Positions 1 to 64,000 of a stretch of DNA of 64,000 nt are shown here, piece by piece. The stretch's first letter is position 1; each line of letters starts with the position of its first letter. The DNA is from Xanthobacteraceae bacterium (lineage in GTDB: Bacteria > Pseudomonadota > Alphaproteobacteria > Rhizobiales > Xanthobacteraceae), in NCBI GenBank assembly GCA_019635635.1, contig JAHBZB010000001.1:1302001-1366000 (forward strand). Reading direction: 5' to 3'. The notes below the pieces were generated by a model. The model had not been told where the DNA came from and ran no database searches. It saw only the letters and a list, made by a program, of their open reading frames with translations. Made by a program: the position numbers and the translations under genes.

Positions 1-1434
<1,434 letters not shown>

Positions 1435-1492
1435 TCTCGCTTAAGATTTTTCTTCAGCCGCCCTTATCGCTAACCGTTTATTGCTCGCGCGC

Positions 1493-2617
1493 ATGCGTGC
1501 GTGGTTTTGCGTTCTCTGGTTCGTGTCCGGCCTTTTGCCTGCGATGGCTGCGGAAGAGTTCGCCGCGAGTTTCCGCCTGCGCGGCGGCTATGACAGCAAT
1601 CCGTTGCTCGTGCCGAACGGCAAAGGTTCCGCGCTCGCGGCGTGGGAAGCGGCCGCAGTCTATGGACACGACAACGGCGAATGGGTCACGGGCGCGACCG
1701 GCGAAGCGGCGCTGACGCGCTACCGCGAGCCCGAGTTCGAGCCGATCCAGAACTACCGGCTGCGGCTGCGGCTTGCGAATAAAAATCAGAATGAAATTTC
1801 GCTCGATGCCACGACAACGCTCGTGCATTTTTCCAACTACGACACGAAAAGCGAGTTCGTGAACCAGCGCGTGCATGTGCAATGGATGGGCGGTGCGCTT
1901 CGCCCTTTCTTCGCCGGCGACCTGCGCTTCGCGTCGCTGAACGAAGCCAATATTCTGCTCGGTAATTTTCTGCCGGAGCCGATGCGTTATCTGCGCGGTA
2001 CGATCACGCCGGGTGTCGCCTACGTTCGGGACAAGCTCGAGTTCGGCGCGCAGGTGGCGCTTTCGCGCACCCGATACGAGGCGGAGCCGGATCTGTTCGG
2101 CTTTCACCGCAACAACGATCGCGCCGAGCCGGGCGTGTTCGCGAAATTCAATGCGGAAAACTTTTCGGCGTCAGGCGCGGTTTCCTTCCTGCGCGCGCAT
2201 TCGGAAGAGCAGTACTTTACCGACGTCGAAGCGCTGCTGTTCGATGTTTCGCTCGCCGCCAAATGGCAGGGCTGGAGTGGAGAGCTTTCCGCATCGCGCA
2301 CAGCGGAGGATACGACCTTCCCGGTGTCGCCGGTGACGATCAACACGACGGTGCAGGCGAAGCTCGGCTACGACATCGCGCCGAAAACGAATGCGGGCGT
2401 CTTCTTGCGTTCGCTGAAGCGCAAATATTGGGACACGCCGCTGTTCTCGCGGACCGAAATCGCGGGCGTCGAGTTCATGCACGAGATTCGGGATGACGTT
2501 TCGCTCGCGGGCCAGCTCGGCTTTGCCAAAGCCACGCTGCTTACCGGCGAGAAGGCGGACGGTGTGATCGCGTCGCTTTCGCTCATGACGCGCTTCGCCG
2601 CGCCGTCGAAGAAATGA
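1493..2617 (+). CDS. Exported beta-barrel-like protein of unknown function
   Basis: The product is about 374 residues and opens with a signal peptide (MRAWFCVLWFVSGLLPAMA, then AEEF). The mature part has alternating polar and hydrophobic strands with many aromatic residues (YDSNPLL, YRLRLRLANK, GVFLRSLKRKYW), the texture of an outer-membrane beta-barrel. It fits the loosely defined BBP2-type outer membrane proteins, but I recognise no specific family. I chose the ATG at 1493; a TTG at 1481 adds four residues. No SD sequence stands out. The gene is separated from metH by 58 bases and faces the next gene, with a hairpin between the two. Export and barrel character are inferred; substrate and function are unknown. 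Confidence 0.7.
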   Translation: MRAWFCVLWFVSGLLPAMAAEEFAASFRLRGGYDSNPLLVPNGKGSALAAWEAAAVYGHDNGEWVTGATGEAALTRYREPEFEPIQNYRLRLRLANKNQNEISLDATTTLVHFSNYDTKSEFVNQRVHVQWMGGALRPFFAGDLRFASLNEANILLGNFLPEPMRYLRGTITPGVAYVRDKLEFGAQVALSRTRYEAEPDLFGFHRNNDRAEPGVFAKFNAENFSASGAVSFLRAHSEEQYFTDVEALLFDVSLAAKWQGWSGELSASRTAEDTTFPVSPVTINTTVQAKLGYDIAPKTNAGVFLRSLKRKYWDTPLFSRTEIAGVEFMHEIRDDVSLAGQLGFAKATLLTGEKADGVIASLSLMTRFAAPSKK

Positions 2618-2652
2618 GTTGCGGGCAGAGCGCGTTGCTATGCTCCGCCCGC

Positions 2653-2677
2653 CGAAACGCCGGGGATTGGCGTTTCG
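2653..2677. terminator. Hairpin between convergent genes, possible bidirectional terminator
   Basis: A perfect 9-bp stem (CGAAACGCC at 2653-2661 with GGCGTTTCG at 2669-2677) with a 7-base loop lies between the stops of the convergent genes ending at 2617 and 2744. There is no long T run on either side, so termination is inferred from position and stem only. Confidence 0.4.
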
Positions 2678-2743
2678 ACTTCACTGCCGGGCGCGTGGGG
2701 GAGGGACGAGAGGCGCCGGCAGCCCGTGGCGGTGCGCCGGGAT

Positions 2744-2992
2744 TTAGCGGCCGCCCAGGATCGTGCCGAGAATGCCGCCCTTCCCGGTGGTCAGGTTGGC
2801 GTTTACGTTCAGGCCGTTATGGCCGCGGAGCGTGCCGAGGACCGCGCCGAGCAGGCCGCCCTTGCCGGTCGCAACATTCACGTTCGCATTGACCGACTGG
2901 GTGGAGCCGTAGCCGTGACCCTTGCCGCCGGCCATAGCGGGTGAGGCTGCGATCACGAGGGCCGCGGCGGTGCAGAGAACGAGGCGTTTCAT
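2744..2992 (-). CDS. Small exported glycine-rich protein with a duplicated module
   Basis: This is an 82-residue protein. The ATG at 2992 follows a good SD sequence (AGGAG) and begins a clear signal peptide (MKRLVLCTAAALVIAASPAMA, cleavage likely before GGKGHG). The mature part holds two copies of one module: NANVNVATGKGGLLGAVLG (about residues 35-53) and NVNANLTTGKGGILGTILG (about 62-80). The frame stays open upstream to 3103, but that extension has no SD and would bury the signal peptide. I know no function for this family. The repeated Asn/Val stretch followed by GKGG-LG suggests a self-associating or surface-bound peptide, which is only an inference. It faces the gene ending at 2617. Confidence 0.75.
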   Translation of the reverse strand: MKRLVLCTAAALVIAASPAMAGGKGHGYGSTQSVNANVNVATGKGGLLGAVLGTLRGHNGLNVNANLTTGKGGILGTILGGR

Positions 2993-3189
2993 CCGATTTA
3001 CTCCTACTAGCGCTTTGGTTGCGCATATCATTGCCGCATCTATGGGTAGAGTAACCGGAAATCGCACCAAGTCACCGCAAATTGTACCCACTGGTGAATA
3101 CATCCATTGATTGTGTTTAAGGTTGCGACAGAAAACGCCGGAAAGCCTTCGCTTCCCGGCGCCATATCCTGTGAAACTGAAACTGGTGC

Positions 3190-3273
3190 TCAGATCATTC
3201 CGAGCAGGATCGCCCCTACGAATGCAAACGCAGCGCAGATGGCGAGGACGTCAATCCGGCGGGCGAGATACAT
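3190..3273 (-). CDS. 27-residue single-pass membrane peptide
   Basis: This very small gene encodes MYLARRIDVLAICAAFAFVG followed by AILLGMI. The short basic N-terminus (RR) is followed by about 18 hydrophobic residues, the form of a single membrane helix with its N-terminus inside. The ATG at 3273 has a well-placed SD (GGGGAG about 7 bases upstream). I recall similar peptides starting MYLxxRIDxxAI in Bradyrhizobium relatives, but cannot search for them here. It lies between the Gly-rich protein gene and rnpB on the same strand as both. Function unknown. Confidence 0.6.
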   Translation of the reverse strand: MYLARRIDVLAICAAFAFVGAILLGMI

Positions 3274-3458
3274 TTGAAGTCTCCCCTTTGGTTGAGCTTG
3301 CACCCGAGGCTGCCAGCCGACGGCTCCCGAGGGAAGCGGAAAAATCATCCGAAAGTCTAAGGCTCCGACTAAACCCCTAAGCCCTGTGGGTTGTTCCTGA
3401 GAAATTGCCTGTGCAAAAGGTAATTAGGCACCTCCAATTTTCGTCAATCTGTAATGGC

Positions 3459-3489
3459 GAAGGCCCGGCGGTCTTCCCGCCGGGCCTTC
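3459..3489 (-). terminator. Hairpin at the 3' side of rnpB
   Basis: A perfect 13-bp GC-rich stem with a 5-base loop (arms 3459-3471 and 3477-3489, core AGGCCCGGCGG) sits just beyond the mature 3' end of RNase P RNA in its direction of transcription. No clear T run follows, so it may stabilise or terminate the precursor without being a classic intrinsic terminator. Confidence 0.6.
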
Positions 3490-3492
3490 TCA

Positions 3493-3886
3493 TCAAGTCA
3501 TCAGCCGGCCTGTAAGCCGGGTTCTGTAAGGCGGGGTCGCCCCCGCGCGGCAGCCATTCCTCTGGGACGCCCGTTGCCGAACGCCTCAAGCAGCCAACCC
3601 GGATGACTGGTCCGGAGAGAACCGGCTCGCGCCGCGTCATCCCTATTTGGCTTTGCTCCCGGTGGGGTTTGCCGTGCCGCCGCTGTTGCCAGCGGCGCGG
3701 TGCGCTCTTACCGCACCTTTTCACCCTTACCTCCGGTCCGAAAATCGAAGGCGGTTTGTTCTCTGTGGCACTTTCCCTGGGGTCGCCCCCGCCGGACGTT
3801 ATCCGGCACCGCTTCTCCGTGGAGCCCGGACTTTCCTCGACGCTTAAAGCGACGCGGCTGCCCGGCCGACTGACTGGACGTAAATG
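3493..3886 (-). ncRNA. rnpB: RNase P RNA, bacterial type A
   Basis: This is the catalytic RNA of RNase P, which cuts the 5' leader from tRNA precursors. Read on the minus strand, the 3' end carries the conserved element AGAACCCGGCTTACAGGCCG (complement of about 3507-3526). The GGAAAGTCCGGGCTCC-type segment that begins the conserved core is also recognisable (complement near 3820-3837), as is the AGGGTGAAAAGGTGCGGTAA region near 3720. The length of about 390 bases is normal for alphaproteobacteria. The ends are estimates within about 10 bases. A GC-rich hairpin follows at 3459-3489. Confidence 0.95.
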
Positions 3887-3970
3887 AGGGTGGCGGGGCG
3901 CGGGGTCAAGAAAAATGGCGCGGACGTCTCCGTCCGCGCCATGGCATCGTAAATCAAAACCTGACGATGC

Positions 3971-4648
3971 TTAATTCGCGGAAGCCATGTGCGCCTTCAC
4001 CTTGGCGCAATAGACGTTGGCGGCCGGGCTCATGCGGGTAACCGCGTGCCCGCCCTGGTACTTCATCACCGCGCCGCAGGTCGTGGAGCCGCCGAGCTTC
4101 CAGCTCATGGCGAGATACTTCGTGCCCCAGCGCAGGTTGGTGTCGGGATCGTAAAGCTCCTCGCGGGTGCCGGTGTAGCCGATGCCGCGCGCGGTCTCGT
4201 ACTTGATCTGCATCAGGCCGACCTCGCGGTGGCTGCCGGTGGCGCGCGGATTGTAGTTGCTTTCGATCCGCACGACCGCGCGCACGAAGGCCGCCGGAAT
4301 ACCGTTCGCGCTCGCGTGCTTTTCGATCAGGAGATTGATTGCAGCGGCGTTTGCATCGACAGCCGGAGCGGGTGTGCGCACCGGCGCGGCAACGGGAGCG
4401 GCAGACGCGGTGGTCATGCCGGCCCACGGATTTGCGTCGGCTTTGGTTTTCGCCTGCTGGTCTGCGCCGACGTTCGCGACCTGTGCTGCGGCCGGCGCAT
4501 TTTCCTGCTCCTGCGGCGCCTGCGTCGCGGCGTTGGCGAATTCTTCGTTCAGGAACTGGCGAACGGGATTGTCATCCGCGCGGGCGATAGAAGCGCCCAT
4601 TGCGGCGGCGAGCACTGCGGCAGGCAGCGCAAGTCGGAACAGAGTCAT
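3971..4648 (-). CDS. Lytic transglycosylase, SLT domain, exported
   Basis: The product is about 225 residues and has a signal peptide (MTLFRLALPAAVLAAAMGAS, IARA cleavage region), an Ala/Gln-rich linker to about residue 105, and a C-terminal SLT domain. The domain shows the catalytic Glu in RIESNYNP, GLMQIKYETARGIGY and the late NLRWGTKYLA and AVMKYQGG motifs of lytic transglycosylases, which cleave the glycan strands of peptidoglycan and leave anhydro-muramyl ends. The ATG at 4648 is chosen because it starts the signal peptide and has a GGAA upstream; an open extension to 4780 has no such support. Its neighbour is an amidase, so this looks like a small wall-recycling locus. Confidence 0.9.
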   Translation of the reverse strand: MTLFRLALPAAVLAAAMGASIARADDNPVRQFLNEEFANAATQAPQEQENAPAAAQVANVGADQQAKTKADANPWAGMTTASAAPVAAPVRTPAPAVDANAAAINLLIEKHASANGIPAAFVRAVVRIESNYNPRATGSHREVGLMQIKYETARGIGYTGTREELYDPDTNLRWGTKYLAMSWKLGGSTTCGAVMKYQGGHAVTRMSPAANVYCAKVKAHMASAN

Positions 4649-4796
4649 TTCGAGTGGATTCCTTGTCCCCGTAATCTCTGTTGAGGAGATGCCACGGGAA
4701 ATAGGGCCATAATCTGTCAAAAGGCCAAGTTTTACGGGCCTGTTCGCCGCGTCCGGCTTCGTTCCGGCCGTTGCAATCAATTATGGCAATGGAACT

Positions 4797-5591
4797 TCAA
4801 GCCGGCCGGGACGCGAGCAGGCGCTCCAGTGTCCGCAGCGTCGAATGATCGGCGATGCCGTCGACCAGCGCCGGGCGGAAGTGGCGCTGGAAAGCGGTGA
4901 CCACCGCGCCAGTCAGTTCGTCGAAGGTGCCGTTCGCCTCGATGCCGTAACCATATTCTTTCAGCGCGGCCTGCATCGCCGCGACTGCCGGGCCGGAATC
5001 GCCGGGCTGCAGCAGCGCGCCGTCGCCGATCGCGACCGGTGCAATCCAGTGTCCGACGCCAGCTTCGTAAAGCGGCTCCCACGGAAACTTCTCGCCCGGA
5101 TCCTGCTTGCGCAGCGGCGCGACATCCGAATGCGCGAGCACGCGGGTCGGGCGGATGTTGTGGCGTGCGACGATGTCGAAGCAGAGATGGACCACGGCCT
5201 CGATCTGCTCGTCGGGAAAATCGCGATAGCCGTGCTCGTGGCCCGGATTGACGATCTCGATTCCGATCGAGCGCGAGTTGATGTCGGTGGTGCCTTCCCA
5301 AGAAGAGACGCCGGCATGGTGGCCGCGCACTGCTTCGGGAACGAGTTGCGCGATCCTGCCGTCCTCATCGACGAAGTAATGCGAGGAGACCTTGCTGATC
5401 GGATCGCACAGCCATTTCAGCGCGCTCTCGCCGGTCAGCATGCCGGTATAATGCAGGAGCAGAATGTCCGGCGCGCAGGCGCGCTCGCTCACGTTCGGCG
5501 AGGGGGAGACGCTGCTGACGCAATGCGAATCGGGTTCGAAGGCCTTCTGCACGGCGGTTTCCGCTCTTGTTTTTCCCGCCCGCAATTCCAT
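4797..5591 (-). CDS. N-acetylmuramoyl-L-alanine amidase with C-terminal peptidoglycan-binding domain
   Basis: This amidase of the AmpD/AmiD type (Amidase_2) releases the stem peptide from muramic acid. HYTGM carries the first zinc-ligand His, GIEIVNPGHEHGY is the central motif, and LAHSDVAPLRKQDPGEKFPW supplies the second His and the Asp. The last 70 residues (LQPGDSGPAVAAMQAALKEYGY onward) form a PG_binding_1 fold. The frame is open to an ATG at 5657, which would leave only 26 bases to the divergent DUF2339 gene. I prefer 5591; a GTG at 5552 also fits the domain start. No signal peptide is evident, so a cytoplasmic recycling role like that of AmpD is likely. Confidence 0.9.
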   Translation of the reverse strand: MELRAGKTRAETAVQKAFEPDSHCVSSVSPSPNVSERACAPDILLLHYTGMLTGESALKWLCDPISKVSSHYFVDEDGRIAQLVPEAVRGHHAGVSSWEGTTDINSRSIGIEIVNPGHEHGYRDFPDEQIEAVVHLCFDIVARHNIRPTRVLAHSDVAPLRKQDPGEKFPWEPLYEAGVGHWIAPVAIGDGALLQPGDSGPAVAAMQAALKEYGYGIEANGTFDELTGAVVTAFQRHFRPALVDGIADHSTLRTLERLLASRPA

Positions 5592-5683
5592 TTCCGCGAG
5601 GTTTTCACAAGGGGGTGAGGCGGCTTCGCTTCGTATCTCCCCTGCGATAGCATCCATGCGGGGCTGAATTCGGGGGAAGTACG

Positions 5684-8425
5684 ATGGAATGGGCGCTGCT
5701 CGGGCTCTTGGTCCTTGCCTTGCCGGTGATGGCGATCATCGCCTTCTTCAAGTCGCTCGCGCAGGGCGGCCAGCTTCGCAACATTGACCTGCGGCTGCGC
5801 GAAATCGAGAAGCGGCTCGGCATCGAAGCGCAATCGCCGTTCGTCGTGGCCCCGCGTCCGCCGCGCGAACCGCGCGCATCCGATGCCGCTACGCCCGCGC
5901 CTTCGGTGAGCGAAAAGCCTTCGGCGTTCGGAACGCCGCCTGCACCGGCGCAAGCTGCTGCTGCGGACGTGGCCTTCGTTCGCGAAACGCCGCTGCCGCC
6001 GCGCGCACCGCGTCCCACGCCGCCGACGAAACCGAAAAGCGACACGAGCTTCGAAGAACAGTTCGGCACGCGCTGGGTGGTCTGGGTCGGCGGACTTGCG
6101 CTCGCACTCGGCGGCATCTTTCTCGTCAAGTTTTCGATCGAAGCCGGCCTGATCGGCCCGGCGGCGCGCATCTTCCTCGGTGCGCTACTCGCCGCCGCCT
6201 TGATCGCTGCCGGAGAATGGATGCGGCGGAAGGAAAACAAGTCGAACGTCGCAGGCGTTCCTTCCGCGCATATTCCGAGCATTCTCACCGCCGCGGGCAC
6301 GACGGTCGCTTATGCGACGGTTTATTCCGCTTACGCGCTTTACGGATTTCTTTCTCCGCCGGCTGCGTTCATCGCGCTTGGTATCGTCGCAGTCGCGACG
6401 CTCGCGGCGGCTTTGCTGCACGGGCCGCTGCTCGCCGGTCTCGGGCTGATCGGCGCTTACGTCACGCCCGCGCTGGTATCTTCGGAGGCGCCGAACTACT
6501 GGGCGCTTTATATCTATCTCGCAGTCGTCACCGCCGCAGCTTTCGCACTGGCGCGTGCGCGGCTGTGGCGCTGGCTCGCGATTTCGGCGGTGGTGTTCGG
6601 CGTCTTGTGGATGTTGCCCGGCATCGACGATTTCGTGCGCGATGCACTGATGCCGCACACTTTCCATGGCGTCGTGGGTTACGCGCTTGCCGCCGCGCTG
6701 ATCGTGTCGGGCCTGTTCTACGGCCCGCCCGCCGACGGCAAGGTGGACGGCATCTCGTCCGGCGCGCTGTCCGGCTATCTGCTCGCGGTCGCGTTCCTTG
6801 TCGTCGCGCGCAATCACGAAGCGATGGCGCTTTATGCTTTCGCGGCGCTTTGTGCGGCAACGATTGCGATTGCCTGGCGCACGGAAGCGGCGGCCGCTGC
6901 TGTGCCGGGAGCGGCGATCCTTGCTGCACTCGTGCTTGCGCAATGGGCGGTCGAAATCCGCGTAACCAGCCCGCTTGCGGCACCGGGTCCGCTTGCGGGC
7001 AATATTCCCGAGCTTCCGCGCGCAACCTTCGGTTCGCATCTGTGGCTCGGCGGCGCGCTCGCAATTCTCTTTGGCGCAAGCGGTTTTCTCGCGCAGGAGC
7101 GCACCAGAAGCGCGCTCTCTTCGATCCTGTGGGCGGCGGCTGCCGTGCTCGCACCGATCGCGATCATGGCCGCACTTTATTATCGCATCGCAGTCTGGGA
7201 GCGCTCGATTCCGTTTGCCGGTGTCGCGCTTCTGCTGGCTGCGATCTACGCCTATGCGACGGAGCTTTTGACGCGGCGCGCGGCAAAACCCGGCTCGGCG
7301 TCTGTGCCCGCGATCTTCGCGACCGGCTCGATCATCTCGCTCGCGCTCGCGCTTACCTTCGCACTCGAGAAGGGCTGGCTGACGGTATCGCTTGCGCTGA
7401 TGACGGCGGGCATCGCATATGTGGAAAGCAAGCGGCCGTTGCCGTTCCTGCGGTGGTTAGCCGCCGCGGCTTGCGCGCTCGTGGTCGCGCGCATTGCTTA
7501 TGAGCCGCGCATCGCCGGCAGCGATCTCGGCACCACGCCGATCTTCAACTGGCTCCTTTGGGGCTACGGCGTGCCAGCACTTTCTTTCTGGGCCGCGGGC
7601 TGGCTCCTGCGCAAGCACAAGGACGATTTTCCGTCACGCTTCGCGGACTCGCTCGCGATTCTGTTCACAGCGCTCTTCTTCTCGCTCCAGATCCGCCACT
7701 ACATTAACGGCGGCAACATTTATAAGGACACCGCGTATTTCACGGAATACGCGATGCACGTGATCGTGTTCCTGGCCATGACGGTCGGCCTGGAGCGCAC
7801 GCACGCCGTTACGAAAAATATCATGCACGATATCGGCGCGAAGATTCTGGCGGGGCTGAGCGCGCTCACGATCTACGGCGGGCTTTTGCTGATGCAGAAT
7901 CCGTTCTTCACCGGAGAGCCTGTGATCGGCGGGCGCTACGTCAATACGCTGGCGCTCGGCTATCTCGTGCCGGCGATCCTCGCGGGCATTCTCGCCGTGG
8001 TTTATCAAAAGACGCGCGACGAGAAATTCCGAGGCGCGGCGGCGATCACTTCCATCGTGCTTGCGATGGCGTATCTGACGCTGGAAGTGCGGACGATCTA
8101 TCAGGGGCCGGTGCTCGACCGCTTCAGCATCTCCGACGAGGAGCAATACACTTATTCGGCGGTATGGCTCGCCTTCGCGGTCGTGCTGCTGCTCGCCGGC
8201 ATCTTCCGGAAATCGCAAGCCGTGCGGCTCGCTTCGGCGGCCGTGCTGCTCGCCACTATCGCCAAGGTCTTCTTCATCGACCTTGCCGGGCTCACCGGGG
8301 TCTGGCGGGCGCTTTCCTTCATCGGGCTCGGCGTGGTGCTGGTCGGAATCGGGCTGCTCTACCAGCGGCTCCTGTTTCCGAAGAGAACGCCGCCTCCGGC
8401 GACACCCCCGCAAACCGAATCTTAA
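5684..8425 (+). CDS. DUF2339 multi-pass membrane protein
   Basis: This large 913-residue integral membrane protein has one N-terminal membrane helix, a short coiled stretch (LRNIDLRLREIEKRLG) and a Pro/Ala-rich linker to about residue 110. Then comes GTRWVVWVGGLALALGGIFL, the start of the DUF2339 domain, with more than twenty further hydrophobic segments. The ATG at 5684 has a strong SD (GGGGGAAG). Members of this family are widespread and uncharacterised; a role in the envelope is only suggested by the amidase and transglycosylase next door and the dcw cluster downstream. The family call is confident, the function unknown. Confidence 0.9.
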   Translation: MEWALLGLLVLALPVMAIIAFFKSLAQGGQLRNIDLRLREIEKRLGIEAQSPFVVAPRPPREPRASDAATPAPSVSEKPSAFGTPPAPAQAAAADVAFVRETPLPPRAPRPTPPTKPKSDTSFEEQFGTRWVVWVGGLALALGGIFLVKFSIEAGLIGPAARIFLGALLAAALIAAGEWMRRKENKSNVAGVPSAHIPSILTAAGTTVAYATVYSAYALYGFLSPPAAFIALGIVAVATLAAALLHGPLLAGLGLIGAYVTPALVSSEAPNYWALYIYLAVVTAAAFALARARLWRWLAISAVVFGVLWMLPGIDDFVRDALMPHTFHGVVGYALAAALIVSGLFYGPPADGKVDGISSGALSGYLLAVAFLVVARNHEAMALYAFAALCAATIAIAWRTEAAAAAVPGAAILAALVLAQWAVEIRVTSPLAAPGPLAGNIPELPRATFGSHLWLGGALAILFGASGFLAQERTRSALSSILWAAAAVLAPIAIMAALYYRIAVWERSIPFAGVALLLAAIYAYATELLTRRAAKPGSASVPAIFATGSIISLALALTFALEKGWLTVSLALMTAGIAYVESKRPLPFLRWLAAAACALVVARIAYEPRIAGSDLGTTPIFNWLLWGYGVPALSFWAAGWLLRKHKDDFPSRFADSLAILFTALFFSLQIRHYINGGNIYKDTAYFTEYAMHVIVFLAMTVGLERTHAVTKNIMHDIGAKILAGLSALTIYGGLLLMQNPFFTGEPVIGGRYVNTLALGYLVPAILAGILAVVYQKTRDEKFRGAAAITSIVLAMAYLTLEVRTIYQGPVLDRFSISDEEQYTYSAVWLAFAVVLLLAGIFRKSQAVRLASAAVLLATIAKVFFIDLAGLTGVWRALSFIGLGVVLVGIGLLYQRLLFPKRTPPPATPPQTES

Positions 8426-8456
8426 GCCTTACAGGTCGTTAATCGCCTGTGGAGAA

Positions 8457-8474
8457 GCCGCGCTTTGGCGCGGC
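8457..8474. terminator. GC-rich hairpin after the DUF2339 gene
   Basis: A perfect 7-bp stem (GCCGCGC at 8457-8463, GCGCGGC at 8468-8474) with a TTTG loop lies 31 bases after the DUF2339 stop and before the mraZ promoter. It lacks a T run, so its role in termination is tentative. Confidence 0.35.
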
Positions 8475-8501
8475 CTCTCTCCATTTGGCGCGCCGCGTTC
8501 G

Positions 8502-8530
8502 TTGACGACCATAGGGTCCCATGTTATCCC
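8502..8530 (+). promoter_or_regulatory. Candidate promoter of the dcw cluster
   Basis: TTGACG at 8502-8507 matches a -35 element. A weak -10 (TATCCC, 8525-8530) lies 17 bases downstream and is overlapped by the MraZ box. A start near 8537 would give a leader of about 108 bases before mraZ. This is a prediction from sequence only. Confidence 0.45.
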
Positions 8531-8541
8531 AAATCATCCCG
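8517..8541 (-). promoter_or_regulatory. MraZ-binding box, three repeats
   Basis: Three pentamers TCCCA, TCCCA and TCCCG occur at 8517, 8527 and 8537, each separated by exactly 5 bases. On the minus strand they read CGGGA-N5-TGGGA-N5-TGGGA, the known arrangement of MraZ sites (TGGGN repeats with 5-base spacers, described in Escherichia coli). The box overlaps the predicted -10 about 100 bases upstream of mraZ, which suits autorepression. Confidence 0.75.
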
Positions 8542-8644
8542 CTCCGGTCTGAGGCCGACCCGGCGATGTGGCGAGAAGCATTCTCGCCGCTCCCGATGCC
8601 GCGCGCTTTGCGAGTTGGGTGGCGTCGTTGCGTTCGGTGTTCCG

Positions 8645-9118
8645 ATGAACCGTTTTCTGTCGACATTCACGATGCGACTGGACGCCAAAGGCAGAGTCTC
8701 CATTCCCGCTCCCTTCCGTGCCGTGCTTGCGCGCGACGGGCACGAAGGCTTGCACTGTCACCCGGCGCTGGACCGGCCGGCGGTGGACGCGGGCGGCTCG
8801 GCGCTCATCTCGGAAATCGAATCTTTGATCGACCGCTATCCGCCGTTCTCGGAGGAGCGCGAGGAATTTTCGGCGGCATTGTTCGGGCGCAGCGAGACGC
8901 TGAAGCCGGACTCGGAAGGCCGCATCATGCTGACCGACACCTTGAAATCGCACGCGCAGATTTCGGACGCGGTGACCTTCGTCGGCCTCGGCCACAAGTT
9001 TCAGATGTGGGAGCCAACGCGCTTCCAATCGCATCTTTCGGAAGCGACCGAGAAAGTGCGCGCCTTCCGGCGGGCACTCGGCGCTTCGGGGAAACCTTCC
9101 GGAGCGTCGTCGGGATGA
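8645..9118 (+). CDS. mraZ: Transcriptional regulator MraZ
   Basis: This 157-residue AbrB-like DNA-binding protein is the first gene of the dcw cluster. MNRFLSTFTMRLDAKGRVSI is the typical N-terminal repeat and SETLKPDSEGRIMLTDTLKS the second; the two halves fold as a double swapped-hairpin barrel and MraZ forms a ring. In other bacteria it represses its own operon by binding repeated TGGGN sites, and three such sites lie upstream here at 8517-8541. The ATG at 8645 is chosen by homology; the frame is open further upstream. The stop overlaps the rsmH start as ATGA. Confidence 0.95.
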   Translation: MNRFLSTFTMRLDAKGRVSIPAPFRAVLARDGHEGLHCHPALDRPAVDAGGSALISEIESLIDRYPPFSEEREEFSAALFGRSETLKPDSEGRIMLTDTLKSHAQISDAVTFVGLGHKFQMWEPTRFQSHLSEATEKVRAFRRALGASGKPSGASSG

Positions 9119-10149
9119 TCGCGGGCCGCAGCAGCCCGGAAACGGGCGCTGCTGGCGGACCGGCTCGCCATCTTCCTGTGATGCTCCGGGAGGTCGTTTC
9201 CTCCCTCAAACCCAAAGACGGCGGGAAATACATCGACGCGACTTTCGGCGCGGGCGGCCATTCACGCGCGCTGCTCGCGGAGGCGAATTGCCATGTGCTC
9301 GGCTTCGACCGCGATCCGCGCACGGTCGCGCAGTCGGCGTGGTTAGTGAGCGAGTACGGCGGCAGGCTCACGGTGGTGGAAGCGAATTTCTCCGAGATGC
9401 TCGAGATCGCGCCGCGTCACGGTTTCGATCAGGTCGATGGCGTGCTGTTCGACTTCGGCGTTTCCTCGATGCAACTGGATGAAGCCGCGCGCGGTTTCTC
9501 GTTTCGCTTCGACGGGCCGCTCGATATGCGCATGAGCGCGCGGGGCGTGAGTGCCGCGGAAGTCGTCAACGAATATGACGAACGCGCGCTGTCGCGGATC
9601 ATCGCGGCCTTGGGCGAAGAGAAGAAGGCGAAGTTCGTCGCGCGCGCGATCGTGGATGCGCGGAAAGAGAAAGAAATCTCGACCACCGGCGAACTTGCGA
9701 AGATCGTGCGCGAGGCCATTCATTCGAAGCCCGGCGACATCGATCCGGCGACGCGGACGTTTCAGGCGCTGCGCATCTACGTCAACGACGAACTCGGCGA
9801 AATCGGTAAAGGCCTGCTCGCGGCGGAACGCTTGCTGAAAGCGGGTGGCGTGTTGTCCGCGATTTCATTTCATTCGCTCGAAGACCGGCTGGTGAAGACT
9901 TTCATTACTTCGCGTTCGCAAGCGCCCGCGGTTTCGCGTCATGCGCCGGAAGTGAAAACCGCGCCGCCGAGTTTCAGCGCCGTGCAGCGCAAGGCGCTGA
10001 TTGCGGGCGAGGAAGAAGTGAAGATCAATCCGCGCGCGCGTTCGGCGAAGCTGCGGGTGGCAGAGCGTACCGGTGCGCCCGCGCAGCATGACGATCCGCT
10101 GGAAGCGCTGCTCGCGAAAATTCCCTCGCTCGACGGGGAGGCGCGCTGA
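9115..10149 (+). CDS. rsmH: 16S rRNA m4C1402 methyltransferase RsmH
   Basis: RsmH (MraW) methylates the N4 position of C1402 in 16S rRNA using S-adenosylmethionine. The 344-residue protein shows HLPVMLREVV at the start of the domain and the AdoMet site DATFGAGGHSRALL. It also has VDGVLFDFGVSSMQLDEAARGFSF, RIYVNDELGEI and SFHSLEDRLVK, all standard for the family. The ATG at 9115 overlaps the mraZ stop (ATGA), which fixes the start, although the frame is open to 8521. Its TGA shares a base with the ftsL ATG. Confidence 0.96.
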   Translation: MIAGRSSPETGAAGGPARHLPVMLREVVSSLKPKDGGKYIDATFGAGGHSRALLAEANCHVLGFDRDPRTVAQSAWLVSEYGGRLTVVEANFSEMLEIAPRHGFDQVDGVLFDFGVSSMQLDEAARGFSFRFDGPLDMRMSARGVSAAEVVNEYDERALSRIIAALGEEKKAKFVARAIVDARKEKEISTTGELAKIVREAIHSKPGDIDPATRTFQALRIYVNDELGEIGKGLLAAERLLKAGGVLSAISFHSLEDRLVKTFITSRSQAPAVSRHAPEVKTAPPSFSAVQRKALIAGEEEVKINPRARSAKLRVAERTGAPAQHDDPLEALLAKIPSLDGEAR

Positions 10150-10532
10150 TGCTGCGTCTTATTCACTGCCTGATGGTCATGGGGCTGCTTGGGGCCGCGG
10201 GCTACGTTTATGACATCAAGTACCGCGCGACCGGCGAAGCGCAGCAGGTGCAGAAGCTCCGCAATCAGATCCGCGCGGAGAAGGATCGTATCGCGAGCGC
10301 GCGTGCGGAATGGGCGAAGCTTTCTTCGCCCGACCGGATTCAGGAACTCGCCGAGCGTCACCTGAAAATGAAGCCGGTCGAGCCGCGCCGCTTCGGCAGC
10401 GTCGGCATATTGCCGGAACGTCCGCGGACTGCCGATCCGATCGGCGACATGCTGCAAAACATTCCGCAGCCGCAGGCGGACAAGAACAATGTGCCCGATC
10501 AGGAGCCGACCGGGTCGGTGGAGCAACAGTAA
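10149..10532 (+). CDS. ftsL: Cell division protein FtsL
   Basis: This is a 127-residue bitopic protein with one membrane helix at residues 4-20 (LIHCLMVMGLLGAAGYVYDI) and a periplasmic coiled-coil region (QVQKLRNQIRAEKDRIASAR). SSPDRIQELAERHLKMKPVEPRRF is typical of alphaproteobacterial FtsL. The Pro/Gln-rich tail is probably disordered. FtsL works with FtsB and FtsQ in the divisome to activate FtsW-FtsI. The start overlaps the rsmH stop as TGATG and the stop overlaps the ftsI start as TAATG. FtsL is poorly conserved, so the call rests on topology and position. Confidence 0.88.
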   Translation: MLRLIHCLMVMGLLGAAGYVYDIKYRATGEAQQVQKLRNQIRAEKDRIASARAEWAKLSSPDRIQELAERHLKMKPVEPRRFGSVGILPERPRTADPIGDMLQNIPQPQADKNNVPDQEPTGSVEQQ

Positions 10533-12241
10533 TGCGTTTGTTTGCCTCGCTTCGTCATTCGCTTTCGCATCTGTCGCTTCGCAAGGCGGGCGCGGGGGTT
10601 GCGCGTGCGCGCATTCTGCTTCTGTTGCTCGTGTTCGGCGGCGTCTATGGCGTGATCGCAGGAAGGCTCGTCTATCTCGGCTTTTCGACCGAAGCATCCG
10701 CGCAGCAGAAAGCGCGCGCGGCGGACGCGACCGCGCAGGCGCGGCCTGATGTCATCGACCGTAAGGGCCGGCTGATCGCGACCGACATCCGCACGCCTTC
10801 GCTGTTCGCGGAGCCGCAGCGGATCATCGACGCGGATGAGGCGACCTATCTGCTTCTGAAAATCCTGCCCGATCTCGACCGCGGCGAGTTGCGCGCGCGG
10901 CTGACCTCGAAGCGCTACTTCGCGTGGCTCAAGCGCGAGATCACGCCGGAGCAGCAGAAGGCGATCTATCGCCTCGGTATTCCCGGCATCGGCTTCCTGA
11001 AAGAATACAAGCGCGTCTATCCGAACGGTGCGCTCGCTGCCCACGTGCTCGGGCAGGTGAACGTCGATAACCAGGGCATTCTCGGTCTCGAGAAATGGAT
11101 CGACAGCGGCGGTTTGAGCGCGCTGCATCAGGCGGGCTTTGCCACCAATCATAATCTTCAGCCGGTCGAAATTGCGCTCGACCTCGACGTGCAGCAGGCG
11201 GTGCGCGACGAACTGATCGCTGGCAAGGAGCGCTTCAAGGCACAGGCCGCGAACGCGCTGGTGCTCGACGTCAACACCGGCGAAATCGTTTCGATGGTGT
11301 CGCTCCCCGACTTCGATCCGAACAAGCCGAGCTCGCCGAAAGATCCCGCGCGCTTCAACCGGCTGATGACCGGCGTGTTCGAAATGGGCTCGACCTTCAA
11401 GGCGATGACGACCGCGATGGCGCTCGACTCCGGCAAGGTCACGCTCAATTCGAGGTTCGATGCGACGCAGCCTTTGCGCTACGGCAAGTTCACGATCCAC
11501 GACTTCCATGCGCAGCGCCGCGTGCTCTCGGTGCCGGAAATCTTCACCTATTCGTCGAACATCGGCTCGGCGAAGATCGCGCTTTCAATGGGCATCGACG
11601 CGCACAAGGCGTTCCTGCGCAAGCTCGGGCTCCTGGACCGGCTGCGCACCGAATTGCCGGAAAGCGCGATGCCGCTCATTCCGAACCCGTGGGGCGAACT
11701 CAATACGGTGACGATCGCCTTTGGCCACGGGCTTTCGGTGACGCCGTTGCAGGCGGTGATGGCGACCGCGGCGCTGATCAACGGCGGTTACCTGATCACG
11801 CCGACCTTTATGCGCCGCACCGAGACGGAAGCGAAAACGAACGCGCCGCGCGTCATCAAGCAATCGACCTCGGACCAGATGCGCTATCTGATGCGGCTCA
11901 ACGTCGAGGTCGGCAGCGCCAAGCGCGCGGAAGTCGAAGGCTATTTCGTCGGCGGCAAAACCGGTACCTCGGAAAAGGTCGAGCGCGGCCGCTATTCCAA
12001 GAACAAAGTGCTGACGACCTTCATGGGGATCTTCCCCGCCGACAAGCCGCGCTATCTCGTGATGGTGATGCTCGACGAGCCACAGAAGGTCGAGGGTGCG
12101 GCGGCCGCGACCGCCGGTTTGAACGCGACCCCGGTTGCAGGCAAGATCATCCAGCGGATCGCGCCGCTCCTCGGCGTCGAGCCGCGCATCAATCTGCCGA
12201 CCGCGCAGAGCATGCTTCAGTTGCGGAACGCCGCGAACTAG
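10532..12241 (+). CDS. ftsI: Septal peptidoglycan transpeptidase FtsI (PBP3)
   Basis: This class B penicillin-binding protein crosslinks septal peptidoglycan together with FtsW. It has 569 residues with a single N-terminal membrane anchor at about 25-45, a PBP dimerisation region from about 70 to 230, and the transpeptidase domain after that. The three catalytic motifs are visible: STFK near residue 287 (active-site Ser), SSN near 341 and KTGTS near 476. The length is normal for alphaproteobacteria. The ATG at 10532 overlaps the ftsL stop; the frame is open to 10310 but that part lies within ftsL. Confidence 0.97.
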   Translation: MRLFASLRHSLSHLSLRKAGAGVARARILLLLLVFGGVYGVIAGRLVYLGFSTEASAQQKARAADATAQARPDVIDRKGRLIATDIRTPSLFAEPQRIIDADEATYLLLKILPDLDRGELRARLTSKRYFAWLKREITPEQQKAIYRLGIPGIGFLKEYKRVYPNGALAAHVLGQVNVDNQGILGLEKWIDSGGLSALHQAGFATNHNLQPVEIALDLDVQQAVRDELIAGKERFKAQAANALVLDVNTGEIVSMVSLPDFDPNKPSSPKDPARFNRLMTGVFEMGSTFKAMTTAMALDSGKVTLNSRFDATQPLRYGKFTIHDFHAQRRVLSVPEIFTYSSNIGSAKIALSMGIDAHKAFLRKLGLLDRLRTELPESAMPLIPNPWGELNTVTIAFGHGLSVTPLQAVMATAALINGGYLITPTFMRRTETEAKTNAPRVIKQSTSDQMRYLMRLNVEVGSAKRAEVEGYFVGGKTGTSEKVERGRYSKNKVLTTFMGIFPADKPRYLVMVMLDEPQKVEGAAAATAGLNATPVAGKIIQRIAPLLGVEPRINLPTAQSMLQLRNAAN

Positions 12242-12267
12242 TGCATCCGCGCCTTCCAGGATGGATC

Positions 12268-13716
12268 ATGGCGCAGACCTTTGACCTTCGCGATCTGATC
12301 GGGGCGGAAGCGCCGGAAGGCACGCGCGTTTCCGGTATCACCGCCGACAGCCGGAAGGCGGCGGAAGGAGTCGCGTTTTTCGCGATTGCGGGCGCGAAAG
12401 CCGACGGCGCGAAATTCGCGAACGATGCGGTTGCGCGCGGCGCGTCCGTCGTGGTCGGCGAAGGCGAGCGCCCGCCGGAACTGCTCGCGCGCGTGCCGTA
12501 TGTCCGCGTGCCGGATGTCCGCCGTGCGCTTGCGCGTGCGGCCGCGAAAATATTTCCGCGCCAACCCGATATTATGGTCGCCGTCACCGGCACCAACGGC
12601 AAAACTTCCGTCGCTTCTTTTGTGCGGCAGATCTGGGCGGCGCTCGGCGAGCAAGCGGCAAGCGTCGGCACCATCGGGCTCGTGACGCCGAACGGAGAAA
12701 CCACCGGCAGCCTCACCACGCCTGATCCGCTCGCGCTGCACGAGTTGCTCGACCGGCTCGCGCGCGACGGCGTCACGCATATGTCGATGGAAGCGTCTTC
12801 GCACGGGCTCGACCAGAAGCGGCTCGACGGCGCGCGGCTTGCGGCGGGCGCATTCACGAATCTCACGCGCGATCATCTCGATTATCACAGGACCTTCGAC
12901 GATTACCGCGCCGCGAAGATGCGGCTGTTCGAGAAGCTGTTGCCGCAAGGTGCCGCCGCCGTTGCCGATGCCGACGAGGAAGACGCGAAGCGCGTCGAGG
13001 AAATAGCGAAGCGCCGGGGGCTTCGCTATTTCGGCGTCGGACGCGCCGGGCAGGGCTTGCAACTCGTCGAAAACAGGATCGACGGCTTCGCGCAGCGGCT
13101 GGAGATCGTTTGTGATGGCGCGAAGCATTCGGTGAAGCTGCCGCTGGTCGGCGGCTTTCAGGTGTCGAACGCGCTCGTTGCCGCGGGACTTGCAATCGTC
13201 ACCGGAAGCGACGGGAAGAAAGTTCTCGGCGCGCTCGAACATCTCAAAGGTGCCTCGGGCCGTCTCGAACTTGCAGGCGAGAAGAACGGTGCGCCGATCT
13301 TTATCGATTACGCGCACACGCCGGATGCGCTGGAGAATGCGCTCACTGCGTTGCGTCCTTATGTAGAGCGCAAGCTTGCCGTCGTGTTCGGCGCGGGTGG
13401 CGACCGCGATCCGGGCAAGCGCCCGTTGATGGGCACTGCCGCCGCGAAGCACGCCGATCAAATCTATGTCACCGACGACAATCCGCGCAGCGAAGAACCG
13501 TCCGCAATTCGCGTGGCGATCTTGCAGGAAGCGCGCGGCGCCGTCGAAATCGCAGACCGTTCGGAAGCCGTGCGCAAGGCCGTGCACGACCTTCAACCCG
13601 GCGACGTGCTGCTGGTCGCGGGCAAGGGCCATGAAACCGGCCAGATCGTGGGCGACCGCACGATCCCTTATACCGATCACGATGCGGTTCGTGCCGCGCT
13701 GAAGGACGCCGAATGA
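12268..13716 (+). CDS. murE: UDP-MurNAc-tripeptide synthetase MurE
   Basis: This cytoplasmic Mur ligase adds the third stem-peptide residue to UDP-MurNAc-L-Ala-D-Glu. It has 482 residues: the N-terminal UDP-binding domain, the ATP loop TGTNGKTSV near residue 107, the TTPDPLALHELL and HMSMEASSHGL segments, and DNPRSE near 405. DNPR marks MurE enzymes that use meso-diaminopimelate, as expected for a Gram-negative. The ATG at 12268 follows AGGA; the gap from ftsI is 26 bases. The stop overlaps murF as ATGA. Confidence 0.97.
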   Translation: MAQTFDLRDLIGAEAPEGTRVSGITADSRKAAEGVAFFAIAGAKADGAKFANDAVARGASVVVGEGERPPELLARVPYVRVPDVRRALARAAAKIFPRQPDIMVAVTGTNGKTSVASFVRQIWAALGEQAASVGTIGLVTPNGETTGSLTTPDPLALHELLDRLARDGVTHMSMEASSHGLDQKRLDGARLAAGAFTNLTRDHLDYHRTFDDYRAAKMRLFEKLLPQGAAAVADADEEDAKRVEEIAKRRGLRYFGVGRAGQGLQLVENRIDGFAQRLEIVCDGAKHSVKLPLVGGFQVSNALVAAGLAIVTGSDGKKVLGALEHLKGASGRLELAGEKNGAPIFIDYAHTPDALENALTALRPYVERKLAVVFGAGGDRDPGKRPLMGTAAAKHADQIYVTDDNPRSEEPSAIRVAILQEARGAVEIADRSEAVRKAVHDLQPGDVLLVAGKGHETGQIVGDRTIPYTDHDAVRAALKDAE

Positions 13717-15152
13717 ACGCGACGACACCGCTCTGGACCGCCGAGGCACTGGCGCGCGCCGCGCTCGGCAAGCTGCAAGGCGCGGCCGCGGAGAACGTCA
13801 GCGGCATTTCCATCGACACCCGCACGCTCTCGTCGGGCGAGGCGTTCTTCGCGATCAAGGGCGACAGGCTCGACGGTCATGACTTCGTGGAAGCGGCACT
13901 CGCGAAGGGGGCGGCACTCGCGGTGGTCGATGAACAGTCTGCAAAAAAATTTCCGGCCGATGCGCGGCTCCTGATTGTCGGTGAAACCTTACAGGCGATG
14001 CGCGATGTCGCAGCCGCCGCGCGCGCTCGCTCGCTGGCGAAAATTATCGCCGTCACAGGCTCCGCCGGAAAGACCGGAACCAAAGAAGCGCTGAAACTCG
14101 CACTCTCACCGAGCGGCGAGACGCATGCCTCGAGCGCGTCCTTCAACAATCACTGGGGCGTGCCGTTGTCGCTGTCGCGGCTTTCGCAGGACGCGAAGTT
14201 CGGTGTGTTCGAAATCGGCATGAACCACGCTGGCGAGATCACGCCACTCGTGAAACTCGTGCGCCCGCAGGTTGCGATCATCACCACGATCGAGCCGGTG
14301 CATCTCGAATATTTCTCCGGCATCGAGGCAATCGCGGACGCGAAAGCGGAAATCTTTCTCGGGTTGGAGCCGGGCGGGGCTGCGGTGCTCAACCGCGACA
14401 ACAGCCAGTTCGCGCGGCTGGAAGCCGCGGCAAAGGCTGCCGGTGTTTCGCGCATCGTCGGCTTCGGCGAGGATGCGAAGGCGGAAGCGCGGCTGATCGA
14501 AGCCGGGTTGCAGGAAGACTCCTCCACCGTTCATGCCGAGATCTTGGGCGAGAAGCTGATGTTCAAGCTCGGCGCGCCGGGGAAACATCTCGTGATGAAC
14601 GCACTTGCGGTGCTGGCCGCGGCGAAACTCGCGGGCGCCGATCTCGCGAAGGCGGCGCTTGCGCTTTCGCAACTCGTGCCGCCGGTTGGGCGCGGGCGGC
14701 GAAGCGCGTTGCGGCTGCCGGGCGGCGAGGGGCTTCTGATCGACGAAAGCTACAATGCGAACCCGGCTTCCATGCGCGCGGCCATCGAGGTGCTTTCGCG
14801 CGCGCCGGTGGGCAAGCAGGGCCGGAAGATCGCGGTACTCGGCGACATGCTCGAACTGGGCGCGGAAGCAGCGCTGCGCCACGCCGAACTTGCGCAATCC
14901 CTGAGCGCCGGAAAAATTGATCTCGTGTTCTGTTCCGGCCCGCTGATGCATTCGCTATGGGAGGCGCTTCCATCGGGGCAGCGGGGCGGCTATGCCGAAG
15001 ACGCCGGCGCGCTGGAGCCGCAGGTCGTCGCCGCGCTGCGCGGCGGCGACGCGGTCATGGTCAAGGGTTCGAACGCGAGCGGCATGGGCAGAATCGTGAA
15101 GTCGCTCGCCCGGAAGTTCGGCGCGCCGCAGCCCGCGAATGTATCGGTTTAG
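13713..15152 (+). CDS. murF: UDP-MurNAc-tripeptide D-Ala-D-Ala ligase MurF
   Basis: MurF joins D-Ala-D-Ala to the tripeptide, the last cytoplasmic step before transfer to the lipid carrier. The 479-residue protein has the N-terminal GISIDTRTLSSGEAFFAIKG segment, the ATP loop TGSAGKTGTKE near residue 115, NNHWGVPLSL, EIGMNHAGEI and the late LLIDESYNANPASMRAA motif, all characteristic. The ATG at 13713 overlaps the murE stop. The next gene, mraY, starts 9 bases after the TAG. Confidence 0.97.
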   Translation: MNATTPLWTAEALARAALGKLQGAAAENVSGISIDTRTLSSGEAFFAIKGDRLDGHDFVEAALAKGAALAVVDEQSAKKFPADARLLIVGETLQAMRDVAAAARARSLAKIIAVTGSAGKTGTKEALKLALSPSGETHASSASFNNHWGVPLSLSRLSQDAKFGVFEIGMNHAGEITPLVKLVRPQVAIITTIEPVHLEYFSGIEAIADAKAEIFLGLEPGGAAVLNRDNSQFARLEAAAKAAGVSRIVGFGEDAKAEARLIEAGLQEDSSTVHAEILGEKLMFKLGAPGKHLVMNALAVLAAAKLAGADLAKAALALSQLVPPVGRGRRSALRLPGGEGLLIDESYNANPASMRAAIEVLSRAPVGKQGRKIAVLGDMLELGAEAALRHAELAQSLSAGKIDLVFCSGPLMHSLWEALPSGQRGGYAEDAGALEPQVVAALRGGDAVMVKGSNASGMGRIVKSLARKFGAPQPANVSV

Positions 15153-15161
15153 GAGATCGTT

Positions 15162-16247
15162 TTGTTTTTCTGGCTCGCCCAATTTTCCGACGTCATTCCG
15201 GGCTTCAACGTCTTCCGCTACATCACGTTCCGCACCGGCGGCGCGGTGATCACGGCGCTACTGTTCGTGTTCCTGTTCGGGCCGAAGATCATTGCGCTGT
15301 TGCGCGTGAAGCAGGGCAAGGGCCAACCGATCCGCGCCGACGGCCCGGCGTCGCATCTCGTCAACAAGAAGGGCACGCCGACCATGGGCGGGCTCATGAT
15401 TTTGTCCGGTCTCATCGTTTCCGTTTTGCTCTGGGCAAATCTTGGAAACCCTTATGTCTGGATTGTGCTCGGCGTCACGATTTCGTTCGGCCTCATCGGT
15501 CTTTATGACGACTACCTGAAAGTGACGCGGCAGAGCCACGCCGGTTTTTCCGCACGGCTGCGGCTCCTGATCGAAGTCGTGATCGCGGCGGTCGCGCTTT
15601 ACGCGATTACGCGGGTTTCCAATCCGGCGACCGCCTATTCGGTCGCAGTGCCGTTCCTGAAAGACAACTACATTTATCTGAGCTGGGGCATCATCGCGTT
15701 CGGCGCTTTCGTGATCGTCGGCGCGGGCAACGCGGTGAACCTCACTGACGGGCTCGACGGACTTGCCATCGTGCCGGTGATGATCGCGGCGGTTTCTTTC
15801 GCGCTGATCGCCTATCTCGTCGGTAACGCAGGCTTCGCCGGTTATCTTGGCATTCCGCACGTGCCGCGTGCGGGCGAACTTGCGGTGGTCTGTGGTGCAG
15901 TGATCGGCGCGGGCCTCGGCTTTCTGTGGTTCAACGCGCCGCCCGCGCAAATTTTCATGGGCGACACCGGCTCGCTGTCGCTTGGCGCGCTGCTCGCGAC
16001 CGTCGCGGTCGCCACCAAGCACGAGATCGTGCTGGCGGTAGTCGGCGGTTTGTTCGTGCTGGAAGCAGTTTCCGTGATCGTGCAGGTGATCTCGTTCAAG
16101 CTCACGGGAAAACGCATCTTCAAGATGGCGCCGATCCATCATCACTTCGAGCAGCTCGGCTGGACCGAGGCGCAGGTCGTGATCCGCTTCTGGGTGATCG
16201 CGGTCGTGCTGGCGCTGGTCGGTCTTTCGACGCTCAAGCTCCGCTAA
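15162..16247 (+). CDS. mraY: Phospho-N-acetylmuramoyl-pentapeptide transferase MraY (TTG start)
   Basis: MraY transfers phospho-MurNAc-pentapeptide to undecaprenyl phosphate, giving lipid I. It is a membrane protein of 361 residues with about ten helices. Family motifs include [20 protein letters not shown], the aspartate pair in [29 protein letters not shown] and the cytoplasmic PIHHHFE. The start is read as TTG at 15162: AGGAGA lies 5 bases upstream and no in-frame ATG or GTG precedes the conserved N-terminus [19 protein letters not shown]. The gene abuts murD (TAAATG). Confidence 0.96.
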
Positions 16248-17630
16248 ATGACGCCGGTCATCACATTTCGCGGCAGATTAGTCGCGGTGTTCGGCCTCGG
16301 CGCGAGCGGCATTGCGACCGCGCAAGCGCTGGTCGCAGGTGGCGCGAAGGTGATCGCCTGGGACGATACGCCCGCGAGCGTAGAAAAGGCCCGCGCGAAA
16401 AATATCGAGACGCGCGATCTGCGCGAGATCGACTGGAGCGCGGTGGCTGCACTCGTGCTCGCGCCCGGCGTGCCGCTCACGCACCCGGTGCCGCACTGGA
16501 GCGTGGGACTTGCGCAGAACGCGGCGGTGCAGGTCATCGGCGACATCGAACTCTTTTGTCGCGAGCGTAAGGCGGTTGCGCCACACGCGCCGTTTATTGC
16601 GATCACCGGCACGAACGGGAAATCCACCACGACCGCGCTGATCGCGCATATCCTGCAAAGCGCGGGCCGCGAAGTCGCGCTCGGCGGCAATCTCGGCACG
16701 CCGATTTTGGCGCTGAACCCGCCGTCGCCCGCGCGGGTGCATGTGATCGAATGCTCGTCGTTCCAGATCGATCTTGCGCCGTCGCTCGATCCGTCGGTCG
16801 GCGTGCTGCTCAATCTCTCGCCCGATCATATCGACCGGCACGGCACGTTCGAGAATTATGCGAGCGTGAAGGCGCGGCTGATTGCTGGCGTGCAGGCGGG
16901 CGGCACCGCGGTCGTCGGCGTCGACGACAATCATTCGGCGGCGATCGCCGACCGCGCGGAGCGGGCGGGCACGAAGGTCGTGCGCGTTTCCATGCGGCGT
17001 CCGCTCTCCGACGGGATTTTTCTCGAAGGCGAGCGCATCGTGTTCGCGCAAGGCGGCGCGAATCTTTTCTCGGCGCCGCTGACGGGTATCGGTTCGCTGC
17101 GCGGCACGCATAACGCACAGAACGCGGCCTGCGCCTTTGCCGCGACCCATGCGCTTGGAATTTCCTACGAGCAGATCGCTGCCGCGCTGAAAACCTTCCC
17201 CGGCCTTGCGCATCGCATGGAGGAGGTCGGCCGCAAGGGCGCGGTGCTCTTCATCAACGACTCCAAGGCGACCAATGCCGACGCGACCGCGCGGGCGCTT
17301 GCGAGCTTCACCGAGATTTTCTGGATCGCGGGCGGCAAGGCGAAAGAGGGCGGGCTTTCCGGCCTGGAGGGCTATTTCCCGCGAATCAAAAAGGCCTACC
17401 TGATCGGCGAGGCGGCGGAAGCCTTCTCGCGGCAATTGGGCGCGGTTCCGCACACGATCTCCGGCACGCTGGAGAAGGCGCTCTCCGAGGCCGCGGCTGA
17501 CGCGGAGGCCGCAAATTTGCAGCACCCGGTCGTTCTGCTTTCACCGGCCTGCGCCTCCTACGACCAGTTCCCGAATTTCGAGGTCCGGGGAGATACGTTC
17601 CGTTCACTGGTTCGCTCTATGGTCCGTTAA
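16248..17630 (+). CDS. murD: UDP-MurNAc-L-alanine D-glutamate ligase MurD
   Basis: MurD adds D-glutamate to UDP-MurNAc-L-Ala. The 460-residue protein opens with the UDP-binding Rossmann part ([17 protein letters not shown]), carries the ATP loop [10 protein letters not shown] near residue 121, and has [15 protein letters not shown] and [12 protein letters not shown]. The C-terminal domain includes [22 protein letters not shown] and [12 protein letters not shown]. The ATG at 16248 follows the mraY TAA directly. No SD is visible apart from mraY coding sequence, so translation is probably coupled. Confidence 0.97.
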
Positions 17631-17652
17631 GGACTTGGTAGGGACGAATTCC

Positions 17653-18801
17653 GTGGTTTCTCGCGCCCAAAGAACGCTGTTCGGCGAATGGTGGTGGACG
17701 GTCGATCGCCTGTTACTCAGCGCGCTGTTCGCGATCGTGCTGCTCGGAATCATTCTGCTCCTGGCGGCGTCGCCGCCGCTCGCGACCCGGCTCGGGGTCG
17801 ACCCGTTCTTCTTCGTGCACCGGCAGGCGCTCTATCTCGTGCCCGCGGTCTGCGTGTTGATCGCGACTTCATTGCTCGACCCGCGCCAGATCCGCCGCAC
17901 CTGCCTGATCGTGTTCGCGGTCAGCATCGTGCTCGTAGCACTGACGCCGTTCGTCGGTGCGGAAATCAAGGGCGCGCGGCGCTGGCTCTCGATTCTGGGC
18001 TTCAGTTTGCAGCCTTCCGAATTCATGAAGCCCGCTTTTATCGTGCTTACGGCATGGGTCTTCGCCGAAGCAAAACGCAATCCGCAGATGCCATCGACCG
18101 CGCTTGCGGTCGCGTCCTTGCTTGCGGTCGTGCTGTTGCTCGTGCGGCAGCCGGACTTCGGCCAGACCGTGCTGATCGTCGCGGTGTGGTGCGCGCTGTT
18201 CTTCATCTCGGGCCTGCGCTGGATGTGGGTCGGCGGCATCGGCGGCCTTGCGCTGACCAGTCTGTTCGCGGCCTATCACACGATCCCGCATGTACGCTCA
18301 CGCATCGACCGCTTCCTCGATCCGGGTTCGGGCGACACCTTCCAGATCGACACCGCGATTGAATCCTTTCTGCGCGGCGGCTGGCTCGGCCGCGGGCCGG
18401 GCGAGGGCACGGTGAAGCGCATTCTTCCCGACGGCCACGCCGACTTCATCTTCGCGGTGGCGGCGGAGGAATTCGGCATCATCTTGTGCCTGATCCTCGT
18501 TGCGCTGTTCTCCTTCGTCGTGATCCGCGCGTTGTGGCACGCCTCGCGCGAGGAAGACCCGTTCATGCGGCTTGCGATTGCGGGCATCGCGCTGCTCTTT
18601 GGCCTGCAATCGTCGATTGCGATGGCGGTGAACCTGCATCTCATTCCGTCGAAGGGCATGACGCTGCCGTTCGTTTCCTATGGCGGCTCGTCGCTGATCT
18701 CGCTCGCCTTCGGCATGGGCATGCTGATTTCGCTCACGCGCAAGCATCCGCGATTGCGTGACGCGGGCCGCGAATACGAGCCGCGAGGCGTAGAAGCATG
18801 A
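17653..18801 (+). CDS. ftsW: Septal peptidoglycan glycosyltransferase FtsW (GTG start)
   Basis: FtsW is the SEDS-family polymerase that builds septal glycan strands with FtsI as partner. The protein has about 382 residues and ten membrane helices. Family motifs include GAEIKGARRWL, LQPSEFMKPAFI, FFISGLRWMWV, GRGPGEGTVKR, LPDGHADFIFAVAAEEFG and MTLPFVSYGGSSLI. I chose the GTG at 17653 (MVSRAQRTLFGEWWW) because AGGGAC lies 7 bases upstream and relatives start the same way; a TTG at 17635 adds six residues. The stop overlaps murG as ATGA. Confidence 0.95.
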   Translation: MVSRAQRTLFGEWWWTVDRLLLSALFAIVLLGIILLLAASPPLATRLGVDPFFFVHRQALYLVPAVCVLIATSLLDPRQIRRTCLIVFAVSIVLVALTPFVGAEIKGARRWLSILGFSLQPSEFMKPAFIVLTAWVFAEAKRNPQMPSTALAVASLLAVVLLLVRQPDFGQTVLIVAVWCALFFISGLRWMWVGGIGGLALTSLFAAYHTIPHVRSRIDRFLDPGSGDTFQIDTAIESFLRGGWLGRGPGEGTVKRILPDGHADFIFAVAAEEFGIILCLILVALFSFVVIRALWHASREEDPFMRLAIAGIALLFGLQSSIAMAVNLHLIPSKGMTLPFVSYGGSSLISLAFGMGMLISLTRKHPRLRDAGREYEPRGVEA

Positions 18802-19910
18802 GCGGCGGCGCGAAAGCGCCGCTGATCCTGCTCGCGGCGGGCGGTACCGGCGGACATCTCTTCCCGGCCGAAGCGCTTGCGAACGTGCTGGTCGCGCGCG
18901 GTTTCCGCGTCGATCTCGTCGCCGATCACCGGGTCTCGAATTATCTCGGGCGCTTCCCGGCGGGCGACGTGCATGTCGTCTCCGCCGACACGCTGCGCGG
19001 CGGCAATCCGTTTCGGCTTGCACTCACGTTGTTTCGTCTCGGGGTCGGCACGCTGCGTTCGATCTTCCTGCTTCTGAAACTTAAACCCAAAGCAGTCGTC
19101 GGCTTCGGCGGCTATCCGACGTTGCCGCCATTGTTCGCGGCGAAGCTTCTGTTCATTCCGACCGTCATCCACGACGCGAATGCTGTCATGGGCCGCGCGA
19201 ACCGTCTGATTGCGAAATTCGCAAGCGCGGTGGCGACCGGCTATCCGCGCACGGCGGACGCTTCGCTCGAACGAAAGGCGACCCAAACCGGCAATCCCGT
19301 CCGTCCCGCGGTCGCGGAAGCCGCGCGCGCGGAATATCCGGCGCTATCGGAAACATCTCCGCTAAAGCTTGTAATCTTCGGCGGCAGTCAGGGCGCGCGG
19401 GTGATGAGCGAGATCGTGCCCGGCGCGCTCGGCAAGCTCGAGGAGAAATTCCGCGCGCGGCTCGAAGTCGTCCAGCAGAGCCGCGAAGAGGATATGGCGG
19501 AGGCGCAGTCGATCTACCGGCGGCTCGAGATCAAGGCCGAGCTTGCGCCGTTCTTCGCCGATCTGCCCGCGAAGATCGCAGCCTCGCATCTCGTGATCGG
19601 CCGCTCCGGCGCCTCGACCGTTTCCGAACTTGCCGCGATCGGAAGGCCCTCGATCCTCGTGCCGCTGCCGGGCGCGATCGATCAGGACCAGCTTGCGAAT
19701 GCCACCTCGCTCGCCCGCGTGGGCGGCGCGCTCCTGATCCGGCAGGCCGACTTCACATCCGAGCGATTGGCCACGGAATTGACCGCTTTGTTCAATGATC
19801 CTTCGCGGCTGCCCGCAATGGCCAAGGCAGCCAAGGCGGAAGGCCGGCTGGATGCCGCCGAACGGCTTGCCGATCTGGTCATGAAGGTGGCAGGAGTAGC
19901 GCCGAAATAA
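18798..19910 (+). CDS. murG: Lipid II-forming GlcNAc transferase MurG
   Basis: MurG adds GlcNAc to lipid I at the inner face of the membrane, producing lipid II. The 370-residue GT-B enzyme has the N-terminal glycine loop [16 protein letters not shown] (about residues 10-25) and [13 protein letters not shown]. The C-terminal part has [43 protein letters not shown] and IDQDQLANA, all diagnostic. The ATG at 18798 overlaps the ftsW stop. A 14-base gap separates it from murC. Confidence 0.97.
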
Positions 19911-19924
19911 CTGGCGCAGGTTGG

Positions 19925-21328
19925 ATGAAACTTCCTCTCAAGCTCGGCACGATTCACTTCGTCGGCATCGGCGGCATCGGCATGTCCGGTATCGCCGAGG
20001 TGCTCGCCAATCTCGGCTATTCGGTGCGCGGCTCGGACGTTTCCGACAGCGCGAACGTGAAGCGGCTGCGCGAGCACGGCATCGGCGTCGTGGTCGGCCA
20101 CAAGGCCGAGAACGTCGAAGGCGCGGAAGTGATCGTGGTCTCGTCCGCGATCAAGCGCGACAATCCGGAACTCATCGCCGCGCGCGCGAAGCGCCTGCCG
20201 GTCGTGCGCCGCGCGGAAATGCTCGCGGAATTGATGCGGCTGAAATCCTGCATCGCGATCGCCGGCACGCACGGAAAAACCACGACGACCTCGATGGTGG
20301 CCGCACTCCTCGACGGCGGCGGTTTCGACCCGACCGTCATCAACGGCGGCATCATCAATGCCTACGGCACCAACGCGCGTCTCGGCGCGGGCGACTGGAT
20401 GGTGGTGGAGGCCGACGAATCCGACGGCACCTTCCTGAAGTTGCCCGCGAATGTCGCGGTCGTGACCAACGTCGATCCCGAGCATCTCGATCACTTCGGC
20501 ACCTTTGACGAGGTGAAGAAGGCGTTCCGCTCGTTCGTCGAGAACGTCCCGTTCTACGGCTTCGCGGTCATGTGCATCGATCATCCGGTGGTGCAGGATC
20601 TGGTCGGCACCATCGCCGATCGCCGCGTGATTACCTATGGAGAAAATCCGCAGGCTGACGCGCGGCTCATCGATGTGAAACTCGACGGCGGTGTCGCGCA
20701 GTTCGGCGTGTTGTTTCAGGCGCGCGAAGGCCGCGCCGCGCATCACATCAAGAATCTGAAACTGCCGATGCCGGGGCATCATAACGCGCTGAACGCAACC
20801 GCCGCGGTCGCGGTCGCGCACGAACTCGGCATGAACGACGACAAGATCCGTGCGGCCCTTCTCGGCTTCGGCGGCGTGAAGCGGCGCTTCACCCGCACCG
20901 GCGAATGGAATGGCGCGGTGATCTTCGACGACTATGGCCATCATCCGGTCGAGATCGCGGCGGTGCTGAAGGCGGCGCGGGCGTCGACACAAGGCAAGGT
21001 GATCGCCGTCGTGCAGCCGCATCGCTATACGCGGTTGCAGGCGCTGTTCGAGCAATTCTGCACCTGCTTCAACGACGCCGATCACGTGATCGTCGCGCCG
21101 GTCTATCCGGCAGGCGAAGCGCCGATCCCGGGCGTCGACAGCGAAGCGCTGGTCGCGGGCATGCGCTCGCGCGGGCATCGCGACGCGCAGCCGCTTTCCG
21201 GCCCGGAAGAACTCGCCGGCAAGATCGCAGCGCTTGCGAAAAAGGGCGACTACGTCGTGTTGCTGGGTGCGGGCAACATCACGCAATGGGCTTATGCGCT
21301 GCCCGGCGAACTGGCTGCGAAGAAGTAA
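19925..21328 (+). CDS. murC: UDP-MurNAc L-alanine ligase MurC
   Basis: MurC catalyses the first Mur-ligase step, adding L-alanine to UDP-MurNAc. It has 467 residues: an N-terminal [21 protein letters not shown] Rossmann segment, the ATP loop [12 protein letters not shown] near residue 114, [13 protein letters not shown] and [11 protein letters not shown]. The C-terminal part has [22 protein letters not shown] and VVQPHRYTR. The ATG at 19925 follows a weak GGTTGG. The TAA shares a base with the murB ATG. Confidence 0.97.
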
Positions 21329-22257
21329 TGGCTTTTTCCGATCTGCTTCCAGAGTTGCAGGCCGCCGCGCCGAAACTGCGCGGGCGGCTGCTTGCCAACC
21401 AGTCGCTTGCCGAGATCACGTGGTTTCGCGTCGGCGGCCCGGCGCAGGTGTTGTTCACGCCTGCCGATGAAGAAGACCTCGCATATTTTCTCGCGAGCGT
21501 TCCGAACCATCCGGTGACGGTAATCGGCCTCGGCTCGAACCTGATCGTACGCGACGGCGGCGTGCCCGGAATCGTGGTGCGTCTTGCGCGCGGCTTCAAC
21601 GAAGTGAAGGTCGAAGGCGATCTCGTCACCGCAGGCACCGCGGTACCCGACGTAAAAGTCGCGCGCGCGGCAGCCGACGCTTCGCTTAGCGGTCTTGCGT
21701 TTTATCGCGGCGTGCCGGGCGCAATTGGCGGGGCGTTGCGCATGAACGCGGGCGCCTATGGCGGCGAGACCAAGGACGCGCTGATCGAAGCGCGCGCCAT
21801 CGACCGCGCCGGAAAACTGCATGTGCTCTCGAATGCCGATATGGGGTTCACCTATCGTCATTCGTCGCCGCCCGACCATTTCATTTTCACCCGCGCGGTC
21901 TATCGCGGCACGCCCGGAGATGCGGCGGCGATTGCAGCCGAAATGGAATCGATCACCGGGCGGCGCGAAGCGACGCAGCCGATCAAGAGCCGCACCGGCG
22001 GCTCGACCTTCAAGAATCCGCCGGGACAAAAATCCTGGCAGTTGATCGACGCTGCGGGTTGCCGCGGGCTGGTCGTCGGCGACGCGCAGGTTTCGGAACT
22101 GCATTGCAACTTCCTCATCAATCGCGGCAACGCAACCGCGGCGGACGTCGAAGGACTCGGCGAGGAAGTGCGGCGGCGCGTGAAGGAAAATTCGGGCGTC
22201 ACGCTCGAGTGGGAAATCAAGCGAATCGGCGTGATAGCCGATAAGGTTCCGGCATGA
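21328..22257 (+). CDS. murB: UDP-N-acetylenolpyruvoylglucosamine reductase MurB
   Basis: MurB is a FAD enzyme that reduces enolpyruvyl-UDP-GlcNAc to UDP-MurNAc with NADPH. It has 309 residues. The N-terminal FAD site is [13 protein letters not shown], followed by [12 protein letters not shown] and [39 protein letters not shown] holds the catalytic Ser region and [12 protein letters not shown] the late Glu. The ATG at 21328 overlaps the murC TAA (TAATG), and the stop overlaps ddl as ATGA. Confidence 0.97.
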
Positions 22258-23174
22258 CGAAACACGTCGCGGTTCTGATGGGCGGCTGGTCGGCGGAGCG
22301 GGAAGTCTCGCTGCGCTCGGGTGCTGCCTGCGCGAAGGCGCTCGAAGGCGAGGGCTATCGCGTGACCCGTGTCGATGTCGCGCGGAACATCGCGCAGGTG
22401 CTCGCCGAACTGAAACCCGACGTCGCCTTCAACGTGCTGCACGGCGTTCCGGGTGAGGACGGCACCATCCAGGGCGTGCTCGAGGTGCTCGGCATTCCCT
22501 ATACCCATTCCGGCGTGCTCGCCTCGGCGCTCGCCATGGACAAGGGGCAGGCGCGGATCGCGATGCAGGCGGCCGGCGTGCCGGTGGCCGAGGGCAGGGT
22601 CGTTAGCCGCGCGGAGGCTGCGAAGGGCCATGTGCTGCCGCGGCCCTATGTGCTGAAGCCCGTGGCCGAGGGTTCCTCGGTCGGGGTCTTCATCGTGACC
22701 GAAGAACACCAGCATCCGCCGCAGGAACTCACCCGTCCGGACTGGAAGCACGGGGAACTTCTGCTGGCGGAACGCTACATTCCGGGGCTGGAACTCACCT
22801 GTGCCGTTATGGGCGACGAGGCCCTCGACGTAATCGAGATCGAATCGACCACCCGTTTCTACGATTACGAGGCGAAATACGCCCCCGGCGGTTCCCGCCA
22901 CATTCTTCCGGCTCGGATTAAACCGAATATTTACCAGAAAGCGCAGATTCTGGCCGTTGAGGCGCACCGCGCCCTCGGCTGCCGGGGAATTAGCCGGGCG
23001 GATTTCCGCTTTGATAACCGTGAAGACGGTTCGGGCGAGCTTTTCTGCCTCGAAGTGAACACCCAACCCGGAATGACCGAGACGTCGCTGGTGCCCGAGC
23101 TTGCCGCATATCGCGGCATGTCGTTCGGCGGACTGGTGAAATGGATCGTAGAGGACGCTTCTTTGAATCGATGA
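22254..23174 (+). CDS. ddl: D-alanine-D-alanine ligase
   Basis: Ddl joins two D-alanines with ATP to make the dipeptide used by MurF. The 306-residue ATP-grasp enzyme has the N-terminal [36 protein letters not shown] and [18 protein letters not shown]. It also has [17 protein letters not shown], and the metal-binding [16 protein letters not shown] near the C-terminus. The ATG at 22254 overlaps the murB stop. Its own stop overlaps the preferred ftsQ start as ATGA. Confidence 0.97.
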
Positions 23175-24064
23175 GCCGCCGGGCTTCCCCGGACGGCGTG
23201 CTTGTCGCTGCGTCTCCCTCCAGGTTCTCGCTTTTCCTCCGCCGCTTCCTCGTTCGTTTCTCGCATACGAAATCCGTCCGCATCGTCGAGGTGTCGCTCA
23301 CGCTCGCGCTGCTTTTCGGCGGCGCGATCTACGGCACAGTGCGCGGCGGGCACATGCCGGTCGTCAACGAGTTCATGACCGACATCGGCGATCGAGCGGC
23401 GTATTACGTCGGCTTTGAAATCGCGGACGCCGACGTGCGCGGGCACAACCGGCTGCGCCGCGACCAGATTCTTGCCGCCGCCGGAATCACCGAGCGCACT
23501 TCGCTGGTGCTGCTGAATGCGGACGCCGCGCGCGAGAAGCTGAAAACCAATCCATGGATTGCGGATGCCGTGGTCCGCAAGTTCTATCCGAACCGCATCG
23601 AGATCGAAGTCACCGAGCGCGAGGCCTTCGCGCTGTGGCAGCGCAACGGCAAGCTTGCGATCGTCGCGCGCGACGGCACCGTGCTCGAAGAAGTTTCCGG
23701 CAAGCAGGAAGAAAAACTTCCGCTGGTCGTCGGCGAGGGCGCGGCGAAAACGGCAGCCGAATTTCTCGCGGTGCTCGATCGTTTCCCCGCGATCAAGGCC
23801 GACGTTTACGGCGCGGTCTATGTCGCCGAGCGGCGCTGGAATCTCCGCATGACGAACGGCATCGACGTTCGCCTGCCGGAAGAAAATCTGCTCGCCGCAC
23901 TCGACGCGTTGACCAAACTTTCGCGCGACCAGAGAATTTTCGCGCGCGACATCGAGATGATCGATCTGCGCATCCCCGGCCAGGTCGTCGTCCGCATGTC
24001 GGCAGCGGCTGCGAGCGCTTACGACGCGCAACGCAAGCCCGCGAAAACGAAGGGGGCAACATGA
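23171..24064 (+). CDS. ftsQ: Cell division protein FtsQ
   Basis: FtsQ is a bitopic divisome protein that links FtsA/FtsZ-stage proteins to the FtsL-FtsB-FtsW-FtsI complex. The product has about 297 residues: a cytoplasmic basic tail, a membrane helix at about 39-57 (VEVSLTLALLFGGAIYGTV), and a POTRA domain with NRLRRDQILAAAGI and NPWIADAVVRKFYPNRIEIEVTEREAFALW. The FtsQ core follows. I chose the ATG at 23171 because it forms the ATGA overlap with ddl seen throughout the cluster; an ATG at 23141 adds ten residues. Confidence 0.93.
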   Translation: MSRRASPDGVLVAASPSRFSLFLRRFLVRFSHTKSVRIVEVSLTLALLFGGAIYGTVRGGHMPVVNEFMTDIGDRAAYYVGFEIADADVRGHNRLRRDQILAAAGITERTSLVLLNADAAREKLKTNPWIADAVVRKFYPNRIEIEVTEREAFALWQRNGKLAIVARDGTVLEEVSGKQEEKLPLVVGEGAAKTAAEFLAVLDRFPAIKADVYGAVYVAERRWNLRMTNGIDVRLPEENLLAALDALTKLSRDQRIFARDIEMIDLRIPGQVVVRMSAAAASAYDAQRKPAKTKGAT

Positions 24065-25368
24065 ACGCCCTCGTCCGGGGTCTTGCGCCCCGCATGAAGC
24101 CGCTCGGCCACAAGCGCTCGAGCATTGTCGCCGCACTCGACATCGGCACCAGCAAGGTCGCCTGCGTAATCGCGAAGCTCAAGGCCGAACGCGGCCGCGA
24201 GATGCCACACAACCGTACCCATTCGGTCGAGGTGATCGGCTTCGGTCATACCCGCGCGCACGGCATCAAGGCCGGCACGGTGGTGGACATCGAGGCGGCG
24301 GAGGAGTCGATCCGCCGCGCGGTCGATCAGGCCGAACGCTCGGCGAAAGTCGAAATCGCGTCGGTCATCGTTTCGGTCACCGGCGGGCGTCTGGGCAGCG
24401 AATCCTTCGCGGCATCCGTGCGCGTGCCGGGCAATGCAGTCGAAGGCGGCGATATCGCGCGCGTGCTCGATGCCGCGAGCGTTCATTCGGTCCGCGACGG
24501 CCGGGCTGTGCTGCATTCGATTCCGATCGCCTATCATGTCGATGACATTTCCAACGTGCAGGACCCGCGCGGCATGCTCGGCCGGACGCTTGCGGTCGAT
24601 CTGCACGTCGCGACCGCGGACTATCCGGCACTGCAAAATCTCATTCTCTGCGTCGAGCGCTGCCACCTGTCGGTCGAAGGCATGATCGCGGCACCTTATG
24701 CCGCGGGCCTCGCCGCGCTCTCCGACGACGAAGCCGAACTCGGCGCGACCGTGATCGATCTCGGCGCGGGCACCACGACGCTTGCCGCTTTCGTCAACGA
24801 CACTTGCGTGCACATGGACGGGATCGCAGTCGGCAGCTTCAACGTCACGCTCGATCTCGCGCGTGGGCTTTCGACCAAGCTCTCCGAGGCCGAACGCATC
24901 AAGACGCTCTATGGCGACGTGATCGAGGGCGGCTCGGATCATACCGATCTCATCATGGTGCCTTCGATCGAAGGCGGCCGCGGCGGCGCTGCAACCCGCG
25001 CGCAGGTGATCCGGATTGCGCGTGCGCGCATCGACGAGATTTTCGAGATGCTGCACGAGCGGCTTTCGTCCGCGGGAATTCTCAATCTCACTGGCCGGCG
25101 CATCGTGCTGACCGGCGGCGGCGCGCTGCTCGGCGGCGTCGGCGAGCTTGCCAGCCGCATGTTCGGCGCGAGTGTTCGTATCGGCACGCCGCGCGCGATC
25201 GGCGGCCTCAACAATACCGCGCGCAGCCCGGTCTTCGCGGCGGTCGCAGGATTAGCCGCCTATCCGCAATTCGCAGAGCGCGAGCATTTCGAACCGCGGC
25301 GCCGGCTTGCGCCGCATGACGGCAACTATCTCCGGCGCGTCGGGCGCTGGATCAAGGAAAGTTTCTGA
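24061..25368 (+). CDS. ftsA: Cell division protein FtsA
   Basis: FtsA is the actin-like protein that tethers FtsZ polymers to the membrane and recruits later divisome proteins. The 435-residue protein has the phosphate loop [16 protein letters not shown] at about 24-39, the SHS2 region, [16 protein letters not shown] and [17 protein letters not shown]. The C-terminus [11 protein letters not shown] forms the amphipathic membrane-targeting helix. The ATG at 24061 overlaps the ftsQ stop as ATGA. It is followed by 80 bases before the ftsZ start I prefer. Confidence 0.97.
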
Positions 25369-25448
25369 TGATCGACGACAACGTGCCGGCGTATTCCGGC
25401 AATGACAGTTCAGTAAGCACGGCAGACGCCGGCGTAAGAGGTGATGCA

Positions 25449-27062
25449 ATGACGATCAATCTGCAGATGCCGGATATCCGGGAGTTGAAGCCGCACATCA
25501 CCGTGTTCGGTGTCGGTGGCGCCGGCGGTAACGCCGTCAACAACATGATCGCGGCGGGCCTTCAGGGCTGCGAATTCGTCGTCGCCAACACCGACGCGCA
25601 GGCGCTGAAATCGTCGAAGTGCGCGCGCGTGATCCAGATGGGCATCGACGGCCTCGGCGCCGGTTCGCATCCGGAAGTCGGCAAGAGCGCCGCCGAGGAA
25701 GCGATGGCGGAAGTCCGCGACATGCTCCAGGGCGTGCACATGGTGTTCGTCACCGCCGGCATGGGCGGCGGCACCGGCACGGGTGCTGCACCCGTGATCG
25801 CGCGCGTCGCCAAGGATCTCGGCATTCTCACGGTCGGCGTCGTCACCAAGCCGTTCGATTTCGAAGGCGGCCGCCGCATGAAGCTCGCGAACGCGGGCGT
25901 GGAAGAACTGGCGAAGCATGTCGACACGCTGATCGTGATTCCGAACCAGAACCTGTTCCGGGTCGCGAACAAGGAGACCACTTTCGCTGACGCCTTCGCG
26001 ATGGCGGACCAGGTGCTCTATTCGGGCGTCGCCTGCATCACCGACCTGATGGTCAAGGAAGGTCTCATCAACCTCGACTTCGCCGACGTCCGCACCGTCA
26101 TGCGCGAGATGGGCAAGGCGATGATGGGTACCGGCGAAGCCTCGGGCGACGACCGTGCGCTGCGCGCGGCCGAGAACGCGATCAACAATCCGCTCCTGGA
26201 CGAAACCTCAATGCGCGGCGCCAAGGGCCTGCTCATTTCGATCACCGGCGGCCGCGATCTCAAGCTGCATGAAGTCGATGAGGCGGCGACCCGCATCCGC
26301 GACGAAGTCGATACCGACGCCAACATCATCCTCGGCGCGACCTTTGACGAAAGCCTCGAAGGCATCGTCCGCGTCTCGGTGGTTGCGACCGGAATCGACG
26401 GCTCGGCAATCGGTACGGCCGCGCCGGAAATCCGCTCGAGCTTCTCGAACCACAATCGTCCGGCGCCGTCGCCGCAGGCGCGTGCGACGAACTTCACCGC
26501 CGACGTGCCGCACATTCCGCTGTCGATGCAGCCGGAACTGCCGCAGGACGAGCATTACGAAGAGCACTACGAAGACGATTACGCAGCGGAAGCGGCCGAG
26601 ATCGACGAAGTGACGATCCGCCCGCTCGAGCAGCGTCCGGCCTTCTTCCAGCCGTTGCTCGACGAAATGGAGCGCCTGTCGCCGCGGCACGAGGAGCCGG
26701 AAGACCTCGATCCGTATGTGCCCGAGCAGGCGGAGCGCCCGCCGTTCCGCCCGCGCATGCCGCGGATCGACGAATTCCCGATGCCGGCGCAGAATCAGAT
26801 GCGCGCCCGTAGCGGCGAAATGGCCGAGGACCACTCGATGGAGAAGCGCCAGATGTCGCTGCTGGAGAAGCTCGCTTCGAGCTTCAACCGCAAGGACCCG
26901 GAAGAGGCCGCACCGGTGGCCGCCCGCCGCGCTCCCGAGCCGATGCCGGAGGCGCCGCGCCGTCCGGAAGGCCGCAACCTGCTCGACCCGGTGAGCCGAC
27001 CGGCACGGGCCGAGAGCCAGGACGAACTGGAAATCCCGGCCTTCCTGCGCCGCCAGGCCTGA
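25449..27062 (+). CDS. ftsZ: Cell division GTPase FtsZ
   Basis: FtsZ is the tubulin-like GTPase that forms the division ring. The 537-residue protein has [15 protein letters not shown] at the start of the GTPase domain, the tubulin signature [13 protein letters not shown] near residue 106, and a C-terminal domain to about residue 320. A long Pro/Glu/Arg-rich linker follows, ending in the partner-binding peptide [11 protein letters not shown]. The start at 25449 ([15 protein letters not shown]) has a strong SD (AAGAGGTG) and matches relatives. The frame is open to an ATG at 25368 that overlaps ftsA and would add 27 low-similarity residues. Confidence 0.97.
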
Positions 27063-27379
27063 CCGGCTCCGAACCAAACGACGAATCCCGACGCCCCGGC
27101 CAAGCCGGGGCGTCTTGTTTTTGGGCCTGCTCACGAATTGACCTGGTGTGGAAAAAGCCGGAAACGGCAGCCTTGCCAGCTCCTTGAAATCATGGCGAAA
27201 AATGGCCGCGATGTCGGCAAGAATTGGTAACAAAGCGTAAGAAAGCGTGACTTGTCCCGAAAGGATGAGGGCGTATCGTCCCCAAACCCAAGCAACCACG
27301 GGGAAATGTGGTCTTGGGCACTGGGGAATCAACTGGGGCAAAAGCCGGGCAAGTTCGTCAACGGCTTTAGTACGGCGGG
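27063..27379. other. Intergenic region between ftsZ and lpxC
   Basis: These 317 bases contain no convincing gene. They hold the ftsZ terminator, an AT-richer stretch with AAAGCGTAAGAAAGCGTGA (a short direct repeat of AAAGCGT near 27233-27249), and a leader hairpin at 27287-27318 upstream of lpxC. A separate lpxC promoter is expected here because of the terminator, but I cannot point to one confidently. Confidence 0.5.
27090..27122 (+). terminator. Intrinsic terminator of the dcw cluster
   Basis: A perfect 11-bp stem (GACGCCCCGGC at 27090-27100 with GCCGGGGCGTC at 27104-27114, loop CAA) is followed by TTGTTTTT. It is placed 27 bases after the ftsZ stop and is a textbook Rho-independent terminator. 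Confidence 0.93.
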
Positions 27380-28312
27380 ATGCAAGTTCAGTTTCAATCG
27401 ACCCTCGCCGATCGCGTAGAGCTCACGGGCCGTGGGCTGCATTCGGGCACTCCCGCACGCATTGCTCTCGTTCCCGCCGCGCCGAATACCGGCATCGTCT
27501 TCAAACTTCACGGCAAAAAAATTTCGGTTGGCCCTGAAGCCGTTCGTAATACCGATTTCGCGACCGTCATCGGCGATACCAACGGCTCCAAATGCTCCAC
27601 CGTCGAACACCTGATGGCCGCCCTTTCGGGGCTCGGCATCGATAACGCGGTGATCGAGGTTGAAGGCGACGAAATCCCGGCCTTCGACGGCTCCTCGGCC
27701 CAGTTCGTCGATGCCATCGACGCCGTCGGCACCGAGCAGCAGGACGCGCCGCGCCGCTACATCAAGGTTCTGAAGCCGATCCGCGTCGACAGCGGCAACT
27801 GCTCCGCCGAGTTGTTGCCCTATGACGCCGGCTTCCGCGTCGAGGTCGAAATCGATTTCGATCACGCCGCCATCGGCCGCCAGCGCTTCGCCGGCATGGT
27901 CACGCCCGACGTTTTCCGCGACGATCTCGCGCGCGCCCGCACTTTCGGTTTCATGCGCGACGTCGCCAAGCTCTGGGGCGCGGGTCTCGCGCTCGGCGCT
28001 TCGCTCGACAACACCATCTGCCTCGCCGACGACCGCGTCGTGAACCCGGACGGCCTGCGCTATGCCGACGAATTCGTGCGTCACAAGGCGCTCGACGCGG
28101 TGGGCGATCTCGCCATGGCGGGCCTGCCGCTGCTCGGCCGCTATCGTTCGCTCTGCGGCGGCCACAAGCTCAATGCCGCGGTGGTTGCGGCCCTGATGGC
28201 CGACCGCTCGGCCTGGACCATCGTCGAGGCCGAACCGACCCGGAAGCCGCGCCGCGGCCATGCCGAAATCGGTGCGCAGGTGGCTCCGGCCTATCGCGCT
28301 GACCTTTCTTAA
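27380..28312 (+). CDS. lpxC: UDP-3-O-acyl-N-acetylglucosamine deacetylase LpxC
   Basis: LpxC carries out the committed zinc-dependent deacetylation in lipid A synthesis, so the organism makes lipopolysaccharide. The 310-residue protein has GRGLHSG near the N-terminus, TVEHLMAALSGLGIDN with a zinc His near residue 78, EIPAFDGSSAQF, ARTFGFMRDV and FVRHKALDAVGDLAMAG with the second His and the Asp. The ATG at 27380 has a poor SD (GGCGGG abuts it). It follows the dcw terminator and a leader hairpin, so its expression may be separate from ftsZ. Confidence 0.97.
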   Translation: MQVQFQSTLADRVELTGRGLHSGTPARIALVPAAPNTGIVFKLHGKKISVGPEAVRNTDFATVIGDTNGSKCSTVEHLMAALSGLGIDNAVIEVEGDEIPAFDGSSAQFVDAIDAVGTEQQDAPRRYIKVLKPIRVDSGNCSAELLPYDAGFRVEVEIDFDHAAIGRQRFAGMVTPDVFRDDLARARTFGFMRDVAKLWGAGLALGASLDNTICLADDRVVNPDGLRYADEFVRHKALDAVGDLAMAGLPLLGRYRSLCGGHKLNAAVVAALMADRSAWTIVEAEPTRKPRRGHAEIGAQVAPAYRADLS

Positions 28313-28437
28313 CTTTTTCAGCCATAATCGCGGCGGATTCAGCCGTTAGCGCCGTAGCGGGGACAAGCTAAGTTCGCTATGGCCATGTCCGCGCCGATGC
28401 CCGACGGGGGCGGCGGCTTTTTCGGGTTCGAGTTTCC

Positions 28438-29325
28438 ATGCTTCTTCACTGGCTGCGCAACACGACTTTCGCGTCCGCTCTTCGGGTGGTTGTGCTGTGC
28501 GCGTTCGGCTTCTCGCTCGCCGGCTGCTCGAGCCTCGGCATGAGCGATTTCAGCCTGAGCAATCTGTGGGGCAGCAAGAAAGACGATGACGTCCTTCCGG
28601 ATCAGCCCGCCGACGCGCTCTACAACGAAGCGCTGACCCTTCTGAACAAGAAGGAATACGAAAAGGCCGCGAAGAAATTCGAGGAAGTCGACCGCCAGCA
28701 TCCCTATTCGGAATGGGGCCGGAAGTCGCTCCTGATGTCGGCCTATTCCTATTACGAAGGCCAGAAGCACGTCGAAACGGTCGCAGCCGCGAAGCGCTAC
28801 CTTGCGCTCCATCCGGGCAGTCCCGACGCGGCTTATGCGCAGTATCTCGCGGCCGCCGCGCTGTTCGACGAAATTCCGAATATCGAGCTCGACCAGCGGC
28901 GTACCGAAGTCGCGCTCGACGCGCTCAACGAAGTCATCCGCAAATATCCCGAGACCGAATATGCGGTCAGCGCCCGCCGCAAGATCGATGTCGCGCGCGA
29001 CCAGCTCGCCGCGAAGGAAATGGTGACCGGGCGTTATTACCTGAAGAACCGCAACTACACGGGCGCGATCAACCGCTTCAAGGTGGTCGTGACCAAGTAC
29101 CAGAACACCCGCCATACCGAAGAGGCGCTGGCGCGTCTGGTCGAGGCCTATATGGCGCTCGGCATCGTCAACGAGGCGCAGACCGCGGCCGTCGTGCTCG
29201 GCCATAACTTCCCGGACAGCCCCTGGTACAAGGACGCCTATACCCTCGTGACTACCGGCGGCCAGATTCCGCAGGAAGACAAGGGTTCCTGGATCAGCCA
29301 GGCTTGGAAGCGCGTCAGCGGCTAG
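28438..29325 (+). CDS. bamD: Outer membrane assembly lipoprotein BamD
   Basis: BamD is the essential lipoprotein partner of BamA in outer-membrane protein insertion. The 295-residue protein has a lipoprotein signal peptide with lipobox LAGC (Cys30). TPR-like helices follow: ALYNEALTLLNKKEYEKAAKKFEEVDRQHPYSEWGRKSLLM and later YYLKNRNYTGAINRFKVVVTKYQNT. Standard landmarks for the family include PDAAYAQYLAAAALFDEIPNIELDQ. The ATG at 28438 has no strong SD. It sits between lpxC and recN, a usual order in Hyphomicrobiales. Confidence 0.95.
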   Translation: MLLHWLRNTTFASALRVVVLCAFGFSLAGCSSLGMSDFSLSNLWGSKKDDDVLPDQPADALYNEALTLLNKKEYEKAAKKFEEVDRQHPYSEWGRKSLLMSAYSYYEGQKHVETVAAAKRYLALHPGSPDAAYAQYLAAAALFDEIPNIELDQRRTEVALDALNEVIRKYPETEYAVSARRKIDVARDQLAAKEMVTGRYYLKNRNYTGAINRFKVVVTKYQNTRHTEEALARLVEAYMALGIVNEAQTAAVVLGHNFPDSPWYKDAYTLVTTGGQIPQEDKGSWISQAWKRVSG

Positions 29326-29345
29326 GGTTCCTGCGCTTCGCCGAA

Positions 29346-29374
29346 TTGACGCGTTCGCGCGGCTAATCTTCAAT
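29346..29374 (+). promoter_or_regulatory. Candidate promoter of recN
   Basis: TTGACG (29346-29351) and TTCAAT (29369-29374) are separated by 17 bases, about 55 bases upstream of the recN start. I see no GTTC-N7-GTTC LexA box of the alphaproteobacterial type nearby, so SOS control of recN is not supported by this sequence. Confidence 0.4.
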
Positions 29375-29427
29375 CACGTTTCGTTCCACCTGAGGCCGAA
29401 TCGGCCGAGCCGATGCGGCGGTCCTCC

Positions 29428-33217
<3,790 letters not shown>

Positions 33218-33373
33218 TTAAATTCGTCCCGCGAGCGCCAGCACGATCACGATAATCAGGATCACGCCGACGAGGCCGCCGGGGCCGTAGCCCCAGTTAC
33301 CGCTGTAGCGCCAGCGCGGCAAAGCGCCGACCAGAATCAAAATCAGCACGATAATCAGAATGGTCGAAAGCAT
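33218..33373 (-). CDS. DUF3309 small membrane protein
   Basis: This 51-residue protein starts MLSTILIIVLILILVGALPR and ends in ILIIVIVLALAGRI. Two hydrophobic helices flank a short WRYSGNWGYGPGG turn, the exact layout of DUF3309. Members are common in Proteobacteria and have no assigned function. The ATG at 33373 has a TGAGG SD, but that SD is the 3' arm of a hairpin (33381-33404). The gene ends one base after the ligA stop, convergent with it, and lies downstream of the aminopeptidase gene on the same strand. Confidence 0.85.
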   Translation of the reverse strand: MLSTILIIVLILILVGALPRWRYSGNWGYGPGGLVGVILIIVIVLALAGRI

Positions 33374-33380
33374 GATTGAG

Positions 33381-33404
33381 CCTCACGTCTGCAAATCCGT
33401 GAGG
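33381..33404 (-). promoter_or_regulatory. Leader hairpin masking the SD of the DUF3309 gene
   Basis: On the minus strand CCTCACG (33398-33404) and CGTGAGG (33381-33387) form a perfect 7-bp stem around a 10-base loop. The 3' arm contains TGAGG, the only SD-like sequence before the ATG at 33373. The stem could limit ribosome access, or it could be the tail hairpin of another transcript; the sequence does not settle this. Confidence 0.45.
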
Positions 33405-33438
33405 AAGTAACGCCAAAGGTTCCGGTACGGTTCCCGGC

Positions 33439-35268
33439 TCAGGCTTTGATCGGCGCGGTCGCCTGCTCCAGCCACTTGCGCTCGCTCGCGTCGAGCGTGC
33501 CTGCGATCTTCTCGCGCACCGCCGCGTGATAGCCGTCGAGCCACGCGATTTCTTCCGGCGTCATCAGTTTCGGCTCGACCAGATGAAGGTCGATCGGCGC
33601 GAAGGTGAGCGTTTCGAAACCGAGCAGCGGCTTTTCGATGCCGCCGTCGCGCTTCTCGACAAGAAGAAGATTTTCGATGCGGATGCCATAGGCGCCCGCT
33701 TTGTAATAGCCGGGCTCGTTCGAGAGGATCATGCCGGGCTGAAGCGCAACATTGCCATTGCCGAGTTTCGAGATTCGCGCCGGGCCTTCGTGCACCGAGA
33801 GATAGCTGCCGACGCCGTGGCCGGTGCCGTGGTCGAAGTCCAGCCCCGCTTCCCAGAGCGCGCGGCGGGCAAACGGATCGAGTTGAGCGCCGCTGGTGCC
33901 TTCGGGGAACACGGCGCGGGCGAGCGCGATGTGACCCTTGAGCACCAGCGTGAAGCGCTGCCGCATTTCCTCGCTCGGTGTGCCGATGGCGACCGTGCGG
34001 GTGACGTCGGTGGTGCCGTCTTCGTATTGCGCGCCGGAATCCACAAGGAATAACTCGCCGCTTTTCAGCTTGCGGTCGGTCGCTTCCGTCACGCGGTAAT
34101 GCACGATCGCACCGTTCGGGCCCGCGCCGGAAATGGTGGGGAAGGAAATTTCCTTGAGTTTCCCGGTCTCGCAGCGGAAAGTTTCGAGGGCCGCGACCGC
34201 TTCGATCTCCGAGACATTTCCGCTTGGCGCTTCGCGCGCAAGCCATGCGAGATAGCGCGTCAGCGCCGTGCCATCGCGCAAGTGCGCGGCGCGGGTGCCC
34301 GCGATTTCGGTCGCGTTCTTGATCGCCTTCAGGTTCGTGACCGGGTCCGCACCCTTCGAGACGCTGCCGCCCGCGGCTTCGACGATGCCTGCGAATTTCG
34401 CGGGCGCGGTCGCGGAATCGAGCCTGACACTTTTCCCGCGCGCGGCCTCGTGCAACTCGACTTCGAGTTCGCGCGGCTCGCGGACTTCGGCGAGTTTGGA
34501 GAGCGTGTCCCGCACCTCATTCGAGAGCTTGCGGCCGTCCACGAAAAGCTGCGGCTCGCCTTCGCGCGGCAAAATCGCCCACGAGAGCGGCAGCGGCGTA
34601 TGGGCGACATCGTTGCCGCGGATGTTGAAGGTCCAGGCGACCGAGGCCGGATCGGAGAGCACAGCTACATCGGCTTTTTCTTTCGCCAGCGCCTCGCGGA
34701 TGCGCGCGATTTTCTTCGCTGCGTTCTCGCCCGCGAATTTCACATCATGCAGTACGACTGGCGAGAGTGGTGGCGCGGGACGCTCGCGCCACACGGCGTC
34801 TACCGGATTTTCCTTCACCGCGACGATGCGGGCGCCCGCTTCCTTCGCGGCTTTTTCCAGCCGCTCGACGCCGTCGGCGGTCGTGCGCCACGGGTCGTAG
34901 CCGAGCGCGGTCCCGGCGCTAAGATTTTCGGCGAGCCAATTGGTGGCTGGCTTCTCGACCATGTGCTCGATGGCAAAGAGCTTGCCGTCGATCTGGTCTT
35001 TGGCCTGCAAGGTATAGCGGCCGTCGGTGAAGAGCGCGGCCTTCGCGGGAAGCACCGCAACGATTGCGGAGGAGCCGGTGAAACCCGTGAGCCATGCCAC
35101 GCGCTCTTCCGACGGCGGAACGTATTCGTTCTGGTGCTCGTCGGCGCGGGAGAAGATGAAGCCGTCCAGCCCCTGGCGCGCGAGTTCCGCGCGAAGGGCA
35201 GCGAGGCGCGCCGCGGACTGCGTCTTGTCGCCTTCGTCCGTGAAGGTCTGGAATTTCGCTTCGAACAT
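33439..35268 (-). CDS. Aminopeptidase P family metallopeptidase (Xaa-Pro aminopeptidase)
   Basis: This M24-family enzyme removes N-terminal residues that precede proline. At 609 residues it is the long three-domain form: two creatinase-like N-terminal domains (RLAALRAELARQGLDGFIFSRADEHQNEYV onward) and a C-terminal pita-bread catalytic domain. Metal ligands are visible in FLVDSGAQYEDGTTDVTRT (both Asp), DHGTGHGVGSYLSVHEGP (His), SNEPGYYKAGAYGIRIENL (Glu) and the last ligand Glu in ETLTFAPIDL. The ATG at 35268 fits the family; the frame is open upstream. It is divergent from the helicase gene. Confidence 0.93.
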   Translation of the reverse strand: MFEAKFQTFTDEGDKTQSAARLAALRAELARQGLDGFIFSRADEHQNEYVPPSEERVAWLTGFTGSSAIVAVLPAKAALFTDGRYTLQAKDQIDGKLFAIEHMVEKPATNWLAENLSAGTALGYDPWRTTADGVERLEKAAKEAGARIVAVKENPVDAVWRERPAPPLSPVVLHDVKFAGENAAKKIARIREALAKEKADVAVLSDPASVAWTFNIRGNDVAHTPLPLSWAILPREGEPQLFVDGRKLSNEVRDTLSKLAEVREPRELEVELHEAARGKSVRLDSATAPAKFAGIVEAAGGSVSKGADPVTNLKAIKNATEIAGTRAAHLRDGTALTRYLAWLAREAPSGNVSEIEAVAALETFRCETGKLKEISFPTISGAGPNGAIVHYRVTEATDRKLKSGELFLVDSGAQYEDGTTDVTRTVAIGTPSEEMRQRFTLVLKGHIALARAVFPEGTSGAQLDPFARRALWEAGLDFDHGTGHGVGSYLSVHEGPARISKLGNGNVALQPGMILSNEPGYYKAGAYGIRIENLLLVEKRDGGIEKPLLGFETLTFAPIDLHLVEPKLMTPEEIAWLDGYHAAVREKIAGTLDASERKWLEQATAPIKA

Positions 35269-35425
35269 GGCAGCCAATCTAAGCGTCGGGTTTCTCCGGA
35301 CATAGCGCATCGCGGGAATAGCGCCTATGTAAGCCCTAATTCCCGCGGCAACTGCGCCCTTGCCCTCGCCAAATGGCACCTGCGATGCCATTTTGTTCTC
35401 AGAATCATCAAAACCCGAAAGTCCC

Positions 35426-37744
35426 GTGGCCGATCCGCAATACAAGCCGTTTCCGTTCGACGAAGAGCCGCGCCGGGCAACGCCGCCGTCGCGGCCCGCG
35501 CCCTATCTCGAGGGGCTGAATCCCGAGCAGCTTGAGGCGGTGCAGTCGCTCGACGGCCCGGTGCTGGTGCTGGCCGGCGCGGGCACCGGCAAGACGCGGG
35601 TGCTGACCACGCGGATTGCGCATTTGCTCGCGACCGGAAAGGCGCGGCCCTCCAACATTCTCTCGGTGACCTTCACCAACAAGGCCGCGCGCGAAATGAA
35701 AGAGCGCGTCGGTCACATGGTCGGCGATATCGTCGAAGGCATGCCGTGGATGGGCACGTTCCATTCGATCGGCGCGAAGATCCTCCGCCGCCATGCCGAA
35801 CTGGTCGGGCTCAACCCGAGCTTCACGATCCTCGATACCGACGACCAGATCCGGCTCATCAAGCAATTGCTGCAAGCGGGGAACATCGACGAGAAGCGCT
35901 GGCCCGCGCGGCTGTTCGCCGGCTATCTCGACGGCTGGAAGAACCGGGGCCTCGAGCCGGAGCGAGTGCCGGCGGGCGAGGCGGCGTCGTTCGCGAACGG
36001 CAAAGGCAAGGAACTATACGTTCAATATCAGCAACGGCTGAAAGTCCTGAACGCGGTCGATTTCGGCGATCTCCTGATGGAGAACATCCGGCTATTTCAG
36101 AACAACGCCGAGGTGCTCGCGCAGTATCAGCACCGCTTCCGCTACATGCTGGTCGATGAGTATCAGGACACGAACGTCGCGCAATATCTCTGGCTGCGGT
36201 TGCTCGCGCAGGAATCGAAGAACATCTGCTGCGTCGGCGACGACGACCAATCGATTTACGGCTGGCGTGGCGCGGACGTCGATAACATCCTGCGCTTCGA
36301 ACAGGATTTTCCGGGCGCGAAAGTAATCCGGCTCGAGCGCAATTACCGCTCGACCGCGAATATCCTCGGCGCGGCCTCGCATCTGATCGCGAACAACAAG
36401 AGCCGTCTCGGCAAGACGCTGCGCACCGAAGACGAGCCGGGCGAGAAGATCAAGGTGATCGAGACCTGGGACTCGGGCGAGGAAGCGCGTCAGATCGGCG
36501 AGGAGATCGAGCAGCTTCAGCGCAAGCAGCATAAGCTCTCCGATATCGCGATCCTCGTGCGCGCGTCGTTCCAGATGCGGCAGCTGGAGGATCGTTTCGT
36601 CGAGATCGCAATGCCCTATCGCGTGATCGGCGGTCCGCGATTCTACGAGCGGCAGGAAATCCGCGATGCGCTCGCCTATTTCCGCGTGATCGTATCGCCC
36701 GCCGACGGGCTTGCTTTCGAGCGGATCGTGAACGTGCCGAAACGGGGTCTTGGCGACACCACGATGCAGATGCTGCACGATTACGCGCGGCAGAACGAGG
36801 TGCCGTTGCTCGAAGCTGCGCGCGTGCTGTCTTCCACCGACGACATGAAGCCGAAGCCGCGCGGAGCGTTGCGCGACCTGATCGCGAGTTTCGACCGCTG
36901 GAGCAAGCAGCTTCCCACAATTCCGCACACCGAGCTTGCGCGGATCGTGCTGGACGAGTCCGGCTACACGGAGATGTGGAAGAACGACAAGTCGGCGCAG
37001 GCAGCGGGACGGCTGGAAAACCTGAAAGAACTCGTCCGCTCGATGGAGCAGTTCGAGAACATGCAGGGCTTTCTCGAGCACGTCTCGCTGGTGATGGACA
37101 CGATCGAAGGCGGCGATGTCGATGCCGTCAATCTGATGACGCTGCATTCGGCGAAGGGGCTCGAATTCGACACGGTGTTTCTGCCGGGCTGGGAAGAAGG
37201 CATTATTCCGCACCAGCGCTCGCTCGACGAAAGCGGCCGCGCGGGGCTGGAAGAAGAGCGGCGGCTTGCGCATGTCGGTATCACGCGCGCCAAGATTCGT
37301 GCGATCCTTTCGTTCGCCTCGCGGCGGCTCACGCATGGCATGTGGAATACGAACCTGCCGAGCCGCTTCCTCGACGAAATTCCCGAGGAGTTCATCGAGA
37401 AGATCGAGGGCGAAGGCAGCTATGCCGCGCAGCTCCAGAGCCGCTTCGACCGCGCGGAGCCGTTCACCTCGGGCTATTCGACGCCGGGCTGGCAGCGCGC
37501 GCAGGCACGCAAAGGCGGCGGTTTTTCCGAGCGCGGTTCTTCGCGCGGCGGACCGCTGACCATCGAAGGCGAAATTCTCGCGCGTTCGAGCGGCCCATCC
37601 GCCGAATTCGAGATCGGCGACCGCGTGTTCCACGACAAGTTCGGCTACGGCGAGATCATGGAAGTCGAAGGCACGAAAGTGACGGTTGAGTTCGACAAGG
37701 CCGGCGAAAAGAAGCTGGTCGCAAGCTTCCTCAAGAAAGCCTGA
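35426..37744 (+). CDS. uvrD: UvrD/PcrA-type DNA helicase
   Basis: This superfamily 1A 3'-5' DNA helicase has about 772 residues. Motifs: Q motif LNPEQLEAVQ, Walker A VLAGAGTGKTRVL, FTNKAAREMKERV, Walker B VDEYQDTNVAQY, GDDDQSIYGWRGA, LERNYRSTANIL, and late VNLMTLHSAKGLEFDTVFLPGWEEGIIPH and RRLAHVGITRAK. The C-terminal DRVFHDKFGYGEIMEVEGTKVTVEFD is the Tudor-like domain that contacts RNA polymerase in PcrA/UvrD. I read the start as GTG at 35426 (VADPQYKPFPFDEE); a TTG at 35360 is possible. It probably serves mismatch and excision repair. The prmA-like gene follows after 2 bases. Confidence 0.93.
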   Translation: MADPQYKPFPFDEEPRRATPPSRPAPYLEGLNPEQLEAVQSLDGPVLVLAGAGTGKTRVLTTRIAHLLATGKARPSNILSVTFTNKAAREMKERVGHMVGDIVEGMPWMGTFHSIGAKILRRHAELVGLNPSFTILDTDDQIRLIKQLLQAGNIDEKRWPARLFAGYLDGWKNRGLEPERVPAGEAASFANGKGKELYVQYQQRLKVLNAVDFGDLLMENIRLFQNNAEVLAQYQHRFRYMLVDEYQDTNVAQYLWLRLLAQESKNICCVGDDDQSIYGWRGADVDNILRFEQDFPGAKVIRLERNYRSTANILGAASHLIANNKSRLGKTLRTEDEPGEKIKVIETWDSGEEARQIGEEIEQLQRKQHKLSDIAILVRASFQMRQLEDRFVEIAMPYRVIGGPRFYERQEIRDALAYFRVIVSPADGLAFERIVNVPKRGLGDTTMQMLHDYARQNEVPLLEAARVLSSTDDMKPKPRGALRDLIASFDRWSKQLPTIPHTELARIVLDESGYTEMWKNDKSAQAAGRLENLKELVRSMEQFENMQGFLEHVSLVMDTIEGGDVDAVNLMTLHSAKGLEFDTVFLPGWEEGIIPHQRSLDESGRAGLEEERRLAHVGITRAKIRAILSFASRRLTHGMWNTNLPSRFLDEIPEEFIEKIEGEGSYAAQLQSRFDRAEPFTSGYSTPGWQRAQARKGGGFSERGSSRGGPLTIEGEILARSSGPSAEFEIGDRVFHDKFGYGEIMEVEGTKVTVEFDKAGEKKLVASFLKKA

Positions 37745-37746
37745 GC

Positions 37747-38622
37747 TTGGCGGACTTTCCCGAAAGCCATGTCGTGCGCGTCGGCGCGAGCGAGCGTGAT
37801 GCCAAGCGCATCGCCGATCATCTGCTCGAGCGCTTCTTCGAAGGCGAGGGGGCGGTCGGTGCGTTCGAGGCGCCGGACGGTTCGTGGTTCGCCGAGGCGC
37901 ATTTTCCGGAACTGCCGGAGAAGGCGCTGATCGCCGCCGCGGTCGCGGAAATTCTGCAAGACGCGAAGATCGAATACGAGACGTTGGCCGCCAAGGACTG
38001 GATTGCGGCAAGTCTGGAAGGCCTGAAGATCGTCCGTGCCGGGCGCTTTGCAATTCACGGCTCGCACGACCGCGCGCGAATTCGGCCGAATGAAACCGGC
38101 ATCGAGATCGAAGCCGCACTCGCTTTCGGGACAGGTCATCACGGCACCACGCTCGGCTGTCTGCGTGCGCTGGAGCGGCTTGCCCGCACGGAGAAGCCGA
38201 AGCGCATTCTCGATGTCGGCACCGGTACGGCCGTGCTCGGCATTGCCGCGGCCCGCGCCTTTCATGCGCCGGTGATCGGGACCGAGATCGACCGCGCTTC
38301 CGTTCTCGTCGCGAAAGAAAACGTGCGCGCGAACCGGGCGCTGCCTTATGTGGGTTTGCTGCACACCGGCGGTCTCAGCGCGCCGATGATCGCGCAATAC
38401 ACGCCTTACGATCTGATCTTCGCGAATATTCTGCTGCCGGTGCTGCGGCAGCTCGCGCGGCCGATCGCTGCGCTTGCGGCACCCGGCGCGACGGTGATCC
38501 TCTCGGGGCTCTTGCCGAGTCAGGCGCTGGCCGCGCTCGCGCGCTATCGTGCGCAGGGCATGCAGCTTCTCCGCAGCGAGACCATCGAAAACTGGACCAC
38601 GCTCACGCTTAGAAAATTATAG
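37747..38622 (+). CDS. prmA: Ribosomal protein L11 methyltransferase PrmA
   Basis: PrmA trimethylates ribosomal protein L11 with S-adenosylmethionine. The 291-residue protein has an N-terminal substrate domain (KDWIAASLEGLKIVRAGRFAIHGSHD), the linker IEIEAALAFGTGHHGTTLGCL, the AdoMet loop ILDVGTGTAVLGIAAARA and the FANILLPVLRQLA motif. The start is TTG at 37747, two bases after the helicase stop; no ATG precedes the conserved region, so translation is probably coupled. A strong terminator follows at 38659-38691. Confidence 0.9.
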   Translation: MADFPESHVVRVGASERDAKRIADHLLERFFEGEGAVGAFEAPDGSWFAEAHFPELPEKALIAAAVAEILQDAKIEYETLAAKDWIAASLEGLKIVRAGRFAIHGSHDRARIRPNETGIEIEAALAFGTGHHGTTLGCLRALERLARTEKPKRILDVGTGTAVLGIAAARAFHAPVIGTEIDRASVLVAKENVRANRALPYVGLLHTGGLSAPMIAQYTPYDLIFANILLPVLRQLARPIAALAAPGATVILSGLLPSQALAALARYRAQGMQLLRSETIENWTTLTLRKL

Positions 38623-38658
38623 GCCGATGCCGCACTTCGCCGCGCGCGCCCTGAAAAA

Positions 38659-38691
38659 CAAAACGCCCCGGTGGGGGACCGGGGCGTTTTG
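38659..38691. terminator. Bidirectional intrinsic terminator
   Basis: A 13-bp stem (CAAAACGCCCCGG at 38659-38671 with CCGGGGCGTTTTG at 38679-38691, 7-base loop) lies between prmA (+) and the small gene at 38710 (-), both of which end here. A and T runs in the stem suit termination in both directions. Confidence 0.9.
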
Positions 38692-38709
38692 GATCTAGGT
38701 TTGCGCCGC

Positions 38710-38913
38710 TTACTTCTTCTGGAACGGCAGTTCGTTGAAGCTCTGGCGGAGTTCTTCCGGCACGTAGCTCAGGTGCATGCGGATTTCGCGCTCGACCTGA
38801 CGCATACGCGCTTCGACGATCCGGTCCCAAACGCGAGCCCAGAAGCTCTTACCGGGCTTTGCCGCAGCGGCGGCAGCGGGAGCGTACTTGGGGGAATAGG
38901 TTACTGCGGTCAT
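38710..38913 (-). CDS. Small conserved-looking protein of unknown function (67 aa)
   Basis: The product MTAVTYSPKYAPAAAAAAKP and onward has an Ala-rich N-terminus and a basic-acidic helical C-terminal half (KSFWARVWDRIVEARMRQVEREIRMHLSYVPEEL), ending FNELPFQKK. It lacks a signal peptide or membrane segment. The ATG at 38913 has a very strong SD (AAGGAGAA), suggesting high expression. I do not recognise the family. A perfect 15-bp palindrome lies in its promoter region at 38975-38989. It shares a bidirectional terminator with prmA. Confidence 0.75.
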   Translation of the reverse strand: MTAVTYSPKYAPAAAAAAKPGKSFWARVWDRIVEARMRQVEREIRMHLSYVPEELRQSFNELPFQKK

Positions 38914-38974
38914 GGGAATTCTCCTTCTTCCGCGGACGTTGCCGGGACACCGCCCGGCCGGTCTGCAAATCATT

Positions 38975-38989
38975 TATTGCATTGCAATA
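38975..38989. promoter_or_regulatory. Perfect 15-bp palindrome in the promoter of the 67-residue gene
   Basis: TATTGCATTGCAATA is a perfect palindrome about 60 bases upstream of the ATG at 38913, within an AT-rich stretch that could hold the -10. It contains TGCATTGCA, which resembles TGC-type sites reported for PHA regulators such as PhaR; that link is from memory and tentative. Confidence 0.45.
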
Positions 38990-39106
38990 TAGTCTTTTTG
39001 CGACGCAGCTAGAATAGGTAAGGATGCATGACCGATCCCTCAGGTCTGCATGGTCGCGGTAAGCATTGATTAACGATAGGGCGAAGGTGCCCCTTGGGCA
39101 GGCAGA

Positions 39107-39616
39107 TCAGCTACGGCGGGCCATGCCGATCTTGCGGCCGATGCCTTCAGGCGCGGGGAGCGCGGCATGTGCTGCCTTCATGGCTGCCAGCCGGTCCAGC
39201 ACGTCGTCCGGGAAGGGCGCGACCTTCTTCGATTTCATATCGACGTGCAGCGCCAACTGCTCGGAGGTCGCCGACATCCAGCCTTCCTGCGCGTGATAGA
39301 GCTCGGCGAAGAAATGGATGCGCTTCTCGTCATAGTCGACGAGCCGGATCGTGGTCCGGACCACCTCGCCGGCCTGCAATTCCTTCAGGTAGCGGACGTG
39401 GCATTCGGCGGTGAAGAAGGAGTGGCCGCGCTCCTTGATGTAATAGGGGCCAAGACCCACCAGCGCGAAGGCTTCGTCGACCGAGCGGTCGATCAGAACA
39501 TTGTAATAGGCCATGTTGAGATGGCCGTCATAATCGACCCAGCCGGGCTCGACCGTCATCGCCGAGGAAACGAACGGCGCGAAGAAGACAGGCTCGAAGT
39601 CGAGGCGTTGCAGCAT
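39107..39616 (-). CDS. Acyl-CoA thioesterase-like hotdog protein
   Basis: This is a 169-residue single hotdog domain of the 4HBT/FadM type. Key features are VEPGWVDYDGHLNMAYYNVLIDRSVDEAF (Asp and HxN of the catalytic region) and SFFTAECHVRYLKELQAGEVVRTTIRLVDYDEKRIHFFAELYH. Enzymes of this kind hydrolyse acyl-CoA thioesters; the substrate cannot be read here (related proteins act on fatty or carnitine-derived acyl-CoA). I chose the ATG at 39616, just before the domain; an ATG at 39649 adds 11 residues. No strong SD is seen. It is divergent from the flavoprotein gene. Confidence 0.82.
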   Translation of the reverse strand: MLQRLDFEPVFFAPFVSSAMTVEPGWVDYDGHLNMAYYNVLIDRSVDEAFALVGLGPYYIKERGHSFFTAECHVRYLKELQAGEVVRTTIRLVDYDEKRIHFFAELYHAQEGWMSATSEQLALHVDMKSKKVAPFPDDVLDRLAAMKAAHAALPAPEGIGRKIGMARRS

Positions 39617-39730
39617 CCCGAATCTTTTCTTTGTTCTGACTACAATCATGCATTGTAAGTCGGGTAGCGGCAATGGTTTGACGCGTTTAAGGCGATTCCT
39701 AGGACTCTTTTTCGGCCAAGCGAGCCATGC

Positions 39731-39760
39731 CTGACGGGGAGCCAACAGCTTTGCTACAAT
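39731..39760 (+). promoter_or_regulatory. Candidate promoter of the lactate-dehydrogenase-like gene
   Basis: CTGACG (39731-39736) and TACAAT (39755-39760) are spaced by 18 bases and end 22 bases before the ATG at 39783, which has a clear SD (CGGAGGA). Predicted from sequence only. Confidence 0.45.
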
Positions 39761-39782
39761 TCTCCGCAACCGGAGGACGCCA

Positions 39783-41189
39783 ATGAACAACGCCGCCCTG
39801 AAGCGGGCCGAACCTGCCGCTATCGAAAACGCGATCGCTGCGCTGCACGCCAAACTCGGCAACAAGGTCGTGACCTCGATGGAGGTCCGCCGCCAGCATG
39901 CCAACACCACCACCTGGCTGCCGAACGAGGCGGCCGACGCCGTGGTCTATGCCGCTTCCACCGAAGACGTGCAGGACGCGGTCAAGGTCGCCGCCCAATA
40001 CAAGGTGCCGGTGATCGCTTTCGGCACCGGCACCTCGCTCGAGGGGCACGTCAACGCACCGATGGGCGGCATCTGCATCGACGTCTCGCAGATGAACCAG
40101 GTGCTGGCCGTCCATACCGAAGACCTCGACTGCGTGATCCAGCCCGGCGTCACCCGCAAGAAGCTCAACGAATATCTGCGCGACCAGGGCCTGTTCTTTC
40201 CGATCGACCCGGGTGCTGACGCCTCCCTCGGCGGCATGGCGGCGACGCGGGCTTCGGGCACCAACGCGGTGCGCTACGGCACCATGAAGGACAACGTGCT
40301 TTCCTTGAAAGCCGTGCTGCCGAACGGCGAAGTGATCCGCACCGCCTCGCGCGCGAAGAAGTCTTCCGCCGGCTACGACCTGACGCGGCTCTTTGTCGGC
40401 TCGGAGGGCACGCTCGGCATCATCACCGAACTGACGCTGAAACTCTCCGCGATACCGGAATCGATCTCGGCAGCGGTCTGTCCGTTCAAGTCGGTAGAGG
40501 GTGCCTGTCAGGCGACGATCGCGACCATCCAGTCCGGCATTCCGGTCGCGCGCATCGAATTCATCGACGCCATGGCGATCCGCGCGACGAACAACTACTC
40601 GAAACTCAATCTCGCGGAAGCGCCGACGCTGTTTCTGGAATTCCACGGCTCCGAAGCGGGCGTGAAGGAGCAGACCGAGCGCTTCGGCGAGATCGCCGCC
40701 GAATTCGGCGGCGGGCCGCTGCAATGGACCACGCAGGCCGAGGAGCGCACCAAGCTCTGGCAGGCGCGGCACGACGCTTACTTCGCGATGATGTCACTGC
40801 GTCCGGGCGCGAAAGCACTCGCCACCGACATCTGCGTGCCGATCTCGAAGCTCGCGGAAGCGGTGCTGGAGACCGAACAAGACTTGCAGGACATGAAACT
40901 CCTCGGGCCGATCGTGGGTCATGTCGGCGACGGCAACTTCCATGTCAGCTTAGTCATCGACATGGACGATCAGGACGAACTCAAGCGCGTGAAAGTGTTC
41001 CTCGACCGGCTCACCGAGCGCGCGCACCGGATGGAGGGAACCTGCACCGGCGAGCACGGTGTCGGGCAGGGCAAGATGAAATATCTCGAAGCCGAGCATG
41101 GCGCGGGCGTGGTCGAGATGATGCGCACGCTGAAACGCGCGCTCGACCCCGACAACATCATGAATCCGGGCAAGATCGTCGCTTTATGA
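39783..41189 (+). CDS. FAD-linked oxidase, D-lactate dehydrogenase-like
   Basis: The 468-residue flavoprotein has an N-terminal FAD_binding_4 domain (VIAFGTGTSLEGHVNAPMGGICIDVSQ, QPGVTRKKLNEYL, FFPIDPGADASLGGMAATRASG) and a C-terminal FAD-oxidase domain ending HVGDGNFHVSLVID and GTCTGEHGVGQGKMKYLEAEHG. This is the pattern of D-lactate dehydrogenase (cytochrome) and GlcD-type 2-hydroxyacid oxidases. The absence of a partner glcE or glcF next to it favours a stand-alone D-lactate dehydrogenase, an inference. The ATG at 39783 has a strong SD. A dispersed palindromic repeat begins 4 bases after the stop. Confidence 0.88.
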   Translation: MNNAALKRAEPAAIENAIAALHAKLGNKVVTSMEVRRQHANTTTWLPNEAADAVVYAASTEDVQDAVKVAAQYKVPVIAFGTGTSLEGHVNAPMGGICIDVSQMNQVLAVHTEDLDCVIQPGVTRKKLNEYLRDQGLFFPIDPGADASLGGMAATRASGTNAVRYGTMKDNVLSLKAVLPNGEVIRTASRAKKSSAGYDLTRLFVGSEGTLGIITELTLKLSAIPESISAAVCPFKSVEGACQATIATIQSGIPVARIEFIDAMAIRATNNYSKLNLAEAPTLFLEFHGSEAGVKEQTERFGEIAAEFGGGPLQWTTQAEERTKLWQARHDAYFAMMSLRPGAKALATDICVPISKLAEAVLETEQDLQDMKLLGPIVGHVGDGNFHVSLVIDMDDQDELKRVKVFLDRLTERAHRMEGTCTGEHGVGQGKMKYLEAEHGAGVVEMMRTLKRALDPDNIMNPGKIVAL

Positions 41190-41192
41190 TTT

Positions 41193-41243
41193 GGCGCATG
41201 GGCTTATCCGAAAACCGGTATCCACTTTTCGGGGCCATGCGCC
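41193..41243. repeat. Palindromic intergenic repeat, RIME-like
   Basis: The outer arms GGCGCATGG (41193-41201) and CCATGCGCC (41235-41243) are perfect inverted repeats. Inside them lie CCGAAAA (41208-41214) and TTTTCGG (41226-41232) around CCGGTATCCA. I recognise the CCGAAAACCGGTATCCACTT core as part of an abundant dispersed repeat of rhizobia and relatives, of the RIME or BIME kind. It sits directly after the flavoprotein stop and may act as a transcript-end hairpin. Confidence 0.75.
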
Positions 41244-41334
41244 GATAAAACTACTTGCCCCATTCCCGCTCAACCGGGACTCTAGCCTCGGAAATGGCGG
41301 ATGGAGCGGGCCGGTTCGGCCTCGCGGGAGCTGA

Positions 41335-44300
41335 TTGTTGCAGACGACGCTGCTTGGACTGGCGCTTGCGCTGATCGCCGCGATTCTCGCGGCGTTCGCA
41401 GCACCCTTGTTCATCGACTGGAACGGCTGGCGGCCCCAACTCGAAGCGCAGGCGAGCGCGCTCGCGGGCACGCGCGTCACCATCTCCGGCAATATCGAAC
41501 TGACGTTGCTACCGACGCCGGCTTTCGTGCTGCGCGACGTTTCGCTGGGCGACGCGGAAAAGGGCACCGGTATGCGTGCCAGCGAGATGCGCGGCTCGCT
41601 GGCGCTGACGGCACTTCTCTCCGGCAAGGTCGAGGCAAGCGAATTCGTGATCTCGCGCCCCGCGATCCGGCTCGTGATTGAGAAGGACGGAACGTTGCTG
41701 TTGCCATCGGGCGCAACCGGCGGGCAGGAGATTTCGGTCAGCAGCTTCGTGTTCGAGGCAGGTTCGCTCACGGTCGAGGATCGGCGCACGAATTCGCTTC
41801 TAATGGCGGACGACTTCTCCGCGCGCGGCGAACTGGTCGCGCGCGAAGGGCCGTTCCGGCTCGACGGCGGCTTCCGGCTGAATGGGGCGCGCTGGATTTT
41901 GAAAGTTGGCGGCAGCCGCTTCGGACCGGATCACGCTGGTAAAATCCGGCTTTCGCTCGAGAGTCCCGCCGACAGGGTGGTCTTCGATGCGGAAGGCTCG
42001 CTTGCGCTCGCGAATACAGCGCCACGTTTCGACGGAAAGCTGACACTGTCGCAGCAGAGCGGTGCGCTGCCGTGGCGTGTCTCGGCGGACGCGGCGGGTG
42101 ATGCCGCCGAAATGCGGCTCGCTAATCTCGAACTTGCGCTCGGCAAGGGCGAGTTGCCGATAACGCTCTCGGGCGAAGCCAAGCTCACGCCGCGCGCGAA
42201 CGGTGCGATCGAGGCAACACTTGCCAGCAAGCGCATCGATCTCGATCTCGGCGATCCCAAGGCGGGAGCGGCGGGTGCGGCTTACGTGTTGCCGCGGCTC
42301 GTGGAGGCGCGCGAGTTGCTTGCCGCGCTGCCGCTTTCGGCCCGGCTTACGCTTTCGGCCGATGGCGTGCTCGCGGGCGGTCAGCTTATCCGCGATCTGC
42401 ATGCGGGCTTGCGCACGCAGGACGGCGCGGTGTTGCTCGAGCGTTTCGAGGCGCGGCTGCCCGGACGCTCTACCGTCAATCTTTCCGGCAAGCATGACGG
42501 CGAGCGCTTCAATGGGCCGCTCTCGTTCGTCGCGGAAGAGCCGCAGATTTTTGCGCGCTGGCTGCTCGGCGAAGAGCTTTCCGGAAAAATCCAGATGCCT
42601 TCCGCGTTGCAGTTCAATGCGACGCTCGGGATCAAGCCGGACGAGGTCGTGATCGGGGACATCCGGGCGCTCGTGGAGCGCGTGAAAATCGGCGGGCGGC
42701 TCCTGATCCAGCCGTGGCGCGAACCGCAAAGCTACGTCGTGCAGGCCGATCTGGAAACGCAAGGTGCCGACTTCGACGCGATCCTGCCGCTCGTGGCGGC
42801 CGCTGCCGATACGCTGCGGCAGCAGAAATTCACGCTCAATCTTTACGCGACCGGCTCGCGGCTGCTGAACAGGCCGTTGCCGCGCGCAAGTCTCGCGCTC
42901 ACCAATCTCGCCGACGGTTTCCAGATCAAGAATCTTTCGCTCGACGATTTCGACGGCGTGTCGGCGGTGGTGAAATATGCTTCCGGTGCGCAGGGCACGC
43001 TGGAGTTTTCGGGCGAAGCGACGAAGGCAAGCGGGCTTGCCGCGGTGCTCGAATATCTCTCCGGCAGCGCAGACTTTGCGCAGATCGCCGCGAAATATGC
43101 AGCGGCCCGTTTCCCGATCAAAATCGAGGGCACGGCCACGCCGGCAAAGAACGGCTGGCGGACGTCGATCAAATCAGGTGCTGCGACACTCGCGCTCGAT
43201 CTCGGCGAATTGCGCGATGCGCGGCGGCCGGTTGAAGCCGTGTTGCAACTTCCCGACACGGAAATTTCGGCGAAGGGCGAGTTTCATGTCAGTAAGGACG
43301 GCCGCTTCGAGCCAGCATTTGCGCTTGCGCTGAAATCTTCCGATTTGCGAAACGCATTCGCGCTCGCCGCGCGCGCATCGGAAACGGCGTTACCGGCAAG
43401 CGGCAACGCGACACTGGTGCGCGACGGAAACAATCTCGTGCTCGACAAGATTGGCCTCGAACTCGCGGGCGCGCGCGGGCAGGGCAGGATTTCGTTTCCG
43501 CTCGGCGCGGTGTCGCCTTTCTCCGGTGTGTTTTCGCTGGATAAGGCCAATGCCGCGCCGCTGTTTTCGCTCGTGTTCGGCCCGCCTAATCAAGTAGGCA
43601 CATTTTCCGATCTTGCCGGTTCGCTGCGCATGGAGATCGCCTCGCTCGATCTGAACGAGCGCGTTTCGTTACAGAAGGCGGCGTTCAACCTGCGGCTTAC
43701 GGGTTCGGAAGCGTTGTTCGAAGAATTCCGGGCCGGGCTTGCCGGCGGCAAGGTTTCCGGCGTACTGCGGATCGCAGATTCAAGTCCGCGCCTCGTCGAT
43801 CTCAAGGCGGATTTCAGCGAGGTTGCGTTTACGCAGCTTTTCGGGACTGGCGCGGTTCGCGGCACGGTGCGCGGCAATCTCGCGTTGAGCGCAAGCGGCG
43901 ACACGCAGGAAGCGCTGTTTTCGAGTGTGGCGGGGCAGGGGACCATTGCGGTCCTCAATCTCGAACTCGAACGCACTGACGCCACCGCGGTCGCCTATGT
44001 GTTCGGCATGGCGGCAAGGGAAGCACCCGACGAAACCAAAGCCGAGCAGACGCTGATCGCCGCACTGGAACGCGCACCGCTGAAGGTTTCGAAGCTGGAG
44101 GCACCGCTTGTGATCGCTAATGGAATCTTCCGCAGCGGCACGGCGCGCGCGGTCGCGGGCAATACCGAAATTACGCTTTCCGGCGCGCTCGACCTGCCAA
44201 AGCGGAGCGTGGACGCGCTCCTGAACATTGAAGTCACCGGAAATTCGGCGGTGCGGCCGGGTGCTGCGATCCGCTGGCAGGGGCCGCTTGGCAGCCCGGA

Positions 44301-44502
44301 GCGCAAGGTGGATGCGCGCGCGTTGATTACCGCGATCACGTTGCGGGCAATCGAGCGCGCGCCCGCGAATCTTCCGCCTGAAGAACGTAAACCTGTTTCG
44401 AAAAAGAAACGAAATCCGTCGAATACCGAAACGGATTCTGCGCCGCCCTTGCCGCCGGTTCAGAACGTCGCGCCGGCTTCGCAGCCGCGCAGCCAGAACT
44501 AG
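41335..44502 (+). CDS. AsmA family protein (TTG start)
   Basis: This large 1055-residue protein has one N-terminal membrane helix (LLGLALALIAAILAAFAAPLF) followed by DWNGWRPQLEAQASALAGTRVTI, the AsmA start motif. A long beta-strand-rich periplasmic body with repeated strand-turn patterns ends in the conserved AsmA C-terminal part (GTIAVLNLELERTDATAVAYVF, VTGNSAVRPGAAIRWQGPLGSPERKVDARAL). AsmA-like proteins are thought to bridge the envelope and move phospholipids to the outer membrane. The start is TTG at 41335 with GGGAG upstream. The stop TAG overlaps the folA stop on the other strand within CTAG. Confidence 0.9.
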   Translation: MLQTTLLGLALALIAAILAAFAAPLFIDWNGWRPQLEAQASALAGTRVTISGNIELTLLPTPAFVLRDVSLGDAEKGTGMRASEMRGSLALTALLSGKVEASEFVISRPAIRLVIEKDGTLLLPSGATGGQEISVSSFVFEAGSLTVEDRRTNSLLMADDFSARGELVAREGPFRLDGGFRLNGARWILKVGGSRFGPDHAGKIRLSLESPADRVVFDAEGSLALANTAPRFDGKLTLSQQSGALPWRVSADAAGDAAEMRLANLELALGKGELPITLSGEAKLTPRANGAIEATLASKRIDLDLGDPKAGAAGAAYVLPRLVEARELLAALPLSARLTLSADGVLAGGQLIRDLHAGLRTQDGAVLLERFEARLPGRSTVNLSGKHDGERFNGPLSFVAEEPQIFARWLLGEELSGKIQMPSALQFNATLGIKPDEVVIGDIRALVERVKIGGRLLIQPWREPQSYVVQADLETQGADFDAILPLVAAAADTLRQQKFTLNLYATGSRLLNRPLPRASLALTNLADGFQIKNLSLDDFDGVSAVVKYASGAQGTLEFSGEATKASGLAAVLEYLSGSADFAQIAAKYAAARFPIKIEGTATPAKNGWRTSIKSGAATLALDLGELRDARRPVEAVLQLPDTEISAKGEFHVSKDGRFEPAFALALKSSDLRNAFALAARASETALPASGNATLVRDGNNLVLDKIGLELAGARGQGRISFPLGAVSPFSGVFSLDKANAAPLFSLVFGPPNQVGTFSDLAGSLRMEIASLDLNERVSLQKAAFNLRLTGSEALFEEFRAGLAGGKVSGVLRIADSSPRLVDLKADFSEVAFTQLFGTGAVRGTVRGNLALSASGDTQEALFSSVAGQGTIAVLNLELERTDATAVAYVFGMAAREAPDETKAEQTLIAALERAPLKVSKLEAPLVIANGIFRSGTARAVAGNTEITLSGALDLPKRSVDALLNIEVTGNSAVRPGAAIRWQGPLGSPERKVDARALITAITLRAIERAPANLPPEERKPVSKKKRNPSNTETDSAPPLPPVQNVAPASQPRSQN

Positions 44503-45014
44503 GGCTTCCGCTCCAGCGTCACGACCGAAAAGGCGTGGTCGTCTTTCTCGCTTTGCATCGGTCCTTCGCGGCGGGTTTCGCGAAACGCGCTACGATCATA
44601 CTTCGGAAAATAAACATCGCCTTCGGGCTTCGCGTGCACTTCGGTAAGCTCGATTTTTGCAGCGCACGGCAGCGTCTCCTCGAACAAGGCGCTGCCGCCG
44701 ATGATAGCGATTTCGCTCGCGCCGGATTGCTTCGCGGCTTCGTTCGCGAGCTTCAGGACTTCTTCGAGCGAATGGCCGGCGATCACGCCGTCCGCGCGCC
44801 AGTCCTTGTCGTGAGTCAGTACGAGACTGGTACGTCCCGGTAGCGGCCTGCCGATCGACTCGTAAGTCTTGCGGCCCATGACCATGGGTTTGCCCATCGT
44901 GACGGCCTTGAAATGTTTCAGATCGCCCGGAATGCGCCATGGCAACGCGCCGCGGCGGCCGATGACGCCGTTTTCCGCGATGGCGACAACCAGGACGAGG
45001 GGGAACGAATTCAC
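44499..45014 (-). CDS. folA: Dihydrofolate reductase
   Basis: FolA reduces dihydrofolate to tetrahydrofolate with NADPH, feeding thymidylate and methionine synthesis. The 171-residue protein has VVAIAENGVIGRRGALPWRIPGDLKHFKAVT (folate and NADPH site, catalytic Asp in GDLKHF), MVMGRKTYESIGRPLPGRTSLVLT and EIAIIGGSALFEETL. The start is GTG at 45014, overlapping the sspB stop as GTGA, so it is coupled to sspB. Its natural partner thyA begins at 63589. It ends convergent with the AsmA gene. Confidence 0.96.
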   Translation of the reverse strand: MNSFPLVLVVAIAENGVIGRRGALPWRIPGDLKHFKAVTMGKPMVMGRKTYESIGRPLPGRTSLVLTHDKDWRADGVIAGHSLEEVLKLANEAAKQSGASEIAIIGGSALFEETLPCAAKIELTEVHAKPEGDVYFPKYDRSAFRETRREGPMQSEKDDHAFSVVTLERKP

Positions 45015-45568
45015 TTCTTGCGAAACTTGTCGAGGCTGACGATCTGCGCGCCGGTGCCGTCGGCCTGCTCGGCGGCGGCCGTTTCGCGCACGGGCTTGGC
45101 GACTTCGGGCTCGGAGCCCGCACCCTTTGGCGGCGTCACGGCAAGCGGCTTCTCGCCGCTCTTGTCGTTGTTCGCGGCTTTCAACTCGCCGCTCACGCCT
45201 TCGGAGTTTTCGTTGGACTGCACTTCGAATTGCAATCCGAACTGTACGGACGGATCGAAGAAGCCTTTGACGGCCGCAAACGGAATCAACAGCCGCTCGG
45301 GCGAGCCGTTGAACGACACGCCGACCTCGAAGGCGTGCTCGCCGACCTTCAGATCCCAGAACTGATGCTGGAGCACGATCGTCATTTCTTCCGGAAACTG
45401 CGCGCGCAGCCGGTCGGAAATGCGCAAGCCCGGCGCGCACGTGTCGAAGGCGATGAAGAAATGATGCTCGCCGGGCAGGCCGTCGCGGGCAACGTCGGTG
45501 AGCACCTTGCGGACGACGCCGCGCAGCGCGTCCTGTGCGAGCAGATCGTAACGGATAAGATCGGTCAT
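45011..45568 (-). CDS. sspB: ClpXP adaptor protein SspB, alphaproteobacterial type
   Basis: SspB binds the ssrA tag and delivers tagged proteins to ClpXP. The 185-residue protein has the SspB fold at about 28-118 (GLPGEHHFFIAFDTCAPGLRISDRLRAQFPEEMTIVLQHQFWDL, FNGSPERLLIPFAAVKGFFDPSVQFGLQF). A disordered linker follows, ending in IVSLDKFRKK, the short ClpX-binding tail typical of SspB. It lies just downstream of ssrA in the same direction and overlaps folA by 4 bases. The ATG at 45568 has no strong SD. Confidence 0.94.
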   Translation of the reverse strand: MTDLIRYDLLAQDALRGVVRKVLTDVARDGLPGEHHFFIAFDTCAPGLRISDRLRAQFPEEMTIVLQHQFWDLKVGEHAFEVGVSFNGSPERLLIPFAAVKGFFDPSVQFGLQFEVQSNENSEGVSGELKAANNDKSGEKPLAVTPPKGAGSEPEVAKPVRETAAAEQADGTGAQIVSLDKFRKK

Positions 45569-45611
45569 TGAGCCAGTGAACCCGATTCCGGGTGAGCGCG
45601 CCAGCGCACAT

Positions 45612-45648
45612 AAAAAGCAAGTGGAGGCTTCTGTTGCCAGGTGCCTCC
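45612..45648 (-). terminator. Intrinsic terminator of ssrA
   Basis: On the minus strand GGAGGC (45643-45648) pairs with GCCTCC (45623-45628), and a T run (complement of 45612-45616) follows six bases later. It ends the tmRNA precursor; part of the stem may belong to the mature RNA. Confidence 0.6.
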
Positions 45649-45945
45649 GAACCCCGCCTGAAAGTGCTAACCCTCAGGGCTTAATTCCCAGTGATCAAAC
45701 CGCTTACGCGGCCTGAGCAACCGGAGCATAGTTGTCATTCGCAACTATAAGAGGCCCGATAACGGCGGAACCATGCCGGGCGAAAGCTGCGCTCTTTACA
45801 CCCTCGTCGATCCTGTTTCGCCCCCGCCGGAGCCCGGCGATCTCATGCCGTTACCGGGTTCTGGTGGAGGCGCCGGGTACCGCCCCCGGGTCCGAATGGT
45901 TTATTACAACGAGCGTTTATCGCCATAGCCGGATTGCTCCGGCAT
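45640..45945 (-). ncRNA. ssrA: Circularly permuted two-piece tmRNA
   Basis: tmRNA rescues stalled ribosomes and tags the unfinished protein. On the minus strand the acceptor piece comes first and ends GGCGCCTCCACCA, with the CCA at 45862-45864. After an intervening segment the coding piece starts near GGGGGCGAAACAGGATCGACG (within about 45801-45826). It encodes the tag ANDNYAPVAQAA from the resume codon GCG (45740-45742) to TAA (45704-45706). Permutation and this tag are hallmarks of alphaproteobacteria. The outer ends are estimates. The gene lies just upstream of sspB on the same strand. Confidence 0.95.
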
Positions 45946-45988
45946 CCCGAATATAGGCGTTTCAACGTGGCGGTTAAAGGGCGGAGAT

Positions 45989-46153
45989 TTAGGCTTTCCC
46001 CTGCTTCACTTTGAAATATTGCCCCGCGGCAGCGACCAAAAATCCCAATCCGCCGATCAGGAACAGAAAAAATGCGTTGCTTGTGCCCGCGGTAAGATAG
46101 GCGGCGAACAGCGACAACATGCCGGCCAGTGCGTAGGTCAATACAAGCTGCAT
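45989..46153 (-). CDS. 54-residue two-helix membrane protein
   Basis: This small protein starts MQLVLTYALAGMLSLFAAYL and ends GQYFKVKQGKA, with a second helix NAFFLFLIGGLGFLVAAA. It has two membrane segments and a short basic tail. The ATG at 46153 shares a base with the stop of the RidA-like gene (TGATG), so it is probably translated from the same message. No known family. ssrA follows about 45 bases downstream on the same strand. Confidence 0.7.
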   Translation of the reverse strand: MQLVLTYALAGMLSLFAAYLTAGTSNAFFLFLIGGLGFLVAAAGQYFKVKQGKA

Positions 46154-46533
46154 CAGTCGCTCCGCATGGCGATCACTTCCAGTTCGACGCGCGCGTTCAG
46201 CGCAAGCCCGTTCGCACCGAAAGCCGAGCGCGCCGGATAAGGCGGCTCGAAATATTCGAGATAGATATTGTTGAAAGCTGGCCAGTCCTTCATGTCGGAC
46301 AGCATCACCAGACATTTCACGACGTGCTTCGCGCCGAGGCCGTTCGCCTTCAGCGTCGAGAACACGTTTTCCATCACCTGACGGAATTCGTCTTCGGCGG
46401 TCTTGTTATTGAGCTCCAGCTTGCCGGGAAGGGTGCCGAGCTGTCCCGAGAGGAAGAACAGATCGCCTGCGCGCATGCCTTCGGAGAACGGCAAGCCGTC
46501 GGGCATGTGGCCGCCCGGTTTCATGACGGACAT
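46153..46533 (-). CDS. RidA family protein
   Basis: This 126-residue trimeric RidA/YjgF-type protein belongs to a family whose best-known members hydrolyse reactive enamine and imine intermediates from PLP enzymes. Visible features are LPFSEGMRAGDLFFLSGQLG, EFRQVMENVFSTLKANGLGAKHVVKCLVMLSDMKDWPAFNNIYLEYF and PARSAFGANGLALNARVELEVIA, with the conserved Arg in PARSAFGA. The ATG at 46533 overlaps the stop of the upstream gene (TGATG), as its own stop overlaps the next start. Whether it is a true enamine deaminase cannot be read from sequence. Confidence 0.9.
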   Translation of the reverse strand: MSVMKPGGHMPDGLPFSEGMRAGDLFFLSGQLGTLPGKLELNNKTAEDEFRQVMENVFSTLKANGLGAKHVVKCLVMLSDMKDWPAFNNIYLEYFEPPYPARSAFGANGLALNARVELEVIAMRSD

Positions 46534-47789
46534 CAGCGCTCGACGACCTCGAGCGCGACAGTGCGATAAGCGCCGGCCACGTTCTGCACGCGCGCGGCGG
46601 CGTCGCCGCTGCCGAGAATGCCGAGAAGGTAGATGCCGCCCTGGCGGCGCGGCAGGATCAGATAATAAGTCGAGGAAACTTCGCTCGCCTTGCAGGAGGT
46701 GAACATCGTCACCGATTTCGTATCGGCAGCAGGAAGCGCGCCGGAATCGAACTTGCCCTTGCAGGCCGCGGAATCGGCAGAGATCACGTCCTTGCGGACC
46801 TGCTCGATGGTGTCGGCGCGCGCGGCGGGAAGAATGCGCAGCGAGCCCTGAAACTCGTCGGCGCGCCACACGACGTCATAGCGCTTCTGCAATTCGCCCG
46901 AGAGTTGTTCGGGCTTCTGAAACTCGAAGGTGAAATTCGCGCGGCGCAAAATGTCGGAAGCAACCCGCGTCGCCTCGGCGCGCGTTTCGGGTGTCGGTGC
47001 GGCGTTCACGTTGAGCGGCGGATCGGGGCGGCGATCGGAGCGCGGTCCGTCGACGTCGCGCTCGCGGCCGCGCGGCGGCATCGGCGTGTTGGCAAGCCGG
47101 GTCGAACCCTGATTGGAGAAGCTGCCGCTCGAGCCGGTGCCGTTGGTCTGCGTCTGCTGCTGTTGCTGAGGCACCGTGCGGTTGTCGCTCCGGCGTCCGG
47201 TGTCGCGCTCGTCGATGCGCGGATCGCTGTTGCGCGGCTGGGTATTGCGGTCGTCCTGCCGGGGGCGGTCGTCGCCGCCGGGTCCATCGACATAGCCCTT
47301 CGACTTTCGCGCGCAATTCAGGATCTCGGTCAGCATCGCATTGGTGTTCGTCAGATTGAACACCGCTTCGCGGTTGTCGTTGACACGCACGACCATCCGG
47401 TAGCCGTAGCGGAACTGATTGAACAGAGCCGCGCTGTCGGCGAGCGTCGCACGCAGGAGCTTGGTATTGACCGCGCGGCCGTTGACCGAGAGCGGCTGAT
47501 TGCCGTCGATCCGGATATCGATGTCGAAGTTGCGCCCCGGCGTCAGATTCCACTCGGGGCTGGAGAAGCCGACCGCCCATTCGAGCGACTCGGAAACCGA
47601 GAACAGCAGGGTCAGGCCGTTGCGGTAATTCGCGGAGGCTGCGCAATGCGAGAAGCGGCGGCTCTGGTCGTTGGTGAAGACACCGATTTGCCAGCCGCCG
47701 ACGTCATAGCGGTTGATTTCTCGGGCGGCGGCGGGTTGTGCCACGCAGGCAGCGGCGGCAAGGGCGATGGCAGGCAGAAAGCGCTTCAC
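46533..47789 (-). CDS. Exported protein with two domains and a polar linker, unknown function
   Basis: The product is about 418 residues. The GTG at 47789 starts a signal peptide (VKRFLPAIALAAAACVAQPAAA) with GGGAG 9 bases upstream. An N-terminal domain (EINRYDVGGWQIGVFTNDQSRRFSHCAASANYRNG to about residue 165) recalls the invasion-associated locus B style, but I would not name it. A disordered, Arg/Asp/Gln-rich linker (DDRPRQDDRNTQPRNSD, VPQQQQQTQTNGTGSSGS) runs to about 290. The C-terminal domain has two Cys and ends YYLILPRRQGGIYLLGILGSG. It is the first gene of a chain with RidA and the 54-residue protein. Confidence 0.7.
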   Translation of the reverse strand: MKRFLPAIALAAAACVAQPAAAREINRYDVGGWQIGVFTNDQSRRFSHCAASANYRNGLTLLFSVSESLEWAVGFSSPEWNLTPGRNFDIDIRIDGNQPLSVNGRAVNTKLLRATLADSAALFNQFRYGYRMVVRVNDNREAVFNLTNTNAMLTEILNCARKSKGYVDGPGGDDRPRQDDRNTQPRNSDPRIDERDTGRRSDNRTVPQQQQQTQTNGTGSSGSFSNQGSTRLANTPMPPRGRERDVDGPRSDRRPDPPLNVNAAPTPETRAEATRVASDILRRANFTFEFQKPEQLSGELQKRYDVVWRADEFQGSLRILPAARADTIEQVRKDVISADSAACKGKFDSGALPAADTKSVTMFTSCKASEVSSTYYLILPRRQGGIYLLGILGSGDAAARVQNVAGAYRTVALEVVER

Positions 47790-47900
47790 GTCCCGGAACT
47801 CCCTGTTGTCGGGTTTTTCGTTGGGTTTGCGAATGATGATGGCAGACGCGGCCTGATGCAACGGGGCCGTTCCACGCCTCGCGCAGGCGTGATTCGAGGC

Positions 47901-48515
47901 TCACCGCGTCCGGGTCAGCGCCAGCCAGATGCCGCCGCCGATCAGGAAACTACCTGAGATCTTAGAAAGCAGCCGCATGCGCGTGTTCGACAGTAGCGCG
48001 CCAGCGCGGCCTGCGGTGACGGCGTAGACCGAATCGAAAATCGCCGCCGTCACCATCGCGGTGACACCCAGCAGAAGTACCTGTTCGAGGTAATTCGCCT
48101 TCGGATCGATGAATTGCGGAAACAGCGCGCCGAACAGCACGATGATTTTCGGATTGCTCATCAGCACCACGAAGCCCTGCACGAAGAAGCCGCTGCGCGG
48201 CCTTTGCGCCGCTTCGTCCGCGTCGAAAGTGCCTCTCGAGCGGAACAGCTTGATGCCGAGCCATACGAGATAGGCCGCGCCCGCGAGCCGCACCACCTCG
48301 AACCACCAGCCGATCGCTTCGATGAAGGAGGCAAGGCCGAGAATGACGACGCCGATCATCACGGCGAGCCCGAGCTGCGTGCCCGCGACGTTCAGAAGCC
48401 CCGCGCGTGCGCCGAAGCGCAGGCTGTTCGCGACGATCACGGTGACCGTCGGACCCGGCACGATAATGAGAACGATGCAGGTTGCGAGATAAGCGAGATA
48501 GAGATTGAGCGACAT
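47901..48515 (-). CDS. LysE family amino-acid exporter
   Basis: This 204-residue inner-membrane protein has six hydrophobic segments. LVLIIVPGPTVTVIVANSLRFGARAGLLNVAGTQLG is the LysE/RhtB signature (PGP and GARAG-N-G), followed by LAGAAYLVWLGIKLFRS and VQGFVVLMSNPKIIVLFGALFPQFI. Such proteins export amino acids or small metabolites; the substrate cannot be inferred. The ATG at 48515 has a weak GGAAA upstream. It shares no obvious operon with its neighbours. Confidence 0.9.
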   Translation of the reverse strand: MSLNLYLAYLATCIVLIIVPGPTVTVIVANSLRFGARAGLLNVAGTQLGLAVMIGVVILGLASFIEAIGWWFEVVRLAGAAYLVWLGIKLFRSRGTFDADEAAQRPRSGFFVQGFVVLMSNPKIIVLFGALFPQFIDPKANYLEQVLLLGVTAMVTAAIFDSVYAVTAGRAGALLSNTRMRLLSKISGSFLIGGGIWLALTRTR

Positions 48516-48591
48516 GGGATTTCCGCGGCTGTCATCTTTCGAGGCTCGCAAACTTCGTTTACTTGCGCTCCCTAGGATCGAACGGCAGCTT

Positions 48592-49152
48592 TCACCGCAT
48601 GGATGAATTTGTCCATATGCGCCGCAAGTGGCCGACGAAAGACCGGATACAATCGTGTAAATAAGGGAGCCCTGTCGGCTTACTGGCTCGCGTTGCGGCT
48701 TCGACCGCCCGCGGCCCGACCTGACCGAGAAATTTCCGCTCGCGCGGGCGCGAAAGCTTCGAGACGGCTTTTGCCAAAGGCAGCCACTGCACGGCGCGTA
48801 CTTCGTGCAGGAGTTCGCGCTGCTTGCCTTTCGCTTCCATACGCCAGAATTTTGCGACCTTGGGCAGGCCGCCGCTGCGGTATTCGATCTGGCCGAGATA
48901 CTCGTACACGGCGACATCGCGCCCGGTCTCCTCGATCGCTTCGCGCTTCGCGGCGGCGAGCAGGGTTTCGTTCCGGTGCAATTTTCCCTTGGGCAGTACC
49001 CAGGTTTTCCGTGCGCGTAGTTGTACGACGGCGATCAGCGGCTTTCTTCCTCCGCGCAGGACGATGCCGCCCGCAGCCAGGATCGGGCGCAACGCCAGTT
49101 TTTTCTTCGCCGGTGCCATGGGTATCGCCGGAATCTTCTCGGACAGGCGCAT
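48592..49152 (-). CDS. Nudix hydrolase
   Basis: This protein of about 186 residues has a Nudix fold. The Nudix box reads GKLHRNETLLAAAKREAIEETGRDV (Glu residues of REAIEETG bind metal), preceded by AAGGIVLRGGRKPLIAVVQLRARKTWVLPK. Enzymes of this kind split nucleoside-diphosphate-linked substrates; specificity is not evident, though the layout recalls diadenosine and diphosphoinositol hydrolases. ATGs at 49152 and 49119 are both possible starts and neither has a good SD. It is divergent from the DUF4189 gene. Confidence 0.85.
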   Translation of the reverse strand: MRLSEKIPAIPMAPAKKKLALRPILAAGGIVLRGGRKPLIAVVQLRARKTWVLPKGKLHRNETLLAAAKREAIEETGRDVAVYEYLGQIEYRSGGLPKVAKFWRMEAKGKQRELLHEVRAVQWLPLAKAVSKLSRPRERKFLGQVGPRAVEAATRASKPTGLPYLHDCIRSFVGHLRRIWTNSSMR

Positions 49153-49213
49153 TACCCATTTGTGACGCTTTGGGGAAGCGGTATAGAGTGCGCTCGTCCG
49201 GGGGAGGAATTTC

Positions 49214-49642
49214 ATGCGTAGGCAGTTTTATTGTGTCGCGGCGGCGATTTTGCTTTCGGCGGCGGCGTCCGGCGCGACGCGCGCGGAAGGTGCGCTTGCG
49301 ATCGGCATCACGCCGAATTTCGCGCAGGAAGGTTTTGCGGTCGGCGGATCGATCAACTATTCGACGCGCGCGGAAGCCGAACGCCGCGCACTCGACGAAT
49401 GCCGCGGCTTCAAGGGAGCGCCGAAGGCATCGGCGCGTTGCGAGATCGTCGCGACTTTCCGCCGCGAATGTTATGCGATCGCTTTCGACCCGGATGCGGA
49501 TACCCACGGCTACGGTTTTGCCGTCTCGCCGACGCGCCAGCTCGCGGAAGATCGCGCGCTCGCCGCTTGCCGGATGCGCTCGGACGAGAACCGCAAGAAT
49601 TCCTGCAAACTCGATCTGGTGCGTTGCGACGAGCGCGACTGA
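49214..49642 (+). CDS. Exported DUF4189-like protein
   Basis: This 142-residue protein has a signal peptide (MRRQFYCVAAAILLSAAASG, cleavage near TRAEG). The mature part reads GALAIGITPNFAQEGFAVGGS, then RAEAERRALDECRGF, ARCEIVATFRRECYAIAF and AEDRALAACRMR, with six Cys, the pattern of DUF4189. Function unknown; the Cys pairs suggest disulfides formed after export. The ATG at 49214 has a strong SD (GGGGAGG). Confidence 0.85.
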   Translation: MRRQFYCVAAAILLSAAASGATRAEGALAIGITPNFAQEGFAVGGSINYSTRAEAERRALDECRGFKGAPKASARCEIVATFRRECYAIAFDPDADTHGYGFAVSPTRQLAEDRALAACRMRSDENRKNSCKLDLVRCDERD

Positions 49643-49657
49643 TACGCGGCCCGCGCG

Positions 49658-50263
49658 CTACTTCTTCTCGAGTGCGCCGAAGAGCAGGTAGTTTCCGAGC
49701 GGGCCGTGGACCGAGATCGTCCAGTGCCCGAAATGCGAAGCATCGGTGCAGCCGCGCCCGCGGCCCTGGAAGATAAGCGTGATGCGCTGATAGCCGCCGT
49801 TGCCGGCCGTGAAGATGCCGGTGCCGGAAAACGGCGCCGTCAGCCGCCACTCCTTATAGAGAACGGGGCCGAGGCCCCGATCCTTGAACGCCGCGTCTCG
49901 GGTGTCGACCTCGAATACGGCGATCGCGTCCGGAATGACGAGCGTCAGGGTGCCTTCGTTTTTCTTGCCGTCGCGGAACGTGAAGACGAAGCGGTCTTTC
50001 TGTTGCGTAACCGCGAGCGTGTAGCGGTCGGAAGGACTGGCGATGCCCTTGATCTCGTCGGCATCGCCTTCGCCGATATAGAGCGTCGCGTCGCTCGCGA
50101 ATTTAAGTTCGCGGATGAGATCGCGCCGGTAGGAATCGAGCCGGGTATTTTCGACATAGCGCTGCCCCACGTTGGTGCAGCAGGCGCAGGCCTCGGCAGT
50201 GCCGCTATTAGCAAGTGCGAAAAGGGCTGCGAAAAGGGCGAAAACCGTTAGCTTTCCCGTCAC
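49658..50263 (-). CDS. Exported protein with CACC motif, unknown function
   Basis: The product has about 201 residues. GTG at 50263 with AAGGAA 7 bases upstream begins a signal peptide (VTGKLTVFALFAALFALANSG, TAEA). The mature N-terminus carries CACCTNVGQRYVENTRLDSYRRDLIREL, and one further Cys lies in GRGCTDASHFGHWTISVHGPLG. The clustered Cys could bind a metal or form disulfides. I do not recognise the family. An ATG at 50320 would extend it but lacks an SD. It is divergent from the DUF3551 array. Confidence 0.75.
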   Translation of the reverse strand: MTGKLTVFALFAALFALANSGTAEACACCTNVGQRYVENTRLDSYRRDLIRELKFASDATLYIGEGDADEIKGIASPSDRYTLAVTQQKDRFVFTFRDGKKNEGTLTLVIPDAIAVFEVDTRDAAFKDRGLGPVLYKEWRLTAPFSGTGIFTAGNGGYQRITLIFQGRGRGCTDASHFGHWTISVHGPLGNYLLFGALEKK

Positions 50264-50323
50264 GAGAATGTTCCTTGCCTTTGGACCGGAAAGCGCCTTG
50301 CTTTGTATGGAATGGAACATGAC

Positions 50324-50569
50324 GTGCGGTTCTTGTCACTTCTGGCGGCGGCGATGCTCGTGCCGGCCGGGCCGCTCGCCGCGCAATCGTTATACCGGCT
50401 CTTGCCCCACGAACGCTATTGCATGGATGCGGAGTTTCAAGGTGCGAGCACCGGAGTGCTTTGCCGCTTCACGACCATGGATCAATGTCTGGCGTCGCGG
50501 CGTTCAAGAGAAGAAAAATGCTTCCTCAATCCGATTCTTGCGTTCGAGCAACAACAAAAGAAGAAATAG
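50324..50569 (+). CDS. Exported DUF3551-like protein, copy 1 of 3
   Basis: The product has about 81 residues. GTG at 50324 starts a signal peptide (VRFLSLLAAAMLVPAGPLAAQ). The mature part has RYCMDAEFQGASTGVLCRFTTMDQCLASRRSREEKCFLNP, a four-Cys pattern (C-x13-C-x6-C-x9-C) that fits DUF3551, a family common in Bradyrhizobium relatives and without assigned function. Upstream ATG (50312) and TTG (50303) codons are alternatives. The next paralogue begins 11 bases after the stop. Confidence 0.78.
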   Translation: MRFLSLLAAAMLVPAGPLAAQSLYRLLPHERYCMDAEFQGASTGVLCRFTTMDQCLASRRSREEKCFLNPILAFEQQQKKK

Positions 50570-50580
50570 CGGAGACACCC

Positions 50581-50838
50581 ATGAAAAAAACGATCCTCGC
50601 ATGTCTGCTGGCGTCGGCATTCTTCGCCGGCGGGGCTGAAGCGCAAAAGAACCCGCCTTACGATCTGTGGTGCCGGGATGCGCAGCTCGGCCGCGCGGGC
50701 GGCAGCGTCATGGTCTGTCGCGCCTATACCTATGAGCAGTGCATGGCTTCGCGCAACAGCCACATCGAAACCTGCTATCTCAATCCGCTATACGACAAGC
50801 GCAATGCCGGATGGCGCAAGAATCATCCGAATTACTAG
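50581..50838 (+). CDS. Exported DUF3551-like protein, copy 2 of 3
   Basis: This 85-residue protein has a signal peptide (MKKTILACLLASAFFAGGAEA). The mature part shows DLWCRDAQLGRAGGSVMVCRAYTYEQCMASRNSHIETCYLNPLYD, with the four-Cys DUF3551 pattern and the shared core EQCMAS-x7-C-LNP. The ATG at 50581 has GGAG 7 bases upstream. It lies in a three-gene tandem array with 10-11-base gaps, so it is almost certainly co-transcribed with its paralogues. Confidence 0.82.
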   Translation: MKKTILACLLASAFFAGGAEAQKNPPYDLWCRDAQLGRAGGSVMVCRAYTYEQCMASRNSHIETCYLNPLYDKRNAGWRKNHPNY

Positions 50839-50848
50839 GAATGAGAGA

Positions 50849-51103
50849 ATGAAAAAACTGCTTCTGGTAACCGTAGCGCTGGCTCTATCAGCGCCCGCGG
50901 TTTCGTTCGCGCAGCAGCGCATGCCGCAGAACACTACCCAGAACGTCCCCTATGACCGGTGGTGCAGGGACCAGGGACTGGACTTCACTTCGGTTCAGAT
51001 TTGCTGGGCGTATACCTTTGAACAATGCATGGCCTCGCGCACCAGTCCCGCCGAGACCTGCTATCTCAACCCACGTTACGATCCGCGTTTCCGCGGCGGC
51101 TAG
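50849..51103 (+). CDS. Exported DUF3551-like protein, copy 3 of 3
   Basis: This 84-residue protein has a signal peptide (MKKLLLVTVALALSAPAVSFA). The mature part has DRWCRDQGLDFTSVQICWAYTFEQCMASRTSPAETCYLNPRYD. It is closest to copy 2 (shared EQCMASR and ETCYLNP, and the same WCRD start), which suggests recent duplication. The ATG at 50849 has AGGA upstream. Its TAG overlaps the stop of the convergent gene at 51100 within CTAG. Confidence 0.82.
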   Translation: MKKLLLVTVALALSAPAVSFAQQRMPQNTTQNVPYDRWCRDQGLDFTSVQICWAYTFEQCMASRTSPAETCYLNPRYDPRFRGG

Positions 51104-51309
51104 TTGCAGATCGGCACGTCCTTCATCGCGGCTTCGGCGTCCTTGCGCTCTTCGAACTTGTTGTTGAGCAGAAGGGCGGCGGATGCCGTGACCGGATACT
51201 CGCCTTCGATCGAGCATTGCCGGGTTTGCAGGTTCTGCACGACGTAAAATTCGGCGGCGGCGAAACCGGTCGAGGCGGCGAGGATTGCCGCGGCGATGAG
51301 GATGCGCAT
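51100..51309 (-). CDS. Small exported protein, unknown function (69 aa)
   Basis: ATG at 51309 has a strong SD (AAGGAG) and starts a signal peptide (MRILIAAAILAASTGFAAA). The mature 50 residues, EFYVVQNLQTRQCSIEGEYP and onward, have two Cys (RQCSI and the near-terminal PICN) and could form one disulfide. The pattern VVxNxxTxxCxIxxxxP recalls small conserved exported proteins of Bradyrhizobium, without known role. It is convergent with the DUF3551 array. Confidence 0.75.
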   Translation of the reverse strand: MRILIAAAILAASTGFAAAEFYVVQNLQTRQCSIEGEYPVTASAALLLNNKFEERKDAEAAMKDVPICN

Positions 51310-51422
51310 CAGAAATCTCCTTGCAGCGAGGCGGGGCCGCGTCGTGCGCGGCTTGCCCTTGATGAGAAAAACGCCTTGAGTGGAGCCAAGGTTCCTCAAG
51401 GCCAAATTCCAGCAGGCGTTTC

Positions 51423-52046
51423 TTGTCTTTTCCGTTCGATGCCACTTTCAAAGCGATGGTCGCCGCGCGCTGTGCGGCTTTCCAGCGGGAGCCGGTGGAA
51501 CCCGGAAAGGCGCTGAAACAGGCGGCGGTTGCGGTTACGCTCGCCGATGACGGCGCCGGCAAGGCGGCGTTCATTCTGACCGAGCGGCCATCCACCATGC
51601 GCAATCATGCCGGGCAGTGGGCGCTGCCGGGCGGACGTTGCGACGAAGGCGAGACGGTTGCGCGAGCCGCGTTACGCGAAATCGAGGAAGAGATCGGGCT
51701 TTCGATTCCCGAGCACGAAGTGCTCGGCACGCTCGACGATTTCGTCTCGCGTTCGGGCTATCGCATTACGCCGGTCGTGGTGTGGGCGGAGCGCAGCGAG
51801 CCGTTGCGGTTGAATGCAGACGAAGTCGCTTTCGCTTATCGGGTCGCGCTCGAAGATTTCGTCACGGAAGAAAGCGTGAGCTTCGTGTCGATCAAGGAAA
51901 GTCCGCGCCCCGTTATTCGCATCCGGCTGATGGGCAGTCACCTGCATGCGCCGACCGCTGCGATCGTCTATCAGTTCTCCGAACTGCTGCATGGCCGCGT
52001 CAAGCGGGTTTCCGAGTTTGAGCAGCCGTTGTTCGCGTGGCGTTGA
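51423..52046 (+). CDS. CoA pyrophosphatase-like Nudix hydrolase
   Basis: This 207-residue protein has AAVAVTLADDGAGKAAFILTERPSTMRNHAGQWALPGGRCDEG leading into the Nudix box GRCDEGETVARAALREIEEEIGL. The preceding LTERP-x(5)-HAGQWALPGG is the pattern of the CoA-diphosphatase (NudL/YeaB) branch. The start is TTG at 51423 (AGG upstream); an ATG at 51456 would also keep the domain. It lies 47 bases upstream of the TetR gene, and the TetR operator lies in that gap. Confidence 0.85.
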   Translation: MSFPFDATFKAMVAARCAAFQREPVEPGKALKQAAVAVTLADDGAGKAAFILTERPSTMRNHAGQWALPGGRCDEGETVARAALREIEEEIGLSIPEHEVLGTLDDFVSRSGYRITPVVVWAERSEPLRLNADEVAFAYRVALEDFVTEESVSFVSIKESPRPVIRIRLMGSHLHAPTAAIVYQFSELLHGRVKRVSEFEQPLFAWR

Positions 52047-52075
52047 AGACCGCGTCTCGACGCCCCATCTGCGGC

Positions 52076-52096
52076 AATGTAAAAGCGATTCACATG
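52076..52096. promoter_or_regulatory. Imperfect TetR operator overlapping the TetR start codon
   Basis: The half-sites AATGTAAAA (52076-52084) and ATTCACATG (52088-52096), spaced by GCG, match 8 of 9 and 7 of 9 bases of the perfect palindrome at 52765-52785 in the same 9-3-9 layout. The right half covers the ATG at 52094, so binding would block transcription start or initiation of the regulator. Confidence 0.65.
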
Positions 52097-52726
52097 AGCT
52101 GGAAACACCGTGGCCGCGGCCCGCGCGGCTATCATCACGGCGACCTGCGCGAGGATCTGGTCCGCGCAGCGCTGGAACTGATCAAGGAGAAGGGGCCTGC
52201 GGGCTTCACCTTCGCCGATGCCGCGCGCTGGGCAGGCGTGTCGCCGGCGGCGCCTTACCGTCATTTCCGCGACCGCGATCAATTGCTCACGGATGTAGCG
52301 AAGCGCGGTTTCCAGCTTTTCTCCGAGCGGCTTCGCGAAGCCTGGGGCGAAGGCAAGCCGACGCCTTCCGAAGCCTTCAAGCGCCTCGGCGCGGCCTACC
52401 TCAACTTCGCGCGTCAGGAGCCCGGCTATTACGCGGCGATGTTCGAGAGCGGGGTTCCCATCGGCGACGAACCGGAATTGCGCGAGATCGCCGACCGCTC
52501 GTTCCAGCAGTTGCGCGCGGCGGCGGAGATACTGGTCGCGCGGATGCCGGAGAAGGGCAGGCCGCCCGCGCTGATGGTAGCGCTGCATATCTGGTCGATG
52601 ACGCATGGCATTGCTTCGCTGTTTGCGCGCGCGGACGCCGCGCGCCGCACGCTGCCGATGCGTGCCGAAGATCTGCTCGAAGCCCAGACCCTCATTTATT
52701 TCAAAGGCTTGGGGCTGGAGCCCTGA
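52094..52726 (+). CDS. TetR family regulator with WHG-type C-terminal domain
   Basis: This is a 210-residue repressor-type protein. The helix-turn-helix is at about 20-65: YHHGDLREDLVRAALELIKEKGPAGFTFADAARWAGVSPAAPYRHFRDRDQLL. The C-terminal ligand domain, with ALMVALHIWSMTHGIASLF, is the WHG type. The start at 52094 (MSWKHRGRGPRG) matches relatives but has no SD and lies inside a palindrome; a GTG at 52037 is an alternative. The target is probably the DUF2852 gene just downstream, whose promoter has a perfect copy of the same palindrome, with autoregulation. Confidence 0.9.
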   Translation: MSWKHRGRGPRGYHHGDLREDLVRAALELIKEKGPAGFTFADAARWAGVSPAAPYRHFRDRDQLLTDVAKRGFQLFSERLREAWGEGKPTPSEAFKRLGAAYLNFARQEPGYYAAMFESGVPIGDEPELREIADRSFQQLRAAAEILVARMPEKGRPPALMVALHIWSMTHGIASLFARADAARRTLPMRAEDLLEAQTLIYFKGLGLEP

Positions 52727-52753
52727 CGGCCGGAAAATTCTTTCCGAAAGCCC

Positions 52754-52781
52754 TTGACTCGGCCAATGTAAATGTTATTTA
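52754..52781 (+). promoter_or_regulatory. Candidate promoter of the DUF2852 gene
   Basis: TTGACT (52754-52759) and TATTTA (52776-52781) are spaced by 16 bases. The -10 lies within the TetR palindrome at 52765-52785, the classic layout for repression. Confidence 0.55.
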
Positions 52782-52785
52782 CATT
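52765..52785. promoter_or_regulatory. Perfect TetR operator upstream of the DUF2852 gene
   Basis: AATGTAAAT (52765-52773) and ATTTACATT (52777-52785) are exact inverted repeats around GTT. The 21-bp site overlaps the predicted -10 and lies 29 bases before the DUF2852 start; a related imperfect copy overlaps the TetR start codon. Confidence 0.75.
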
Positions 52786-52813
52786 CACACGAGGCCCGAG
52801 GGAGGGCCGACAA

Positions 52814-53281
52814 ATGGAGAGCGACATGCCTATCGCCGCAAGGATCGATCAGTTCGGAATGCTCGCCTGGATCGCGTTGATGGTCCTTGGCTTCGTCGTC
52901 TGGTGGCCGCTGGGCCTCGTCGCCCTCGCGTTCATCATCGCCACGGGAAGATTTTGGAGTGGAAACATGGGTTACGGATATGGCGGCTGCGCTTCGCGCC
53001 GCGAACACAAGATGCAGAAGCTGCAATGGAAGATGGATCGCATGCGCTCGCGCGTGATGGGCGGCCACGCCTTCGACTACGCGCCGTCTTCCGGCAACCG
53101 CGCGTTCGACGAGTATCGCTCGGAAACGCTGAAGCGGCTCGAGGACGAGCAGCGCGAGTTTCAGGATTTCCTCGACCGGCTGCGCTTTGCGAAAGACAAG
53201 ACCGAGTTCGACCAGTTCATGGCCGAGCGCAAGGACAAGACGGTCGACGGCGACGCGAACGCTGATCGGCGTCCGGAATAA
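52814..53281 (+). CDS. DUF2852 membrane-anchored protein
   Basis: The product has about 155 residues. It has one membrane helix pair near the N-terminus (MLAWIALMVLGFVVWWPLGLVALAFIIATG), a Gly/Tyr patch (GNMGYGYGGCASR) and a long charged C-terminal helix (EYRSETLKRLEDEQREFQDFLDRLRFAKDKTEFDQFMAERK). This is the DUF2852 layout. ATGs at 52814 and 52826 both have good SD sequences. The promoter carries the TetR palindrome, so it is probably repressed by the neighbouring TetR until a ligand is sensed. Function unknown. Confidence 0.87.
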   Translation: MESDMPIAARIDQFGMLAWIALMVLGFVVWWPLGLVALAFIIATGRFWSGNMGYGYGGCASRREHKMQKLQWKMDRMRSRVMGGHAFDYAPSSGNRAFDEYRSETLKRLEDEQREFQDFLDRLRFAKDKTEFDQFMAERKDKTVDGDANADRRPE

Positions 53282-53302
53282 TCTCTCTCCCAGCGAAACT
53301 GC

Positions 53303-53331
53303 AAAGGCCGCCCGGAAGGGCGGCCTTTTTT
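53303..53331 (+). terminator. Intrinsic terminator after the DUF2852 gene
   Basis: A perfect 11-bp stem (AAAGGCCGCCC with GGGCGGCCTTT) with a GGAA tetraloop is followed by a T run to 53331. Confidence 0.92.
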
Positions 53332-53379
53332 GCTGAAAAGTTCTTGTGGCATATTCGCGGTCAATCGTGGGAGGCCGTC

Positions 53380-53754
53380 ATGGTGAAACCGGTTGGATTG
53401 ATTTTTGCCGCGTTGTTCCTGAGCTTGGGCGTGGGTCACGCCGCCGCGCAAAATGTCGAGGGGCTTCACATGGAAGCCTGCACCGAGTGGCGGACCTTCA
53501 ACGGCAATCATTACACGCGCAACGCATGCCGCCGGGCGGTCACCGTGTGGTTCATGACGCTCGACGGAAGTCACCGCGACGTGCGGCGTCTGGAGCGCAA
53601 CGAAGCGTTCGACACCGGCATTGCGGCAGAGCGCGCCAAGGATCCCGGCTGGATCGGTGCGACTTGCCCGGCGGGCTTCCGGCCGAACGTCGAATTTGCG
53701 TCGCTCAACAAGGAACGCTTTTTCGCAAGCGACTACGATTGCGTGCCGGACTAG
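53380..53754 (+). CDS. Exported Cys-containing protein, unknown function (124 aa)
   Basis: ATG at 53380 with GGGAGG upstream starts a signal peptide (MVKPVGLIFAALFLSLGVGHAAA). The mature part has four Cys: MEACTEW, NACRRAVTVWF, ATCPAGFRPN and DYDCVPD. No family recognised. Its TAG overlaps the stop of the convergent four-Cys gene at 53751 within CTAG. Confidence 0.75.
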   Translation: MVKPVGLIFAALFLSLGVGHAAAQNVEGLHMEACTEWRTFNGNHYTRNACRRAVTVWFMTLDGSHRDVRRLERNEAFDTGIAAERAKDPGWIGATCPAGFRPNVEFASLNKERFFASDYDCVPD

Positions 53755-54026
53755 TTCGGCGTCGTGAAGCCGGCCTTCTTGAAGCAGTCGCGGTGCAGCG
53801 GCGGGAACGAACGCTCCAGTTCGGTCTGGCGCAGCTTCTCCGAAGTATCGGCGCTTTCGGCCATGCATTTGCAATAAACTTTCGCGCGGGGCTTGTTCAG
53901 GTCCGAAACCTGCGAGACGCAGTGCGCGATCCAGTCCTTTTCCTGCGCGTCGTGCTGTGCAAAGGCGCTGTTTATACCCGTGGCGGCGAGTAAAGCCGCG
54001 GCAAGCAGGCGGACGGCACTCCTCAC
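53751..54026 (-). CDS. Exported four-Cys protein coupled to the DsbA-like gene (91 aa)
   Basis: The GTG at 54026 begins MRSAVRLLAAALLAATGINS with cleavage likely after AFA. The mature part holds four Cys (AHCVSQV, VYCKCMAES, RDCFKKAG) in a short helical protein. The start overlaps the stop of the DsbA-like gene as GTGA, so the two are translated together. I know no function; the coupling to an exported thiol oxidoreductase makes this a candidate substrate or partner, an inference. Confidence 0.75.
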   Translation of the reverse strand: MRSAVRLLAAALLAATGINSAFAQHDAQEKDWIAHCVSQVSDLNKPRAKVYCKCMAESADTSEKLRQTELERSFPPLHRDCFKKAGFTTPN

Positions 54027-54640
54027 TTCTTCAATGCTTTGCGTGCGTCGGCAATCGCCGCCTTGAAGACTTCCTCGGGGTGCGCACCCGGCACGCGGAA
54101 TTTTCCGATGATGAAGGAGGGGGTCCCCTGAAAGCCGAAGGCCTGCGCCTGCTCGTGGTTGCGCTTCAGCACCGCGCCGATTTCCTTGATGTTCTTGCGC
54201 AGATTGGCCTTGGCCTCGGCGATGTCGATGCCGATTCCGGCAAGCGTCCGGTCGGTGGTGGTCTCGTTCAGGCGGTCGCCCATCGTCATCAGCGCGCGAT
54301 GCGCTTCGACATATTTCTTCTGGCCGCGCGCGGCCAGCGCCATCTGAGCCGCGTAAACCGAGGCAGCGCCAAACACCGGCCAGATTTTATAGATCAACCG
54401 GATGTTGCCGTCCTCGCGCACGACCTTTTCCAGAACCGGGTGCACCTTCTTGCAATAGGGGCACTGATAATCCGAGAACTCGACGATGGAGATGTCGCCC
54501 TTGGGATTGCCCGCGACCGGAATTGCCGGATCGCGCAATACCAGCGCTTCGGAAAGGATGTCGTCTTCCTCTGCGAACGAGGGAGAGCCGAAGGTCGCGA
54601 TAGCCAGCGAACCGGCGACGAAGCCGCGTCTTGAAATCAT
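54023..54640 (-). CDS. Tat-exported DsbA family thiol oxidoreductase
   Basis: The 205-residue protein opens with a twin-arginine signal (MISRRGFVAGSLAIATFGSP, then SFAEEDD). The thioredoxin-fold domain has the active site FSDYQCPYCKKVHPVL, a helical insert (ALAARGQKKYVEAHRALM) and the cis-Pro loop GTPSFIIGKFRVPGA. This matches the Com1-type DsbA branch that forms or isomerises disulfides in exported proteins. ATG 54640 has AAGGA 6 bases upstream. The neighbouring genes encode several Cys-containing exported proteins. No DsbB is seen in the window. Confidence 0.92.
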   Translation of the reverse strand: MISRRGFVAGSLAIATFGSPSFAEEDDILSEALVLRDPAIPVAGNPKGDISIVEFSDYQCPYCKKVHPVLEKVVREDGNIRLIYKIWPVFGAASVYAAQMALAARGQKKYVEAHRALMTMGDRLNETTTDRTLAGIGIDIAEAKANLRKNIKEIGAVLKRNHEQAQAFGFQGTPSFIIGKFRVPGAHPEEVFKAAIADARKALKK

Positions 54641-54695
54641 GAAAGGTCCTTGCATGCCGGCTTCCATCAGCCTCCGGACTGCGACCGAATGATGG

Positions 54696-55196
54696 TCACG
54701 CCGCGCCGTGCTTCCGGATTTTATCGCGGATCAGATAGAACACGGCATACCAGAAGATCAGCGCGAAAATGCCGCTCAAGATGCGGAATATCGCCGCGCC
54801 GAACGCGCCCATCTGGCGGATCATGTCTGGCAGCATATCCGGCGAGAAGAACGGCCCAAAGGCGATCACGCTCGATACGCACGCGAACAGCGCGACCAGC
54901 GTAGTGGAAACGATGTTGGCGGCTGCGCGGAGGAAAAGCGGAGCAGTGGCGGGAATTTCCTCACCGTTTCGCGCGCCCGCCCGGTCGCGGATGAACACCA
55001 TGATGCCGGCAAAGATGAAGACGAACCCGGCGACGACCGCCAGCACCCGGCCGGCCGGCCCGGCTTTCACGTTGCCGGAAATCACACCGAGGCCGATCAG
55101 GAGCGGGAAAATCCCGCAGACGAGGCAAAGTCCGCTCAGGAAAAGCGTTTCGCCGAGCTTCGGCGGCCTGTTGCCGGTCTTGTCCGGTTCGCTCAT
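54696..55196 (-). CDS. Four-helix membrane protein, unknown function
   Basis: The product has about 166 residues with a polar N-terminus (MSEPDKTGNRPPKLGE) and four hydrophobic segments (TLFLSGLCLVCGIFPLLIGLG, VLAVVAGFVFIFAGIMVFI, IVSTTLVALFACVSSVIAFG, AIFRILSGIFALIFWYAVFYLI). It resembles no family I can name. ATG 55196 is preferred; upstream ATGs at 55271 and 55301 would overlap the divergent gene. It is divergent from the next membrane protein gene. Confidence 0.65.
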   Translation of the reverse strand: MSEPDKTGNRPPKLGETLFLSGLCLVCGIFPLLIGLGVISGNVKAGPAGRVLAVVAGFVFIFAGIMVFIRDRAGARNGEEIPATAPLFLRAAANIVSTTLVALFACVSSVIAFGPFFSPDMLPDMIRQMGAFGAAIFRILSGIFALIFWYAVFYLIRDKIRKHGAA

Positions 55197-55299
55197 GCGC
55201 GGTCTTCGCTCCAGCGTTGCGTTTTCTTTTGCCGGGTCCGGCTGGTTCTCGTTCTGCCGGAAGCCTAGCATCAGCGCCAGCCACTCCAAGGGGGCAGCC

Positions 55300-55767
55300 A
55301 TGGCACTTACTTATATTCATACGGGTCTGAGTATCATTGCACTCGCGGCCGGGATTCCGGTCGCAATGGGATTGCTGCGGCAGGGCGCGGCGAAGCGTTG
55401 GACGATCGTGTTTCTCGTCACCACGGTGCTGACCAGCGTGACGGGATTTCTGTTTCCGTTCGACCGTTTCGGCGACTCGCATTGGGTCGGGCTGATCTCG
55501 CTGATCGTGCTGGCGGCCGCGATCACCGCGCAATATCTGTTCCGCTATCGCGGTTCGTGGCGCTGGATCTACGCGGTGGCGGCACTACTCGCGTTCTATC
55601 TGAACGTCTTCGTGCTGGTCGCGCAGCTCTTCAAGAAAATTCCGGTGCTGCACGCCTATGCGCCGACCTTGATGGAGCTGCCCTTCGTGATCGCGCAAAC
55701 CGTCGTGCTTGCGTTCTTCGTATGGCTGATCTGGAAAGCCGTGCGTGCCTTCAAGCCTGCAATGTAA
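55300..55767 (+). CDS. Small multi-pass membrane protein, unknown function
   Basis: This 155-residue protein has five hydrophobic segments, starting MALTYIHTGLSIIALAAGIP. Between segments two and three lies FPFDRFGDSHWVG, and the C-terminus is basic (WKAVRAFKPAM). ATG at 55300 has AAGGGGG upstream. The DUF1993 gene follows 12 bases downstream, so the two are probably co-transcribed. No family recognised. Confidence 0.72.
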   Translation: MALTYIHTGLSIIALAAGIPVAMGLLRQGAAKRWTIVFLVTTVLTSVTGFLFPFDRFGDSHWVGLISLIVLAAAITAQYLFRYRGSWRWIYAVAALLAFYLNVFVLVAQLFKKIPVLHAYAPTLMELPFVIAQTVVLAFFVWLIWKAVRAFKPAM

Positions 55768-55779
55768 GGAAAAATCTCA

Positions 55780-56271
55780 ATGCCGCTTTCGATGTCGCAA
55801 TCGTCGATTCCTCTATTCGTGCGCGCGCTGCGCAATCTTTCCGAAATCCTGAAGAAAGGCGAGGAACATCCCAACGCCGCGTCCTTCGTCGAGGCGCGGC
55901 TCGCGCCCGACATGCTGACGCTTGCGGGACAGATACAGCGGGCGAGCGACGCCGCGAAAGGTTGCGCGGCGCGGCTCTCGGCGACGCAGGCGCCGAGCTT
56001 TCCCGATACCGAAAAGACTTTCCCGGAATTGCAGGAGCGGATTCGTAAAACTATCGATTATCTGAAGAGCGTGCCCGCATCGCAGATCGACGGCAGCGAG
56101 GAGCGCGCGATTTCATTCAAGGCCGGCCCCAACGAGTATAATTTCACCGGCGTGCAGTATTTGCAGGGTTTCGCGATTCCGAACTTCTTCTTCCACGTGA
56201 CGACTGCCTACGCGATCCTGCGTCACAAGGGTGTTGCGCTCGGCAAGATGGATTTCCTCGGCACACGTTGA
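55780..56271 (+). CDS. DUF1993 protein, DinB-like four-helix fold
   Basis: The 163-residue protein starts MPLSMSQSSIPLFVRALRNL. It has ILKKGEEHPNAASFVEARLAPDMLTLAGQIQRASDAAKG and a late GVQYLQGFAIPNFFFHVTTAYAILRHKGVALGKMDFLG, the DUF1993 pattern. Relatives belong to the DinB/YfiT-like metal-binding fold; here one His (FFHVTTAYAILRH) is clear. Function unknown. ATG 55780 has AAGGA upstream and it follows the membrane gene by 12 bases. Confidence 0.87.
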   Translation: MPLSMSQSSIPLFVRALRNLSEILKKGEEHPNAASFVEARLAPDMLTLAGQIQRASDAAKGCAARLSATQAPSFPDTEKTFPELQERIRKTIDYLKSVPASQIDGSEERAISFKAGPNEYNFTGVQYLQGFAIPNFFFHVTTAYAILRHKGVALGKMDFLGTR

Positions 56272-56347
56272 TCCCGAGGTGTTACCCGGGCGCTACAGCG
56301 TCCTGCCAAGCGCCTGATAAAATGTGACCCAAGGGGCAAGTAAAGTA

Positions 56348-57214
56348 ATGCGTGGAATTCTAATTCACTACAATGCGCAGTCGGAACAAGGTCTGATCCG
56401 CGCGGAAGACGGCAATCGCTACGCGTTTTATAAGCAGGACTGGCAGTCCGAGCGGCGGCCGTCGGTCAACGACGAAGTCGATTTCGAAGTCGACGGCACC
56501 ATCGCCTACGACATTTATCTTCTGAAAGCGGGGCGCGCGCCGGTGGCGGCGTCGAGCGGCCCGTCGGTCGATCTGACGAAGCTGCGCGAGACGGTCTCGC
56601 GCGGTGCGCAGGATCTCGGCGGCAATCCGCTTGCGCAACGCCTGCTCGGCGACTGGACCATGGTGTTCGCCGTGCTCACGCTGCTCGGCTGCATGCTGCC
56701 GTATCTCACCATCGGCGGCGGCTTGTTCAACGCGCGCACCGAGGCTGCGAGTTTGCTTGGCGTCGGCAGCACCATCGGCCAGGTGATCGATGTGACAAAC
56801 CAGATTGAGAATCTGGGCCGCAACTTCAATCAACGCAATGCGCAGCGTAATGCGCAGAATGTCGAAGGGCTGCGCTGGTCGCTGCGCTTGGGCTATTTGC
56901 TTTATCTCGTGCCCATCTTCGCGCTCTGGCTGATCGTCGCGAAGGTCCGCGGCAAGGCGGCCCGCAATTTGACGATCGTGCAGGGGCTGACCAGCTTGGC
57001 GCTGCCGATCCTCGTGCCGCTTCTGTTCTCGGCGGCGATTTATGCACAGATCCCGGCTGACGCACGACAGTTCACGCAGAATCTCGGCGGGCTGGTCAAT
57101 GTCAGCTTCCTGGGGCTTGGCTTCTGGGTGATGGTACTCGCGGGCCTCGCGCAGTTGCTTGCGCGCTTCGGCGTGCTGCGCAAAGCGCCGATCGAATTCT
57201 TCGGCGCGCGTTAG
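56348..57214 (+). CDS. Membrane protein with N-terminal cold-shock-like domain
   Basis: The product has about 288 residues. Residues 1-55 (MRGILIHYNAQSEQGLIRAE, then DGNRYAFYKQDW and VDFEVDGTIAYDIY) look like a small OB-fold or cold-shock-like domain. A Ser/Pro linker follows, then four to five membrane segments, among them VFAVLTLLGCMLPYLTIGGG, YLLYLVPIFALWLIV and NVSFLGLGFWVMVLAGLAQLLA. I know such CSD-like/membrane fusions in alphaproteobacteria but not their role. ATG 56348 is preferred over a GTG at 56324 because it begins the domain. A terminator follows. Confidence 0.75.
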   Translation: MRGILIHYNAQSEQGLIRAEDGNRYAFYKQDWQSERRPSVNDEVDFEVDGTIAYDIYLLKAGRAPVAASSGPSVDLTKLRETVSRGAQDLGGNPLAQRLLGDWTMVFAVLTLLGCMLPYLTIGGGLFNARTEAASLLGVGSTIGQVIDVTNQIENLGRNFNQRNAQRNAQNVEGLRWSLRLGYLLYLVPIFALWLIVAKVRGKAARNLTIVQGLTSLALPILVPLLFSAAIYAQIPADARQFTQNLGGLVNVSFLGLGFWVMVLAGLAQLLARFGVLRKAPIEFFGAR

Positions 57215-57238
57215 CCCGCCTGACGCAAAACCAAAAAC

Positions 57239-57272
57239 AAAAGACGCTGCCATTTCCGGCAGCGTCTTTTTT
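57239..57272. terminator. Bidirectional intrinsic terminator
   Basis: AAAAGACGCTGCC (57239-57251) pairs with GGCAGCGTCTTTT (57258-57270), with T runs on the + side and A runs on the other. It serves the gene ending at 57214 and the convergent lectin gene ending at 57293. Confidence 0.92.
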
Positions 57273-57292
57273 GTTTCGTCACAGCCTGAGCG

Positions 57293-57793
57293 TTACGAGC
57301 GCCAGCGCTGGTCGGTCTGCGGATTGCCGAATTCGCAATCGCTGTGCAGGACCGGCGTATTGGTGTTGACGCCGGGGAAGCCGGCGACGTCGATGCATTT
57401 GCCGGTTGCGGCGTTCTGGATGAAGCCGTCGGGGCGCACGGTCCAGGTCTGCGCGGTGTTCGCCGGATTGCAGACCGCGATCACGAGGTTCGCGCCGGAC
57501 TGCGTGCCGGTGATGTCGATGCAGAGCCCGGAAAGGCCGTTGACGATCTGGCCCTGGCCGGTGAAGACCCAGAACTGGTCCGAGCGTTTGCCGCTGAAAT
57601 CGACGCCGTTTGTTTCGCAGTCGAAGAGCTGCAGCGGCGTGCCTGGCGTGAAGTTGGAAATGCCGGGCACGTCGAGGCATTTGCCGGAAAGCTGGTTGAC
57701 GATCAGCCGCGGCGACACCTGCGCCTGCGCGCCGGCGGCAAAGAACATCGAAAACGCGGCCACGGCCGCAAGCGCAATCATTCGCTGAAACAT
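57293..57793 (-). CDS. Exported ricin-type beta-trefoil lectin-like protein
   Basis: This 166-residue protein has a signal peptide (MFQRMIALAAVAAFSMFFAA, GAQA). The mature part is one ricin-B trefoil with three repeats: NQLSGKCLDVPGISNFTPGTPLQLFDC-DQFWVF, NGLSGLCIDITG-ANLVIAVCNPANTAQTWTV and NAATGKCIDVAGF-TPVLHSDCEF-DQRW. Each has the CLDV or CIDI and QxW-type elements and a Cys pair. Such domains bind carbohydrates; the ligand is unknown. ATG 57793 has GGGAG upstream. Confidence 0.92.
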   Translation of the reverse strand: MFQRMIALAAVAAFSMFFAAGAQAQVSPRLIVNQLSGKCLDVPGISNFTPGTPLQLFDCETNGVDFSGKRSDQFWVFTGQGQIVNGLSGLCIDITGTQSGANLVIAVCNPANTAQTWTVRPDGFIQNAATGKCIDVAGFPGVNTNTPVLHSDCEFGNPQTDQRWRS

Positions 57794-57920
57794 TGAAATT
57801 CTCCCATCAGGCCCAAGCCTGAAAGGGAAGCTATGGCCGAAAACCTGAACCGGATGTGATCGAGGTCACAGCGTTGATCACGAGTGCGTGGGCCGCCGGA
57901 TTTTGCCGTCCGATCAACGT

Positions 57921-57948
57921 AAAAAGCCGCCCGATCGGGCGGCTTTTT
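57921..57948 (-). terminator. Perfectly palindromic intrinsic terminator
   Basis: The 28-bp element has arms AAAAAGCCGCCC and GGGCGGCTTTTT around GATC. It lies 17 bases past the stop of the gene at 57965 (-), which it should terminate; it would also work in the other direction. Confidence 0.9.
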
Positions 57949-57964
57949 CGCCGGGCGTCCGGCT

Positions 57965-58555
57965 TTAGCGCGAGTGATAGCTGCCTTCGATGCCGCGCGT
58001 GGAGGGCTGCTCGAGGTTGCGCGTGTTCTCGGCAAACGTCCCATGGTTCGCGCCCGGAATGTCGCTGTCCTGCGCCTCGAGCAGGCGGTCCTGTTCGTTG
58101 CAGGCGCGGTAGCCGAACTTGTCGATGATGTCGTTGCCGGTGATGCGATGGAAGGAGAAGTCTTCCATGTAGCGGTTGTCGATCACGAAGCGGCGCAGGC
58201 GCTCGTTATAGGTGCTTTGCATATAGCGCGTCGCGCTGATCGAGATGTTGCCTTCGCCGTCGCTGCCGGCGTGAAACTCGAAATTGGCGCTGCGCTCGAC
58301 GCAGACGTTCTTGATCGAAAGAAACGTGGTGCAGGCCGACTGGCAGAGGCCCGTGATGCGGAAGGTCGCGCCGGAGCGGTTATAGGCCTGAATCACGGGA
58401 TCGAAGTTCACGAACTTGCCGCCGTGTTCCCAGCCGCGCGAGGTGCCGGCAAGCGCGGGCGTTGCCGCAGTTGCGAAGAGAACGAACGCCGCGGCGAGGC
58501 CACGTGCTGCCTTACCCGAAAACACCTTTGCCTTTGCGAAGCGTGCCTGTGTCAT
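57965..58555 (-). CDS. Exported protein with ClpP-like Ser and His motifs, unknown function
   Basis: This 196-residue protein has a long signal peptide (to about residue 36, ATPALA). The mature part has ATFRITGLCQSACTTFLSIKN and VCVERSANFEFHAGSDGEG. A Ser after G-x-C-x and a His in FHA, spaced about 25-30 residues apart, resemble the catalytic Ser and His of ClpP/crotonase-fold serine peptidases; five Cys suggest disulfides. I cannot assign activity. The C-terminal part (NDIIDKFGYRACNEQDRLL) is helical. Start ATG 58555 has AAGG 11 bases upstream. Confidence 0.7.
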   Translation of the reverse strand: MTQARFAKAKVFSGKAARGLAAAFVLFATAATPALAGTSRGWEHGGKFVNFDPVIQAYNRSGATFRITGLCQSACTTFLSIKNVCVERSANFEFHAGSDGEGNISISATRYMQSTYNERLRRFVIDNRYMEDFSFHRITGNDIIDKFGYRACNEQDRLLEAQDSDIPGANHGTFAENTRNLEQPSTRGIEGSYHSR

Positions 58556-58661
58556 GTCCCGTAACCTTTCGTGAGAAGAAGATTCTCCCGAAGGCGCGAA
58601 AATTCAAATCACGTGTGTGGGAGGTGAACGGCGGGTGAATGAAGGCCAGGCGTAGCGCTGC

Positions 58662-59555
58662 TCATCCGGTCAGGATTTTTCGCCACTCGCTGATTTCCTC
58701 ATTCACGAAATCGAATAAGGCGGAGATGCGCGGCGTCTTGCGCAGATCGGGGTGCGTGAGCAGCCGCCACGCTCGCGACAATTCCGGCACCGGACCGAAT
58801 ACCCGAACGAGGTCCGGTTCGGCATCGCCAAGCGCGGTCGGAAGTGCCGCCACGCCGGTATCGGATTTCGCCGCCGCGACGAGACCGAGTACGCTGTTTG
58901 TCCGAGCTGCGAATTGCGCGCCGGGTGCAACCTCGTTGAGCCAGGTGGAGAGCCGGTGCTTCGCCATGGTCTCGTCGAGACCGATCAGGGCGTGATCGTG
59001 CAATACGGTGATGCTGTCCGGTTTGCCGTGGTTCTGGATGTAGCCCTTGCTCGCATAAACGGCCCATAAGGAGTCCGCGATTTTTCTGCCGACCAGAACG
59101 CCGTCTTCGGTGTCGCCGGAGCGAAGCGCGACATCGGCATCGCCTTTGCCGATGTCGAGATACTTGTCGCTCATCGCAAATTCGACATTCAGGCTCGGGT
59201 GCTTCTCGTGGAATCGGTCGAGAATGCGCGATTGCCGGATGCGAAAGAGGATCGGCTCGGGGCAGGTGAGCCGGATGACGCCAGTCTCGCCACGCACGAG
59301 CGTTTCCTTCTGCTGTTCGAGGGCGAGTACGGCGCGTTCCACTTCGCGCGCGAAGGGAAGCAGCTGCTGCCCGAATTCAGTGAGTTGGTAGCCGGTGGCA
59401 TGGCGCTTCACGAGTTCGCGGCCGAGTTTGCGCTCCAACTCGACGATCCTCCGCTGCACGGTGGACTGGCTCTTCTTCAGTGCGCGGCCGGCCGCCAGCG
59501 TGCTGCCGTATTCGGCCACCGCGAGGAAGTAACGGAGATCGCTCCACTCGAACAT
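58662..59555 (-). CDS. LysR family transcriptional regulator
   Basis: This 297-residue protein has a winged helix at the N-terminus (FEWSDLRYFLAVAEYGSTLAAGRALKKSQSTVQRRIVELERKLGRELVKRHATGYQLTEFG) and a periplasmic-binding-like effector domain after residue 90. This is standard LysR architecture. ATG 59555 is preferred because MFEWSDLRYFL matches relatives. It is divergent from a small exported cupin gene, the usual layout for a LysR target, and an inverted repeat lies between them. Confidence 0.93.
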   Translation of the reverse strand: MFEWSDLRYFLAVAEYGSTLAAGRALKKSQSTVQRRIVELERKLGRELVKRHATGYQLTEFGQQLLPFAREVERAVLALEQQKETLVRGETGVIRLTCPEPILFRIRQSRILDRFHEKHPSLNVEFAMSDKYLDIGKGDADVALRSGDTEDGVLVGRKIADSLWAVYASKGYIQNHGKPDSITVLHDHALIGLDETMAKHRLSTWLNEVAPGAQFAARTNSVLGLVAAAKSDTGVAALPTALGDAEPDLVRVFGPVPELSRAWRLLTHPDLRKTPRISALFDFVNEEISEWRKILTG

Positions 59556-59585
59556 GCGGGGATTATGCAGAACTGCGGTGGCTTT

Positions 59586-59599
59586 CCGCAAACTTGCGG
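59586..59599. promoter_or_regulatory. Inverted repeat between the LysR and cupin genes
   Basis: CCGCAA (59586-59591) and TTGCGG (59594-59599) form a perfect dyad in the 101-base divergent intergenic region. LysR sites are often short interrupted dyads in this position, so it is a candidate binding site. Confidence 0.4.
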
Positions 59600-59656
59600 C
59601 TCCCCGCGGCCGGCCCGTTCTGCCCTAGTGGTTTCGGCAACCCAGGGAGAACGAAC

Positions 59657-60013
59657 ATGCTCTATTTTACTTCGGTGCTCGCAATGGCGGTAGTCGCCGC
59701 GACCGCGGCCCATGCCGCAGACGACCCGACCCATACCGACGGCGACAAGTACAAGGTGGTATTCGAAAACGAGAAGGTGCGCGTGCTCGAATACAAGGAT
59801 CTGCCCGGCGAGAAAACCCATCAGCACCGGCATCCGGATTTCGTGCTTTACGCGGTCAGCCCTTTCAAACGTAAAATCTCGTTGCCCGACGGCAAGGAAA
59901 TGATCCGCGAATTCAAGGGCGGCGAGATCATGTGGTCGAACGGGCAGGTGCATATCGGCGAGAATGTAGGAACTACGCCGACCCATGTGTTCATGATCGA
60001 ATTAAAGAAATAG
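59657..60013 (+). CDS. Exported cupin-domain protein
   Basis: This 118-residue protein has a signal peptide (MLYFTSVLAMAVVAATAAHA). The mature part reads VVFENEKVRVLEYKDLPGEKTHQHRHPDFVLYAVSPFKRKI and GGEIMWSNGQVHIGENVGTTPTHVFMIELKK, a small cupin beta-barrel. HQHRHPD resembles a metal-binding His cluster. The gene is divergent from a LysR gene that may control it. Ligand and activity are unknown. ATG 59657 has GGGAG upstream. Confidence 0.85.
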   Translation: MLYFTSVLAMAVVAATAAHAADDPTHTDGDKYKVVFENEKVRVLEYKDLPGEKTHQHRHPDFVLYAVSPFKRKISLPDGKEMIREFKGGEIMWSNGQVHIGENVGTTPTHVFMIELKK

Positions 60014-60042
60014 CACCCGCGCTGCTTCCAAAAATACGGACA

Positions 60043-60060
60043 GCCGGGCGAACGCCCGGC
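60043..60060. terminator. GC-rich hairpin between convergent genes
   Basis: GCCGGGCG (60043-60050) and CGCCCGGC (60053-60060) form a perfect 8-bp stem between the cupin gene and the DUF2188 gene, both ending here. There is no T run, so termination is tentative. Confidence 0.4.
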
Positions 60061-60120
60061 CGTCTCGATTCGACGGGTGCTGTTTGCCGTCGAGACGCGA
60101 AGCGGACGTTGCGTGAGGTG

Positions 60121-60360
60121 CTACCCCTTCACATCTGTCTCCGGCCGGTCGCTGCCGGAAGCGGTTTCCGTCTTCCAGTTTCCGTTCGCATCCTCATATT
60201 CGATCACATGCGTGTCGCCCGGCGTGCGCTGCTCCTGAGCCGCGCGCCTTGCGGCGGCAAGTGCCGCGTCGTGCGTCGGAAACGCCTCCGAAAACGTGCC
60301 GTTCGCGGTGTAAGCCCAGCCGTTGTCGTGGCGGACGACTTTGTAAGTGACATGCGTCAT
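60121..60360 (-). CDS. DUF2188 small protein downstream of thiC
   Basis: This 79-residue protein starts MTHVTYKVVRHDNGWAYTAN. It continues GTFSEAFPTHDAALAAARRAAQEQ and IEYEDANGNWKTE, which is the DUF2188 pattern of short soluble proteins found in alphaproteobacteria. Function unknown. ATG 60360 lies 2 bases past the thiC stop, so it should share the thiC transcript and its TPP riboswitch unless it has its own promoter. Confidence 0.85.
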   Translation of the reverse strand: MTHVTYKVVRHDNGWAYTANGTFSEAFPTHDAALAAARRAAQEQRTPGDTHVIEYEDANGNWKTETASGSDRPETDVKG

Positions 60361-60362
60361 GG

Positions 60363-62388
<2,026 letters not shown>

Positions 62389-62419
62389 AGCGGTAATGTT
62401 GGCTCTTATTTGAGGCGCG

Positions 62420-63001
62420 TCAATGGCGGAGCGCCGCGCGCACCGCGGCGGCAATGTCGGCGTCGATTTCCTGCGGCGGCACCGCCTGCGGAAGAAATAC
62501 CCGCACCGCGCCGAGCGGGATACCGATCAGCGCGACTGCGGTGCGCTCCTTGCCGCGCGGATCGCCGGGTAACAGGCGCGCAGCAGTGTTTGCCATGGCC
62601 TCGCGCAGTTCGGCGGCGAGTTTTACCGCGCGCGCGCGATATTCTTCCGGCGCGCCGGCGGTGATGAATTCTTCACGGCGGTGCGAGTTCAGCACCACGG
62701 CCTGCGCGTGATGAGCACGGGCAAAGCGGGGTGTCACAAGCGCCGCTTCGGCCGCGGCTTCAATGGAGTTGGCGGTTGCGAAAGCAGCGAGCGCCATGGC
62801 CTGAAACCGCTCCGCTGCCGTGAGCCAGATCTCGGCGAGCAAGGCGTCGCGGGAAGGGAGCCGGTGATAGATCGAACCGGTCGGCACGCCCGCCGCTTTC
62901 GAGACCGCAGCGATGGTGGTCTTTGCGGGGCCGAGCCTTGCCGCGACCAGTGCGGCGGCGGCGATGAGGTCTTCGTGGCTGATCTGCGCGGGGCGGCCCA
63001 T
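62420..63001 (-). CDS. TetR family transcriptional regulator
   Basis: The 193-residue protein starts MGRPAQISHEDLIAAAALVA. Its helix-turn-helix is at about 25-55 (TTIAAVSKAAGVPTGSIYHRLPSRDALLAEIWL), followed by a helical effector domain. ATG 63001 has no clear SD. An imperfect palindrome (63011-63028) lies 10 bases upstream, consistent with autoregulation, and a near-perfect copy occurs upstream of thyA at 63473-63490. The ligand is unknown. Confidence 0.92.
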   Translation of the reverse strand: MGRPAQISHEDLIAAAALVAARLGPAKTTIAAVSKAAGVPTGSIYHRLPSRDALLAEIWLTAAERFQAMALAAFATANSIEAAAEAALVTPRFARAHHAQAVVLNSHRREEFITAGAPEEYRARAVKLAAELREAMANTAARLLPGDPRGKERTAVALIGIPLGAVRVFLPQAVPPQEIDADIAAAVRAALRH

Positions 63002-63010
63002 GGAAGTATA

Positions 63011-63028
63011 TTAGAGGATATATTCTAA
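63011..63028. promoter_or_regulatory. Candidate TetR operator next to its own start
   Basis: The half-sites TTAGAGGAT (63011-63019) and ATATTCTAA (63020-63028) form an imperfect 18-bp palindrome, two mismatched positions, within an AT-rich stretch 10 bases before the TetR ATG. The right half is the same as in the site at 63473-63490 except for the last base. Confidence 0.6.
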
Positions 63029-63151
63029 TTAATCATCCGCCTCCCGGCGAGAGCGCTCCTGCATTGCACAAATTTCACCGAACCCTCGGCCGCTCGAGAC
63101 GTTGGCTTATCAGCAGGGCGGTGAATGGATGCGAAAAAGGAGAGTTTTCTA

Positions 63152-63430
63152 ATGAAGAAAGTCATTCTGGTTACGACCGCTGCCGCAGCGCTTGCCCTTA
63201 GCCTGAGCGCCGTGCGTGCCGATGAGCCGGGCGTGGAGAAGTATTTCCATGAGCGCGGCGACTTCGATGCTTCCATGATGCAGAAGGGTCCGGCCCCCGA
63301 TCTCGCCGGCTGGCCGGCCTATCAGGGCTATGGGGCCCGCTACGACCACTATAATCGTGGCGGCTACGGCGGCTATGGCGAACCGATGGGCTATGCGCCG
63401 GGCTATGGCTCCGGAACGAGCAACTGGTAA
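63152..63430 (+). CDS. Small exported protein, Gly/Tyr-rich tail, unknown function (92 aa)
   Basis: ATG 63152 with a strong SD (AAGGAG) starts a signal peptide (MKKVILVTTAAAALALSLSA, VRADE). The mature part has VEKYFHERGDFDASMMQKGPAPDLAGWPAY, then a tail of Gly/Tyr repeats (GYGARYDHYNRGGYGGYGEP). No family is recognised; the tail suggests a surface or matrix protein. A terminator follows at 63438-63463. It is divergent from the TetR gene. Confidence 0.78.
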   Translation: MKKVILVTTAAAALALSLSAVRADEPGVEKYFHERGDFDASMMQKGPAPDLAGWPAYQGYGARYDHYNRGGYGGYGEPMGYAPGYGSGTSNW

Positions 63431-63437
63431 CGACAAG

Positions 63438-63463
63438 CGCCCCGGCTTCGCCGGGGCGTTTTT
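63438..63463 (+). terminator. Intrinsic terminator
   Basis: CGCCCCGGC (63438-63446) pairs with GCCGGGGCG (63450-63458), loop TTC, followed by TTTTT. It ends the small exported-protein gene. Confidence 0.93.
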
Positions 63464-63472
63464 CTACCCGTT

Positions 63473-63490
63473 TTAGAATATATATTCTAC
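63473..63490. promoter_or_regulatory. Near-perfect palindrome upstream of thyA, matches the TetR site
   Basis: TTAGAATAT (63473-63481) is followed directly by ATATTCTAC (63482-63490); the inner 16 bases are perfectly palindromic. It shares the half-site pattern of the site in front of the TetR gene at 62420-63001 and lies about 100 bases upstream of thyA. Confidence 0.6.
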
Positions 63491-63588
63491 TATTCCTTAC
63501 CTTGGATTTTTTGGACAAGAAATTTCCTTGTGATGCAGCGATAAGTCCTAGGGCGTAAGGTTTCTCGCGACTCAAGGGAAAGCATTCC

Positions 63589-64000
63589 GTGCGGCAATAC
63601 CTCGATCTCGTGGAGCGCATTGTCCAGACCGGCGTTGCCAAGGGCGACCGCACCGGCACGGGAACGCTCTCCGTCTTCGGCCATCAGATGCGCTTCGACC
63701 TCGCGGAAGGCTTTCCGCTGGTGACGACGAAGAAGCTCGCGCTCAAAGCGATCGTGCATGAACTGCTCTGGTTTCTCGCGGGCGACACCAACATCAAATA
63801 TCTCAAGGACCACGGGGTCACGATCTGGGACGAATGGGCCGACGCGCAGGGCAATCTCGGTCCGGTCTATGGCAAGCAGTGGCGCTCCTGGCCGAACCCG
63901 GACGGCGGCGCCATCGACCAGATCAAGGATCTGATTTCGGAAATCAAAACCAATCCGAATTCGCGCCGCCTGATCGTGAGCGCATGGAATCCGGCAGACG
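63589..64000 (+). CDS. thyA: Thymidylate synthase, N-terminal part (cut by window end)
   Basis: ThyA makes dTMP from dUMP with methylene-tetrahydrofolate; FolA then recycles the folate. The visible 137 residues have [38 protein letters not shown] (folate and phosphate-binding Arg), [41 protein letters not shown] and [13 protein letters not shown]. The catalytic Cys lies beyond the window. The start is GTG at 63589 with AAGGGAA upstream. folA lies about 19 kb away on the other strand. Confidence 0.96.

Follow-up and report, generated by a model that had tools for sequence, protein, structure and literature searches.

A predicted private TetR switch for a DUF2852 membrane protein, with an operator that appears to supply the repressor's start codon

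Within the window, by which we mean the whole 64,000-nucleotide stretch of Xanthobacteraceae DNA that was analysed, a gene for a TetR-family repressor is followed by a gene for a membrane protein of the DUF2852 family, and each of the two is accompanied by a version of one palindrome (Table 1). In a profile search the repressor scores 40.4 bits against TetR_N (cut-off 24) and 59.4 bits, likewise above the cut-off, against TetR_C_33. Its structure is predicted with good confidence (pLDDT 85.8, pTM 0.81), and the best matches among solved structures are the TetR-type regulators 1zk8, 3on2 and 3vpr. Neither the model nor these matches contains a pointer to the ligand, and none of the named NCBIfam TetR equivalogs fits the protein, the best reaching 32.3 bits against a cut-off of 250. 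The second protein, translated from the ATG at 52814, matches PF11014 with 149.1 bits (cut-off 22.5) and is encoded by the only DUF2852 gene in the genome. Its predicted structure, in which long helices lie at both ends, the N-terminal one hydrophobic, is of low overall confidence (pTM 0.29), and this model was left out of the fold search. Elsewhere in the window, at 50303-51103, lie three adjacent small secreted-looking proteins, whose common motif C...QC(M/L)ASR...E.C(Y/F)LNP suggests that they are tandem paralogues.

Table 1. Genes, operators and promoter elements of the TetR-DUF2852 locus, in window coordinates
Feature	Position	Strand	Remarks
TetR-family repressor, 210 aa	52094..52726	+	TetR_N + TetR_C_33; TetR fold; start backed by conserved M-x-W
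DUF2852 membrane protein, 151 aa	52826..53281	+	PF11014; in-frame ATG 52814 also a possible start
TetR operator	52076..52096 (19-bp core 52077-52095)	.	one palindrome, lying over promoter and start codon; conserved in 87/92 TetR rows
DUF2852 operator, register 1	52765..52785	.	perfect palindrome; exact 7-5-7 pattern in 40/101 relatives
DUF2852 operator, register 2	52772..52790	.	overlapping 19-bp palindrome, 6-bp shift
-35-like hexamer TTGACT of DUF2852 promoter	52754..52759	+	same place, at least 5/6, in 5/5 collected loci of the genus
-10-like TATTTA inside DUF2852 operator (inferred, spacer 16)	52776..52781	+	placed from -35
-35-like hexamer TCGACG of tetR promoter (inferred)	52057..52062	+	fixed distance to operator in relatives
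-10-like hexamer TAAAAG in left half-site (inferred, spacer 17)	52080..52085	+	placed from fixed -35
Predicted tetR transcription start, 0-2 nt before ATG (inferred)	52092..52094	+	spacing from conserved -35-like hexamer

In the literature searched, the DUF2852 family is named in two papers; a search by Pfam number turned up mostly malaria gene numbers, and one by locus tag yielded no new mention. According to the accessible portion of one study, the Bradyrhizobium diazoefficiens member bll7160 is raised in microoxia (log2 change of 2.5 for the protein, 2.1-fold for the transcript) and 4.9-fold in bacteroids, and that portion does not include it among the listed FixK2 or NifA targets (PMC6515984). 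The member in Brucella suis is lowered in a mapB mutant, according to the accessible portion of another (PMC6377625).

A sequence-only reading of this DNA had described a perfect 9-3-9 palindrome before the DUF2852 gene and an imperfect version over the TetR start codon, and both are indeed present, beyond chance expectation. The former, AATGTAAATGTTATTTACATT at 52765-52785, is a perfect inverted repeat. The latter, a near copy at 52076-52096, covers the TetR ATG and pairs at 6 of 9 positions, counted by hand, when it is read as a 9-3-9 repeat; between the 21-mer at 52075-52095 and its counterpart stretch at DUF2852 the identity is 81%. Written as ATGTAAA-N5-TTTACAT, the DUF2852 site (52766-52784) has no mismatch and the TetR site (52077-52095) has one, and the last two bases of the TetR site are the AT of the TetR ATG at 52094. 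In shuffled windows 0.00 occurrences of the 21-mer are expected at up to three mismatches. For the 7-5-7 pattern at the same tolerance the window holds three matches against 0.20 expected, the third of which (53453, 3 mismatches) lies inside another reading frame. Across the genome (3.37 Mb) the TetR and DUF2852 sites are the only places within one mismatch of the pattern, and allowing two mismatches yields four places, namely these two and a pair of 2-mismatch sites; the reversed pattern, our control, has no match there. Since both of the additional sites fall inside other reading frames, we do not claim a wider regulon.

The exact 7-5-7 pattern occurs in 40 of 101 relatives, and the reversed control in none of them. 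Besides the window, 29 of these pattern loci were opened (L035-L063), and 28 of them, all but L042, hold relatives of both TetR and DUF2852, which supports the earlier supposition that the two sites belong together and to this gene pair. A search with the TetR protein returned 60 named loci, nearly all of them with DUF2852 downstream and both sites; the patterns of this search included the N-terminal peptide, a possible bias. The exact-pattern search and the class-wide search described below were not begun from that peptide, although the class-wide alignment does include the N-terminus.

The pair also appears to be self-contained. A relative of the Nudix gene that lies upstream of TetR in the window was found in 7 of 61 loci, adjoining TetR in four (the window, L065, L066 and L068) and lying some 1.24 kb away in three; it was not found in the other 54, some of which have little upstream sequence. 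Because it adjoins TetR so seldom, the TetR-DUF2852 pair stands alone. Among the loci compared the Nudix relative is confined to this genus, and the idea of a CoA-linked inducer was therefore dropped. In eleven loci TetR and DUF2852 are separated by one or more inserts, most of which lie on the opposite strand, and these inserted genes give no firm link to function; reading by eye, without a family search, we take them to include NmrA/QorB-like, HxlR-like and CZB-like proteins. At L071, L072, L083, L089, L091, L103, L109 and L110 the inserted genes part the pair by about 0.7-3.3 kb, and both operators are kept.

The operator at the TetR gene was compared over 92 rows from two draws, a site being defined by at most three mismatches. 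We left out L096 and L123, which are cut at the TetR end, and L029, which has no site. We also kept out repeat loci of the same genome and L005, L021, L022, L028, L031, L032 and L034, which come from genus genomes that are covered, or nearly so, by L064-L069 and the window. The operator is present in 87 of the 92 rows; the remaining five, like L029 outside the set, have no site at this threshold. All 87 operators share ATGT, an A at the sixth base and the terminal ACAT, and both half-sites are near-invariant. The base that follows the operator is G in 86 of 87, completing an ATG, and its mirror C is kept in 58; at the DUF2852 operators the same base is T in 80 of 87.

This operator ATG occurs in two forms. 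In the direct form (60 rows), to which the window belongs, it is the in-frame start of TetR, without any mini-ORF. In the mini-ORF form (26 rows) it opens an ORF of 5-18 codons, six codons in 17 of the 26, with no common peptide, whose TGA overlaps the TetR ATG as ATGA, a stop/start overlap of the RTGA type; this holds for 25 of the 26, and the other is a chain of three. The one further operator has no ATG. Measured against TetR, the operator's 18th base falls in frame 0 in 61 rows, in frame 2 in 26 and in frame 1 in none (n = 87, with the ATA locus L033 counted). Given these starts, TetR begins with M-x-W in 54 of 60 direct rows and in all 26 mini-ORF rows, and since the motif is found in both forms, the same N-terminus is reached by both routes. 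At least ten changes between the forms are counted on a TetR tree that was built quickly, has long branches and carries no bootstrap values. Two loci deserve separate mention: at L033 the operator ATG is replaced by ATA and the mini-ORF frame is kept, and at L070, the chain of three, successive mini-ORFs joined by ATGA overlaps lie on a repeated CATGACTTC-like unit. The comparison thus indicates that the operator ATG would be used as a translation start, and the frame use and the M-x-W motif bear out ATG 52094 as the real start of TetR. Some of the ATGA conservation could reflect operator contact, the mirror T and C also being favoured.

In a separate draw across the class, 59 of 289 genomes contained a TetR match, and 29 of the 30 loci returned were examined, the window's own being left out. 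Operators were found in 22 of the 29 (18 direct, two with coupled mini-ORFs and two exceptions), and the operator-ATG rule is obeyed in 20 of these 22; seven loci have no recognisable operator. The exceptions are L127, where the site is not followed by G and there is no ATG, and L138, which has ATG-TAG with GGAGG downstream. DUF2852 is nearby in 25 of the 29, and a fixed -35 was not seen by eye in these loci. The class-wide set includes repeats: L133 duplicates L112 in both operator and mini-ORF peptide, and L129 duplicates L100 in its operator.

We turn to the promoter and leader of tetR. When 51400-53400 was scanned for generic promoters, no sigma-70-type site turned up (0.3 expected by chance), and the promoters in Table 1 were therefore inferred from conservation. 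A match of at least 4/6 to TTGACA stands at one fixed distance from the TetR operator in 56 of 87 rows, as against 8 of 87 for the best of 49 other offsets. By eye, no Shine-Dalgarno-like sequence precedes 52094; such a match is found before the operator ATG in 11 of 87 rows, before TetR in 3 of 26 rows of the mini-ORF class, and before DUF2852 in 58 of 67 scorable cases. No in-frame start exists upstream in 33 of the 60 direct rows, and some such start exists in the other 27, including the window (GTG 52037). Given the fixed -35, the frame use of the ATG and the scarcity of Shine-Dalgarno matches, we take a leaderless or nearly leaderless tetR message to be most likely, and the earlier suggestion of a leaderless message thereby gains probable support from the comparison.

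The promoter of DUF2852 is placed differently in this genus. Most relatives have their -35-like hexamer 27 or 26 positions ahead of the DUF2852 operator, and the -10 abuts the operator's left edge. Here the hexamer lies at -11, so that the -10 must fall inside the operator, in agreement with the overlap of operator and -10 proposed before. The five middle bases of the pattern are variable at TetR operators and read TGTTA in most DUF2852 operators, where T(C/A/T)ACA mostly follows the site directly and forms, with TGTTA, a second palindrome shifted by 6 bp. Under a strict core, TGTnA/TnACA, this second palindrome is found at +6 in 52 of 87 DUF2852 operators, at -6 in 2 of 87 and at 12 other shifts in none; the same core is found in 0 of 87 TetR operators at any shift tried. 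The DUF2852 operator would often, then, consist of two overlapping 19-bp palindromes set 6 bp apart. The sequence-only reading had predicted weaker repression of tetR than of DUF2852. The extra half-sites, which that reading had not noticed, would give firmer grounds for expecting DUF2852 to be the more strongly repressed gene than the mismatch count, which taken alone is, judging from sequence, a poor guide to repression strength, because several relatives (L071, L081, L086, L089, L093, L097 and L109) have a mismatch-free TetR operator.

Two further features of this region may be recorded. The DUF2852 frame is open from an ATG at 52772 inside the gene's own operator, in the half-site ATGTTA, and this ATG probably arises as a side effect of the second register. 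In 25 of 61 loci (a hand count, L070-L118) an additional site, ATGTGAAGGGTCTTGACAT being an example, is placed 40 bp before the DUF2852 operator; the right half of this type of site contains a TTGACA -35, and the site may be a putative third operator in those lineages.

We consider it highly probable that the locus forms a private, autoregulated two-gene TetR switch for DUF2852, with a leaderless repressor message that starts from an operator-embedded ATG. The paired operators, their fixed place and the double register emerge from comparison of sequences. In the proposed switch, a TetR dimer on the single operator would cover the tetR promoter and start codon and so repress tetR, and TetR on the double operator, over the DUF2852 promoter, would repress DUF2852. 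The tetR message would begin at, or within about 2 nt of, the operator ATG and be translated leaderlessly, and TetR output would presumably be low. In other lineages the operator ATG would open a mini-ORF, from which ribosomes would be passed to tetR by the ATGA overlap. A ligand would free TetR, whereupon DUF2852 would be made with a normal Shine-Dalgarno leader.

It is important to weigh this switch against other readings of the same sites. The tetR gene might, for example, lie on the message of the Nudix gene upstream, its translation either beginning at GTG 52037 or being coupled to the stop codon of Nudix, with the operator lying within coding sequence; the tetR frame is indeed open back to that GTG, and the GTG overlaps the Nudix gene's end. 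Such an origin is very improbable in our judgement, given that a Nudix relative lies directly before TetR in only 4 of 61 loci, that in 33 of the 60 direct rows the frame contains no start upstream, and that the conserved M-x-W begins at the operator ATG or at the ATGA.

We give equally little credence to the proposal that the bases G and A just past the TetR operator serve only as protein contacts, the ATG being coincidental and the message having an ordinary leader. T is the preferred base at one mirror position (72 of 87) and C at the other (58 of 87), and the operator may extend to TCATGT...ACATGA, but G is kept more strictly than the mirror C (86 versus 58), and contacts cannot explain the 61/26/0 frame use, the 25 of 26 single ATGA overlaps with one three-step chain, the M-x-W start or the rare Shine-Dalgarno matches. 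The cognate binder of the palindromes might also be a regulator other than this TetR, for among the loci first opened L027 (G041) carries DUF2852 but lacks a site and any TetR within its 1.5-kb flank, and L024 (G037) combines DUF2852 with a 2-mismatch site and lacks TetR there. Since 28 of the 29 pattern loci contain site and TetR gene together, and 87 of 92 rows have the site right at TetR, we rate this explanation lowest of all.

The elements of this switch may be compared with known systems. In double operators of the QacR type, two palindromes overlap with a 6-bp shift, an arrangement suited to two dimers. The DUF2852 operators resemble this type, as far as sequence can tell, in their 6-bp-shifted overlapping palindromes, the second register being clear in 52 of 87 under the strict core test. 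At the repressor gene the closer likeness is to AcuR, an alphaproteobacterial TetR repressor whose primary transcript, according to the accessible part of its description, is mapped exactly to the AUG, with no Shine-Dalgarno sequence. Both are TetR repressors of their own leaderless message (here a predicted one), with an inverted-repeat operator over the promoter and no Shine-Dalgarno sequence. According to that same part, however, the AcuR operator is another sequence, TAATAGAC-n6-GTCTATTA, and a single promoter serves repressor and targets, whereas here DUF2852 has its own -35-like hexamer and double operator; nor does that part mention a mini-ORF form.

In mycobacteria, an account accessible in part describes leaderless small ORFs whose stop overlaps the next start as RTGA, 23 of 220 being coupled in this way (PMC4633059). 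The mini-ORFs reported here share with them the RTGA overlap and an architecture that is kept where the peptide is not (PMC4633059). They differ in standing at one orthologous gene (25 of 26 singly coupled, and one chain of three), in having their start codon within an operator, and in that other relatives lack the mini-ORF. The letters of the operator core were not found in the literature searched, and the literature on leaderless TetR genes and mini-ORFs, searched by title, held no match to this arrangement. Each element is already known on its own, the leaderless TetR gene from AcuR and the coupled leaderless mini-ORF from mycobacteria; the interchange of direct and mini-ORF forms at an operator-embedded start codon across Alphaproteobacteria looks new, as far as the literature was searched.

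Because TetR would be made only from the leaderless operator AUG, directly or via the mini-ORF, the level of repressor may track the cell's capacity for leaderless initiation, and DUF2852 may be released also by a change of ribosome state under stress. We think this unlikely, but if true, the switch would be a reporter of leaderless translation. On a practical note, the starts of such TetR genes may be misplaced by gene callers. The locus provides a naturally occurring series that spans a bacterial class and in which one operator AUG would start the repressor either directly or via a mini-ORF, so that leaderless initiation and stop-start handover may be compared side by side at one gene in Gram-negative bacteria; and the predicted dedicated repressor would give a defined handle on the DUF2852 membrane protein.
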